Source: Patescibacteria group bacterium
GTDB lineage: Bacteria; Patescibacteriota; Saccharimonadia; Saccharimonadales; UBA4665
Assembly (NCBI GenBank): GCA_030271625.1
Contig: JARXKN010000005.1
Span: 1-42,979, forward strand
Direction: 5' to 3'
DNA: 42,979 nucleotides
Within the stretch, counting starts at the first letter, position 1; each line of letters opens with the position of its first letter. The notes below the pieces were generated by a model that saw only the letters and a list, made by a program, of their open reading frames with translations, was not told the DNA's origin and did no database searches. The position numbers and the translations under genes are program-made. Positions 1 through 42,979 of the stretch are shown in pieces.

Positions 1-21
1 GACCCCTTCCTTACCATGGAA
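1..21. repeat. att core, left copy (21-bp terminal direct repeat)
   Basis: Identical to 42959-42979. It holds the dyad TTCC-TTACCAT-GGAA: 4-bp inverted arms around a 7-bp centre, the usual geometry of a tyrosine-recombinase crossover core. On the minus strand the 7-bp centre is the anticodon loop of tRNA-Thr (anticodon GGT). The repeat is either the overlap of a circular molecule or attL of a prophage; the window alone cannot separate these. Confidence 0.8.
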
Positions 22-170
22 AGACCCTGATAAGAAGTTAGTTTACATCTGTTAGTCGTAACTATTGATGTGTTGTGAAGGTTCGTATTTACTACTTAAA
101 TAGTACTCTATTTCCCCCTTATGGTCAAGGTAAAATGCTTGTGATATATGTCGCAACTGGGGTGGCTACG

Positions 171-199
171 TTGACTATGGCCTATTTGTTTGGTATTCT
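171..199 (+). promoter_or_regulatory. sigma70-like promoter
   Basis: TTGACT (171-176) and TATTCT (194-199) are separated by exactly 17 bp. Expected transcription start is near 206. It points towards the hairpin-rich gene-free region and, about 1 kb later, the integrase. The terminator-like hairpin at 263-284 follows closely. Confidence 0.6.
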
Positions 200-202
200 A
201 AA

Positions 203-229
203 GGTCTGAAAGTCTATTTCATGGTCGAA
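203..229 (+). repeat. flanking direct repeat, left copy
   Basis: This 27-mer matches 42857-42883 at 25 of 27 positions in the same orientation. Weaker similarity extends about 30 bp upstream of both copies, including the promoter -10 region here. The two copies lie on opposite sides of the att core in the circular form, so they are candidates for protein-binding arms of attP or a duplicated regulatory segment. Confidence 0.6.
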
Positions 230-286
230 GCGAGAGCTGCGATTGTGATATTTCATGGTCAAGGCTCCCTCCGGGGAGTCTTTTCT
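206..286 (+). ncRNA. candidate ~80-nt small RNA
   Basis: A promoter at 171-199 is followed about 60 bp after its expected start by a terminator-like hairpin with a T run (263-284), and there is no open reading frame between them. The predicted RNA would carry two copies of the ATGGTC motif. This is inferred from promoter plus terminator only; no known RNA family was recognised. Confidence 0.35.
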
Positions 287-329
287 AATGGACACGACAC
301 TCTTCTACTCGGCTTCGACCATGAAATAG
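214..329. repeat. 18-bp perfect inverted repeat
   Basis: Bases 214-231 are the exact reverse complement of 312-329, with 80 bp between them. The arms contain the ATGGTC motif and enclose the terminator-like hairpin at 263-280. It may be a pair of protein-binding sites or the closing stem of an RNA. Confidence 0.7.
263..284 (+). terminator. terminator-like hairpin
   Basis: Arms 263-269 (GGCTCCC) and 274-280 (GGGAGTC) form a 7-bp stem with one G-T pair and a 4-nt loop, followed by TTTT. It looks like a short rho-independent terminator on the plus strand. Confidence 0.45.
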
Positions 330-337
330 CGTAGACA

Positions 338-1160
338 CACTGACCGACAGTGAAAGGGGCGCTTTAAAGAACCTGGGTGGACTTTCCCATCATTCGCGAA
401 AGCGAGCACAAAGCGGACAACGCTAACCGTATGGCGGTTATACGGACTGGTGACGTGATTCGTCAGACTAGCAATGAGGGTATCAAAAGCTAGAGACTGC
501 GTGTAAAAGATGCAGTAACCAAGTACATTAAAAAACGAGTGGGTAACGCCAGCATTACGCTACTGACGTGTATTTAAGTTATTGAAATACAAATAAACAG
601 GAAGTATAGGCAACCAAACTCCGGCTGAGGCATCTCGATAAGTGTTAGAACCTTATCACAGAGCCAGTGCAAATTGTGAGGTAGTCTGTACCGTAGAGGT
701 AGAAAAAAGCAGGCTGTTTTAACGTGTCTTAAAATAAGTATTAAAACCAGACAATAATAATACAGCACCCTTAACGAAGCCCATAGCGGATATTTATCAC
801 ATCGTAGACCACAATTATGGTATACAATTTAAATATCAACCAAGGAGAGATGTATCAGCCAAGCATACTTACTGTAGCCCGCGAGCAGTTCCTATACTTC
901 CATCTGGTATTCGTCCCATACAAAAACTACTACATAAAATATTTGCAATACATCAGTATCGAGGGTGTATGATATAAGAGCAACAAGGCTAACAACCTTA
1001 GACTCTCTTAGGGGGAAGTCCGACCTACAAAGGCCTGTACCCTGCATACATCTTATAGAAAGGCTTTTAATGTGTAACAACTTAAAAGTCTATGGCAGTT
1101 GCTATATCCTCTCCCGCGAAGAACAGAATAGTAGGCAAACCCCCATAGACTCACTTAGTA
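338..1160 (+). ncRNA. hairpin-rich gene-free region, possible large structured RNA
   Basis: No convincing gene is visible over about 0.8 kb, but short perfect stems follow one another: 338-342/348-352, 393-397/402-406 closing a GAAA tetraloop, 412-415/421-424, 425-429/435-439, 451-455/461-465, 468-472/489-493, 496-500/512-516, 570-575/585-590, 623-626/662-665 around 637-642/652-657, 717-722/729-734, 975-980/1005-1010, and a 9-bp stem 1087-1095/1143-1151. The GAAA loop favours the plus strand. Large phage RNAs such as GOLLD and ROOL are of similar size, but no family match can be claimed. Chance stems are possible, so covariation data would decide. Confidence 0.35.
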
Positions 1161-1194
1161 TACAGTCATCTGGTCAAACAGGGTGTGAGATTAA

Positions 1195-2025
1195 ATGCTA
1201 ATTTCACAGGCATTTACCAGTTATGCCCAAGACGTCATTGCTTTTAAGGGGCAAAGCTTCAAGACGGAGGAAAATCATTATACGGCCGCTCGGTCGCTTA
1301 TTAGCTTCGTCAATGACATAGCCATAGAAGACTTGAGTTTCCACCAGATACGCGACTGGAAGCTCTACCTTGATGCTAAATGCTCTTTAGCGACAGCCCG
1401 CAATTACGTCATTAAGTTGCGTGTCGTATTATCACACTTTAAATCGCAAGGGCTGGCGGTTTTAGACCCAGAGACTATTCCGGTTCCAAAACGGGCCGAC
1501 AAAGTACCAAGTTACTTATCTAAAGAGGAAGTCGCACAATGCATTTCCGCTACCCGCAGGCTTAAAAACAAATGCGTTATCGCCTGTTTATATGCATCTG
1601 GCGTACGAGTTAGCGAACTCTGCTCGCTTAATCAAGGCGATATACACGATGGCCGGTTTACGGTTGTTGGCAAGGGCGGCCGGGCTAGGTTATGTTTTCT
1701 CGACCTCCGGGCGACTACGCTCTTAGACGCCTATTTATCACAAAGAGAAGATAACAACCCGGCTCTGTTCCTAAACGACCACGGTACGAGAATCACCCCC
1801 GGCTGTATACAAGAGACTTTTAAAAGCGTCCGGAAGCAACTCGGTTTAAACGTCCACCCGCATACCCTCCGGCACTCCTTCGCTACAAATCTCTTAGAGA
1901 CAAACACTAATCTGTACCATGTATCTCAGATGCTTGGACATAGACAACTCAACACAACGGCAGCGTACTTGCATGTGGTGGACTCAAACCTCCAAGCGGT
2001 CTACGAAGCCCATCATACTGTCTAG
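1195..2025 (+). CDS. int: tyrosine-recombinase integrase
   Basis: XerC/D-like phage integrase of 276 residues that would join attP to the host tRNA-Thr site and help excision. Residues 5-95 look like the helical core-binding domain and 105-270 the catalytic domain. The full active-site set is visible: R138, K160 (GKGGRAR), H223 and R226 (HTLRH), H249 (LGHRQ) and the nucleophile Y258. It is short for a phage integrase, with no obvious extra N-terminal arm-binding domain. The ATG at 1195 has only a weak SD (GTGAG). It is the only gene on the plus strand between att and the head genes and is convergent with the lysis cluster. The family assignment is certain; the target site is inferred from the adjacent att core. 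Confidence 0.95.
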   Translation: MLISQAFTSYAQDVIAFKGQSFKTEENHYTAARSLISFVNDIAIEDLSFHQIRDWKLYLDAKCSLATARNYVIKLRVVLSHFKSQGLAVLDPETIPVPKRADKVPSYLSKEEVAQCISATRRLKNKCVIACLYASGVRVSELCSLNQGDIHDGRFTVVGKGGRARLCFLDLRATTLLDAYLSQREDNNPALFLNDHGTRITPGCIQETFKSVRKQLGLNVHPHTLRHSFATNLLETNTNLYHVSQMLGHRQLNTTAAYLHVVDSNLQAVYEAHHTV

Positions 2026-2037
2026 CTCGGTCAATCG

Positions 2038-2244
2038 TCAGTAAGAACGGGTCAAAATTAGCTGGAATAGCTGATAGAAGATGCAGAGCAGTAACCCCAA
2101 GACCAAGCAGCACAGCAGGCCGAGCGCGGCTATTCTCAAGCCCCCGACTAAAGGCGTGGCTGAGTGATTCCTCTTGCGTAATATCCCATAGAGCAACAAA
2201 GCCAGCAAGTATAACCCAGCCCATTGAGCCAATGTGAGTTTCAT
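2038..2244 (-). CDS. small two-helix membrane protein
   Basis: A 68-residue protein with two hydrophobic stretches, about residues 9-22 (LLALLLYGI) and 37-60 (IAALGLLCCLVLGLLL), separated by a basic loop (RKRNH). Its ATG overlaps the TAA of the upstream gene (TAATG), so it is the last gene of the lysis/accessory operon. Holin, antiholin or superinfection-exclusion roles are all conceivable; I recognise no family. It ends 12 bp from the convergent integrase stop. Confidence 0.7.
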   Translation of the reverse strand: MKLTLAQWAGLYLLALLLYGILRKRNHSATPLVGGLRIAALGLLCCLVLGLLLCIFYQLFQLILTRSY

Positions 2245-2663
2245 TATGCCGCTCCATCTTCTTGGCCCATCGTATCTAGTTCTCTAAAGGCACACATTAA
2301 GACGTAATTAACCATTGCTAGTGTTGGGTACTTAACTTCAGCAACTAATACCTCGCTCCGGACAGCCGCAACAATCTGACTAAAGCGTTCATCGCCTATT
2401 TTGTCACGACTAAACCAAAAGGCATTACCATCACGCGGGTCAGCGATACAGATACAGTCAAACTTCGGGTCAGCACGATTAAGCCAGATAACTGTATTCT
2501 CTTGGTGACATTGAACTTGTAACAACCCAAGCTCATCAGTGTTTTCAAACCAGATAGGCGGTTCCTGATTATCTGGGTGGGTAGCGTTATATAGTTTCAC
2601 CCAGTCGATGTCCCCATGCTGGGGTTGATAATCTCTTACTTCTCCAAAACCAAACTCACTCAT
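2244..2663 (-). CDS. conserved-looking phage protein, unknown function
   Basis: A 139-residue soluble protein starting MSEFGFGEV. I chose the ATG at 2663 because it follows AGAGAGG at good spacing and overlaps the stop of the upstream gene (ATGAGTGA). A longer in-frame start exists but would run deep into the neighbour. The sequence is Trp- and Asp-rich in the middle (WFENTDELG, CICIADPRDGNAFWF) with no motif I recognise. It is translationally linked to its neighbours in the lysis/accessory operon. Confidence 0.75.
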   Translation of the reverse strand: MSEFGFGEVRDYQPQHGDIDWVKLYNATHPDNQEPPIWFENTDELGLLQVQCHQENTVIWLNRADPKFDCICIADPRDGNAFWFSRDKIGDERFSQIVAAVRSEVLVAEVKYPTLAMVNYVLMCAFRELDTMGQEDGAA

Positions 2664-2898
2664 AAAAGCCCTCTCTATATGACAGCTCCCAGATGGCATG
2701 GTCGATGATACGGCGGGCCATAGCCTGATGATGTGGAAGCTCACTTGTTTTAATAAACTCTTGGTAGGTAGCGATACGGCCGTTTAAGGCTTCGGCTGTC
2801 CAGATACTAAACTCGGCAACTTGGCCATTGTCTGTCCGGAGGCTTGGAAATGGTGGGTGGCCCTCCGGTATAAAGCCATCGGTCTGTTCAGCTGACAT
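2656..2898 (-). CDS. hypothetical protein, 80 aa
   Basis: Starts MSAEQTDGF at 2898 after AAAGGA, inside the last codons of the exonuclease gene, and ends overlapping the next start. An 80-residue acidic protein with an amphipathic middle (WTAEALNGRIATYQEF) and a His-containing helix (ELPHHQAMARRIIDHAI). No family recognised. Position next to the exonuclease suggests a shared operon, not necessarily a shared function. Confidence 0.75.
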   Translation of the reverse strand: MSAEQTDGFIPEGHPPFPSLRTDNGQVAEFSIWTAEALNGRIATYQEFIKTSELPHHQAMARRIIDHAIWELSYREGFYE

Positions 2899-3661
2899 AC
2901 ATATTCCTTTCGTTTTTAGGTTTTGGCTCGGCCACCCGTGACTTGGCAGTACCACCACAATCAGCACAGCGGTAATACTGATACAGATTGGAGTTGGTGG
3001 CGCGGTACTTCATCTTCGGCCACATGACACCAACCCCACACTTGGGGCATTTATCGGGTTTGCCTTCTATTGTGTTCATAGCTATACCCTGCTTGTCCCA
3101 GGCGCGGAACTGCAGATACAAGTCCATGAGCGGTGGAATATCTTGGCGGTTATACTTTTTCATCCGCTTCCAGGCTTGCGGTTCACCAGCCATGCAGCCC
3201 TTCCAGGTTGCAAAGCCGCCGGGGTCGCCTTTTTGATTGACGTTTAAATCACGGGCTAAGTCTTTCAAGCGATTAGATGTAAACCCAGCTACACGCTTAG
3301 CTATCTTCTTGGTATCAATTTGCTTGTAGGGACTAGGTGGCATCATGCCGTGAACGAGGAAGCGGGCGTTAACCTTCTTAACGTCGAACTGGTCACCGTT
3401 GTGGGCGACGGCATAATCGGCTTCATCGAGCAGCACCCAGATACGCTCCATCAATTCTTTGTCGTCATTAACCCCCGGGATAAAGCCCGGCATGTCATCT
3501 TGTCCAAGGCAGTGAACTTTTTTCTCTCCAACCCACTGCCAGGCCACCGATAAAACCTTATAATCTTCAACTACCTCAATAACGTTTTGCTCCCAGATGC
3601 CCCAGGTGTAACCGAGAATCGGGGAGGTTTCGATGTCCCAGACCAGACCACGGGAAATCAT
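2888..3661 (-). CDS. PolB-type 3'-5' exonuclease with zinc ribbon
   Basis: A 257-residue RNase H-like DEDDy exonuclease resembling the stand-alone exonuclease domain of family B polymerases. Metal-binding residues are visible as D9 and E11 (WDIET), N88/D93 (AHNGDQFD) and Y170-x3-D174 (KKYNRQDIP). After the nuclease core (to about 195) comes a zinc ribbon with C205/C208 and C232/C235. It probably trims single-stranded DNA 3' ends and could support recombination with the ERF protein, although it sits in the lysis cluster far from it. Its ATG overlaps the end of the upstream gene (ATGA at 3658-3661). Substrate and role are inferred. Confidence 0.85.
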   Translation of the reverse strand: MISRGLVWDIETSPILGYTWGIWEQNVIEVVEDYKVLSVAWQWVGEKKVHCLGQDDMPGFIPGVNDDKELMERIWVLLDEADYAVAHNGDQFDVKKVNARFLVHGMMPPSPYKQIDTKKIAKRVAGFTSNRLKDLARDLNVNQKGDPGGFATWKGCMAGEPQAWKRMKKYNRQDIPPLMDLYLQFRAWDKQGIAMNTIEGKPDKCPKCGVGVMWPKMKYRATNSNLYQYYRCADCGGTAKSRVAEPKPKNERNMYVS

Positions 3662-4044
3662 GACGCCAGCCTGTCGCGCTCAAATGCCACGATGTCACGC
3701 TCAACTTGTGTGAACGGGTCAAGCAGAACGTAACTCCGCTGTACTAGGAGGTGGCCGGCATACCGGGGGTTGCGGTCTTGCATAAAGGCTGCCGCCATAT
3801 CTAAGTAATCAATGCGCTCACTCATGGAGTCATAGTGGCCAAGGTGGCTCAGTAATTCCTCGGCTTGGCCAGGCGTCGGCATCGGGGGCGGTAATAAGTT
3901 GTGATGCAGTTCGCGGTGGTCGTACAGGTTCATGGGGATAATCATGCCCTGGTGGTCACGCAAACGGCGCAAAACATTATTCTTTTGCCAGTGGCGCTTC
4001 TCCCATCCTAAGTGGTGGCGGTTGACGTTACTCCTGCGCTCCAC
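3658..4044 (-). CDS. hypothetical protein, 128 aa
   Basis: GTG start at 4044 with a strong SD (GGGAGG, 6-nt spacing). The protein is basic and Arg/His-rich at the N terminus, with a Pro stretch (LPPPMPTPGQ) and a helical C-terminal half ending DIVAFERDRLAS. No family recognised. It overlaps the 57-codon gene upstream by 17 bp and the exonuclease downstream by 4 bp. Confidence 0.8.
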   Translation of the reverse strand: MERRSNVNRHHLGWEKRHWQKNNVLRRLRDHQGMIIPMNLYDHRELHHNLLPPPMPTPGQAEELLSHLGHYDSMSERIDYLDMAAAFMQDRNPRYAGHLLVQRSYVLLDPFTQVERDIVAFERDRLAS

Positions 4045-4201
4045 GGCGTACCTCCCGTAAAGCTAAAATAACCGCAGTGCGGCCGACTTCCAGTGCGTGT
4101 AACAAGTCCATGGTGTCCCACCTTTGTTGCTCTATGGACTGGAGATTAGCCTCCAGCTCCAGTACCGTTAGATGTTGGTACCGGAGTGGAGGCTTCTCCA
4201 C
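4028..4201 (-). CDS. small helical protein, 57 aa
   Basis: GTG start two bases after the stop of the holin-like gene; the coding frame ends inside the next gene. The 57-residue product, MEKPPLRYQHLTVLELEA... to ...LREVRRGAQE, is strongly helical and charged with heptad-like leucines (LTVLELEANLQ), so a short coiled coil is likely. The tight packing on both sides and clean frame support a real gene. Function unknown; small helical partners are common in lysis cassettes. Confidence 0.7.
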   Translation of the reverse strand: MEKPPLRYQHLTVLELEANLQSIEQQRWDTMDLLHALEVGRTAVILALREVRRGAQE

Positions 4202-4203
4202 GG

Positions 4204-4410
4204 CTAACTCTTCGCTACTTTTACGCTAGTAACAAGGACTGACTTAACAGCTGATAGCCCAGCGGCCACGGCAGCGATAAGCACCACCTTGTCGAGCTTA
4301 AAGCTACTAGCTATCCAGACGGCTAGGAAAGCTTGCCAGAAGGTGTGAAATGCCTTGACGCAGATTGGGTTTTCGCTCAGCGTCTTACAAAATTGCTTTA
4401 ATTTGTCCAT
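4204..4410 (-). CDS. holin-like membrane protein
   Basis: A 68-residue protein started at the ATG at 4410, which has a near-perfect SD (AAGGAGG, 5-nt spacing). Short basic N terminus (MDKLKQFC), then two hydrophobic segments, about residues 22-36 (FWQAFLAVWIASSF) and 40-60 (KVVLIAAVAAGLSAVKSVLV), and a short charged tail. Size and layout suit a phage holin that permeabilises the membrane for the nearby GH25 lysin. The assignment rests on topology and context, not on a sequence family. Confidence 0.65.
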   Translation of the reverse strand: MDKLKQFCKTLSENPICVKAFHTFWQAFLAVWIASSFKLDKVVLIAAVAAGLSAVKSVLVTSVKVAKS

Positions 4411-4420
4411 GTAAACCTCC

Positions 4421-4936
4421 TTAAATTTGGTCAATCTCTTGGCTTGTAAGCGCTTCGTCAATTGCTAAATCTGCCACCTGGTTTTTGGCAATGTCGGCAA
4501 GGATATAGCCATCGATTAGGAAGCGCTTACAAGCTTCAAGACTCTCGTTAATGTGGTGGATGCCCCGGGTTGGGGAGCGGTGGTCAACATCGCAGAGAAC
4601 TAACATGTTATCGGGACTGTCAATAAACATATTTAGGCTCTTACGGTCAGTAACTTTAGGGTATTCTTTACCTACTTTTATGGGGTCAAGCGCGTCGGCG
4701 AACTCTCGTTGGAGCGGCCAGTGGTGTGTTTCCATTTGCTTGGCGGCGTGGGGGTTCTGGGACGGGTCAGCGAGCGTGCTTAACCGAACCCCACAATCAC
4801 GGCAGGGCTGGTCTAAGGTATGCGTTAAGAGTTTGTGAGTAGCGTGGTACTCGGGTGTATCTTTGCGAGGCGGATGGTTAGGATAGAACTCAAGTAGTCC
4901 TTTTGTTTCCTCATCGGCTGTAGAATGTGCCTGCAT
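4421..4936 (-). CDS. HNH-like zinc-binding protein
   Basis: A 171-residue protein with features of an HNH/His-Me nuclease: C45-x2-C48 (CRDCG), then METHHWP, then an NMLVLC-x3-H block followed by GIHHI. The second Cys pair of typical HNH proteins is not clear, so activity is uncertain. It lies between the GH25 lysin and the holin-like gene, an unusual place, suggesting a mobile or accessory insertion. The ATG at 4936 follows GAGGG at 8-nt spacing. Confidence 0.55.
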   Translation of the reverse strand: MQAHSTADEETKGLLEFYPNHPPRKDTPEYHATHKLLTHTLDQPCRDCGVRLSTLADPSQNPHAAKQMETHHWPLQREFADALDPIKVGKEYPKVTDRKSLNMFIDSPDNMLVLCDVDHRSPTRGIHHINESLEACKRFLIDGYILADIAKNQVADLAIDEALTSQEIDQI

Positions 4937-4982
4937 TGTAGTTACCCTCTACTTACATAGTCAGGCTAAACAGGGTTTTGGT

Positions 4983-5771
4983 TTACTTGATGCCGAACAG
5001 TTTAACAAGGAAGGCTATAAGTTGGGCCAAGCGTGATGGCGCAGGAACCGGTGTCGGCTTGTCTGCCGGAGTTGGTTTAGGGGTGGCTAGTGTTAGTGGT
5101 CGTGGCACCGGTACAACGACGGGCGCTATGACTGGCGCTGGGGTGACGGCTGGTGGTGTCGGTGGGTCTGGCTGTGGCTGTACTGCACTGTAGGCGTACT
5201 TGCGCAGTGTCGGCAAGTCTATAAAACAAGCGTTGGTGTCGAGCGGACTGCCTTGGTACTGGTGGATAATGTAGTTATGGCCTTTAGTCGGTACATCACC
5301 GTCAGGCGATACGGCGTAATTAGCTATCCACAGACCACAGCGCTCGAGAACGGCATCAAAACCATACTGGTTCAGCATTGAACTGTAAGTGTAAAACAAT
5401 GGATATTTGCCGGTGCGTTCTTTCACGCGTTCGACAAAAGTTAAACACCACGCTGCTGGGTCAGCTGGAGGGTTCATTTCGGCGGTCAACTCATAATCAA
5501 GTATCAACAGGTCACCCTCAGCTAGTGGAGAACAAGCTGCAATAAAGTAATCAGCCTCTTGTACGGGGTCGGCACCACCGGCAAAGTGATACAAGCCGGG
5601 TAGTTTACCAGTCCGAATAGCGTTATTGTAGTTACGAGCAGCCTGGTTATCGAGGTAACCAGTTTTAGAGCCGTAATAAAAACCGGACATCTTCATAAAG
5701 ACAATCGGGCTTTTATCAGCGTCCATATCATATAGACCTTGGGCGTAGCTGATGTCGTGAAAGGTAATCAT
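4983..5771 (-). CDS. GH25 lysozyme endolysin
   Basis: A 262-residue muramidase of glycoside hydrolase family 25, which cuts the beta-1,4 bond between MurNAc and GlcNAc. The N-terminal barrel (1-200) shows the expected acidic residues D6 (FHDIS), D92 and E94 (LDYE). Residues 200-240 are a Pro/Thr/Val linker and the end, RLAQLIAFLVKLFGIK, is hydrophobic and basic and may act at the membrane or wall. There is no recognisable wall-binding repeat and no signal peptide, so release depends on a holin. SD GGAAGG precedes the ATG, and the upstream membrane gene ends one base before it. GH25 endolysins point to an accessible peptidoglycan, monoderm-type host. Confidence 0.93.
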   Translation of the reverse strand: MITFHDISYAQGLYDMDADKSPIVFMKMSGFYYGSKTGYLDNQAARNYNNAIRTGKLPGLYHFAGGADPVQEADYFIAACSPLAEGDLLILDYELTAEMNPPADPAAWCLTFVERVKERTGKYPLFYTYSSMLNQYGFDAVLERCGLWIANYAVSPDGDVPTKGHNYIIHQYQGSPLDTNACFIDLPTLRKYAYSAVQPQPDPPTPPAVTPAPVIAPVVVPVPRPLTLATPKPTPADKPTPVPAPSRLAQLIAFLVKLFGIK

Positions 5772-5921
5772 TTAGAGCCTTCCGAGGATAACCAAGACGC
5801 AAAGAATGGCGGCGCAAACACCGGCGACAACCCGGCCGACATCAGACCGGCTTTCAGGGACTAAGAGGTAAACTGCTAGTCCCGCGAAGAATAGAGTGAG
5901 TATTAAGTTTTGTAAGGGCAT
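5772..5921 (-). CDS. small membrane protein, holin candidate
   Basis: A 49-residue product with a strong SD (AAGGAG, 6-nt spacing) and two hydrophobic helices, about residues 4-21 (LILTLFFAGLAVYLLV) and 28-46 (VVAGVCAAILCVLVIL), joined by a short charged turn (PESRSD). Its stop abuts the GH25 start with no gap, so the two are likely co-translated. A second holin or antiholin beside the 68-residue one is the natural reading, from topology and position only. Confidence 0.7.
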   Translation of the reverse strand: MPLQNLILTLFFAGLAVYLLVPESRSDVGRVVAGVCAAILCVLVILGRL

Positions 5922-5936
5922 TAGTATCTCCTTGTA

Positions 5937-6353
5937 TTATGGAACTTTTGGGACAGTCACTAGGACACCCCCGGTGCTGTTAGACATCGGGCTAGGCGTC
6001 TGAGTGGCGGTAGTAGGTTGCGCGGCGGGAGCTGTGTTGCCAGCTGTAGGTGCTGATGGACTTGCGGTTGTTGTCGATGTGGCCTCTTTGGTTACCGATG
6101 GCTCGGGCGATACCGACGATTTACTGATTGTGCTAATGAAGAAATATACGAGAGCGGTCACGATGGCAGTTATAAAAACAGAAGTTGTAAGAGTAACTAT
6201 CCGAAATGTTTTAAACTCTTCTTTGCGTACAAACCGTTCATCCAAGGCGTCTTTTATTGCCTTAACGTCGCCTCTAACCTCGTTCAGCGTATCTTTTACG
6301 TTGTTCATTTGGTCTTGCAAAACGGCTATCTCCGGGTTTATCGATTTGGTCAT
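5937..6353 (-). CDS. coiled-coil/TM protein, XhlA-like
   Basis: A 138-residue protein in three parts: an N-terminal coiled coil (about 8-50, with heptads such as LQDQMNNVKDTLNEV), one transmembrane helix (about 52-74, VTLTTSVFITAIVTALVYFF), and a Ser/Thr/Pro/Ala-rich tail of low complexity. The first two parts resemble XhlA-type lysis accessory proteins; the long outer tail is extra. It is the first gene of the leftward lysis operon and is divergent from the head genes. Confidence 0.65.
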   Translation of the reverse strand: MTKSINPEIAVLQDQMNNVKDTLNEVRGDVKAIKDALDERFVRKEEFKTFRIVTLTTSVFITAIVTALVYFFISTISKSSVSPEPSVTKEATSTTTASPSAPTAGNTAPAAQPTTATQTPSPMSNSTGGVLVTVPKVP

Positions 6354-6408
6354 AGTCTGCTTCTAGTTAATGTAAATGGGCATTGCAGCCCTATATACCT
6401 ATTGTGCC

Positions 6409-6439
6409 GTGATATTGCCCATAAGTTGAGTAGTCAACT
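6409..6439 (-). promoter_or_regulatory. candidate leftward promoter with small dyad
   Basis: On the minus strand TTGACT (6432-6437) and TATCAC (6409-6414) are 17 bp apart, pointing at the lysis operon. The -35 overlaps a dyad AGTTGA-GTAG-TCAACT at 6424-6439, which could be an operator. The -10 is a weak match. Confidence 0.35.
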
Positions 6440-6471
6440 GAAACCACTTCTACAGCCACAATTAAGAGTAT

Positions 6472-7899
6472 ATGAGCAACTTTTCACTGAATATTCCTAT
6501 AACTAAGGTCGATGAAGAACAACGCATCGTCTACGGTTACGCTACCGTTGAAGAACTAGACCGCCAAGGCGACATCGTTGATTACGAAGCTAGCAAAGAA
6601 GCCTTTGGTGCTTGGGCCGGTAACATCCGTGAGCAGCACGACAACAAACGCACCGTTGGTAAAAATGTCCACCTCGAGTTCGATGACGACAACAAACGGG
6701 TACTGATAGGTGCCTACGTCTCCAAGTCCACTGATGGTGAAAACGCATGGACAAAGGTCAAAGAGGGAATCTTGACCGGCTTCTCTATTGGCGCTCGGGT
6801 AGTGAAATCGATACGCGAGACCGTTAAGTCCGGCGATATGGACGTTGTAGCCAATAGAATTATGGGCTACACCCTGCACGAAGTCTCACTCGTTGACGTA
6901 CCGGCCTGCCCGAGCGCCCAGTTTGTTATGGTAAAAAGCGCCGATGGTCAGCTTACGCAAGTCGAAGAAATGCATGAGTCCATTACCGAACCTTGGTACT
7001 TTAAGTCGTTTATGATAAGTCCCGCTCAACTAAACCAGAAGGCGGTTATAAGCGACACTACTAATATGAGCAAGAAATCTAAGGAGACAGTAATGTCAGA
7101 TGAAATCAGCAAAGCGACCGCCGTACTTGGCGAAGATGCCCGTGACCACAACGCCGAAGTTGTAGCACCAGAAGTCGGTGGAGTTGACGCCGAAGTCGTC
7201 GAAACCCCAGCCCCTAAAGCTAAAAAAGTCGAGAAGGCCACGGCCGTATTAGGCGAGGACGCCCGTGACGAAAACGCCGAAGTTGTTGAAGCCGAAGTCG
7301 GCGGCGTTGAACCCGTCGAAGAAGTTGAAGCACCAAAAGAAGTCAAAAAAGGTCTCTACAACGTCGCCCAATTAGCTGAGTGTTTAGAAAACCTAACGTG
7401 GATAGCAGAGAGTGCGGAATTTGAAGCAATGTACGAGGGCGATAAGTCTGCTGTACCTGCCAAATTGCGCGCCGCTGTCGCCCAGGTTGGAGCCGTCTTA
7501 TCTGAGATGGTTGTTGAAGAAGTCGCTGAAGCAGCAGCTGAAAGCGCAGTTACTGCAGTCGAACTGGCCGATACTCCGGAAGTTACTAAGGCTGCCACCG
7601 AACCAAGTGTTACAAATGACGACTTACTCAAGTCTCTCACTGCCGCCGTAAGCGATAAAGTAGCGGAGCTTATAACTCCTCTAAAAGACCGTTTAGACGT
7701 TATGGAGAGCCGAAGCGTAAGTAACGCACCAGTGAAGCAATTTACTGTTGTCGACAAAGTAGCAGACGCCTCACAAGCACCTGACGAAGCTGCCCAGCTA
7801 TTGCAGAAGTCTGATGACATGTTGGCTAACCCCGACAAGTACACGCAGAACGACCGCAACAACCTCATGGTTGAGCTGTTAAAGCAACGCCGCCCATAA
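6472..7899 (+). CDS. prohead protease fused to scaffold domain
   Basis: A 475-residue protein. Residues 1-155 are an HK97-type (U35) prohead protease: catalytic His likely H56 (REQHD) and Ser S105 in the hallmark GFSIGARV, with HEVSLVDVPACP after it. Residues 160-475 are acidic and Ala/Glu/Val-rich, as in a scaffold. This tail contains a duplicated 25-residue unit (214-238 and 255-279, core AVLGEDARD). The protease would process scaffold and capsid during head maturation. It begins the rightward head-tail block, with AAGAG before the ATG. A strong internal start at 7093 suggests a separate scaffold product. Confidence 0.9.
   Translation: MSNFSLNIPITKVDEEQRIVYGYATVEELDRQGDIVDYEASKEAFGAWAGNIREQHDNKRTVGKNVHLEFDDDNKRVLIGAYVSKSTDGENAWTKVKEGILTGFSIGARVVKSIRETVKSGDMDVVANRIMGYTLHEVSLVDVPACPSAQFVMVKSADGQLTQVEEMHESITEPWYFKSFMISPAQLNQKAVISDTTNMSKKSKETVMSDEISKATAVLGEDARDHNAEVVAPEVGGVDAEVVETPAPKAKKVEKATAVLGEDARDENAEVVEAEVGGVEPVEEVEAPKEVKKGLYNVAQLAECLENLTWIAESAEFEAMYEGDKSAVPAKLRAAVAQVGAVLSEMVVEEVAEAAAESAVTAVELADTPEVTKAATEPSVTNDDLLKSLTAAVSDKVAELITPLKDRLDVMESRSVSNAPVKQFTVVDKVADASQAPDEAAQLLQKSDDMLANPDKYTQNDRNNLMVELLKQRRP
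7093..7899 (+). CDS. scaffolding protein from nested in-frame start
   Basis: AAGGAG at 7081-7086 with 6-nt spacing precedes an in-frame ATG at 7093 (M208 of the protease-scaffold), the best ribosome site in the gene. It would yield a 268-residue acidic protein without the protease domain, starting MSDEISK. Nested scaffold genes inside the protease gene are well known (lambda C/Nu3). The product would form the inner core for capsid assembly and then be digested. It is inferred from the SD and domain boundary. Confidence 0.65.
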   Translation: MSDEISKATAVLGEDARDHNAEVVAPEVGGVDAEVVETPAPKAKKVEKATAVLGEDARDENAEVVEAEVGGVEPVEEVEAPKEVKKGLYNVAQLAECLENLTWIAESAEFEAMYEGDKSAVPAKLRAAVAQVGAVLSEMVVEEVAEAAAESAVTAVELADTPEVTKAATEPSVTNDDLLKSLTAAVSDKVAELITPLKDRLDVMESRSVSNAPVKQFTVVDKVADASQAPDEAAQLLQKSDDMLANPDKYTQNDRNNLMVELLKQRRP

Positions 7900-7910
7900 T
7901 TTAATATAAG
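7895..7910 (+). promoter_or_regulatory. late-leader motif before capsid gene
   Basis: CATAATTTAATATAAG, ending 15 nt before the capsid ATG. It resembles elements upstream of the tail tube gene (10907-10925) and the gene at 25379 (25393-25411). Common pattern: CATA, 1-4 nt, TTAA, 0-2 nt, TATAAG. It is a candidate late promoter or translational leader. Confidence 0.4.
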
Positions 7911-7925
7911 AAAGCCTCACACACT

Positions 7926-8924
7926 ATGAACGAAGTCGCAAACGACGTGTTGGCCCAAGTCTCTGACGAAGTTGCAAAAGCAGCTGTTGTCCAGAGTACC
8001 TACACCTTCGCTCCACCTACGCGCTCTATCTTCTCACCCGAGAACTTAGACCCTATCATTAAACTCTTAGTCCCTACAACTGCCCCTATCCGTGCAGCTT
8101 TACCTCGTACCACTGGTATGGGTCAGGCCGCTGGTTGGCAAGTTTTGACTAGCAAGCTCGACAACAGCGTGAGCGGTACAAACTCCGTTATCTCGTTTGC
8201 CGATGCTGGTCAGCCACTACAGACTACTCAAACCTACGCTTTCAAGAGCGCAGCTTACAAGAACCTCGGTCGTGACGTAGAAGTCGGTCGTCAGCAAATT
8301 GCAGCCAACAAGGGCGGCAAATTGGAAGACATCCGTGCTAAGCTCGAACTCATCAAAACTAAGGAAGTTATCCTTGGTGAAGAGAACACTATCTTAAACG
8401 GTAGCGTTGCTGGTCAAGCCACTGATTTCGATGGTTTGAACGTACAGTTAACTTCCAACACATCAGGCATGGGTGGTGGTTACATGACTGCTTCTGGCGT
8501 CGGTAACTTCGCTAACACTCTCTTCGTTGCAGGTTCAGAATCTCCAACACACTGGATAGCTTCAAGCGTTCAGAACCAAGCACTGAGCAACGCTCTTGCC
8601 GGTACTGGTTCTATCCAACGCATCAGCATGGACGACCAAGGTCGTGCAGTTGGTGGTCAACGCCTCGCTAAGATTGTTAACCCTGTTACAGGTAGCTTAA
8701 TCGAAGTCATCACTAGCCGTTTTGCTGGTGGACAAGCTTACTTGCTAACCATATCAGGTGAAGCCGGTGAGAACTGGGTCGAAATGGAAGACCTAGAACC
8801 ACTGTCAGTCTACGATGTACCTACCGCTAACCACAGTATGGTCAGCCGTGTTTACGAAACCTGTGTCCTCAAGGTCATTGGTGAAGTATTCCAGTACAAA
8901 GTAACTGGTCTTGCTCTCTCCTAG
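7926..8924 (+). CDS. major capsid protein
   Basis: A 332-residue protein with the position, size and composition of an HK97-fold capsid protein. It follows protease/scaffold and precedes the connector genes. An N-terminal arm (1-40) leads into conserved-looking SPENLDPIIKLLVPTTAPIR; the centre has the long helix-like stretch GGKLEDIRAKLELIKTKEV. I see no separate delta domain, in line with a scaffold supplied by the upstream gene. The SD is weak (AAGAAAG), but the shared leader at 7895-7910 suggests strong late expression. Confidence 0.88.
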   Translation: MNEVANDVLAQVSDEVAKAAVVQSTYTFAPPTRSIFSPENLDPIIKLLVPTTAPIRAALPRTTGMGQAAGWQVLTSKLDNSVSGTNSVISFADAGQPLQTTQTYAFKSAAYKNLGRDVEVGRQQIAANKGGKLEDIRAKLELIKTKEVILGEENTILNGSVAGQATDFDGLNVQLTSNTSGMGGGYMTASGVGNFANTLFVAGSESPTHWIASSVQNQALSNALAGTGSIQRISMDDQGRAVGGQRLAKIVNPVTGSLIEVITSRFAGGQAYLLTISGEAGENWVEMEDLEPLSVYDVPTANHSMVSRVYETCVLKVIGEVFQYKVTGLALS

Positions 8925-8940
8925 TCTAGGAGTGTAGCTT

Positions 8941-8964
8941 GCGCCCCTCTCGGTCGGGGGGCGC
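8941..8964 (+). terminator. GC-rich hairpin after capsid gene
   Basis: GCGCCCC (8941-8947) pairs with GGGGCGC (8958-8964) around a 10-nt loop. Only AGATTT follows, so it is a poor full terminator. It more likely slows transcription or protects the 3' end of the abundant capsid message, lowering the level of downstream connector genes. Confidence 0.5.
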
Positions 8965-8993
8965 AGATTTGCACTTAATCAACGGGAAATACT

Positions 8994-9698
8994 ATGCAGC
9001 CATACGCCACTCAAAACCTCATCACAGTCTCAGGCTTCAAGTCCCGCAACCCTGAGATTGATGTATCGGCTTGGAACGACACCACTATCTCTGGTTTTAT
9101 CTCAACCGCCAGCCGGTCGATGCAGAACTACTGCGAAGTTGACTCGTTCCTTACTCAGACGGTGTCAGGTGAACAGCAACGGGCGGTTATTAACAACATC
9201 GGTGACCTTGTATTTTATCCCCGAGTACGGCCTATTAAGCAAGGCGCAGTCACAGGCATGAGGCTAGTTAAGGGTGGTTTTAGTACCAGTTTGATACTCG
9301 CTAGCGGTGGTTTGTACTACTACAACTGCCCGTATCCTTACACCAGCCTAGTCTACGCTGGTGGTTACCTAGCCGCCACCGGTACGCTGTTGCTCGGCGG
9401 CACCCGCAGCCTCATGAGCATCAAGGGTTCCGGTGTCATGCTAGAAGTCGATTACTCGGGTGGCTTTATAACTACCCCCGAAGACCTACAAGATGCTTGC
9501 GACCTCTGGGTGCGTGACATCGTCACTCGCCGCTTGAACCCGTTGGGCGCTCAGGAAGTAAAGCAAGGCTCCTTTAGCTACAGCCGCATGACCCGCAGTA
9601 GTAACCCGAAGGCGAACCAAATAGAGTCGATTTACATCCAACAAGCCAAGATACTCCTCGACCAAGGTGGCTACCGACGTGTAGCCCCGGGAGCCTAA
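8994..9698 (+). CDS. head-tail connector (adaptor) protein
   Basis: A 234-residue protein directly after the capsid gene, where siphoviruses encode the gp6/gp15-like adaptor that binds below the portal. The N terminus (YATQNLITVSGFKSRNPEID) and the C-terminal helical part (TPEDLQDACDLWVRDIVTRRL) fit that family, but a beta-rich Gly/Tyr insert (about 90-155) makes it longer than usual. Ends one base before the next gene. Confidence 0.7.
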   Translation: MQPYATQNLITVSGFKSRNPEIDVSAWNDTTISGFISTASRSMQNYCEVDSFLTQTVSGEQQRAVINNIGDLVFYPRVRPIKQGAVTGMRLVKGGFSTSLILASGGLYYYNCPYPYTSLVYAGGYLAATGTLLLGGTRSLMSIKGSGVMLEVDYSGGFITTPEDLQDACDLWVRDIVTRRLNPLGAQEVKQGSFSYSRMTRSSNPKANQIESIYIQQAKILLDQGGYRRVAPGA

Positions 9699-9699
9699 T

Positions 9700-10014
9700 A
9701 TGTTATTTGATAAGACTTGCTCGGTAGAATACCGGACGGTATCTGGTGTCTATAACAATTTACAGTATGTTGCCCACCCAACTCTGACTGCTGTCCCGGT
9801 TAATATCCAACCAATGGCGGCTCAGTTTAACAATGCCACAGGTGGTGTCAGCTACAAGAACTATAAAGTTTTTACCACCGTCTCTGGTGTCGTCGAGGGT
9901 ATGCGCTTAACAGTTGCTGGTACCAATGAGCAGTTTATCGTTGTTGGCCGTCAACGGTTTGATTACATAGTTGCCCCCCACTACGAACTAATAGTCGAGG
10001 CCGATAAGCAATGA
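9700..10014 (+). CDS. head closure (stopper) protein
   Basis: A 104-residue beta-rich protein in the usual slot between adaptor and gp10-like neck protein. Sequences such as FTTVSGVVEGMRLTVAG and a C-terminal HYELIVEADKQ fit the small stopper fold that closes the portal channel after packaging. Assigned by order, size and pattern. Its TGA overlaps the next ATG. Confidence 0.65.
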   Translation: MLFDKTCSVEYRTVSGVYNNLQYVAHPTLTAVPVNIQPMAAQFNNATGGVSYKNYKVFTTVSGVVEGMRLTVAGTNEQFIVVGRQRFDYIVAPHYELIVEADKQ

Positions 10015-10472
10015 GCGTAATGGTCATCGGTTTAGATAGCTTCGTATCTGGTTTAAACACGGCCAAGGCAGAGACTAAGCGTGTCGTTAAGGCTGCGGCG
10101 CTTAATATGGCGTTAGAAGTCCGGCGCATTGCCCAGGGTAAGGTCAAGAAGGGGACATCTATCCTGGCCCAGTCTATCCAAGCCACTCCATTGCAATACG
10201 GCGCCCAGACTACCGTCGAACAAAAGTATGGCGTTTACCTGGAATACGGTACTGGAATGTACGACCCCCGGGGGGCGCACCTCATCTACCCTAAGAATGG
10301 TACCGTCCTTGCATGGGGCAGTGGCGGCCAAGCGCACTTTGCTCGTTGGACACGGGGTATGGAAGCCCAGCCGTTTTTTTGGCCGTCCGTAGATGAGGTA
10401 CAGCCGTTTATTATCGAAGAGATGGGCCGAGCGGCTAATGTACTAATTAAAACAGCTGTGGGGGTCGCATGA
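10011..10472 (+). CDS. HK97 gp10-like neck protein
   Basis: A 153-residue protein of the HK97 gp10/tail-component family. An N-terminal helix (AKAETKRVVKAAALNMALEVRRIA) is followed by the characteristic YGVYLEYGTGMYDPRG and a W-rich ARWTRGMEAQPFFWPSVDE near the C terminus. It links head and tail at the neck. The start overlaps the stopper stop (ATGA), and the stop overlaps the next start in the same way. Confidence 0.85.
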   Translation: MSVMVIGLDSFVSGLNTAKAETKRVVKAAALNMALEVRRIAQGKVKKGTSILAQSIQATPLQYGAQTTVEQKYGVYLEYGTGMYDPRGAHLIYPKNGTVLAWGSGGQAHFARWTRGMEAQPFFWPSVDEVQPFIIEEMGRAANVLIKTAVGVA

Positions 10473-10888
10473 GCTTTCAAGGATGGGCATTTTATAAAGC
10501 CGAGATAGTTAGTGAAGTAAAGAAGTCGCCTAATCTAGGGACAGGGGCAGTCTATGACTACGCCGCCACGCAGTTTGACAGTTACCCGGCCGTCATCATC
10601 ACACCGGCATCAGGTGCGGCGGTGTTTGCCGATACTTCCCGCAACCAGTACAACTACACCTTTAGCATCTTATGCTTTTACACACGCTTAAGCATGGAGT
10701 CGCTGGCTGAATCGACGCTAACAGCGCTGGTTGACGATATTACCACTCGTTTGGCCAACAATACGGTCATCAATAACAACGTCAGTACCTTCTGTAAGCC
10801 GGTTGGCACCCAGTGGGGGTACGCCAAGATAGCTGATGTTGATACCAGAAGTGTTAGTTTGACCTACGAAATCGAAGTCGTACAGTAA
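10469..10888 (+). CDS. tail terminator/completion protein
   Basis: A 139-residue protein in the tail-completion slot just before the tail tube gene. The mixed alpha/beta pattern (YPAVIITPASG, FSILCFYTRL, SLTYEIEVVQ) suits the small ring protein that caps the tail tube at the neck. Assigned by order and size. Confidence 0.7.
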   Translation: MSFQGWAFYKAEIVSEVKKSPNLGTGAVYDYAATQFDSYPAVIITPASGAAVFADTSRNQYNYTFSILCFYTRLSMESLAESTLTALVDDITTRLANNTVINNNVSTFCKPVGTQWGYAKIADVDTRSVSLTYEIEVVQ

Positions 10889-10906
10889 ACCGTTTAGCAC
10901 AATAAC

Positions 10907-10925
10907 CATACTATTAAGATATAAG
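10907..10925 (+). promoter_or_regulatory. late-leader motif before tail tube gene
   Basis: Starts CATACTATTAAG and ends TATAAG, 13 nt before the ATG of the tail tube gene and followed by GGGGA. It is nearly the same as the minus-strand leader at 25393-25411, including the spacing to the start codon. Confidence 0.45.
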
Positions 10926-10938
10926 GGGAACTACTTAA

Positions 10939-11898
10939 ATGGCATTAAACTCATCTCGCAAAGGTTGGCTCGGAGTCGGCGTCGAATCGACGTTTGGTAC
11001 TGCAGCACCAATGAACGACAACGTATTCTGGACAACTAACACTTTAGAGGGCGTTCACAAGCCTATCGAGAACGATGCAGCCTATGCGCAGCGTCAGAAA
11101 ACCTTCAGCGCCGTCACCGGTACTAAATGGGGAACTGGTGATGTTGAATTTTACCTTGACCCTAGTGTCTCTGGCTACTTCTTAGCTGGCGCTATGGGTT
11201 CAACCTCTAAGACTACCGTATCTGGCTCAGTTGTCCGTCACACGCACGCCCTCTCACAGAGCAACACACCGTACAGCCTTAGCCTCTACAACGACCGCGT
11301 TGTTAGCCGGTTGGTCTACACCGGTGCCAGTGTCGACAAGTTTGAAGTTAAGGTTAGCAACGGTCTTACGACTGCTAAGGCTACTATAAACTCATTGTTC
11401 CCAGTTACATCTACATCTGGAACTGTAACACCCACTGCTAACACCTTGTTTACATGGGGAAACTACAGCTACCAGACCGGCGCCACCTTTGCTGCTGCCG
11501 GTGCTGCATCTGCGCTGCCGCTAACCGACATTAACTTCACGATTAACAACAATACCGAGGTTATCTACGAGTCCGGCCAGAACGCCGCTACTCGCATCGG
11601 CCAGAAGAATTTCCAAGCTATGGGCAGTATGACCGCCTTCTTCGAGACTACCACCGAGCGCGATGCTTACTATGCCCTTACTAACGGTGCTCGTATTGTT
11701 ACCTTCTCGGGTGCTGGTAGTGGTACTACTCAGGAAAAGATTGCCTTTAACTTCTACAACTCGTACTTCGACACCTTTAGCGTCAACACCGGTATTGATA
11801 ACTTCTTTGTTGAAAAACAGAGTTGGGTATCTGAATACTCAGTCGCTGATAGCAAGACTATGGACATTGTTCAGGTCAACAGCAACTCTAATTACTAG
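10939..11898 (+). CDS. major tail tube protein
   Basis: A 319-residue Ser/Thr/Gly-rich protein placed between the tail terminator and the tail chaperones. Start MALNSSRKGWLGVGVESTFG resembles tail tube proteins of the gpV/phi13 type, and the rest is beta-rich. It would polymerise around the tape measure protein. The leader is shared with two other structural genes, as expected for an abundant product. The last 11 bp overlap the 3' end of the opposite-strand moron. Confidence 0.85.
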   Translation: MALNSSRKGWLGVGVESTFGTAAPMNDNVFWTTNTLEGVHKPIENDAAYAQRQKTFSAVTGTKWGTGDVEFYLDPSVSGYFLAGAMGSTSKTTVSGSVVRHTHALSQSNTPYSLSLYNDRVVSRLVYTGASVDKFEVKVSNGLTTAKATINSLFPVTSTSGTVTPTANTLFTWGNYSYQTGATFAAAGAASALPLTDINFTINNNTEVIYESGQNAATRIGQKNFQAMGSMTAFFETTTERDAYYALTNGARIVTFSGAGSGTTQEKIAFNFYNSYFDTFSVNTGIDNFFVEKQSWVSEYSVADSKTMDIVQVNSNSNY

Positions 11899-12322
11899 GC
11901 TCTCGCATTACTAAGTAGGCGGCCATTAGCTGGCCACAGCTAGTTGGCTTTGCGCTGTCAGGTATAGAAGCTTCAACATGTGTGATTAAGCTTGCTGCTG
12001 TCTCATCTGTTACATTATTTTGCTTTAAATCAGCGAGCGAGTTTAATAGTAAGCGTGTAGTTGTAGCTTCCGGTTCATTACAATAAGATTTAAGACCATC
12101 TAGTTTAAGCCTGTAGTCGGCTATAGTTCCGGCATCAACTGTAGCTAATGCCTGAGCATTGGTATCAATTTTTACCTGTTGCTTATGTACAACTGGCTGT
12201 GTTGCCGATAGTGTAGCCGGAGGCTTGTCATTAGTTGTGGGTTTAGGCGGTGTAAAGGCGGCGGTCGTACCGAGTCCGACGACGATAGCAGCTGCGATAA
12301 CCGTTAGCTTGAGCTTGTTCAT
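11888..12322 (-). CDS. exported protein, moron candidate
   Basis: A 144-residue protein on the opposite strand inside the tail operon. I chose the ATG at 12322 because AAGGAG lies 4 nt upstream; an in-frame start 15 bp further upstream lacks this. The N terminus (MNKLKLTVIAAAIVVGLG) is a classic signal peptide or membrane anchor, followed by a Thr/Pro linker and a helical domain with two Cys (about C81 and C133) that could form a disulfide. Orientation and export suggest a lysogenic-conversion gene such as superinfection exclusion or surface alteration. No family recognised. Confidence 0.75.
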   Translation of the reverse strand: MNKLKLTVIAAAIVVGLGTTAAFTPPKPTTNDKPPATLSATQPVVHKQQVKIDTNAQALATVDAGTIADYRLKLDGLKSYCNEPEATTTRLLLNSLADLKQNNVTDETAASLITHVEASIPDSAKPTSCGQLMAAYLVMREPSN

Positions 12323-12407
12323 ATTACTCCTTGCCATTGATTACGTCTGCCTAGTCAACCAAACAGGCGTCCTAAACCATAATGACTGGTAGAGGAGCCT
12401 TTATTAT

Positions 12408-12740
12408 ATGCCTTATTTCATAGAACAGCAATACAATACCGTACAGTTGCCAAGTCAACCAACTTATTGGATAAAGCTATGTACGACGCTAAAGTGGAAG
12501 GAAGTTAAAGCCTTCGCAAACATCAACGAAAAAGGTGACGTTACTTACGCTTTAGACCAACTATTGCTAACACTCATTAAAGAGTGGAACTTGGACGACG
12601 ACCAGGGTGAAGTACTTGAGATTAGTCAGGAAAACATAGACCGGCTAACCCGTGAAGACATAGAAGTTCTGATTGCTGCTGTTGGCTCAGTTGTCGAAAG
12701 CCAAACCCCCGACCAAAAAAAAAGTTCGTCAAAGGAATAA
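12408..12740 (+). CDS. tail assembly chaperone, short (gpG-like) form
   Basis: A 110-residue protein directly before the tape measure gene, the place of the lambda G-type chaperone. The N terminus is neutral, and helices with LTLIKEWNLDDDQGEVLEI and LTREDIEVLIAAVGSVV follow. It ends just after a run of nine A at 12715-12723, where a -1 shift gives the longer form. It would bind the tape measure protein during tail assembly. Confidence 0.8.
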   Translation: MPYFIEQQYNTVQLPSQPTYWIKLCTTLKWKEVKAFANINEKGDVTYALDQLLLTLIKEWNLDDDQGEVLEISQENIDRLTREDIEVLIAAVGSVVESQTPDQKKSSSKE

Positions 12741-12937
12741 CCCAGGCGCTTGATGGTGGCTCTACAAACCCGCCAATTGAACTTATCGAGTACCAGTTAT
12801 ACAAAGAGTTCGGCTGGACACCTTCCGAACTTGGCGACCAAGATAATACACAAATACAGAAGTTGCTGACAATAATGAGCATTAAATCGCAGCTCGAACA
12901 GGCGGAATCAAAGGGTCAACACCATGGAAAGCACTAA
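12408..12937 (+). CDS. tail assembly chaperone, -1 frameshift (gpGT-like) form
   Basis: The run of nine A (12715-12723) contains a slippery A-AAA-AAA heptamer in the zero frame (12716-12722). A -1 shift continues in an open frame of 71 codons (KFVKGITQALDGG... to ...SKGQHHGKH) and stops at 12937, 14 bp inside the tape measure gene. Total length would be about 176 residues. A programmed -1 shift at this spot is conserved in tailed phages (lambda G/GT). The downstream frame has no good start of its own, which supports the shift. Confidence 0.8.
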
Positions 12938-15245
12938 AAATTTACAGGTTGTCTTTACCGGAGAAACTGCCGGACTGACGGCTGCATTTGGTGAAGTTCA
13001 AGGCCAAGCGAGCGCCACAAAAGGCAAACTCGAGTCACTAAGCTCCAGTTTGAAGAATATAGGCTCAGACGCTGAAGCAATCGGTCGTAAAATGACCACT
13101 AGCATAACGCTGCCAATAGTGGGCATTGCTGTTGCTAGCGCCAAGATGGCCAGCGATTTTCAGCAACAGATGACTTATGTCCGAACTGATGCCGGTGATA
13201 CTACCGACAATATAGACGAATTAAGTAAATCAGTTTTAAACCTTGCAAAAGTATCACAGTATGGGCCTGACGAACTTGCGAAAGGTCTCTATCATATTGC
13301 GTCCCTCGGACTTCGCGGCGCCGACGCCCTCAATGCACTCAATACAGCCCAGCAAATGGCGGCAGTCGGTGGTGCGAATCTTGAAGAGACGACTTCCGCT
13401 CTAGGCGCGGCATTAGTTACGGGCATCCGTGGCGTACAAGACTACTCAAGTGCTGCCGGAACGCTCGATGCCATTATTGGCTCCGGTAATATGCGCATGA
13501 ACGATTTAATCGGGGCGCTTAGTACTGGCGCTTTAGTCGTATTTAAAAATGCTGGTTTATCACTAACTGACTTCGGTGCTGCACTTGCCACCCTAACTGA
13601 TAACGGTATGCGCGCCGACGAGGCTTCAACCCGACTTAAAATGAGTATATCGCTCATGGAGGCGCCTAGTATGGCTGCCGCTGATGCGATGCGTGCGATT
13701 GGTTTTGCGAGCACCGACCTCGGTTTAGAGATGCGTCAAAAGGGTTTGATACCGGCATTACAAGACTTACAAAAGCATTTGACTGATACCTATGGAGTAA
13801 CTGATTTAGGAAAAACCAAGATAACCCAAGCTGTATCCGCGATGTTCGGTGGTGGCCGCTCTAGCGCTGCCATCCAAACATTACTTGACCAAGTTGACCG
13901 CGTCCAAAGTAAGTTCACCCAAATTTCAGAACAGAGCGGGGAATTTGCTTCCAAAGTTGCCGAACAAGCGCAAACGTCTAGTGCAAAGATAAAGACTGCC
14001 TGGAGCGGTATACAGTCATCAGCAATCACTCTCGGTGGCGACCTACTCCCAACTTTGGCTAGAGCATTTGAATCACTTAGCAAAGGCATCACGTCTTTAG
14101 TCGCATGGTTCGACAAATTATCTCCAAGCACAAAGAAATTTGTAGAAATTATTAGTGTTGTTGCTGCGGCTGCTGGGCCTTTACTGCTGGTTTTAGGTAC
14201 GTTAGCATCAGCACTAGCTGTACTTGCAACCCCGTTAGGGATAGCCGTAGTGGCTTTTACAGCCATTGGCGGCACATTACTTTACATGCAGCTACACTTT
14301 AAAACAGTAACGCTCGCCATAGCCGCAGTAAGAAGAGAATTTGACCATTTGTGGGGTATTGTAAGCCATACTGAGCCATTTATTATCTTAATGCAATTTA
14401 TACACCAGGTCTTTATTCCCGGCCTAAAAGCAATATGGGCAGCTCTTGAGCAAAATGTTGTCCCAGCATTAGAAAAGATGGCGGCCTCTCTTGGTAGGTT
14501 ATGGAACGCCCTAGAGCCTGGCTTAACCGCCGCACTGAAAGTAGTTGGAGCAATCTTAGGCGGCTTGTTACTGGCTGCTATATGGGCTGCAGTCACTGCT
14601 ATTAATCTTATTGTACAAGCGTTTGCTATGTTTATAAGCGCTGTCACAAACGTCATTAACTGGATAAGTAACCTTATAAGCTGGTTTGGTAACTTAGTTA
14701 TGGTTGTTGTTAACAGTGTTCATGCTGTTATAGCTATCTTCTCAAACTTAACTCCAGCTGTTAAAGATGTCATTGGCACCGTTGTAGGCTTGTTTGGTGC
14801 TTTAGGCTCCATGATTCTTGGTGCAGTTGGTAATTTTGGGAGCTTGCTCTACAACGCTGGCCGGTCACTCATACACGGCTTAGTAGCAGGTATTGAGAGC
14901 AGTATCGGGTCAGTAACTTCTGCAGTAGGTCATATAGCGACGTCAGCAGGTAACGCTGTAAGTGGAGCGTTACACTCAGCGCACATCCCTGGTTTTGCGA
15001 TGGGTACCGGCTACGCTCCGGGCGGACTTGCAATGGTGGGCGAAAACGGCCCGGAATTAGTGAACCTCCCTCGGGGCGCTCAGGTGATGAACAATGAGGA
15101 CACCATGAAGACGGTCAATAACCGCTCTGTCACGATTGGGACTATCGTTCTAGCTTCGGCCGGGGCAGTGCAGGAGATGTTTAAACAACTCGACCGGGAT
15201 AACATCTTAGTCGGTAAAGGGCTTAGCCCAGCGAGGGGCATGTAA
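12924..15245 (+). CDS. tail tape measure protein
   Basis: A 773-residue TP901-type tape measure protein. N-terminal coiled coil (about 10-60), TP901 core (about 70-330, with IGRKMTTSITLPIVG, DELAKGLYHIASLGLRG and FGAALATLTDNGM), then hydrophobic segments (about 410-460 and 540-660), and a C terminus with AMVGENGPELVNLPRG that is common in these proteins. By the usual 1.5 angstrom per residue the tail would be about 115 nm. It has no lytic domain that I can see. The stop overlaps the next ATG by one base. Confidence 0.93.
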   Translation: MESTKNLQVVFTGETAGLTAAFGEVQGQASATKGKLESLSSSLKNIGSDAEAIGRKMTTSITLPIVGIAVASAKMASDFQQQMTYVRTDAGDTTDNIDELSKSVLNLAKVSQYGPDELAKGLYHIASLGLRGADALNALNTAQQMAAVGGANLEETTSALGAALVTGIRGVQDYSSAAGTLDAIIGSGNMRMNDLIGALSTGALVVFKNAGLSLTDFGAALATLTDNGMRADEASTRLKMSISLMEAPSMAAADAMRAIGFASTDLGLEMRQKGLIPALQDLQKHLTDTYGVTDLGKTKITQAVSAMFGGGRSSAAIQTLLDQVDRVQSKFTQISEQSGEFASKVAEQAQTSSAKIKTAWSGIQSSAITLGGDLLPTLARAFESLSKGITSLVAWFDKLSPSTKKFVEIISVVAAAAGPLLLVLGTLASALAVLATPLGIAVVAFTAIGGTLLYMQLHFKTVTLAIAAVRREFDHLWGIVSHTEPFIILMQFIHQVFIPGLKAIWAALEQNVVPALEKMAASLGRLWNALEPGLTAALKVVGAILGGLLLAAIWAAVTAINLIVQAFAMFISAVTNVINWISNLISWFGNLVMVVVNSVHAVIAIFSNLTPAVKDVIGTVVGLFGALGSMILGAVGNFGSLLYNAGRSLIHGLVAGIESSIGSVTSAVGHIATSAGNAVSGALHSAHIPGFAMGTGYAPGGLAMVGENGPELVNLPRGAQVMNNEDTMKTVNNRSVTIGTIVLASAGAVQEMFKQLDRDNILVGKGLSPARGM

Positions 15246-16015
15246 TGGCCGGAACAACCCTGTTTTTTGATAACAACAACCTACAGACTGCTAACATCAT
15301 CACGCAGTCAATTGACCACGCCAGTATTCCGCAGAAGGACGCAAAGTTGTACGCCTTGGCCCACGCCTCGGCCTCCACTATACCGTTCACCAGCTACCCC
15401 AGTAAGATGATTACGGTCACGGGGCGCATTTTCCACGATACCGTCGAGCAGCTAGATGACCTACTGGATACCTTCCGAGGCTACTTCACCAACACGGGCG
15501 CTAACTTAGACATTGGTTATAACAACGCTACCCGTCGCTACATCGCTACCGTCAATAGCCTGACCGTTGACCGACCGGGCGGCTTAACCTACGCTGATTT
15601 CAAGATAGAGTTTGTGGCTACCCAGCCCTTTGGCCAGAGTACAACCCCACTAACCCTCGTATCAGCGAGTGGTCGCACCGCCGCCACTTACACCGACTTG
15701 GTTACCTTCTCGGGAACCGCACCTTGGCAGCGGCCAGTCGTTACTATCACTTACACGACAGTCAGCGGTAATGGCAGCATAAACTTTGGTAATAATGCTA
15801 ACGGCCAGCAGCTGACTATCTCGGGCGCCCGCGCAGCCGGTGATGTGATTACCCTAGATGTCAGTAAGAAGTCAGTACAAGTTAATTACGTCGACTATCC
15901 CTTTACCGGCGCCTTCCCCGAGTTCCCGCCTGGCCCACAATCAATGAGCTATAGCGATGCCCTTGGTAGCCGGAACCTGACGTATAACGTGTCTTACTAC
16001 CCGCTGTATCTCTAA
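15245..16015 (+). CDS. distal tail (Dit) protein
   Basis: A 256-residue protein after the tape measure gene, where the Dit protein lies. The N-terminal half (VTGRIFHDTVEQLDDLLDTFRGYF, FKIEFVATQPFG) fits the tail-attachment domain, and the C-terminal half is a beta-rich galectin-like region. It would form the ring joining tube to baseplate. It ends in a 4-bp stop-on-stop overlap with the convergent adsorption operon. Confidence 0.8.
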   Translation: MAGTTLFFDNNNLQTANIITQSIDHASIPQKDAKLYALAHASASTIPFTSYPSKMITVTGRIFHDTVEQLDDLLDTFRGYFTNTGANLDIGYNNATRRYIATVNSLTVDRPGGLTYADFKIEFVATQPFGQSTTPLTLVSASGRTAATYTDLVTFSGTAPWQRPVVTITYTTVSGNGSINFGNNANGQQLTISGARAAGDVITLDVSKKSVQVNYVDYPFTGAFPEFPPGPQSMSYSDALGSRNLTYNVSYYPLYL

Positions 16016-16719
16016 ATAAAACCTAAGAAATTATTCTGGCCGTTCGTGGTGGCGTAAGTAGTGCCTGAGGTCGTCCACAAGCCACTGTCAGCCCTTCTAA
16101 CGGCTACAGTCACGTCATACTGCTTATTACTCACTAAGTTGCTTAGATTGATTACAAAGAGGCCGCTGCCGCTGACCGGTATGTCGTGGTGACCGCCGCC
16201 GTCGTAAGCATTTGACCACCAGCTGACGTAATCACAGTTAGCATCAGCTGCCCAGTTAATGGTGAGCGCTTGGTCAGTAACGCCGTTTAGGTAGAACTGG
16301 GTGATGTTAGCATAGCGGGCAATGTTAGTCAGCGCCATTGACCAGTTGACCTGGCCGGCAGTGCCGACGTACGGGCCGTCCTGCGCATCGTGATAGTACG
16401 ATAGGCCGATGGTGCGGGTACCGTCGCTGTTGTGACCTATCCAAAACTGGTCACCGTTGGCTAAGAAGTAGTTAGTGCCGACACCGGGGTTAAAGTCATA
16501 GCTTGTGCTACGGTTCTGCTGGCTACCGTCGATAATATAGAAGCCGGGGGTTTGATTATAGTTATAAACATGGCCAGCGCTTTGGTTGCAGGTCATGTAT
16601 AGCTGGACTTGGACTAAGCTACGGTTGTTAGCCGTATCGACTTGCACCTCGGTAGCCGTCATAACGAGGTTGAACCGGCCGCCGTAAGTTGCGGTGTAGG
16701 TAGTAGATGAGCTAGCCAC
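16012..16719 (-). CDS. minor structural protein with FN3-like C terminus
   Basis: A 235-residue beta-rich protein. Residues 1-130 look like a jelly-roll or receptor-domain type (TYGGRFNLVMTATEVQV, TRTIGLSYYHDAQDGP), and 145-230 have the pattern of a fibronectin-III module (ALTINWAADANCDYVSWW, YDVTVAVRR). Resembles DUF859-type siphovirus structural proteins, though that match is tentative. Last gene of the adsorption operon, probably a tail-tip or fibre component. Confidence 0.6.
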   Translation of the reverse strand: MASSSTTYTATYGGRFNLVMTATEVQVDTANNRSLVQVQLYMTCNQSAGHVYNYNQTPGFYIIDGSQQNRSTSYDFNPGVGTNYFLANGDQFWIGHNSDGTRTIGLSYYHDAQDGPYVGTAGQVNWSMALTNIARYANITQFYLNGVTDQALTINWAADANCDYVSWWSNAYDGGGHHDIPVSGSGLFVINLSNLVSNKQYDVTVAVRRADSGLWTTSGTTYATTNGQNNFLGFI

Positions 16720-16721
16720 GG

Positions 16722-17165
16722 TTAACCCTGTCGGCCGACGGCTAGTACGTCCCAGTTAGCATCTTGCGAGTTGTATATCATACCCAAGTAAATGACTTTA
16801 CCACCGGTCGTGGTAGTGGGTAAGGTAACCCCGATAGCCCTGTATATAGCGTTGTAGGCAATCGATTGGCCACCGCCATTGTCCTTGATGCGCACAACAA
16901 GACCCTGGCCGTTAATCGGTGTACCGGCTGGGGTGGCTAAGGTCGTTCCGACAGCCAGCGCTGTACAACAAAAGATGTCAGTGGTATCGACGTTGGGCGT
17001 TAAGGTGGCGCTCGATGTCACGCTGGTAGTACGTTTAGCAGTCATTAATGGAACAAGCGACGATAATAGCACCTTCTTGTCGGTGTTCGACCCCATATCA
17101 AGTACGACAATGTAGTCATCGGTTGTTGGTGATGCGTCTGGTGGCAGGGCGGATATTTTAGGCAT
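16722..17165 (-). CDS. tail fibre/appendage protein
   Basis: A 147-residue protein whose N terminus (MPKISALPPDASPTTDDYIV) is the familiar start of phage fibre or spike attachment regions, followed by a beta-rich domain (VVRIKDNGGGQSIAYNAIY). Probably a short fibre or a virion-docking subunit for the neighbouring beta proteins. It sits 2 bp from the next gene. Confidence 0.6.
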   Translation of the reverse strand: MPKISALPPDASPTTDDYIVVLDMGSNTDKKVLLSSLVPLMTAKRTTSVTSSATLTPNVDTTDIFCCTALAVGTTLATPAGTPINGQGLVVRIKDNGGGQSIAYNAIYRAIGVTLPTTTTGGKVIYLGMIYNSQDANWDVLAVGRQG

Positions 17166-17184
17166 AGTCTTCTCTCTTATTAGT

Positions 17185-20100
17185 TTAGCTTGGAGTGCTT
17201 GGGTTGTTGACCGTCTGCTGGGCTATCAGGCCACGGGTTAGCTTCTCGAAATCAGGGTTCAAGCTTGGCGGTAGGATACCGAGCGTCAGGGTGGCGGCCG
17301 ATGGCGTGTACTCGACGCGGACAATCTGGGCGGTTAGGGTGTCGACAAAGGTGCCGTAACCGTTGAAGCCGACGATTTGGCCCGGCTTGAACTTAGTGAT
17401 GTCCATCGTGGTATCGAGTATGGTGACGGTCGTTTGGTACTGTTCAGCCTGCTGTGACGATACGGCGTTGTTACCGATAGCATTAGCGGTGGCTTGTATC
17501 GTAACGCGGTTGTCACTGCGCCTGTCTAAGCGCTGGCCGTACAGCGTAATGCTGCTATTCCCTTTGTAGACGCTAAAGAGGTTAACCCCAGCGGTGGCAC
17601 CACCAGAGAAATAGACGGTGTTCTTGATGTTCTCGATAGTGGCAATTATCGTGAGGGCGTTGATGTGCTTGCCGTTGGTCAGCGTAAAGTCGGGAGTGCT
17701 AGCGGTATTCTTGAAGTACAGGACATCGGTACCCAAATCGACGTAATAGTAGAAGCTGCTCGGCGCTAGGCTGAGGGCTGTGGTAATAACCTCGTAAATG
17801 CTGGCAGTGTTAAAGGTGTAGCTAATTGCCAAACCGGTGGCATCAACTGAACCAGCGGTGTACTTAACCAGTCCACCCTGGGCGGTGTAGCTGTCGATGG
17901 CTGGCTTGACCATGCCGTTACTAGGGTCGGCCGTCGAGTAAGTGACCGTCGAGGCAGCCCCATTTAGCAGTAGGTAGTTATCCAGTTCTTGGCCATCGGA
18001 GTAGGCGTACACCCGTATCGTGTCTTGGTCTTTGTCGCCACCAAATGACGCCTCCCAGCGTTCCATCTCGCCCATAAACATTGATTTGCCATTAGGGTAG
18101 TACTGGCTAAACTCGAAGACCTGTATTTTGTTACCGTTCTTAATAAGGGTGCTACCCAGCCCGGCGCCGACGATGTTTACGGCACCCTCGGTCAAAATGG
18201 AATCACCAGCCTCAGTTTGCAATGGGTTATTTGACTCATCGTTAATGCTGCCAGCCGAGATGAGAGGGCTTGTATCGGGTGATACTGCTACGTCGATGGT
18301 GATACCGACACCGGTGGTGTTGATGTTCTGGGCAAAGCCAAAGTCAGATATTACATTTGGTAGTAAGCCAAGGTAAGTACCGGCCCGGTTGTAAACTTTG
18401 TATATGTGCGTCTTTGGTACCGGCGCACTCTTTACTAAGTAGGCCCGGCCCGACTCATAGGCATAGCCAATACCCACCAGGTGAGTGATACCGGAGATGT
18501 TCTTGGTAAACGATTGCTGCAGTCGTCCTATACCTGTTTGGGTGGTAGTAACCGCCTTTTGTAACCTGGCGGTACCGGACTCGCTTCTAACTAGGTTAGC
18601 GGCTAGGCGAGCGATACCGGTGCGGGTGGCAGTGAGTACCTGCGCTAGGCGACTAATTCCGGTAACGGTGCTAGTGCGGGTGCTCGCTAGGCGGGTAATA
18701 CCCGGCTGGGTGAAGCTTAACACCTTCTGAAGGCGTGCAATACCTGACTCAGTTGTCACGATGGCTTTTGATAATCGAGCGACACCTGATTGGCTAGCCG
18801 TCAATAACTTGGCTAGCCGCGCAACTGCCGACTGAGTCTTAGTGAGGTTGGAAGCTAGGCGCCCGACACCCGATAGCGTGGTTGTTACCACCTTGGTTAG
18901 CCGAGCAGTACCTGCCTGAGTTCTAGTAACAGCAATACGGAGGTTAGAAACACCAGAAATGGTAAGCGTCAACGCTTTCTGTATGCGCGCGGTGCCGGAC
19001 TCTGTCTTAGTCGCTACACCAGTTAATCGAGCAACGCCAGCTTGAGTGGCGGTCAGAACTTTGCTTAGGCGGGCGACGCCGGGTTGCGTCTTACTAAAGG
19101 CTTTGGCTAGACGGGCAATAGCGGGCTGAGTGGCTGTAAGCGTTTTGCTAAGCCGGGCGACACCGGACTCAACGGTACTGAGCGCCTTAGACAGACGGGC
19201 AATACCAGCTTGGCTAGCTGTGATTATTTTGCTTAGGCGGGTAATACCCGGCTGGGTCTTGGTGAATATTTGCGATAATCGAGCGATACCGAGTTGGGTT
19301 TTGGTTATTGTCTGCTTTAGACGGGCAATGGCGGGCTGGGTAGCGGAACGGCCAATATAGTTAACATTGTCTATGGTGGCGCTGGTTAGAGCGTTATTGG
19401 TTGCGGTCTGGTAGCCAACCACTACTCCTCTGTAAGCGTTCGGAACGGCTGCAATCTGTGAACCAAAAACTGTCCAGCTTAAACCGTCGGTAGAGGTGTC
19501 CCAGTATATGGTTCCAGCCGATAAAGAGTGCCGAATTCTGAGCCATTGGTGGTTTGTTGCATTGTATGTAGCTGAAGCGACAAGTGTATTCTGATTATAG
19601 TAAGCGTTGAGATTTCCGCCTTGAATCTGAAAATCTGCAATGAAGTTGCTACTATTGTCTTTTATAACTATGGGGTAGAAGAAAGCATTTGCACCGGCAC
19701 TGTAACTAACAAGCTGCATTGATAACTGCCCGTCGGTAAAGTCGTACACCTTTAGCGATTCTAAGTAGAATGACGCATTTGTTGAACTACCAGTGGCTTG
19801 CCCACCACTGGTTGTATAGTTAGATGCCGTAGTCCACTTGGAGAACGTGCCGGACGAGAAGTCATCAAAGAGTTTGCTGATAGGGATGGCCAGCGCTGCC
19901 TTACCGGTCTGAGTCGCCGTGACGCCAATCTTTGTAAGCCGAGCGATACCAGAACTAGAATTAGTTACGGTAGCTGATAGTCTCGCCTTACCTGTTTGGG
20001 TACTTATAAGAGCCTTAGATAAGCGGGTCACACCTGATTGAGATGACGGAATGACTTTGCTTAATCTGCTCACACCGGTGCTAGTTTTGGTACGGAGCTG

Positions 20101-21639
20101 AGCGATACGGGATACACCACCGATTGTAGTGCTTAGAGCTTTTTGTAGCCGGGCGACACCATATAGTGTTGCAGCCCCGGTTCCATTTAAGTGGCTAACT
20201 CCCACTTGGGTTTTAGATAATACTTTGGTTAGCCGGGCGACACCACTATTTGTTTTTGAGAACACTTGAGCAATGCGAGACACACCATTGAGCGATGTTG
20301 AGAATATCTTTTGCAGGCGGGCGGTTCCAGACTCTGTTTTTAAAGCAATACCAGTCAATCGGGCTACACCGGTGTTAGTTTTAGTGCCAGCGATTAATAG
20401 TCTGGCCGTACCCGTTTGCGTCTTGGTAAACACCAGCGCCAGGCGGGCGGTTCCAGTTTGGGTATATTTAAAGATACCCGTAAGACGCGCTCGTCCTGCA
20501 ACGGGGTTGCTCTTGTATAATTCTTGGAAGTAAATATTGTTTGTACTACCGCCATCAAGCCAGCTCGTACCGTCCCAGTACAGTATCCCGCCTGGCGTGA
20601 AGCTTGCAACCGTTGAGAATCGTAACAAATAATCATTACTATCGTCATACGCACCACTACGGTCGAATACCATCCAGTATTTAGTACCAGTGGTAAGGCT
20701 TGGCCCGCTCGACCAGTTAAAATCACACAGTACCCCGCCGACATGCCAGTCAAGAGAGTTACCTGAGATGCCATTATCAGCGGTTGCGATTGCGGTGCCA
20801 GGAAGGCCGCTACTATCGGAATAAAGGGTTAAAGTTGCGTTGTCGGTGGATAGGTAGCCATTGCCCAGTTTGACCCGTATCTTACTTAAGGGCGCTGTTA
20901 CAGTAGGAATAAAGGCTTGAGCAAGCTTTGGTTGGTAGGTTTGGCCAAAAAAGAAGTTGCTATCATCTAAGGTCTGACTCTGGTCAACGCCGCCTGAGCC
21001 GGTAGTGCTAACGACCCGCAGCCGGGCAATACCAGCTTGGGTTTTGGCTACAGTCTTTGACAAACGGGCGATAGCAGGTTGTGTCTTAGCTATTAGCACT
21101 TGGAGACGAGCAGTTGCCGGTTGTGCAATACTGACAGCCTTTTGCAGCCGAGCAGTAGCTAGCTGAGTTTTGGTATAGATACCAGTGAGCCTTGCGACAC
21201 CGGTATTAGCCGCAGTAAATACTTTAGCTATGCGGCTAATACCGGAAATCTGTTTCGTGAACGCCTGGGCGATACGCGCAATACCCGGCTGAGTCTTGGT
21301 GAAGCTCTTAGTTAAACGCGCCGCCGCAGTTTGAGAGGCGGTTAACACTTTGGATAGGCGTGCAGTGCCGGACTCTAGGCGAGCGTATATACCGGTTAGC
21401 CGGGCGACACCTGGAATTGTGGTTGTTAGCGCTTTTGATAACCTTGCGATACCGGTTTGGGTCTTGGTAAACACCTGAGATAGGCGCGCTACACCAGATT
21501 GCGTCTTGGTTAGCGACTTCTGAAGCCGTGCCGTACCGGGCTGGGTGCTAGTCCCCGTAATAGCTAATCGGCCTAGTCCAGTCTGGGTTTTAGTCCCAGT
21601 GAAGCTTGTTGCTGGGCCGAAGAGTAGTAAGAGGCTCAT
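17185..21639 (-). CDS. giant repeat-bearing baseplate hub/tail protein
   Basis: A 1484-residue protein. Residues 15-210, 378-584 and 764-1071 consist of a 14-residue tandem repeat (pattern TxTQxGxARLxKxx) with the key Arg every 14 residues: 14, 15 and 22 copies, 51 in total. Two globular inserts separate the blocks: 215-380 (choice-of-anchor-like, AQAFIPTVTAPLSKIRVKLG) and 588-763 (LamG-like jelly roll, DDFSSGTFSKW, GTIYWDTSTDG). Residues 1076-1484 resemble the siphovirus Gp37-like/tail-hub domain (YKVYNRAGTYLG, GEMERWEASFGGDKDQD). The repeats probably form a long rigid stalk carrying sugar-binding domains. Having hub at the C terminus and stalk at the N terminus is unusual. Confidence 0.8.
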   Translation of the reverse strand: MSLLLLFGPATSFTGTKTQTGLGRLAITGTSTQPGTARLQKSLTKTQSGVARLSQVFTKTQTGIARLSKALTTTIPGVARLTGIYARLESGTARLSKVLTASQTAAARLTKSFTKTQPGIARIAQAFTKQISGISRIAKVFTAANTGVARLTGIYTKTQLATARLQKAVSIAQPATARLQVLIAKTQPAIARLSKTVAKTQAGIARLRVVSTTGSGGVDQSQTLDDSNFFFGQTYQPKLAQAFIPTVTAPLSKIRVKLGNGYLSTDNATLTLYSDSSGLPGTAIATADNGISGNSLDWHVGGVLCDFNWSSGPSLTTGTKYWMVFDRSGAYDDSNDYLLRFSTVASFTPGGILYWDGTSWLDGGSTNNIYFQELYKSNPVAGRARLTGIFKYTQTGTARLALVFTKTQTGTARLLIAGTKTNTGVARLTGIALKTESGTARLQKIFSTSLNGVSRIAQVFSKTNSGVARLTKVLSKTQVGVSHLNGTGAATLYGVARLQKALSTTIGGVSRIAQLRTKTSTGVSRLSKVIPSSQSGVTRLSKALISTQTGKARLSATVTNSSSGIARLTKIGVTATQTGKAALAIPISKLFDDFSSGTFSKWTTASNYTTSGGQATGSSTNASFYLESLKVYDFTDGQLSMQLVSYSAGANAFFYPIVIKDNSSNFIADFQIQGGNLNAYYNQNTLVASATYNATNHQWLRIRHSLSAGTIYWDTSTDGLSWTVFGSQIAAVPNAYRGVVVGYQTATNNALTSATIDNVNYIGRSATQPAIARLKQTITKTQLGIARLSQIFTKTQPGITRLSKIITASQAGIARLSKALSTVESGVARLSKTLTATQPAIARLAKAFSKTQPGVARLSKVLTATQAGVARLTGVATKTESGTARIQKALTLTISGVSNLRIAVTRTQAGTARLTKVVTTTLSGVGRLASNLTKTQSAVARLAKLLTASQSGVARLSKAIVTTESGIARLQKVLSFTQPGITRLASTRTSTVTGISRLAQVLTATRTGIARLAANLVRSESGTARLQKAVTTTQTGIGRLQQSFTKNISGITHLVGIGYAYESGRAYLVKSAPVPKTHIYKVYNRAGTYLGLLPNVISDFGFAQNINTTGVGITIDVAVSPDTSPLISAGSINDESNNPLQTEAGDSILTEGAVNIVGAGLGSTLIKNGNKIQVFEFSQYYPNGKSMFMGEMERWEASFGGDKDQDTIRVYAYSDGQELDNYLLLNGAASTVTYSTADPSNGMVKPAIDSYTAQGGLVKYTAGSVDATGLAISYTFNTASIYEVITTALSLAPSSFYYYVDLGTDVLYFKNTASTPDFTLTNGKHINALTIIATIENIKNTVYFSGGATAGVNLFSVYKGNSSITLYGQRLDRRSDNRVTIQATANAIGNNAVSSQQAEQYQTTVTILDTTMDITKFKPGQIVGFNGYGTFVDTLTAQIVRVEYTPSAATLTLGILPPSLNPDFEKLTRGLIAQQTVNNPSTPS
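18427..19350 (-). repeat. 14-residue (42-bp) coding repeats, block 3, 22 copies
   Basis: Protein residues 764-1071. The Arg (or its replacement) falls at 773, 787, 801 and so on to 1067 with no shift in register; N899, H1053 and Y1067 are the exceptions. Codons differ between copies, so it is an old, selected protein repeat, not a fresh DNA expansion. Confidence 0.9.
19888..20508 (-). repeat. 14-residue (42-bp) coding repeats, block 2, 15 copies
   Basis: Protein residues 378-584, key Arg at 385, 399, 413 and on to 567, with His at 483. The last unit (near 582) is shifted by one residue, the only break in register. Confidence 0.9.
21010..21597 (-). repeat. 14-residue (42-bp) coding repeats, block 1, 14 copies
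   Basis: Protein residues 15-210, with Arg at 24, 38, 52 and on to 206 in exact 14-residue steps. It follows a short hydrophobic N terminus (MSLLLLFGP). Confidence 0.9.
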
Positions 21640-21652
21640 TGGTTGCCCCTGT

Positions 21653-22015
21653 TTATGGTGTAGTTATTGAGATGTCAATTATGCCACTTTGGGCTATAGC
21701 GGCCGCACCGTCAGTTCGGGCAGCTGTGAAGCCCAGACCTGTGCTAGCTGAGGTACCTTCAAACACAATCAACAAAATACCAGCGTTAGTATTTATTATA
21801 TTGGTGTAGCTAACAAAGTTAGTGCCTATACTGCTCATTCCAGACGGTAGATTACCTGACGATATAGTCACGGCTACTAAGCCACCGATTGACTGACTCC
21901 ACGTTATCCGCTTGCGGTATTCTTTCCAGTTGCCGTAGTCATATACTGTCCAGCCGTTCGCATCGGTGGTCTTACTAAAGTTCTGCTGTAATTGAGTTAA
22001 GCGTGTTCGTGCCAT
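21653..22015 (-). CDS. small virion/adsorption protein
   Basis: A 120-residue protein starting MARTRLTQLQQNFSKTTDAN, with a central WKEYRKRITWSQSIGG and a beta-rich end (GIIDISITTP). Lies between the giant hub protein and two fibre-type genes, and its start overlaps the upstream stop. Probably a tail-tip component; no family recognised. Confidence 0.6.
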   Translation of the reverse strand: MARTRLTQLQQNFSKTTDANGWTVYDYGNWKEYRKRITWSQSIGGLVAVTISSGNLPSGMSSIGTNFVSYTNIINTNAGILLIVFEGTSASTGLGFTAARTDGAAAIAQSGIIDISITTP

Positions 22016-22398
22016 TATGCAACCTCGTAGAACCCAGCTATACGGTAGACATGGCCGTTTGCCGGGGTTAAATTGTTGGTAACATTGGTAACACTAGCGG
22101 TAGTAGTAGATTGAAGCTTTGATTGGAGCATTGCACCAGTAGAGCCGTCTTCCCGGCCACTAGCTATAAAACCGATACCACTTCGGTGAGTTGTTGGTAA
22201 ACTGAATATAGTTCCCGTTGCTGTACCGACTGTTGTCACAGTAATATCAACAGTAAAGAAGGTTATTTTACCGAGTTGTTGATACCGACCAGCAGCCGAT
22301 ACAGCTGTAAAAGCCCCTGTTGATGCAGTTATTGTTGGAGTCCATGTACCAAATGCGTCTCCATTTGTTCCTATCTGACCGGTTCGTATTTGTGCCAT
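22015..22398 (-). CDS. fibre tip-like protein
   Basis: A 127-residue beta-rich protein. WTPTITASTGAF, GRYQQLGKITFFTVDITV and the end GHVYRIAGFYEVA resemble the C-terminal head domain of the 401-residue fibre upstream (YTPTIAGFSV, GRLVTLRHRQ). It may be an extra receptor-binding head that trimerises with or replaces it. Good SD (AAGGAG). Confidence 0.6.
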   Translation of the reverse strand: MAQIRTGQIGTNGDAFGTWTPTITASTGAFTAVSAAGRYQQLGKITFFTVDITVTTVGTATGTIFSLPTTHRSGIGFIASGREDGSTGAMLQSKLQSTTTASVTNVTNNLTPANGHVYRIAGFYEVA

Positions 22399-22408
22399 AA
22401 TTTACTCC

Positions 22409-23614
22409 TTAAATTTCGTACACCAACGTAAAGTCCAAGCCTTTACCGCCAGCAGCAGTCCAAGACGCAGCCGTACCAGCAGTTTTGGAAAGCGTTATTG
22501 TGGTAGTTGCTACGCCTATAGTAGCGGTACCTGGTGTTGTGACTTGAGCCGAGTTATCAATGGTATTGTCAGACGTTACACCCCATATCATGCCGGTAAT
22601 ATTGGCTGAAGTTACTGGAGCTGTAGTTGTAAACGTAGTGGCATTACTGGTACCTAGTCCAGTTTGTCGATGCCGTAGCGTTACTAATCTTCCGTTTATG
22701 TTGAACCTCGGTATCGCTGTTGGAGCGACTGAAAAACCCGCTATTGTGGGCGTGTAGTTAAACCACTGCGGAAAGCTTACTGGGCTTGCCTGCTTTGAGT
22801 AGTAAGCACTCGTAATAGTTGCATTTGCTAACGTGTAGTCAGAACCACCAGTAATGGTGAGTGTTGTGGCAGTAACTGCTGTTATGTAAAAGTATAAGTA
22901 ACCGGCTCCCTGTTTTAGTCGCAACTTATCGCTAACACTTATGAAGCTAGTATAGTCAACAGGTGTAGTGATAGTAGTAGCACTGGCAAATAACAGCGTA
23001 CCGGGGAATAACACCCAGCCACCATCGTCAGCCACTAGTACGGCCGGAGTTCCGCCAACGGCACTAGCGTGAACCCCATCGACTGTATCCGAGTTACCAC
23101 TTGAGCCAGTGCTGAACTGGTAGTTAACCCTTACCACGTCACCTGTCACTGGAGCAGTCGTAAACGTAAACGTACCAGCACCGGGGCTGGTTTCGGCGTA
23201 GTCGGTTGTCTTAATCTGGGCGACACCGTTCAAGAACACTTCTAGGCTATTAGCGACGTACTTAGCTTGCAAGGTCGTGAACAGGGTCGTGGCACCGTTA
23301 ACCGTACCGGTAGGCGTTTCCTGCACTATCTGGCTGTTTGTACCAACTATGTAGGCTGAGTTAGTGGTTTCGTAGTCAACTACTAAGACATCGCCCGTAG
23401 CCGGGGCGTACTGCATCGTGAAGGCTTGGACACCCTCTACAAAGTCGATACCACTGCCAGGAGCGAGCCGTTGTCCGTTTAGATAGACCTTTAGGCTGCC
23501 AGTCGCAAACGTACTTGCCGTCGTGTAGGCCGTGTTAGCACCGTTAACCAGACCGCCAGGCGTTTCATTACGAATAATGCTAGTGCTGCCCACCTGTGGG
23601 GCAAAGACACTCAT
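22409..23614 (-). CDS. tail fibre with duplicated domain
   Basis: A 401-residue fibre. Residues 14-81 and 96-167 are two copies of one beta domain (NETPGGLVNGANTAY / QETPTGTVNGATTLF; SLKVYLNGQRL / SLEVFLNGVAQ; TGDVLVVDY / TGDVVRVNY). A collar-like SDTVDGVHASAVGG follows at about 175, a motif frequent in phage tail fibres, and then a C-terminal beta head (320-401). It probably binds the host receptor. Confidence 0.7.
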   Translation of the reverse strand: MSVFAPQVGSTSIIRNETPGGLVNGANTAYTTASTFATGSLKVYLNGQRLAPGSGIDFVEGVQAFTMQYAPATGDVLVVDYETTNSAYIVGTNSQIVQETPTGTVNGATTLFTTLQAKYVANSLEVFLNGVAQIKTTDYAETSPGAGTFTFTTAPVTGDVVRVNYQFSTGSSGNSDTVDGVHASAVGGTPAVLVADDGGWVLFPGTLLFASATTITTPVDYTSFISVSDKLRLKQGAGYLYFYITAVTATTLTITGGSDYTLANATITSAYYSKQASPVSFPQWFNYTPTIAGFSVAPTAIPRFNINGRLVTLRHRQTGLGTSNATTFTTTAPVTSANITGMIWGVTSDNTIDNSAQVTTPGTATIGVATTTITLSKTAGTAASWTAAGGKGLDFTLVYEI

Positions 23615-24471
23615 TAGATTACCTCGGTGTTGATTACCAGACCGGTGGCCGGGGCAGTCAGCCCGGTGGCAGTTGTAGTACAGGCGTGAGAGGCGGCGGT
23701 ATTAAACACTATTGGTGATACGAGCGACTTATCTAAGTAGCCGTTCGGGGGAATCGGAAAGCTCTTTTTAGGTGTTGTCGTACCGAGTGTGACTGAGCCG
23801 GTCGCTAGGTCAAATAACTGCCAGTAAGCAATCACACTGTTGGGGTTGTAGACGTTAACATCGTAGAGCTTGGTGGCAGTGGTCTTCATAGCTGTGACGG
23901 TGGCAAGCTGGGCGGGCGCAAAGTACGAGGTAGTCACAGGGGCATAGGATACTGTTGAGGTCAGTGGGTCGTACGGTAACAACGTGTAGTTAGGGGTAAC
24001 TGTGGCGCTGCCAACAATAGCCGTCGATAGCTTAATGCGTAGTCCCTGCCAGCCGTTGTTAAGGACTAGGAACTGTTTGTTGGTAGAAGCTACTAAGGTG
24101 TAAGGTAGCGAAATCGTAGTAAAGTTAGCAGAGGTAGGGTCAACGACTTGGCTGGGGGTTATAGTTACCCAGGTGGAGTTGTCATAGGTAACTTCAAAGG
24201 TGATTGCACCGCCAGTAATAGTCGAGGTCTGCGTTAGCTGAACTAACGTCGCAGGGCTACCACCAGTCGTAAAGATGTTCTGTGTAGCGTTTAGGGCTGT
24301 AGCGCTGTTCCATGCGGTGAGGGTCGCTGAGTAGTTACCAGCATCACCACCGCTGGGTATCATCAACTGACGGTCGGCAATGCTATCAGCGAAGACGGCT
24401 ACTACGTTTGGAGTACCAGCGGCAGCGTTAGCACCAGTGGTGGCATAGGCATTGCGTGCTGTTTCTGCCAT
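23614..24471 (-). CDS. virion structural protein, beta-rich
   Basis: A 285-residue Thr/Ala/Ser-rich protein. The middle (ITFEVTYDNSTWVTITPSQV, GWQGLRIKLST) has the look of phage structural beta domains and the end (PKKSFPIPPNGYLDKSLVSP) resembles small fibre-associated modules. It is in the adsorption operon just ahead of the fibre. No exact family recognised. Confidence 0.6.
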   Translation of the reverse strand: MAETARNAYATTGANAAAGTPNVVAVFADSIADRQLMIPSGGDAGNYSATLTAWNSATALNATQNIFTTGGSPATLVQLTQTSTITGGAITFEVTYDNSTWVTITPSQVVDPTSANFTTISLPYTLVASTNKQFLVLNNGWQGLRIKLSTAIVGSATVTPNYTLLPYDPLTSTVSYAPVTTSYFAPAQLATVTAMKTTATKLYDVNVYNPNSVIAYWQLFDLATGSVTLGTTTPKKSFPIPPNGYLDKSLVSPIVFNTAASHACTTTATGLTAPATGLVINTEVI

Positions 24472-24472
24472 C

Positions 24473-24841
24473 TTAGAACTCTTGTATTACTTCCTGGTTT
24501 TTACCCTTACTATCGTTGTACTGGTAACCAAAGCCAACGCCGACCTGCCGGGTTTCGCCGAGGAAATCACCGTTCAAGTTGTGGTCACGCTCCATGTATT
24601 TGTAGCGGATAGGTCGAGCGTTCTTAGGTACTTCAACCCAGTCGATGTCGGTGCGTTTGTTGCTGTGGTAGACCGAGAAGCGCACTAGTTCACCGTGTTC
24701 GGCTTCTGGCTGCTTGTTTAAGATGGCGTAAAAGATGTTGTGTTTGTCACAGTAGGGCGATTTGTCGTCGTTTTCGTGTTCAGTCAGTATAAAGCCGTCA
24801 GCGTATTCGGCTTCGATACTTCCGTCGTAGGGTGTTGCCAT
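24473..24841 (-). CDS. hypothetical protein, 122 aa
   Basis: A charged, soluble protein, unlike the Thr/Ser-rich structural neighbours (DGFILTEHENDDKSPYC, DIDWVEVPKNARPIRYKYM). SD AAGGAG at 8-nt spacing. It sits one base before the next gene's start. Could be an assembly factor; function unknown. Confidence 0.65.
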   Translation of the reverse strand: MATPYDGSIEAEYADGFILTEHENDDKSPYCDKHNIFYAILNKQPEAEHGELVRFSVYHSNKRTDIDWVEVPKNARPIRYKYMERDHNLNGDFLGETRQVGVGFGYQYNDSKGKNQEVIQEF

Positions 24842-24875
24842 TGCATTGGCTCCTTATTGTATTAAGGTTAGTAAA

Positions 24876-25379
24876 CTAGGACTCAGTCCAAGAAGCGGTA
24901 ACAGTCACGCTGGTGATGTCACCAGGGCCAGCGGTTGTACCGACAGCCAGTTGGGTGCGGTAGGCGTTGGCGTACATAGTGCCACCGGCAGTTGTGCTGG
25001 TAGTACCGGCAGTGAAAGGAGTGGTGCTAGAGCTAAAGTTAGCGGCAGTACCAGTGGTGCTGGCGGCGCTTGCTGGCTGGATGGTGGCAACTGGCTGGGT
25101 GTAGCTAGTGACTACATCAGCGTTAAGTGCAACACCGGTTCCAGGAGCGGCAGTGCTAACCTTGTAGGTTAAAGCACTAAGGCTGTTCCAAGTTCCAGCG
25201 AACTTTAAGGCTTGTACCTTAGCGAAGCTGTACTGTGTACCAGCGGCTGGTACGGTGATTGGAGAAGCAGTGTAGGCAGTCGTGCTGTCGTCGATGTTCT
25301 TCCAGTTAACTTCTGCTCGTGATGCGGTTTCGGTTGAACCGGCGCCGTTATATTCTGACCATGTTTGCGTTGATGCCAT
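24876..25379 (-). CDS. abundant virion protein candidate (decoration-like)
   Basis: A 167-residue Ala/Ser/Thr-rich beta protein (MASTQTWSEYNGAGSTETAS, SALTYKVSTAAPGTG, DITSVTVTASWTES). Its upstream sequence is almost the same as that of the tail tube gene, including AAGGGGA at the same distance from the ATG, which suggests high late expression. A capsid decoration or fibre-base protein would fit. No family recognised. Confidence 0.6.
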   Translation of the reverse strand: MASTQTWSEYNGAGSTETASRAEVNWKNIDDSTTAYTASPITVPAAGTQYSFAKVQALKFAGTWNSLSALTYKVSTAAPGTGVALNADVVTSYTQPVATIQPASAASTTGTAANFSSSTTPFTAGTTSTTAGGTMYANAYRTQLAVGTTAGPGDITSVTVTASWTES

Positions 25380-25392
25380 TTAGTTATGTCCC

Positions 25393-25411
25393 CTTATAAC
25401 TTAATGGTATG
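25393..25411 (-). promoter_or_regulatory. late-leader motif, minus strand
   Basis: Reads CATACCATTAAG then TTATAAG on the minus strand, 13 nt before the ATG at 25379, the same spacing as at 10907-10925. Together with 7895-7910 it defines a candidate late promoter or leader used on both strands. Just upstream is a short direct repeat (CCGAAACG twice). Confidence 0.45.
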
Positions 25412-25437
25412 GCGTTTCGGCGTTTCGGTTTACTAGC

Positions 25438-26277
25438 TTATTCGCCTTCCCACACGTCGGCGGGGCTAATATCGAGATTCATGTAGTCTAGCGAACACTC
25501 ACAGCGCGGGTGGCCCGGCGGCATTAAGTCGCCGCTGCCGAACATACTGTCCATCGGAATGTAGTCATCACCACTGTTAGATAAGCAGGTAATTTCGCAG
25601 GGGTTGGGGCCGAGTGCTAGCCACGCTTTCATCTGTACCCCTGACTCCTTCATTGCTGCGAACTGGCCCCGATTTAACATGCCGTTGGTTTCAGTATCGG
25701 CTATCATTTCGGCCCGGGTAGCGCTAATCGTGTCAAATTGGTCTTGGATGTCGCTAGCTATCTCTTCGCGGGTCAGGCCATCAGCTCGGTCGCTAGCAAT
25801 GAGGTTAACGAGCGCCTTGCGGGTTGTTTCGTCAAGACTTGATTGCTCTAGCAGGAAGTCGGTATTGGCGGCAATCTGGGAGATATAGTTGCTGTTGGTT
25901 AGCTTGAACTCTACTGGCAGGTTATTAGCGCGGTAGACCGACACAGCGCCCGATTCAAAGACTTTAGTAAACCACGAGTTAAGCGTGGCTTTGTCCATAA
26001 GCTCCGACATAGGGGGCATGTTGTTACGCAGGTAGGCTAATAGCCCCAGCTTCTGCTCATTGCTCATACTGCCGAGGTCACGGGCAATGTACTCCTCGCT
26101 CAAGTTGTCCAGCTGCTTGGCCGTCCATACCGCTTGGGCTAGAATAGCGGTGGCAAAGTCCTGTTTAAAGGTCGTGAAGTCATCGTCCTCACGCACCGCA
26201 TCAAGGTCGGGGTTATCACCCTGTGCCTTAGCGATGAACCTATCGACACGGTTGGCGAGCGCCTGCATCGTGTTCAC
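25438..26277 (-). CDS. MuF-like head morphogenesis protein
   Basis: A 279-residue protein of the Mu gpF / SPP1 gp7 family, found just after the portal. The C-terminal signature is present: RAEMIADTETNGMLNRGQ, then ACEITC-like CEITCLSNSGDDY and PPGHPRCECSLDY. It is packaged in small numbers, binds the portal and aids head assembly and DNA release. No toxin domain is fused. Confidence 0.88.
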   Translation of the reverse strand: MNTMQALANRVDRFIAKAQGDNPDLDAVREDDDFTTFKQDFATAILAQAVWTAKQLDNLSEEYIARDLGSMSNEQKLGLLAYLRNNMPPMSELMDKATLNSWFTKVFESGAVSVYRANNLPVEFKLTNSNYISQIAANTDFLLEQSSLDETTRKALVNLIASDRADGLTREEIASDIQDQFDTISATRAEMIADTETNGMLNRGQFAAMKESGVQMKAWLALGPNPCEITCLSNSGDDYIPMDSMFGSGDLMPPGHPRCECSLDYMNLDISPADVWEGE

Positions 26278-26279
26278 GA

Positions 26280-27956
26280 CTACTCCAGTATGGTTTTTAG
26301 GTCGGCTTTAAACTTTATAACGTCTTCTAAGAAGGTTGTCTGGTAATCGTCCTTATACTCACGGATGATAGCCCGGGCTTCGGCTTTATCGGCGGCTTTG
26401 CACATCTTAGCGTTTAGGTCACTCACGATGTCGGCGGGCAGCACCTCAGACTCGAACTTGCGAAGGCTCTTGCCGGCTTCGATGCGCTTAACGGCGTAGG
26501 TTTCAAACCGTTTTAGTTCACTGACAAGTTCAACGTGGCGGTCTTCAGGGGTATCGGCCTTCTTTTTGTCTGGTACCAGGTTGCTATCGTTGCTAGTGCT
26601 AGTAGTGTCATCGTGGGCTTCGGTTGGGGTAGTCTTGTCACCAGCTACTTCACCAGCCACAGCCGCTTGGGTTAAGAAGGTTGGCGTACCGAGGACATAC
26701 GGCGTATCAATGCCAGCTGGTTCCAGTCCCATGTCCTTACGCACTTCATCGACGGTTAAGATACCGGCACTTAATTGAGCAGCGTAGGTTTGGGCTTCGG
26801 CTAGTTGGTCACGGTCTTCTAGCCCTAAGTACTTAAACTTGAGCTGTGGGAAGCCGAGGTCGATTTGGATAGCCTCGTCCCAGATTTCCGTTAATAGGTT
26901 GGTCAGAGGCAGAATACCCCGGCGAGTAGTGATGTCACCTTGTTCGCTACCGTTGGCCTTGTTGACGTTAATCGTGAAGCCGATTTCCTGCGGTTGTATA
27001 TCGAACATGGCGCAAGTGAGCTGCATTAACCACATGTTGAACTCAGCAAAGGCCATGTCAGAGCGCTTGCTGGTCTCGATAAAGACGCTACCGCCAGGGA
27101 TAGGCTTCATCTTGGTCATCTGCCCACTGTCACCGGCGACCAGGCTGTCGAAGTAGGTCATATACTCTTCGATTTGGGTCATTGTCCAGTTCTCGGGCAG
27201 GGTAAGCAGTCCCTCGGGAATGTTACCGGCCGTTAAGAAGTCTAAGTTGTAGAGCGTTGATTTTAAGGCGCTGGTAACAACCATGATGAGTGATTCCAGT
27301 GGCGCTAAACCGTATGGCGTGTCAGTCCGGGGGTTAATCATTTCGTACACCATCTCGTCAGCGGTATACTCACCGGTCAGTTGGCCCCTGACATACTGCT
27401 GGTAGGCGACTTCGGGTGGTTCGGGGGTTGAACCGCTGTTATCGACGCGTAACTTAATCGTCGAGGCGTCAACCGGCATATAGTACATGATGTCACCACG
27501 GAAGTTGCGCTCCTTGTAGAGGACGGCGGCGTCCATAACTAACAAGTCTTCGATAAGCGTGTCCTGCAGTTTGTTGAAGCGCATCCGGTAACCACCGAGG
27601 TTTTTGAAGTAGGCTTTAATTAAGGCAATATCTTTGGTGTAGTCGGTCTTATCCTCGGGGTCACTGGCTACAATGTCCCACTCTAAGCTGGTAATCTGGC
27701 GCTTGCGGGCGTTAATACAGATGCGGCTAATTTCGTGTTGGCGGCTGAACTGGCGCAGGGTTTCAAAACTAACCTGTCCGGTACCACGGATGCGCTGGGT
27801 GGCATTATTGGTGTTAGGGTCGATGGCGTTACGCAGAACTGGCGCGGCTACCTGTCCCGGGCTATTGGCCTTCTGGAAGTCGGCGCTGGCCTGTGTTCGT
27901 AAGTAATCGGCCGTGGCCCTGGCAATTGGCCGATATGCAAAGTCTAGTAAGCCCAT
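26280..27956 (-). CDS. portal protein
   Basis: A 558-residue portal of the HK97/SPP1-like superfamily. Core features: SRICINARKRQITSLEWDIV near 75-95, LIEDLLVMDAAVLYKE, PVDASTIKLR, YGLAPLESLIMVVTSAL and the C-terminal stem region (AQLSAGILTVDEVRKDMGLEP). It forms the dodecameric channel for DNA packaging. The C-terminal 110 residues are charged and helical. It lies 17 bp after the large terminase and 2 bp before the MuF gene. Confidence 0.93.
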   Translation of the reverse strand: MGLLDFAYRPIARATADYLRTQASADFQKANSPGQVAAPVLRNAIDPNTNNATQRIRGTGQVSFETLRQFSRQHEISRICINARKRQITSLEWDIVASDPEDKTDYTKDIALIKAYFKNLGGYRMRFNKLQDTLIEDLLVMDAAVLYKERNFRGDIMYYMPVDASTIKLRVDNSGSTPEPPEVAYQQYVRGQLTGEYTADEMVYEMINPRTDTPYGLAPLESLIMVVTSALKSTLYNLDFLTAGNIPEGLLTLPENWTMTQIEEYMTYFDSLVAGDSGQMTKMKPIPGGSVFIETSKRSDMAFAEFNMWLMQLTCAMFDIQPQEIGFTINVNKANGSEQGDITTRRGILPLTNLLTEIWDEAIQIDLGFPQLKFKYLGLEDRDQLAEAQTYAAQLSAGILTVDEVRKDMGLEPAGIDTPYVLGTPTFLTQAAVAGEVAGDKTTPTEAHDDTTSTSNDSNLVPDKKKADTPEDRHVELVSELKRFETYAVKRIEAGKSLRKFESEVLPADIVSDLNAKMCKAADKAEARAIIREYKDDYQTTFLEDVIKFKADLKTILE

Positions 27957-27973
27957 GTGAGTAGAAGTCCCCT

Positions 27974-29284
27974 TTACCTTAATTGTGGCTTGAAAGTCGT
28001 ATCTGGTTTAGCGCTAGCATCGGCCCGCATCTTAGCCCACTGTAAAAAGCCATCAACGTGAACTGGTGCGTAACAGATAATACAGGCATCAGCGATGTCC
28101 GGGCTGCGGAAGCCACGCTTTTTGTAATCACCCTTACTCTCGACACGGCGCTTGCCCTTGTTGTCTTGGCCCCATTGTCTAGTCGTCAGCTCCATCAGTA
28201 AGTCAGAGTTATACGGTAGCTCAGCCTCTGGCATGATTTGTGACATGTGGAACCACGCCTCACTTATCCAGTTAGGGTATTTATCCTTGTCCATAGCCTC
28301 GCCGCCGAAGTTCACTGCCACCACGTTATAACCACGCTTGAGCATCTCGTCGGTGACACCACCACCAACGCCGGTGTCATCAATCTTGAGCGGTACGTCC
28401 TTCTTATGGTGGGCAAATCGCTCCAGGGCGTCACAGACCTGGGTGGTGCGCAGCTTTTCATGCACCCGATAGCGTATAGTCTTCAAGCCCCGGCGCAGCC
28501 AAAATACCGTGCGGTCGTTACCCATGCGAGCGACGTCAACGCCAATCTCTTCCATGCCATCATCAGGAATAGCACGTTGCATAGCCTCTAATGTTTCAGT
28601 ACGGCTTATTATGCTCATCTCGGCTTGCCCTATCGGTTCACCGAGCCAGATATGGGCGTAGGTTTCGGGGTTCTGTCTGTCCTGCTCCATTTCCAGCCGT
28701 AGTTCTTCAGGGAACAGTCCGACCTTGTCGAGCGTGTCATAGTTAACCTTCTTGACATATGTCTTAGGCGGCACGGTGATGCAGTAACGGACGTATACCG
28801 GGTCGAGTTCATTTACACGGTTAAAGGTATAGATTAACTGGCTGCCAGGCTTACGGATGGTTGGCACTAGTATCTTGAGGCTATCTTCACTGATGCTTTG
28901 GGCCTCTTCCACCCAGGCAATGTCGATACCCTCGGTTGATTTGATTTCGTTGATGTTATGTTTTAACCCCTTGAAGATAAACTCGGTGCCGGTGATGCTG
29001 TTAATAACGCTGTTCTCGGTCAGGGTGTAGTCAGCAAAGCCGTAGCGGGTGATGATGTCCTTGAGCAGCTTATGCACTGAGTCCTTGATGGTGTTCTGTA
29101 TTTCACGGGTGCAGAGGATGCGCAGCCGGCGCTTGCGACCGCGCAATAGTAGCCCCAAAGCGACGTGATACGACTTACCGCTGCCACGGCCACCATGAAA
29201 GATTATGGTGCGATAGTCCTCATTAAATACTTCCTTAAAAGTACTTACGAACTGTACATTAACTGGCAGTATCGGCTGAGTCAT
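27974..29284 (-). CDS. terL: terminase large subunit
   Basis: A 436-residue packaging motor of the PBSX/XtmB type. ATPase: Walker A GGRGSGKS (31-38) and Walker B IAWVEE (122-127, catalytic E127). Coupling region IYTFNR at 151. RNase H-like nuclease: D250 (IGVDVARMGND), D302/D303 (LKIDDTGVGGG) and a C-terminal SPDIADA. It translocates and cuts DNA at the portal. The gene overlaps the small terminase by 26 bp. Confidence 0.95.
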   Translation of the reverse strand: MTQPILPVNVQFVSTFKEVFNEDYRTIIFHGGRGSGKSYHVALGLLLRGRKRRLRILCTREIQNTIKDSVHKLLKDIITRYGFADYTLTENSVINSITGTEFIFKGLKHNINEIKSTEGIDIAWVEEAQSISEDSLKILVPTIRKPGSQLIYTFNRVNELDPVYVRYCITVPPKTYVKKVNYDTLDKVGLFPEELRLEMEQDRQNPETYAHIWLGEPIGQAEMSIISRTETLEAMQRAIPDDGMEEIGVDVARMGNDRTVFWLRRGLKTIRYRVHEKLRTTQVCDALERFAHHKKDVPLKIDDTGVGGGVTDEMLKRGYNVVAVNFGGEAMDKDKYPNWISEAWFHMSQIMPEAELPYNSDLLMELTTRQWGQDNKGKRRVESKGDYKKRGFRSPDIADACIICYAPVHVDGFLQWAKMRADASAKPDTTFKPQLR

Positions 29285-29609
29285 CTTCGCCTATAAACTG
29301 CACTAGGGCGGTCACGATAGACTCGCCGTTGGTAGTAATGTCCTTCTGTTCGCGCCAGACTTCTTTGTCGAGCCGCTCAAGTTGAAATTCGGCTTTCGTC
29401 TGTTTAGCCCTTTTCCTAGCCCAGCGAGATTTTGCCTGATTAACACAACTCCGAAAGTCCTCATCTTGAGCCATCCAATCATACGCAGTGCTTTCAGCTA
29501 TACCAATGTAGTACGCGGCATATTTAACTACCGGTACATCTTCAAAATAGTCTATAAATAATTGCTTGAGTTTATCGCGTTCGTCGTCGGTTAATGCTGT
29601 GCTAGCCAT
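29259..29609 (-). CDS. terS: terminase small subunit
   Basis: A 116-residue DNA-recognition subunit. The N-terminal helix-turn-helix is visible (VVKYAAYYIGIAESTAYDWM), followed by a Lys/Arg helix (RWARKRAKQTKAEFQLERL) and an acidic end. It overlaps the large subunit, as often seen. Binding site (cos or pac) not identified. Confidence 0.85.
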   Translation of the reverse strand: MASTALTDDERDKLKQLFIDYFEDVPVVKYAAYYIGIAESTAYDWMAQDEDFRSCVNQAKSRWARKRAKQTKAEFQLERLDKEVWREQKDITTNGESIVTALVQFIGEDDSADTAS

Positions 29610-29784
29610 TGTCTACCTCTACTGTTAATTTTACGAGGGTATCGGCGTTCAGTAGACCAAGGGCGTTAACCTGTGGGTCGTCGCTGATGACTACGAGCCG
29701 GTACACCATATCACCACTGGAGGTTTTATAACTCTTCACTTCTTTAATCTCGGCTATGAAGTCAACCCTGTCTGCAGCTATCAT
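29602..29784 (-). CDS. small beta protein, 60 aa
   Basis: MIAADRVDFIAEIKEVKSY... with alternating hydrophobic strands (VYRLVVISDD, DTLVKLTVEVDNG), like a mini SH3/OB-type domain. Start overlaps the upstream stop (ATGA at 29781) and its stop overlaps TerS. Function unknown; may act with packaging or nucleotide metabolism genes. Confidence 0.75.
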   Translation of the reverse strand: MIAADRVDFIAEIKEVKSYKTSSGDMVYRLVVISDDPQVNALGLLNADTLVKLTVEVDNG

Positions 29785-30080
29785 TTCTGCTCCATGGGTA
29801 ACTCGAACGTCCCCTCTTTAATCATGAGCCAGGCCACTGAGTAACCAATAATGTCGATGATACTATCGAACTCGCTCTCGTTAGCGGGTGCGACGTTCTT
29901 CTGGACTAGGTTGGCTAAACGAGCTATCTTCTCATTGAGTCGGACTGCTAAAATAATATCTGGTGAAAACGGAGTGTTGAGTAGGTTGCCAGTAGAATAA
30001 TCACGGTGTTTTCTTATACATAGTTCTGCTATGTCTAGGGCTAATTTCTTAACTGCGGCGTCGTAAGTATCAGCTGGCAT
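29781..30080 (-). CDS. DUF1599/Nmad1-like protein
   Basis: A 99-residue helical protein with the pattern of DUF1599 (nucleotide-modification-associated domain 1): HRDYSTGNLL, RLNEKIARLANL, then FDSIIDIIGYSVAWLMI. The family occurs in phages with nucleotide or DNA-base metabolism functions and is related in style to MazG-type helical pyrophosphatases. The exact reaction is not established. It overlaps the HNH gene upstream by 11 bp. Confidence 0.65.
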   Translation of the reverse strand: MPADTYDAAVKKLALDIAELCIRKHRDYSTGNLLNTPFSPDIILAVRLNEKIARLANLVQKNVAPANESEFDSIIDIIGYSVAWLMIKEGTFELPMEQK

Positions 30081-30591
30081 GGTGAGCTAAGTCTCCTTGC
30101 TTCAAGTGAAGCTTAATGTGTTCCGATTGACTGGGAAGTAACATAAGGTTATCGGGGTGATTATTGCTTCGGTTTCGGTCAACATGGTGTACTACTTCTT
30201 TAATCTCTAGTTTTCGGCTTAGCATTTTTTCCATTACTAGCCTATGTTCCGGCTGGTAACTATTAGTCCCTGTCCTAACTTGAACGTAGCCGCTATTTAT
30301 GTAACAACCACCTTTCCATCTATGATTTTGCTCGCCGTCTTGCATATCTGGCTTTGTTTTTGACCAGTGATTGCTCCTAAAATCTGGTCGGTCTTTTCCG
30401 TACATAGGGTTATTCTGGCCAGAAAAACTACGCAACTTCCAGTGTATTCCTAAGATTGCAGACCTGTTCCGTATCGCACCGATTGATATATCAAAGTGAT
30501 TCGCAGCTGTCGACAAAGTTAATTTTACGTCCTGACTATGCTTAACGAGAGTGTCGTCCATTTCTTTAGTCCAAGTAATGACCCTGCTCAT
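30070..30591 (-). CDS. HNH homing-type endonuclease
   Basis: A 173-residue protein. N-terminal DNA-binding part with an HTH-like SEED (LSTAANHFDISIGAIRNRSAILG) and a NUMOD3-like NNPMYGK, then the HNH core: EHRLVMEKML, VVHHVDRNRSNNHPDNLMLL and SEHIKLH. Free-standing homing endonucleases of this type spread in phage genomes. Its position near the terminase could also reflect a packaging HNH, but the NUMOD3-like part favours a homing enzyme. Confidence 0.85.
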   Translation of the reverse strand: MSRVITWTKEMDDTLVKHSQDVKLTLSTAANHFDISIGAIRNRSAILGIHWKLRSFSGQNNPMYGKDRPDFRSNHWSKTKPDMQDGEQNHRWKGGCYINSGYVQVRTGTNSYQPEHRLVMEKMLSRKLEIKEVVHHVDRNRSNNHPDNLMLLPSQSEHIKLHLKQGDLAHHAS

Positions 30592-30668
30592 GACTTACTC
30601 CGGCACTGGTGGCCTAACTTAGTTAAATAGATACAGTTGCACTTGATGCAATGTGATTGGGCGTACAT
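30588..30668 (-). CDS. 26-residue Cys-rich mini-protein
   Basis: ATG overlaps the upstream TAA (TAATG), the stop overlaps the HNH start (ATGA), and GAGGGG lies 7 nt before the start. Product MYAQSHCIKCNCIYLTKLGH then QCRSKS has Cys at 7, 10, 12 and 22 and could bind zinc. The double overlap supports translation, though it might just couple the neighbours. Confidence 0.5.
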   Translation of the reverse strand: MYAQSHCIKCNCIYLTKLGHQCRSKS

Positions 30669-30964
30669 TACTTACCCCTCATCTTAACTATGGCCTCACT
30701 CATGCCACGCTCGTTATAGAAGTCGGTGCCGTGTCCGAGGTATCGTTTGTAGGCCGGAAAGCGTTCAGCCTTCTTAGCGATAATCTGCAGGTAACTGAGG
30801 TCAGGAGTTTTTTCGACTGGCTCCGGCTCAGGTAGAAAAGCATCGTCAGCGTCGTCAAGGTGGGCAATTTCTTCGTGGAGGGCGCGGAGCTGGTAGCTCG
30901 CAAAGCGGGACTTACAACGGATGCAGGAATATCTCTTAGCCATGGCATTACAATTGGTCTCCAT
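30668..30964 (-). CDS. C2H2-like zinc-finger protein
   Basis: A 98-residue protein; with the start at METNCNAMAKRYS the finger is CIRC-x12-H-x4-H (C14, C17, H30, H35), a spacing close to a classical C2H2 finger. The rest is charged and helical (LQIIAKKAERFPAYKRYLG). A later in-frame ATG at 30943 is possible. It overlaps the HTH gene upstream by 17 bp. Probably a small DNA- or protein-binding regulator. Confidence 0.65.
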   Translation of the reverse strand: METNCNAMAKRYSCIRCKSRFASYQLRALHEEIAHLDDADDAFLPEPEPVEKTPDLSYLQIIAKKAERFPAYKRYLGHGTDFYNERGMSEAIVKMRGK

Positions 30965-31253
30965 TTTTAATATCAGCGCGTATCTGTAGGTGGCGCATCA
31001 GTTCTGTACTGGCGAGAAAAGGTCTCATTCTATGTAGGCGGATAGTTATCCAGCTCTTATGGACGCAAAATAGGTCGGCAATGTCGTTCTGCTGCCAGCC
31101 TTCAATCATGAGGTCAAGAATCAACTGGTCTATTAACGGCAGTTGGTCATAAATATCTTCTGAGAACCGAAAGCCAACTATCTTTTCTAGTGGCGACATC
31201 GGGATGGCTTTGTCCCGGACTATATTAACTGTTACTGTTCCGCTTATTGTCAT
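30948..31253 (-). CDS. HTH protein, sigma region 4-like
   Basis: A 101-residue protein (start MTISGTV at 31253). Residues 44-75 read as two helices with a helix-turn-helix resembling sigma-70 region 4: LIDQLILDLMIEGWQQND, then IADLFCVHKSWITIRLHRM. It could direct RNA polymerase to phage late promoters, such as the shared leader before structural genes. The link to that leader is speculative. Confidence 0.6.
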   Translation of the reverse strand: MTISGTVTVNIVRDKAIPMSPLEKIVGFRFSEDIYDQLPLIDQLILDLMIEGWQQNDIADLFCVHKSWITIRLHRMRPFLASTELMRHLQIRADIKNGDQL

Positions 31254-31434
31254 AACGTAGGTACCCCACAACCCCATCTGCTTGAGCTTCTACAACCCCC
31301 GCTGTTTTAATCTTTCGCACCGTCAACCCTCTCATGCACCCCGGACACTTCATAACAAAGCTACTAACGTCCTTGGTCAAATACTGTGTGCTTTTGTGGT
31401 GACAGATTTGGCAGTCTACTTTGTACACAGGCAT
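31225..31434 (-). CDS. zinc-ribbon protein, 69 aa
   Basis: Two Cys pairs, C8/C11 (CQICHHK) and C30/C33 (CPGC), make a zinc ribbon in the first 40 residues, followed by a basic and then polar tail. ATG abuts the glycosyltransferase stop. It may be a nucleic-acid-binding adaptor. One of several Cys-pair mini-proteins in this phage. Confidence 0.7.
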   Translation of the reverse strand: MPVYKVDCQICHHKSTQYLTKDVSSFVMKCPGCMRGLTVRKIKTAGVVEAQADGVVGYLRYDNKRNSNS

Positions 31435-32690
31435 TACTTAACCTTGGCCTTTCGGCGCTGCTGGCGATTGGGTGTAAACGCAGGTGCTTGCGGTGCTACG
31501 GCTTTGCGGATGATGCGCTCGAACTGCTTAGTGATAGTTGCCCAGTCCTGGCTAATGGCCCACAGGTAGGCGGCTTCGACATCGGGCTTTTGGCCGTCAA
31601 CTAGCTGTTGGATGGCGTTACAGGCAGCGTCGACGTTCATAAGCGGGCGTAAGCGGTTATTATCGCCATCACCTTGGGTGTACCAGTCGTTGTTAGTCTC
31701 ACCGCTTGGTATTAGGTAGCCACGATTACTGCCCAGTATCTCACTGATGCTGGTATTGTCAGGGGCTACGATAGGTAGCTTAGTAGCCATAGCTTCGGTG
31801 AGCGATAGACCCCAGCCCTCACCGTGAGTAGTGGTGAGTAAGCAGTCAACGCTGTTGTATAACTGGTTAACTAACTCAGTGCTGACACCTTCACCAAAGT
31901 TAGTCGGAAAGGCATAATGTTCACCGTACATCAGTCCTAGTTGCTCCGCCCATTGGTCTACATCGCCACCAACGTCATTACCGTCCATATGTAAGTATAG
32001 GAAAGTATTCTCACCGCACTCTAGTAGCTGTTTTTGTATCAGCAAGCTTCGCAGTATGTCTTTACGAGGCTGGTTACGATTAAGGTTCATGATGATAAAC
32101 TTGTCGGCGTTATCTTTAAAGTAGAGCTTACGGAAGGCGGTCGGGTCTTCACTGCTATAGAAGTACTCACTGGTATTAGTGCCGTGGTAGATAACTTCCA
32201 ATCGGTCGGCTAGTGATGGGTCATAGCGCAAACACTGAGATTTAGCATACTGGGTGTAAGTTATCGGGTAATGGACTTTACTAACCACATCAGTTACCCA
32301 TGATGGGTGCGGCTGGGAATCAATCGGGAAGTAATAGACAATCTTGGTGCCGGTTACCTTACATGTCTCAACTACAGGGTCAATAAAGTCCTTAGTAACA
32401 AAGGTGTCTTGTATCATGAACAGCACGTCATAGTCATTTTCAGCTAACAGGTCTAGCACCCGCTGGCGGCCAAAAACATCTGCGTAGGAACCACGGAGCA
32501 TCCGGCCACGCATCGCAGGGTAAACGCGGCCAACCCACTTGTCCATGTCGTAAGGGTCACCGTCGTAGTTGATACCAACGACATCTATCTTAAAATCACC
32601 CGTGTCGTGCAGATTGCTTAACACATTGCGCGAGACTTGGGCAAACCCGGTCTGGCACGCATAATCGAACCAGCCCAGCAGCTTAATCAT
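31434..32690 (-). CDS. family 4-type glycosyltransferase
   Basis: A 418-residue GT-B glycosyltransferase. N-terminal acceptor domain begins MIKLLGWFDYACQTGFAQVS. The C-terminal nucleotide-sugar domain has NLNRNQPRKD (about 203-211) and the E-x7-E signature (E291, E299 in HGEGWGLSLTEAMA). It transfers a sugar from an activated donor; the acceptor could be virion proteins, phage DNA or the host surface. It forms a block with the methyltransferase and GroEL just upstream, before the packaging genes. Confidence 0.88.
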   Translation of the reverse strand: MIKLLGWFDYACQTGFAQVSRNVLSNLHDTGDFKIDVVGINYDGDPYDMDKWVGRVYPAMRGRMLRGSYADVFGRQRVLDLLAENDYDVLFMIQDTFVTKDFIDPVVETCKVTGTKIVYYFPIDSQPHPSWVTDVVSKVHYPITYTQYAKSQCLRYDPSLADRLEVIYHGTNTSEYFYSSEDPTAFRKLYFKDNADKFIIMNLNRNQPRKDILRSLLIQKQLLECGENTFLYLHMDGNDVGGDVDQWAEQLGLMYGEHYAFPTNFGEGVSTELVNQLYNSVDCLLTTTHGEGWGLSLTEAMATKLPIVAPDNTSISEILGSNRGYLIPSGETNNDWYTQGDGDNNRLRPLMNVDAACNAIQQLVDGQKPDVEAAYLWAISQDWATITKQFERIIRKAVAPQAPAFTPNRQQRRKAKVK

Positions 32691-32691
32691 C

Positions 32692-33369
32692 TTAGTTGAA
32701 CCTCACCACAAACACACGGTCGTGCCACTGGATAGATTGGTTGTAGCTAAAGAATAAGCGATTGAGTTGGCCCATTGCCTCGAAGTCGACATCGCCCACC
32801 TTAGCCATTTCACTAACCCACCAAGACATCAAATGGTTGTTTAAGTGGCCGTGGTCACCATGGATGCTATCCAGCCCTTGATGCGGCGCTGTCCGGCCAT
32901 TGATAACAAAACAGCCCCAATCAGCAACCCGAGCGAACTGTTTTAAAACGCCCGGGACATCTTTGCTCTCGATATGCTCGAAGAACTCAACGCCGGTTAC
33001 TATACCGAACTGTTTATCACTGAACTGCTTGTAAAATGAGCTGTCCATAGCGCTGGCTAGATGAAAGCCATCACCATGTAATTGTTTAGCTTTTCCGATG
33101 GCATGTTCGCTGATGTCAAAGCCAACTGCATCCCAACCTTGACGGTTTAGCTCACTGGTCGAGTACCCGTAAGCGCAGGCCGCGTCTAGGGCAGTACGTT
33201 TATCAGTGCGGCCCTTCATAACGTCGCTCATCATGCGGTACTGGTCACGAACAATGCCCTCACAACCGGCATAGTCGCCATAGCCGGACTTTTCGCCGCC
33301 GACGAAGTACTCCGTGTCGTAGACCTTGGCATCAAACTTACGGTCAGTATAATCGTGGAATTGGGCCAT
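32692..33369 (-). CDS. SAM-dependent methyltransferase
   Basis: A 225-residue class I methyltransferase. SAM-binding motif I LDAACAYGYS (61-70), motif II VGFDIS (82-87) and a GVEFFEHI block near 125. The N terminus (KVYDTEYFVGGEKSGYG) resembles methyltransferases found in sugar-modification loci. Pairing with a glycosyltransferase suggests joint synthesis of a modified glycan, but a protein or small-molecule substrate is equally possible. It overlaps GroEL by one base. Confidence 0.82.
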   Translation of the reverse strand: MAQFHDYTDRKFDAKVYDTEYFVGGEKSGYGDYAGCEGIVRDQYRMMSDVMKGRTDKRTALDAACAYGYSTSELNRQGWDAVGFDISEHAIGKAKQLHGDGFHLASAMDSSFYKQFSDKQFGIVTGVEFFEHIESKDVPGVLKQFARVADWGCFVINGRTAPHQGLDSIHGDHGHLNNHLMSWWVSEMAKVGDVDFEAMGQLNRLFFSYNQSIQWHDRVFVVRFN

Positions 33370-34937
33370 TACAGTTCCTCCCCGTTATCTTCGATGGTGA
33401 CAATGGCCGCATCGGTTATTAGGAACATGATGGCAGCACTGGCGGCGTTGACCAGAGCCGTCTTCACGACTAATGCCGGGTCAATCACGCCGGAGTTGTA
33501 AGCATCGACTACTTCGCCAGTACGGAAGTCAAACGTCTTTGTAGTGTTGTCGACAACGGCCTGTAAATCTCCCTTATCCAGTTCGATGTCGGCGTTGGTG
33601 GCAATCTGACGGAGCGGGTATTTAAGCGCTTGGCTAACGACCCTTGTACCGTAGTCATCACCAGCTAGACGTGAGGCTGCGCGGTACAAGGCAGCACCAC
33701 CGCCAGTGACGATGCCCGTAGACAAAGCTGCTTTTGTAGCGTTAACGGCATCTTCTACCCGCTTTTTAACCTCTTCGCGTTCGCTATCTATAACCCCACC
33801 AACCTTAATGCTGGCAGTCTTACTCTGTAGCTTAGCAATGCGCTCTTTAAGGCTCTCTTCTTCTAAAGCTTTCACGTTTGGTAACTGGGCCTGGAGTTCT
33901 TCAATACGGGCTTGTGTATCACCGCCGCCGTCCATGAGGGTTATAACGTGGGCGCTAGCGGCTAGCGTACCAACTAAGCCAGCATCACTAAATGTAAAGT
34001 CTTTAAGTTGCTTGCCGTCACGTTCGCTAAGCAGCGTAGCGCCGGTTGCAGCACAGATGTCACGGACATAACCTTCACCGATTGGCCCATACGAGATGAC
34101 GCGTAGCGGTAGCAAATCGAAATTACCTTTAATGCGGTTTTGGATGATGTTCTGTAAAGCGGCTCCGTCAACATTGTTAGCAATAAGCACGCCTTGCTTC
34201 TTACCTGCTTGGGCTAGCTGCTCCATGATGCGCACCACTTCTCCGGGCTGAGTAATGCTGTAGTCAGTTACGACGATAGGCACGTCATTGTAAACGGCCT
34301 GTTGGAAGGCTCGGTGATTGACAAAGAATGGACTGAGCAGGCCACCATTGACCCGTAGCCCTTCAGTACGCGCGACTTCTGTTTTGGCCAAGCCACTGTC
34401 TTCAATAGTAATCACACCATCGGCACCAATCTCGGCTACTAATTTGGCAATCATGCCGCCGAGCGCCTCATCACGACTGGATATAGCGGCGATGTCAGTC
34501 AGTGACTTAATATCGTCTTGCTTAATGATGACGGTTTGCTTGTTAAGGTCATCAAAAACTAGTTTAATGGCTGATTCAATTTCACGACGGAGCGTGACGG
34601 CTGAGACACCAGCGCTGAGTAAACGATAACCCTCGTTGACAATGGCCTGTACGAGGACGCTAGCTGTAGTCGTCCCGTCCCCTGCAATATCATTAGTTTT
34701 TTGGGCGGCTTGACGTACATACTTAGCTCCTATGTTCTCGAACTTATCTTTTAAGAATGTGTTATTAGCAACCGTGACACCATCGTTGGTAGTTAATGGC
34801 CATGAAAACTGGTCAAAATCGATACTGACGTGGTGGCCCATTGGCCCCATCGTGGTTTTAATAATGTTAGCGGCCTTGTCGATGCCAATGCGTATCTTGT
34901 CGGTGGCCTCAGCCCCTATGCGGACGTCATGCAACAT
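33369..34937 (-). CDS. groEL: GroEL-like chaperonin
   Basis: A 522-residue phage chaperonin that folds client proteins with ATP. With the ATG at 34937 (GGGAG, 6-nt spacing) the ATPase residues fall at D52 (NDGVTVA) and D87 (GDGTTTA), the same numbers as in E. coli GroEL. Apical and intermediate regions are complete (ATGATLLSERDG, STGIVTGGGAALYRA). The usual Gly/Met C-terminal tail is missing; it ends VTIEDNGEEL. Start overlaps the end of the GroES-like gene by 11 bp. Confidence 0.95.
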   Translation of the reverse strand: MLHDVRIGAEATDKIRIGIDKAANIIKTTMGPMGHHVSIDFDQFSWPLTTNDGVTVANNTFLKDKFENIGAKYVRQAAQKTNDIAGDGTTTASVLVQAIVNEGYRLLSAGVSAVTLRREIESAIKLVFDDLNKQTVIIKQDDIKSLTDIAAISSRDEALGGMIAKLVAEIGADGVITIEDSGLAKTEVARTEGLRVNGGLLSPFFVNHRAFQQAVYNDVPIVVTDYSITQPGEVVRIMEQLAQAGKKQGVLIANNVDGAALQNIIQNRIKGNFDLLPLRVISYGPIGEGYVRDICAATGATLLSERDGKQLKDFTFSDAGLVGTLAASAHVITLMDGGGDTQARIEELQAQLPNVKALEEESLKERIAKLQSKTASIKVGGVIDSEREEVKKRVEDAVNATKAALSTGIVTGGGAALYRAASRLAGDDYGTRVVSQALKYPLRQIATNADIELDKGDLQAVVDNTTKTFDFRTGEVVDAYNSGVIDPALVVKTALVNAASAAIMFLITDAAIVTIEDNGEEL

Positions 34938-35175
34938 GTTCAACTCCCACAACGTCTTCTTCTTTAGCTAAGGTATATTCCACGTCTTGGATAGTGGTTG
35001 TAGGATAGTCGTTAGGGATAAGATAAACTGCACAGCCCTCTTTTACGCCGCTAACATCTCCGTCTAAAGCCAGAACTTTGTATTTGTGTTCTTTGTTATC
35101 GTTGACATCAAATTGGCTTGAACCACCCTTGACTGCTTCAAGCAGCAAGTAATTGTTTTTTACGACTAAACCCAC
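34927..35175 (-). CDS. groES: GroES-like co-chaperonin
   Basis: An 82-residue protein. I chose the GTG at 35175 because GGGGG lies upstream at good spacing. It has the GroES layout: YLLLEAVKGG at the start, a mobile-loop region (SSQFDVNDNKEH) where GroES has its GroEL-binding loop, then YKVLALDGDVSGVKEGCAVYL and the typical C-terminal strand EYTLAKEEDVVGVEHV. Divergent, so recognised mainly by pattern and by its place before GroEL. A phage-specific lid, as in T4 gp31, is likely. Confidence 0.8.
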   Translation of the reverse strand: MGLVVKNNYLLLEAVKGGSSQFDVNDNKEHKYKVLALDGDVSGVKEGCAVYLIPNDYPTTTIQDVEYTLAKEEDVVGVEHVA

Positions 35176-35205
35176 AAGACCCCCGTCTTTTATTGTTCTA
35201 ACTAA

Positions 35206-35235
35206 GGTATAGCACAAGCTGTATTTGCAATGCAA
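35206..35235 (-). promoter_or_regulatory. promoter of the groES-groEL block
   Basis: On the minus strand TTGCAT (35230-35235) and TATACC (35206-35211) are 18 bp apart, and TGC just before the -10 adds an extended -10 element. It lies after the terminator at 35288-35318 and about 30 bp before the GroES start. Confidence 0.5.
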
Positions 35236-35287
35236 GAGGGAATATTGTATAACAACATAACAGTAACGCTTATTTCTGTGGATAACA

Positions 35288-35318
35288 AAAAGACCACCGA
35301 GGGTAAAGGTGGTCTTTT
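35288..35318 (-). terminator. rho-independent terminator, bidirectional type
   Basis: AAAAGACCACC (35288-35298) and GGTGGTCTTTT (35308-35318) form an 11-bp perfect stem around a 9-nt loop, with T or A runs on both sides. It ends the early operon of small genes and isolates the groES promoter. Confidence 0.9.
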
Positions 35319-35334
35319 GGGGTCTGGGGCTGGA

Positions 35335-35403
35335 CTAGAAGCGCCGGGTTGTGTGGGGTCGACGCTCTCGGAACAGACTCAGCTGGGTGTAAGTTGGCCT
35401 CAT
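35335..35403 (-). CDS. 22-residue basic mini-protein
   Basis: AAGGAG with 5-nt spacing precedes an ATG opening a 22-codon frame, MRPTYTQLSLFRERRP then HTTRRF, just before the terminator. Strongly basic. The ideal SD supports translation, but a frame this short could be chance. Confidence 0.4.
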   Translation of the reverse strand: MRPTYTQLSLFRERRPHTTRRF

Positions 35404-35477
35404 AATTCTCCTTACTAATTGCAGAATATACTGTTGCTTTAACCTACACAGTTACATATTTAACTATCCGGTTATGG

Positions 35478-35624
35478 TTATACAGCTGGCGTTCCAGTTC
35501 CCTCACTCCAGCGTTTCGCCGTTAACTTATGCCGCCACGCTGCACAGTCCTTACAGGTTTCTACTAAGCGGGTTCCTGTAGGGCTATGGACTTTGTAAGC
35601 TTGCCTCCATGTATGATGTGTCAC
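35478..35624 (-). CDS. 48-residue Cys-pair protein
   Basis: GTG start overlaps the TGA of the upstream gene (GTGA). The product begins MTHHTWRQAYKVHSP, has a C24-x2-C27 pair (TCKDCAAW) and a basic C-terminal part. A tight overlap and protein-like composition support it. Possibly a small zinc or redox protein; no family recognised. Confidence 0.65.
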   Translation of the reverse strand: MTHHTWRQAYKVHSPTGTRLVETCKDCAAWRHKLTAKRWSEGTGTPAV

Positions 35625-35974
35625 TTGGTTAGCTCACTCGCTGCTTGCTGTAAGGTAGCAGCCATGTCGTCCACGCAGTCGTTATAGCCAATATCCTCAA
35701 AGTCAGGGTCAGTAGGGTTTTCTATAAACTTCTTTCTGGGTAGTTCTAGCTGACTGATGTAGTCGCTAAAGGCTTCTAATACGCTAGCTTTAGTTGACTT
35801 AAAAGTTCGGCTATTATTCCAACTTTCAACTGTTGCGCTAGATATTGCTCCCGCTAGTATATGGTCTAGTATTTCTCGTAACTGGGCTGTGGTGTCCTGA
35901 CTGTCGGCATAACATACTGCACAGTTACAAGGACTGCATTCTTTTCCACAGGGTGTGTTGGTGTCGGGTTTCAT
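35621..35974 (-). CDS. hypothetical protein with Cys cluster
   Basis: A 117-residue protein. The N terminus has five Cys in 13 residues (C9 to C21: CGKECSPCNCAVC), followed by a helical body (REILDHILAGAISSATV, FSDYISQLELP) and a further Cys near 100. May bind a metal or cluster. Its ATG overlaps the stop of the 28-residue gene upstream. Confidence 0.7.
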   Translation of the reverse strand: MKPDTNTPCGKECSPCNCAVCYADSQDTTAQLREILDHILAGAISSATVESWNNSRTFKSTKASVLEAFSDYISQLELPRKKFIENPTDPDFEDIGYNDCVDDMAATLQQAASELTK

Positions 35975-36057
35975 AGCTTAGGTTCCTCGTGAACGTGCCA
36001 ATATTGATTTCCACACTTACGGCAACTCTGTGTTTGGTCGTAGGGGTTATTACTCAT
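35971..36057 (-). CDS. 28-residue zinc-knuckle-like mini-protein
   Basis: Start shares its A with the upstream TAA (TAATG), and the stop overlaps the next ATG (ATGA). MSNNPYDQTQSCRKCGNQYW continues to HVHEEPKL: C12-x2-C15 with H21/H23, a small zinc-knuckle-like arrangement. Overlaps at both ends make translation likely. Confidence 0.6.
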   Translation of the reverse strand: MSNNPYDQTQSCRKCGNQYWHVHEEPKL

Positions 36058-36452
36058 TATGCTTTATCCTTTCTGGTGGTTAGGGCCTTACAGCGCTTAG
36101 TGATGTACTGAGTGATGAACATATCGGACGAGTCTGTAGCTGCTTCTCTAGCGTGTTCTAGGTATTGAAGCTCATCTATTCTTGCAGCTGTGACTATACC
36201 TAACATGGCGGAGATAGCTTCTTCATACACCAAGTCAAATGATGAGTCTCCAAGCTTTGTTGCATACCAGTGACCAGCAAATGTCTCTAGTACCGTATTG
36301 AGCTGCTTCTCTACGTTATCTTGTATCCCCTTGGACGGTAAAATATAGCCTAATTCTGTTGGGGTTTTATCACAGTCAGGGCAGATTAAAACGTGTTCGT
36401 GGTTATCTTGTATCAGTGGGGGGAGGGATTTGGGCGGATTTGAGTTAGTCAT
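36057..36452 (-). CDS. hypothetical protein, 131 aa
   Basis: Start MTNSNPPKSL at 36452 after AAGGA, overlapping the upstream stop. A Pro-rich start, a Cys pair (ICPDCDK) near residue 24, then a helical body (QLNTVLETFAGHWYATK, EEAISAMLGIVTAARIDEL). No family recognised. Part of the early mini-gene array. Confidence 0.7.
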   Translation of the reverse strand: MTNSNPPKSLPPLIQDNHEHVLICPDCDKTPTELGYILPSKGIQDNVEKQLNTVLETFAGHWYATKLGDSSFDLVYEEAISAMLGIVTAARIDELQYLEHAREAATDSSDMFITQYITKRCKALTTRKDKA

Positions 36453-36669
36453 TGCTGGCGTCCTTGTCGGTGGCAACCAAGTCGGTAAGCTGTAGCTTGG
36501 CCTCTTGGATAGCAGCCACTAATGTGTCTAGCTCGTCTTCGTAACACTCAAGACCTCTTGTTGAACTAGGTAGAGTTATCTGTACATACCGACCCCTGTT
36601 ACCGTGGCGATTGTCTATTTCTATGAAATAGTTATCGGTTTTTTTGCTCATGCTAAAAGTCCAGCTCAT
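36445..36669 (-). CDS. hypothetical protein, 74 aa
   Basis: Start at 36669 (AAAGG at suitable spacing), overlapping the upstream gene by 17 bp. N-terminal strands (NYFIEIDNRHGNRGRYVQIT), then an acidic helix (YEDELDTLVAAIQEAKLQL). Function unknown. Confidence 0.7.
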   Translation of the reverse strand: MSWTFSMSKKTDNYFIEIDNRHGNRGRYVQITLPSSTRGLECYEDELDTLVAAIQEAKLQLTDLVATDKDASND

Positions 36670-36964
36670 GCTTTTCGCCTTTGAGGTGTGATATGTGTAT
36701 ATCTGCCAGTGATTTAATTATTGCTTGTACATCTTTAACTGCCATAGGCTCATCATCTGATTGATAGATTGATAGCTCGCCCTCTGACCATTTACGGTTT
36801 TCATCTAGTCGTGCGTCGAGTAGAGCGTTAGCAATGATGTCATCACACTGGTCATTAATAGATTGGCGGCGAACAACGTCTAAGTTTGCCAAGTCTAAGA
36901 TTTGATTTACGACGGCCATTGCATCCATGCGGATAGCTTCTTGTGTTGATAGTGGTTTATTCAT
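36653..36964 (-). CDS. hypothetical helical protein, 103 aa
   Basis: Mostly helical and acidic (QEAIRMDAMAVVNQILDLAN, VKDVQAIIKSLADIHISHLK). It starts directly after the upstream stop. No motif recognised; an early small gene. Confidence 0.7.
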   Translation of the reverse strand: MNKPLSTQEAIRMDAMAVVNQILDLANLDVVRRQSINDQCDDIIANALLDARLDENRKWSEGELSIYQSDDEPMAVKDVQAIIKSLADIHISHLKGEKHELDF

Positions 36965-37186
36965 TTAAATGTCCTTCCTATTAAGTTCCGCAATATCTTC
37001 GAGGCAGCGGTTAAACCCTTCCATATAAGCAGCGTCGCAATCGCTAGATGCGTCCTCTACTTCTTTGTAGCTAAAAGGGTTCGGCAGTAGAAAACGGTTA
37101 TCGGCCTCGCGTCCTAGTGCCTTGGGCGTCACTGAGTCATGCGAACTGCCCCCTATTCCATCTTCTATTAAAGGGTTATCAGACAT
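36965..37186 (-). CDS. hypothetical protein, 73 aa
   Basis: I chose the second ATG (37186) because GGAG lies 9 nt before it; one at 37192 is too close. Begins MSDNPLIEDGIGGSSHD, with a helical acidic end (AAYMEGFNRCLEDIAELN). Function unknown. Confidence 0.7.
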   Translation of the reverse strand: MSDNPLIEDGIGGSSHDSVTPKALGREADNRFLLPNPFSYKEVEDASSDCDAAYMEGFNRCLEDIAELNRKDI

Positions 37187-37235
37187 ACACATGGTCTCCT
37201 TTGGGTATTGGATTGCCTACAGGTGTTGGGTTCAT
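37179..37235 (-). CDS. 18-codon frame, possible leader peptide
   Basis: ATG overlaps the upstream stop (ATGA), giving MNPTPVGNPIPKGDHVYV, and its end overlaps the next start. It carries the SD of the next gene. It may only keep ribosomes moving between genes. Confidence 0.3.
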   Translation of the reverse strand: MNPTPVGNPIPKGDHVYV

Positions 37236-37411
37236 ATTTTCTCCTGCTCTTGTTCTGTCTGATTTAGTTGGCTGAACTTGTACGCTTCAGTTAGGCTCAT
37301 GTCACTACCTTGCATTGACATTGCTGGCTTGCTGTTAGGTAGTTCTGAGAATTTCTTTACTGGTGCTATGTTTGGCAGGGCTGTCATAGCTGCTGTATCA
37401 ACGTCGTTCAT
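37232..37411 (-). CDS. hypothetical protein, 59 aa
   Basis: ATG overlaps the upstream stop (ATGA). Begins MNDVDTAAMTALPNIAPVKK and ends in a Gln/Glu-rich stretch (FSQLNQTEQEQEKI). Polar, possibly disordered with a helical end. Clean frame and overlaps at both ends support a gene. Confidence 0.65.
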   Translation of the reverse strand: MNDVDTAAMTALPNIAPVKKFSELPNSKPAMSMQGSDMSLTEAYKFSQLNQTEQEQEKI

Positions 37412-37593
37412 GATTGGGCCTTTGGCGGTTCTATACAGAGTAGCTTGTTAATCTTGGCGATATGTTTCTCGCACATATAGATTACTTGGGTATGGCTGGT
37501 GTGATTGCGGTCGTAGCTATCCCACATTTTCAGCAGTCTAACTTTACCGTCGGCTACTCGCTTGCACTTTCGGTATTCACAATATGGCATCAT
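37408..37593 (-). CDS. 61-residue Cys/His protein
   Basis: AAGGAG and 6-nt spacing set the start at 37593. MMPYCEYRKCKRVADG has a Cys pair (C5, C10), and a second possible ligand set follows (YMCEKH), with basic residues between. Zinc-binding small protein likely. Overlaps both neighbours. Confidence 0.7.
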   Translation of the reverse strand: MMPYCEYRKCKRVADGKVRLLKMWDSYDRNHTSHTQVIYMCEKHIAKINKLLCIEPPKAQS

Positions 37594-37816
37594 GATATTC
37601 TCCTTTATATTTACACTTTCCAAACAGCTCCGCATTACCGCCTTTAACATACGGCTCGACTCCCTCACCGCAGTATTCACAGAATCCACTGCCTCGTAAG
37701 TATTGCCTGTTAAACAGCGCATCTATACGTTTATGATTGGGTGTTTGCTCGGCATAAGGGGCAACGACTTGGCTGCGATAACCCTTAGGCAGTCTTGAAC
37801 CTTGCATATCCGCCAT
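37577..37816 (-). CDS. 79-residue Cys-pair protein
   Basis: Begins MADMQGSRLPKGYRSQ; C46-x2-C49 (FCEYCGEG) and a later C68 suggest a partial zinc site. RIDALFNRQYLRGSGFCEYCG looks like a short DNA- or RNA-binding segment. Function unknown. Confidence 0.7.
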   Translation of the reverse strand: MADMQGSRLPKGYRSQVVAPYAEQTPNHKRIDALFNRQYLRGSGFCEYCGEGVEPYVKGGNAELFGKCKYKGEYHDAIL

Positions 37817-37818
37817 AA

Positions 37819-38099
37819 TTATTCTCCTCCCATTAGGGTAGTAAGGGCTTTACTTACGTCTTGTATAGCAATGTTATAGCCGTGTTCAGCCGAGTTAAGC
37901 GGTATTTTGTCAGTACCTACCTTTTCATCTGGTATTACTTCCAGTACAGCGGATTTTAGGGCTTGGACAGCTTCTTTTAAACCACACTCGCAATAGTCCC
38001 AGTTTTGGTCTTTCCATGCATACGGACAACCAGCAGAGTATTCGTGGGGCTTGTCGTGGTAATCTTCAAACAAGCTGTCTATCGTTATAGTAGGTGAAG

Positions 38100-38103
<4 letters not shown>
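37819..38103 (-). CDS. hypothetical protein, 94 aa
   Basis: N-terminal part with three Cys (CPYAWKDQNWDYCECG), then a helical C-terminal half (AVQALKSAVLEVI, NIAIQDVSKALTTLMGG). Start overlaps the Gly-rich gene's stop. No family recognised. Confidence 0.7.
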
Positions 38104-38363
<260 letters not shown>

Positions 38364-38365
38364 AA

Positions 38366-38710
38366 CTACCACCTAACATTGATAGTGGCAATTATAGCTT
38401 CATTAGCAAAACTAACTGAGCCTACAGGGTCAAGCGTGTAACCTATTTTACTTTCAGCTAGGCCGCCGATTCCTTTGCCATTTGACCACGAACGCACTAC
38501 ATTAGCATTAAGTAATTGCAGCTTGTCTTTAACGGCTTTATTTTTGTAGCCTTCAAATATCCAACCACGTTGTGCAATTACAATAATATGGTCAGTTTCA
38601 ACTGCTGGTTGTACATCTTTTTTGTTTGGGTCTACTTCTACATATGTCTTACCGTTTAATGTAATAGTTTCTTGCTTGCTCATATCGTTCTCCTTTAATT
38701 TATTACTCAT
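38366..38710 (-). CDS. hypothetical protein, 114 aa
   Basis: Two in-frame starts have good SDs: 38710 (AGGAG) and 38683 (AAAGGAG). The N-terminal strand ETITLNGKTYVEVDP, then IIVIAQRGWIFEGY, and a beta-rich end (AIIATINVRW). No family recognised. Largest unknown in the early array. Confidence 0.75.
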   Translation of the reverse strand: MSNKLKENDMSKQETITLNGKTYVEVDPNKKDVQPAVETDHIIVIAQRGWIFEGYKNKAVKDKLQLLNANVVRSWSNGKGIGGLAESKIGYTLDPVGSVSFANEAIIATINVRW

Positions 38711-38818
38711 CTATTTCTCCTGTCCTTTAAGGGCTTGTAATACCCGTTCTTCGATGTACCGGTTTAACCAAGCAAGCTGCACAGAGTTTAACTCCGGCAG
38801 CATTACTTTTAGTTCCAC
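38711..38818 (-). CDS. small helical protein, 35 aa
   Basis: GTG start inside the upstream TAG (TAGTG), with AGGAAG 5 nt before it. Product MELKVMLPELNSVQLAWLNR followed by a short charged helix ending KGQEK. Amphipathic helix; role unknown. SD and overlap support it. Confidence 0.6.
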   Translation of the reverse strand: MELKVMLPELNSVQLAWLNRYIEERVLQALKGQEK

Positions 38819-39015
38819 TACACTTCCTGCCGCTGGTTAGGAACACTCATCTTGACTGCTGCCCAGCCTATAAATGAAAGCCAGTCATCAAACTCTTCAT
38901 TGCGTGGCTCTAGTCGGTCGGCCATTAAAAGCTCTAGGTATTCATCGTGTGCGAGTGTTACTAAGTAAGCGATTTGTTCTCTGTTATCTGCTTCCATAGA
39001 TTCTCTTAAAAACAT
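38818..39015 (-). CDS. hypothetical helical protein, 65 aa
   Basis: Start at 39015 after AAGGA. Helical and acidic (REQIAYLVTLAHDEYLELLM) with a Trp-rich end (FDDWLSFIGWAAVKM). Looks like a small protein-binding domain. Function unknown. Confidence 0.7.
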   Translation of the reverse strand: MFLRESMEADNREQIAYLVTLAHDEYLELLMADRLEPRNEEFDDWLSFIGWAAVKMSVPNQRQEV

Positions 39016-39025
39016 TGGGAGTTCC

Positions 39026-39238
39026 TTAACGGGCGTTGCCGTGTATTAATGTGAGGTTTGGTCGTTCTGTAGTTTCAGTACAAGCTAGGCTACCTAAGTA
39101 GTCCTGCCATTTACTGGCTTGGCGTAGATGGTATTCAGCGCTAGTTAGTAAGTCTTGGGCTAGTTCTTTTAAGCGCTCGGCTTCGGCTAGGTGATTGGTT
39201 ACTTCGTTTTGGCCTATGTTGTAGAGGCGGTTATCCAT
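39026..39238 (-). CDS. hypothetical coiled-coil protein, 70 aa
   Basis: A long helix over residues 12-50 (VTNHLAEAERLKELAQDLL, SAEYHLRQASKWQDYLGSL) likely forms a coiled coil. Start overlaps the upstream gene. Function unknown. Confidence 0.7.
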   Translation of the reverse strand: MDNRLYNIGQNEVTNHLAEAERLKELAQDLLTSAEYHLRQASKWQDYLGSLACTETTERPNLTLIHGNAR

Positions 39239-39398
39239 CTAAATCTCCACGGGCTAGCTCAATGGCTAGTGCTGCTAATATGTAAGGGATAGTTGTACCG
39301 TTTAACCAGTATTTTCCATCCCACATTTGCTCTATTAGTTGGCGCTGCTCATCCTCAAGCGTCAACCGTCTTAATGCTGATTGCTCTTCTTCAAACAT
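39231..39398 (-). CDS. hypothetical protein, 55 aa
   Basis: Begins MFEEEQSALRRLTLEDEQRQ, 8 bp inside the upstream gene, and ends overlapping the next start. Charged helix, then WDGKYWLNGTTIPYIL and a second helix. Both overlaps and the protein-like sequence argue that it is real. Confidence 0.65.
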   Translation of the reverse strand: MFEEEQSALRRLTLEDEQRQLIEQMWDGKYWLNGTTIPYILAALAIELARGDLDG

Positions 39399-39582
39399 TG
39401 TTTTTGCGCGGCTTTGCTGGTGGCCGACCTCTCATATTAAGCGGTTTTTCTGCTGTGTAGAGGAAAGGGTGCTGTAGCTGGCTAATCTCCCGTTCCAATA
39501 AGCGGTTGCGGACATAGAGATATATACACGACCCCATCATGAGTAGCGCTGCTATTTGTATTCCCATACCAAACGCCCCCAC
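39391..39582 (-). CDS. single-TM protein, 63 aa
   Basis: GTG at 39582 one base after the upstream stop (a later ATG at 39567 has GGGGG before it). One transmembrane helix (about 8-26, IQIAALLMMGSCIYLYV), then a cytoplasmic basic tail (NMRGRPPAKPRKNN). Small early membrane protein, perhaps interfering with a host envelope function. Confidence 0.65.
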   Translation of the reverse strand: MGAFGMGIQIAALLMMGSCIYLYVRNRLLEREISQLQHPFLYTAEKPLNMRGRPPAKPRKNNV

Positions 39583-39583
39583 T

Positions 39584-39697
39584 TTACCAGCCGTAAATTA
39601 AAATCGTGAACCCGATTACCCAGCCTATCAATGCCATCCAATCGGCGCATATGGCGGCAATCATTTTTAATGTCTTCATAGAACAATTTGTAATCAT
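39584..39697 (-). CDS. single-TM mini-protein, 37 aa
   Basis: ATG overlaps the upstream stop (ATGA), and the TAA lies one base before the next start. A strongly hydrophobic helix (MIAAICADWMALIGW, VIGFTILIYGW) follows a short polar start. A second open frame (39552-39722) covers the same DNA and also looks protein-like. Fit with neighbours favours this one. Confidence 0.5.
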   Translation of the reverse strand: MITNCSMKTLKMIAAICADWMALIGWVIGFTILIYGW

Positions 39698-39888
39698 CGC
39701 TCCAACTTTTTGCGGTTTTCATTTCTTGTTTCCACTCCCTTTAAACTGGCTAGCCGACGCTTTTCGGGCGTCATGGCGGCAAAGCCTTTTAATTTATTTG
39801 TGGGTGTTCGACCGGCTCGACTAGCTAGTGCTTTCACTGCTTCGGAACCGGCTACAAACTGCCCTTTGCTATCGCGTGCTTCAATCAT
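39694..39888 (-). CDS. KGG-type basic protein, 64 aa
   Basis: Residues 33-52 (KGFAAMTPEKRRLASLKG) match the KGG/stress-protein motif GF-x-x-M-x-PEK. Strongly basic C terminus (RNENRKKLER). Such proteins are linked to stress and nucleic-acid binding; in phages the role is unknown. Adjacent to a second KGG-like gene. Confidence 0.65.
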   Translation of the reverse strand: MIEARDSKGQFVAGSEAVKALASRAGRTPTNKLKGFAAMTPEKRRLASLKGVETRNENRKKLER

Positions 39889-39897
39889 TCGTTATCC

Positions 39898-40098
39898 TTA
39901 TACTTGCACCGCTGGGCCACGTCGGCTGATACTTCCACCCTTAGCACCGGCGGCCCGAGCTAGTTCACGATTAGCATAAAAGCCACCCGTGGTACTGGCT
40001 GCGCCACCTCGTCCACCAATTCGTTGATAAAACCCCTCACCATACTTTGCTTTGTTCTTTGCAGCAGCTTTTAAGCCGCCGATTTTTGTTCCTGCCAT
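39898..40098 (-). CDS. KGG-like Gly-rich basic protein, 66 aa
   Basis: Start MAGTKIGG at 40098 after AGGAG at 8-nt spacing. Repeated GG-containing short motifs (KIGGLKAAAKNKAKYG, IGGRGGAAS, AGAKGGSIS) and high basicity. Related in style to the neighbour and to conidiation/stress KGG proteins. Likely DNA- or RNA-binding. Confidence 0.65.
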   Translation of the reverse strand: MAGTKIGGLKAAAKNKAKYGEGFYQRIGGRGGAASTTGGFYANRELARAAGAKGGSISRRGPAVQV

Positions 40099-40111
40099 CT
40101 GTTCCACTCCT

Positions 40112-40471
40112 CTATATTTCTAGTAAATCTCGACTGCCCTTGCGCTCGTTACAGGGAGCGCAGCAAGGAGCCAAGTTGCTCATTTCAAATCTCAGTTCCG
40201 GGTTTCGACTCCGGCTCTTGATATGGTCGAGCGTTAATGTTTCGGTTGTTAATGTACCGGGACAATTGGGGGCTATCCGTAAATAGCATGTCCAGGTTCC
40301 AGTCTTAGTTGCGTTAGCTTGTATCCAGGCGTGTCTGGTCTCTATCCACTTTGTTGTTACGGGGCCAAATCGATTCAAGGCTTTCCGCTGCTTCATGGCC
40401 ACTCTCGGCTTATTAAAGCAGTGGAAAGCGGTGTGTATTTCTGACCCACAATGTACGCATGGTTTACTCAC
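40112..40471 (-). CDS. HNH endonuclease, McrA-like
   Basis: A 119-residue protein. A Cys pair at the start (CVHCG), then the HNH core: LTLDHIKSRSRNPELRF, SNLAPCCAPCNERKGSRD, with the H-N-H/C-x2-C pattern. GTG start overlaps the 30-residue gene. A small phage nuclease possibly acting on host DNA or in packaging or recombination. Confidence 0.85.
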   Translation of the reverse strand: MSKPCVHCGSEIHTAFHCFNKPRVAMKQRKALNRFGPVTTKWIETRHAWIQANATKTGTWTCYLRIAPNCPGTLTTETLTLDHIKSRSRNPELRFEMSNLAPCCAPCNERKGSRDLLEI

Positions 40472-40556
40472 AGTGACAACGTATTCGTGATTTTGGTTTG
40501 TCTGGTTTGATAGGTCGTGAGCATTGTAAACATAGTCGCTCTACCTTATTCGTCAC
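40464..40556 (-). CDS. 30-residue zinc-binding mini-protein
   Basis: GTG at 40556 after AAAGG, within the end of the winged-helix gene. Product MTNKVERLCLQCSRPIKPDK and then a basic segment ending RCHCE: C9-x2-C12 with C27 and C29. Stop overlaps the HNH start. Likely a mini zinc ribbon. Confidence 0.6.
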   Translation of the reverse strand: MTNKVERLCLQCSRPIKPDKPKSRIRCHCE

Positions 40557-40791
40557 GCTTACCTTTGTAGAAGTAGCGCCAGACGCCGGGGCGCTCATAC
40601 TCCGACTGGATAACGTGGCCATCTTTGCGTAGTTCTGAAATACGCATAGTATAGTTGCCAGCAATTCGCATTAAGTCGACGTTAGTAACCGTTCCGGTTG
40701 GTGCGTTCTTTAGCAAGTTCAACATCCGGGTGCGCTGCGATAAGTAGCGCGTCGTTTCTTCTCTGACGTTTGGTTTTTTAGTTAGTTCCAT
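40546..40791 (-). CDS. winged-helix/HTH protein, 81 aa
   Basis: N-terminal basic arm, then helices RTRMLNLLKNAPTGTVTNVD and LMRIAGNYTMRISELRKDG, followed by a wing (HVIQSEYERPGVWRYFYKG). Best candidate in the window for an early regulator, although unlike CI or Cro. Overlaps both neighbours. Confidence 0.7.
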   Translation of the reverse strand: MELTKKPNVREETTRYLSQRTRMLNLLKNAPTGTVTNVDLMRIAGNYTMRISELRKDGHVIQSEYERPGVWRYFYKGKRDE

Positions 40792-41230
40792 CTAGCCCTC
40801 CCAATTGGCTTAATTTTTCAATTCTGGTCGTTGTGTACGGACGTCCGTCCGGAATCATGTTTTCTCTCAGTCGGCTGGCTGCCTCCCCTAATTCGGTTAA
40901 ATGCTCGGCTAAATATTTGTCAGTGTCTGTTTTAGAAGGCTTTAGGAGTAAGTCCAAGGTGTCTTCATCAAATACCTCACGCATGTAAGCTTTGTCGTAG
41001 GTCATGCGCTGAACAATCGACTGGCGGAATAAATAGCCGTCTATTTCCAATTGACCTTTGTAGTCTAAGAACGGTTCGAGAACTAGCTTTAGTCGGCTTT
41101 TAACCTTCTCGTATGCCTTGATATAGTCGCTAGCTACCAGCCATCCCTCTTTAATCTCGGCGGCTGTAGCAGCGTTAAACTCTAGCACTTCGCCGGTAGA
41201 TGGAACGGTGACCGCAATGTGCTTAGTCAT
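40778..41230 (-). CDS. hypothetical helical protein, 150 aa
   Basis: ATG at 41230 inside the zinc-ribbon gene. MTKHIAVTVPSTGEVLEFN, then long helices (YIKAYEKVKSRLKLVLEPFL, LAEHLTELGEAASRLREN). It neighbours ERF, so a recombination partner similar to Gp157-type proteins is possible but not shown by sequence. Confidence 0.7.
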   Translation of the reverse strand: MTKHIAVTVPSTGEVLEFNAATAAEIKEGWLVASDYIKAYEKVKSRLKLVLEPFLDYKGQLEIDGYLFRQSIVQRMTYDKAYMREVFDEDTLDLLLKPSKTDTDKYLAEHLTELGEAASRLRENMIPDGRPYTTTRIEKLSQLGGLDGTN

Positions 41231-41327
41231 GAGGGCCGTCCCCGCCATTAGGGTCTTCACAGTTCTGGCAGATAGTCCAGTAAGTGTTCTTAACCCCGCA
41301 AGCTACACAGGTGTATATTTTGTTCAT
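41223..41327 (-). CDS. 34-residue zinc-ribbon mini-protein
   Basis: MNKIYTCVACGVKNTYWTIC begins a two-pair ribbon: C7-x2-C10 and C20-x2-C23, followed by an acidic Gly-rich end. Lies between two genes with a 2-bp gap and an 8-bp overlap. The clear Cys-pair spacing makes it a convincing gene. Confidence 0.75.
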   Translation of the reverse strand: MNKIYTCVACGVKNTYWTICQNCEDPNGGDGPHD

Positions 41328-41329
41328 GG

Positions 41330-41563
41330 CTAAAATGGCTCCGATATTGTCGAGCGTTTCAGCTGTTCAATTAACCGTTGGTAGGCTGGTGCAGTATGGT
41401 CGACGACTACGCCGTAACCGCCCCAGTTGTATACCATCTCAAATATCTGCTTATCTAAATCGTTAAACGGTACCGCTTCGCCGGGATAGCCGTGGACATC
41501 TGGGTCACCAGCTCCTCGGCCGTCTGCAAAAGTACCTTCTTGGTCATCGATTACGTCGTTCAT
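41330..41563 (-). CDS. hypothetical protein, 77 aa
   Basis: Begins MNDVIDDQEGTFADGRGAGD (disordered, acidic), then a globular part (DKQIFEMVYNWGGYGVVVDH, YQRLIEQLKR). Two bases after the ERF gene stop. Function unknown. Confidence 0.7.
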   Translation of the reverse strand: MNDVIDDQEGTFADGRGAGDPDVHGYPGEAVPFNDLDKQIFEMVYNWGGYGVVVDHTAPAYQRLIEQLKRSTISEPF

Positions 41564-41565
41564 GA

Positions 41566-42156
41566 TTAAGCTCCCATCATGTCTAGGACGCCAGAAGCGG
41601 CCTCTTTAGTTAGTGGTAGCGATACCCCGTACTCTTCTATAAGATGTCCGGGAATGTCTTCTTCTGATTTAACTTCACCTCTTTCTTTTAGCTTTAGGGC
41701 AATAAGCTGGCGCTGTTTGTCGGTGGCCAGGTCGGTCACGGTCTTGGGTACTGTCTTTGCAGGTGTTGGTGTGTTATGGTCTGCGTCCTTGTTATCGTCC
41801 AGGGCAAAGAGTCCTCCTAGAGCGTACTTACGAGCATAGCTACTGGCCATGCCAGTTACTTGGCTAGCATCGAGGCCCCTAGATATTTCTCCCTCCCATG
41901 CTTCTGCGGCGGCTTCTATCGTTTCACCGGCTGCGTCAAAAGCTCGGGCTATTGCCTTTACATAATTACGCTCACCAACTTGCACAATGGTATCGGTTAG
42001 AATCAAGCCAAGCTCATGCTTATCTAAGATTGGTTTGGCTGCTTCTAAAATCTGTTCAGCTGAACGGTGCGCGCCGAAGCGTCCGTTCAACGATTTTGGA
42101 GCCTTAAGCTCTTTTTGCACCGCCATAAGACGGCTATATATATTCTGTTCAGTCAT
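41566..42156 (-). CDS. erf: ERF-family single-strand annealing protein
   Basis: A 196-residue recombinase that anneals complementary single strands. The ERF core (1-125) is clear: YSRLMAVQKELKAPKSLNG at the start and SSYARKYALGGLFALDDNKD near 105. A Pro/Thr linker (130-142) leads to a helical C-terminal domain. It may circularise or repair phage DNA together with the PolB-type exonuclease. The second-largest protein of the early block after none other recognised for DNA metabolism there. Confidence 0.9.
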   Translation of the reverse strand: MTEQNIYSRLMAVQKELKAPKSLNGRFGAHRSAEQILEAAKPILDKHELGLILTDTIVQVGERNYVKAIARAFDAAGETIEAAAEAWEGEISRGLDASQVTGMASSYARKYALGGLFALDDNKDADHNTPTPAKTVPKTVTDLATDKQRQLIALKLKERGEVKSEEDIPGHLIEEYGVSLPLTKEAASGVLDMMGA

Positions 42157-42186
42157 AGTTCTTATTCCTCCCTATGTTCTAAATAC

Positions 42187-42312
42187 TTACTTGCTGATAA
42201 CTGGTATGCGACAGACGAGCGTTGGCGTCTTCTGTATGCGTATCGGATGGCCAGTAAATTGGTGGCGGTGTTCACCGCTTAAATATCTGAGTACGCGTGA
42301 GTTGTGTTTCAT
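42187..42312 (-). CDS. basic 41-residue protein
   Basis: ATG at 42312 is preceded by AAGGGGG at close spacing. MKHNSRVLRYLSGEHRHQFT and a basic remainder ending CRIPVISK; rich in Arg and His. Lies between the TM protein and ERF. Function unknown. Confidence 0.55.
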   Translation of the reverse strand: MKHNSRVLRYLSGEHRHQFTGHPIRIQKTPTLVCRIPVISK

Positions 42313-42320
42313 ATACCCCC

Positions 42321-42473
42321 TTAACCGGTAATGCCCGCTACTAATATGTAAATGCCTTCTAAGACGGCGGCTGTGCAAAGCAGAAATGCCTGGTGTCTTA
42401 CAATGAGCTTCCACATGACTTCGAGGCTTCCCATTTGTTCAAATGTTCGTGCTTTTACTGTTGCTGTTTTCAT
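42321..42473 (-). CDS. small membrane protein, first early gene
   Basis: A 50-residue product with a strong SD (AGGAGA, 5-6-nt spacing). Polar start (MKTATVKARTFEQMGSLEVM), then a hydrophobic helix (about 29-48, AFLLCTAAVLEG, IYILVAGITG). As the first gene after the long folded leader it is probably made very early. Possibly a membrane-acting takeover or exclusion peptide. Confidence 0.7.
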   Translation of the reverse strand: MKTATVKARTFEQMGSLEVMWKLIVRHQAFLLCTAAVLEGIYILVAGITG

Positions 42474-42503
42474 ATTTATCTCCTGTTATTGTTTTGTATA
42501 TTC

Positions 42504-42574
42504 CGTGTACCCGTGGAGGCCGCCCAAGATTCGCACTTGGGTATCAGCTCTAGCCAGCCCATTACGGGTACACG
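42504..42574 (-). ncRNA. 71-nt structured element in early leader
   Basis: An 11-bp perfect outer stem (42504-42514 with 42564-42574), an inner stem GGGCUG/CGGCCU (six pairs, two of them G-U), and directly stacked on it a 6-bp hairpin CCCAAG-UGCGAAU-CUUGGG (minus strand) whose loop has the T-loop pattern of tRNA. It ends 30 nt before the first early start codon. Not a tRNA: there is no matching D arm or acceptor. Could be a riboswitch-like or protein-binding element. Confidence 0.5.
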
Positions 42575-42581
42575 ATTTGTT

Positions 42582-42685
42582 GATTGAGCGGCTAACACTA
42601 GCGGCGTGCCTTATCCAAGTAGCGTCCTAGTATGCACTCGGCCGGTAACACTTCCTGTCGACCCGCTAGTGTCCGCCACTCAATC
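42582..42685 (-). repeat. long imperfect hairpin, 23-bp arms
   Basis: 42582-42604 is the reverse complement of 42663-42685 at 20 of 23 positions, with a 58-nt loop. Adjacent to the 71-nt element, so the early leader would be almost wholly folded. It may also be DNA-level protein sites or an origin structure. Confidence 0.65.
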
Positions 42686-42741
42686 GTTCCTGATTTTTAA
42701 GCAGCAAGAAGCTGACCTATGAGTAGGCTGTTAGCTTCTAT

Positions 42742-42771
42742 GTTGTACTCCGCCTAATTAAAGGCTCTCAA
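42742..42771 (-). promoter_or_regulatory. weak candidate early promoter
   Basis: TTGAGA (42766-42771) and TACAAC (42742-42747) on the minus strand, 18 bp apart. Transcription from here would give a leader of about 260 nt containing both structured elements. The -10 is a poor match. Confidence 0.25.
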
Positions 42772-42797
42772 TTCTTTGGCTGTTCCGATGTAGTGTC

Positions 42798-42812
42798 CAG
42801 TTCACAGAACTG
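42798..42812. promoter_or_regulatory. 15-bp palindrome, operator candidate
   Basis: CAGTTC-ACA-GAACTG is a perfect dyad just upstream of the candidate early promoter, as expected for a repressor site. No repressor gene of known family is seen in the window. Confidence 0.4.
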
Positions 42813-42856
42813 TTTGTTGACCTCTGTTACGGTAGCCCAGTGGTTTGTACTGTTTC

Positions 42857-42884
42857 GGTCTGAAAGTCTAGTTCATGGCCGAAA
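42857..42884 (+). repeat. flanking direct repeat, right copy
   Basis: Partner of 203-229 (25 of 27 matches) and includes the motif GTTCATGGCCGAAA. About 75 bp from the right att core copy, on the side opposite to the left copy once the ends are joined. Confidence 0.6.
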
Positions 42885-42891
42885 ATAATAA

Positions 42892-42919
42892 AAACCGCTA
42901 GTCAAGATGACTAACGGTT
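42892..42919 (-). terminator. terminator after tRNA-Thr 3' end
   Basis: 42893-42904 and 42908-42919 form a 12-bp stem with one mismatch and a 3-nt loop; on the minus strand it is followed by TTTTATTATTTT. It sits 11 bp after the tRNA 3' end, so the phage brings a terminator for the tRNA it rebuilds on integration. Confidence 0.75.
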
Positions 42920-42930
42920 GTAAACAGTAG

Positions 42931-42979
42931 TGGAGCCACGAAAGAGATTTGAACTCTTGACCCCTTCCTTACCATGGAA
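42931..42979 (-). tRNA. tRNA-Thr(GGT), 3' half only
   Basis: On the minus strand: anticodon arm CTTCC-type stem with loop ATGGTAA (anticodon GGT), T arm AAGAG-TTCAAAT-CTCTT, the 3' acceptor strand, a T discriminator and encoded CCA ending at 42931. The matching 5' half (acceptor GCCACGA and D arm) is absent from the other end of the window, so this is the piece carried in attP or present at attR to restore the host gene. Confidence 0.85.
42959..42979. repeat. att core, right copy (21-bp terminal direct repeat)
   Basis: Same 21 bases as 1-21, here in the context of the tRNA 3' half. The expected crossover is in the 7-bp anticodon loop at 42969-42975. Confidence 0.8.

Follow-up and report, generated by a model that had tools for sequence, protein, structure and literature searches.

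The gene at the center of this locus occupies positions 17185..21639 on the minus strand of the window, i.e., the whole stretch of 42,979 nucleotides analyzed here. It codes without interruption for a protein of 1484 residues, in which three arrays of a 14-residue repeat, separated by two globular-looking modules, precede a C-terminal domain related to phage tail hubs. The window corresponds to one whole contig (C8) of a host genome of 1.15 Mb that is 98% complete. An identical 21-bp att-like site is found at both of its ends (1-21 and 42959-42979) and again at the end of another host contig (C15), whose final 55 nucleotides are the initial 55 nucleotides of the window. Read by eye, the site falls in the 3' half of an apparent tRNA gene; ARAGORN called no complete tRNA there. 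Given the 21-bp site, the 55-nucleotide overlap, and an integrase gene at 1195-2025, the virus is best read from its sequence as a provirus integrated in the host genome. It further carries a gene for GroEL (33369-34952) adjoining genes for a glycosyltransferase and a methyltransferase, with a second GroEL being coded elsewhere in the host genome (contig C6), and a tandem array of a 6/12-nucleotide GCCGTTGCCGTA-type repeat (38075-38338) surrounded by small genes.

We defined the repeat units by the core [GA]-x-[AST]-R-[LI] recurring with a spacing of 14. Block 1 (residues 16-211; 21007..21594, minus strand) comprises 14 units of 14 residues, with the turn Gly positions running from 21 to 203 and a net charge of +30. 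Block 2 (residues 377-588; 19876..20511, minus strand) has 15 units from position 382 to 579 and a net charge of +29, while block 3 (residues 765-1072; 18424..19347, minus strand) has 22 units from position 770 to 1064, the final one (SGRAYL) being degenerate, and a net charge of +39. This analysis established the 51 copies counted in the first-pass annotation, together with their 14-residue register, which is exact bar a lone 15-residue step in block 2 (564 to 579), and their near-invariant Arg, present in 46 of the 51 units. The consensus of the window units is T-K-T-Q-[STP]-G-[VI]-A-R-L-x-K-[VA]-[LF]: both the Leu/Ile following the Arg and the Gly/Ala at the turn position (position 6) are seen in 51/51 units, and Pro5 in 10/51. 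Together, the three blocks have a net charge of +98 and no Asp, with Thr and Ser accounting for about 25% of their residues. A pattern of five consecutive in-register units matched the window 10 times, as against 0 matches in 100 dinucleotide-preserving shuffles. Between units, the mean nucleotide identity is 47% and that of third codon positions 30% (saturated), with each of the six Arg codons occurring at the near-invariant Arg. These figures agree with the long selection that had been suspected from codon differences between the copies, and indicate that the protein sequence of the repeat has been held by selection over a long divergence. We looked for higher-order periodicity or recent duplication in the arrays and saw neither.

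The two interruptions of the arrays had been described as sugar-binding-like domains. That they are real, globular-looking modules was confirmed; their sugar-binding-like character was supported only in part, one being a choice-of-anchor R domain and the other having no name. Module 1 (about residues 212-376; 20512..21006, minus strand) matches the choice-of-anchor R model NF041539 of NCBIfam (choice_anch_R) with 33.2 bits, just over the cut-off of 30, which was its sole family match. Module 2 (residues 589-764; 19348..19875, minus strand) lacks a curated family and is related to part of gp13 of the Streptomyces phage Hiyaa, an actinophage minor tail protein, and of a protein from the phage contig L002 (tblastn, 2e-6; phrog_14065, 2e-11; 37% to L002). 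Neither module matched a carbohydrate-binding module (CBM) family. Homologs of module 2 are also joined to repeats with a period of 20 residues in two long phage proteins (L002:8612-14989 and L244:4795-8127), which might represent a second repeat family with a similar role.

The C-terminal hub domain and its partner Dit

The remaining domain (residues 1073-1484; 17188..18423, minus strand) gave no meaningful match in Pfam or NCBIfam and just a weak match to a tail family among the PHROGs (phrog_400, 0.0047). By iterating the alignment of this domain through its relatives, we recovered a gene from an IMG/VR phage contig (L234:7995-9701) that has the same start point and shows 38% identity to it over 250 residues and 32% over the first 165. 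That gene lies directly after those for the tape measure protein (TMP) and Dit, with a similar gene in L235, and the order TMP-Dit-hub recurs in L234, L235, and L095. Further, an AlphaFold2 model of the domain, itself of low pLDDT (40.6), retrieved phage and VgrG hubs as its top Foldseek matches, namely those of PhiTE, Mu gp44, the MuSo2 43-kDa protein, 80alpha, and T4 gp27 (E-values down to 1.3e-8, probability 1.00). Homology to the post-TMP-Dit gene and these fold matches thus bear out the hub domain noted in the first-pass annotation, and they identify the C terminus, by sequence and model, as a complete gp27-like siphophage tail hub.

A gene for Dit, which usually partners the hub, is present at 15245..16015 on the plus strand (phrog_33, 5e-14; 28% to the L234 Dit). 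The hub gene lies close to it but on the opposite strand: the plus-strand operon ends at Dit and faces the minus-strand operon. No second hub was found by family searches over part of the ORFs in the window, and none lies beside Dit. As the hub domain is complete and Dit has no other hub gene beside it, the window protein most likely functions as the hub of the tail. It differs from its homologs in L234 and L235 in an N-terminal extension of 1,070 residues, which they lack, and the genes that follow the hub gene in the window and in L234 show no similarity to each other. Elsewhere, a protein from another contig (L076:783-3452) has the repeat followed by a domain resembling Prophage_tail (PF06605), which scores under the cut-off of Pfam; it is a possible second case of repeats N-terminal to a hub-like domain.

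The repeat in uncultured phages and its structure

We scanned IMG/VR with a degenerate DNA pattern that requires five units in register and then searched the six-frame translations with a profile. The search for the repeat pattern proposed in the first-pass annotation was productive: the repeat was detected at 34 loci on 33 uncultured viral contigs, some of which are near-duplicates. It is also present in a prophage of G048, a genome of the host's family that came from a search of the nearest relatives, whereas among 380 genomes drawn from its phylum the host alone matched. The recovered set amounts to 813 distinct units, with the consensus over relatives being T-[QK]-T-[QI]-T-G-[VKI]-A-R-I-x-x-T-T (Arg9 in 86%, Ile/Val/Leu10 in about 100%) and indel-free runs extending to 47 units. 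The net charge is positive in 35/35 member proteins, at +0.9 to +3.0 per unit. In the collection of cultured phages that we searched, no relative of the arrays was found. In searches with the whole protein against cultured phages, plasmids, and GTDB contigs, the arm and the hub matched nothing other than short modules or weak sequences of similar composition, and the two plasmid matches were weak, at 22-23% identity; among the matches listed from a pattern scan of genome contigs, those scored were helical or weak. No model in Pfam, NCBIfam, or the functionally named PHROGs describes the repeat. Thus, the earlier claim of a new repeat stands in that no curated family names it, but not in that it is common to many uncultured phages; the 14-residue unit looks like a widespread and undescribed building block of phage attachment arms.

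Given 26 in-register rows as input and run only as a monomer, AlphaFold2 drew each unit as two strands, without any helix (mean pLDDT 48.9, pTM 0.31), and Foldseek searches with this model found nothing significant in either the PDB or the viral models. The low-confidence prediction for the repeat is all-β with no significant match to a solved fold, and it speaks neither for nor against a rigid solenoid of the kind that the stalk suggested earlier would call for. Independently of that model, the strong pairs in the covariation within units include several of the i,i+2 type (12-14, 9-11, and 7-9). Moreover, where position 7 is Lys/Arg, the Arg/Lys of position 9 is lost more often than in the other units (49/186 versus 50/627; Fisher p 4e-10, the units not being independent of each other). 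The i,i+2 covariation and this compensation between positions 7 and 9 furnish good sequence-based evidence for the repeats adopting a β structure, with positions 7 and 9 probably disposed on one face, while favoring no particular fold or oligomer.

The same data bear on the alternative of a flexible linker, in which the cationic, Thr/Ser-rich repeats would be largely disordered and would tether the modules loosely to the hub. The low AlphaFold2 confidence would fit such a linker, as would the Thr/Ser content, the want of Asp, and the low-complexity character of the arrays. However, Ile/Leu10, Ala8, and Arg9 have been retained through saturated synonymous divergence, the runs are long and free of indels, the compensation between positions 7 and 9 is position-specific, and the strands drawn by AlphaFold2 are regular; hence, we regard a disordered linker as unlikely, if a serious competitor.

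Two known folds were considered and rejected as templates for a β-structured repeat. A T-x-T motif suggested a β-helix of the ice-binding type, for which the β-helix matches obtained with Foldseek were all insignificant, and the left-handed β-roll of YadA likewise has 14-residue repeats, for which no match to the YadA head repeat was obtained in Pfam up to an E-value of 1. More tentatively, the unit might form a new ordered polycationic β stalk, perhaps an interwoven trimer in which the Arg residues stack into a ladder. This stalk would serve phages of numerous hosts as an exchangeable spacer, attached to the head in some and to the tail hub in the present virus; we consider this fuller picture possible but doubtful.

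Conserved neighbors, module swapping, and the point of attachment

The relatives usually have a separate gene for the repeat protein; it lies near the capsid genes, often with the head-tail adaptor genes on its other side, and adjoins the genes for two small unnamed proteins, A and B. Both recur as neighbors of the repeat gene across diverse uncultured phages, with A present at 11 of the relatives' repeat loci, and both have been retained in the window despite the fusion to the hub. Here, A is coded at 24876..25379 (minus strand; E-value 3e-40 with an HMM made from relatives, 51% to the L028 protein), and B follows it, as in the relatives, at 24473..24841 (minus strand; 47% to the L028 protein). 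Neither matched any model in PHROG, Pfam, or NCBIfam.

This neighborhood raises the alternative that the window protein is a fiber attached to the head or neck, with its hub domain being a fusion no longer located at the tail tip. Four of the contigs (L044, L060, L071, and L095) have capsid-side genes on one side of the repeat gene and head-tail adaptor genes on the other, and in most of them A and B adjoin it; the retention of A and B in the window and the placement of Hiyaa gp13 in the same slot point in this direction as well. Against this, the hub of the window protein is complete and no other hub gene accompanies Dit, which makes a head or neck location improbable for this virus. Nevertheless, as the repeat gene of many relatives lies near the capsid genes and not with a hub, the attachment point could vary within the family, being the head in those relatives with a capsid-side repeat gene.

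The family also shows an exchange of modules on a constant array. The contigs L028 and L029 have neighboring genes that are 96-100% identical, yet their repeat proteins are distinguished by the N-terminal heads and by an insert of ~170 residues in the array. Other members bear yet other globular modules, such as that of the G048 protein, which by eye resembles sialidase-like blades. Such swapping is typical of attachment proteins, and its occurrence between near-identical phages supports a likely role for the family as adhesins.

The proposed arm and its relation to known systems

Taking these observations together, we favor as the probable explanation a predicted adhesin arm of the virion, attached to the tail hub of a temperate siphovirus of a reduced-genome bacterium, with the repeats acting as a β-rich spacer. 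The complete hub, a trimeric ring that would close the tail tube below Dit, would carry an N-terminal arm of 1,070 residues, in which three arrays of the cationic β-rich 14-residue repeat space two globular modules. As hubs of the gp27-like fold are trimers, there may be three such arms per virion. The arrays would serve as spacers and the globular modules would contact the cell surface, with the positive charge potentially helping to hold the arm near the anionic envelope; a putative reach of the arm through a capsule or a host-bound layer, as envisaged in the first-pass annotation, is plausible. The view of the array as an α-helical coiled coil, 14 residues being two heptads, can be set aside as highly improbable, since its profile matches in Pfam and the PDB, including the spike HR1 and a fragment of a trimeric autotransporter adhesin, track the 7-residue spacing and are opposed by the turn Gly/Ala in every unit, the Pro5 residues, the Thr/Val/Ile-rich composition, the i,i+2 covariation, and the absence of helix in the low-confidence AlphaFold2 model.

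The protein is ordinary in kind, i.e., a phage adhesin made of modules and repeats, and unusual in two traits: its undescribed yet widespread 14-residue repeat and the location of the hub C-terminal to a 1,070-residue arm. Few repeat folds are known for phage fibers, and a strict 14-residue unit with a near-invariant Ala-Arg-Ile core offers a tractable structural target as well as a marker by which attachment proteins could be annotated in environmental viromes. Through its fusion to the hub, the repeat has a known anchor point here, in a virus of a bacterium with a reduced genome, a group whose phages are little known.

Among known fiber repeats, the triple β-spiral of the adenovirus shaft, reovirus sigma1, and some phage fibers resembles the present repeat in the length of its unit (15 versus 14 residues), its strand-turn-strand organization with a Gly/Pro turn, and its use in fibers. 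In the pattern of the spiral, the positions +1 and +3 from the conserved turn Gly/Pro are hydrophobic. In contrast, the third position after the turn Gly6 of our repeat (position 9) is Arg in 86% of the units; further, its 14-residue register is strict, without variable loops, and no structural match links the two. Hiyaa gp13, which is annotated as a minor tail protein, combines a homolog of module 2 with short basic repeats, and its gene lies between those for the major capsid protein and the head-tail adaptor, as in many of our relatives. However, its repeats have a period of 20 and lack the 14-residue ARI motif, and are thus an analog rather than a shown homolog.

With the Tal/gp27-like hubs (Mu gp44, 80alpha Tal, and T4 gp27), the window protein shares a complete hub domain, a fold match, and homology to the post-Dit gene of L234. 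Siphophage-type hubs are usually N-terminal, and the classical Tal follows this plan with its extension on the C-terminal side, whereas the hub of the window protein forms the last 412 residues (1073-1484), after the arm of 1,070 residues. The hub domains of lambda gpJ and T5 pb3 begin at a more internal position (PMC7291167). The evolved Dit and evolved Tal proteins have CBM decorations set into the core domain (PMC7291167); the window protein is like them in being a probable tail-tip protein with extra globular, putatively glycan-binding modules, and differs in having its two modules spaced out by repeat arrays on the N-terminal side of the hub.
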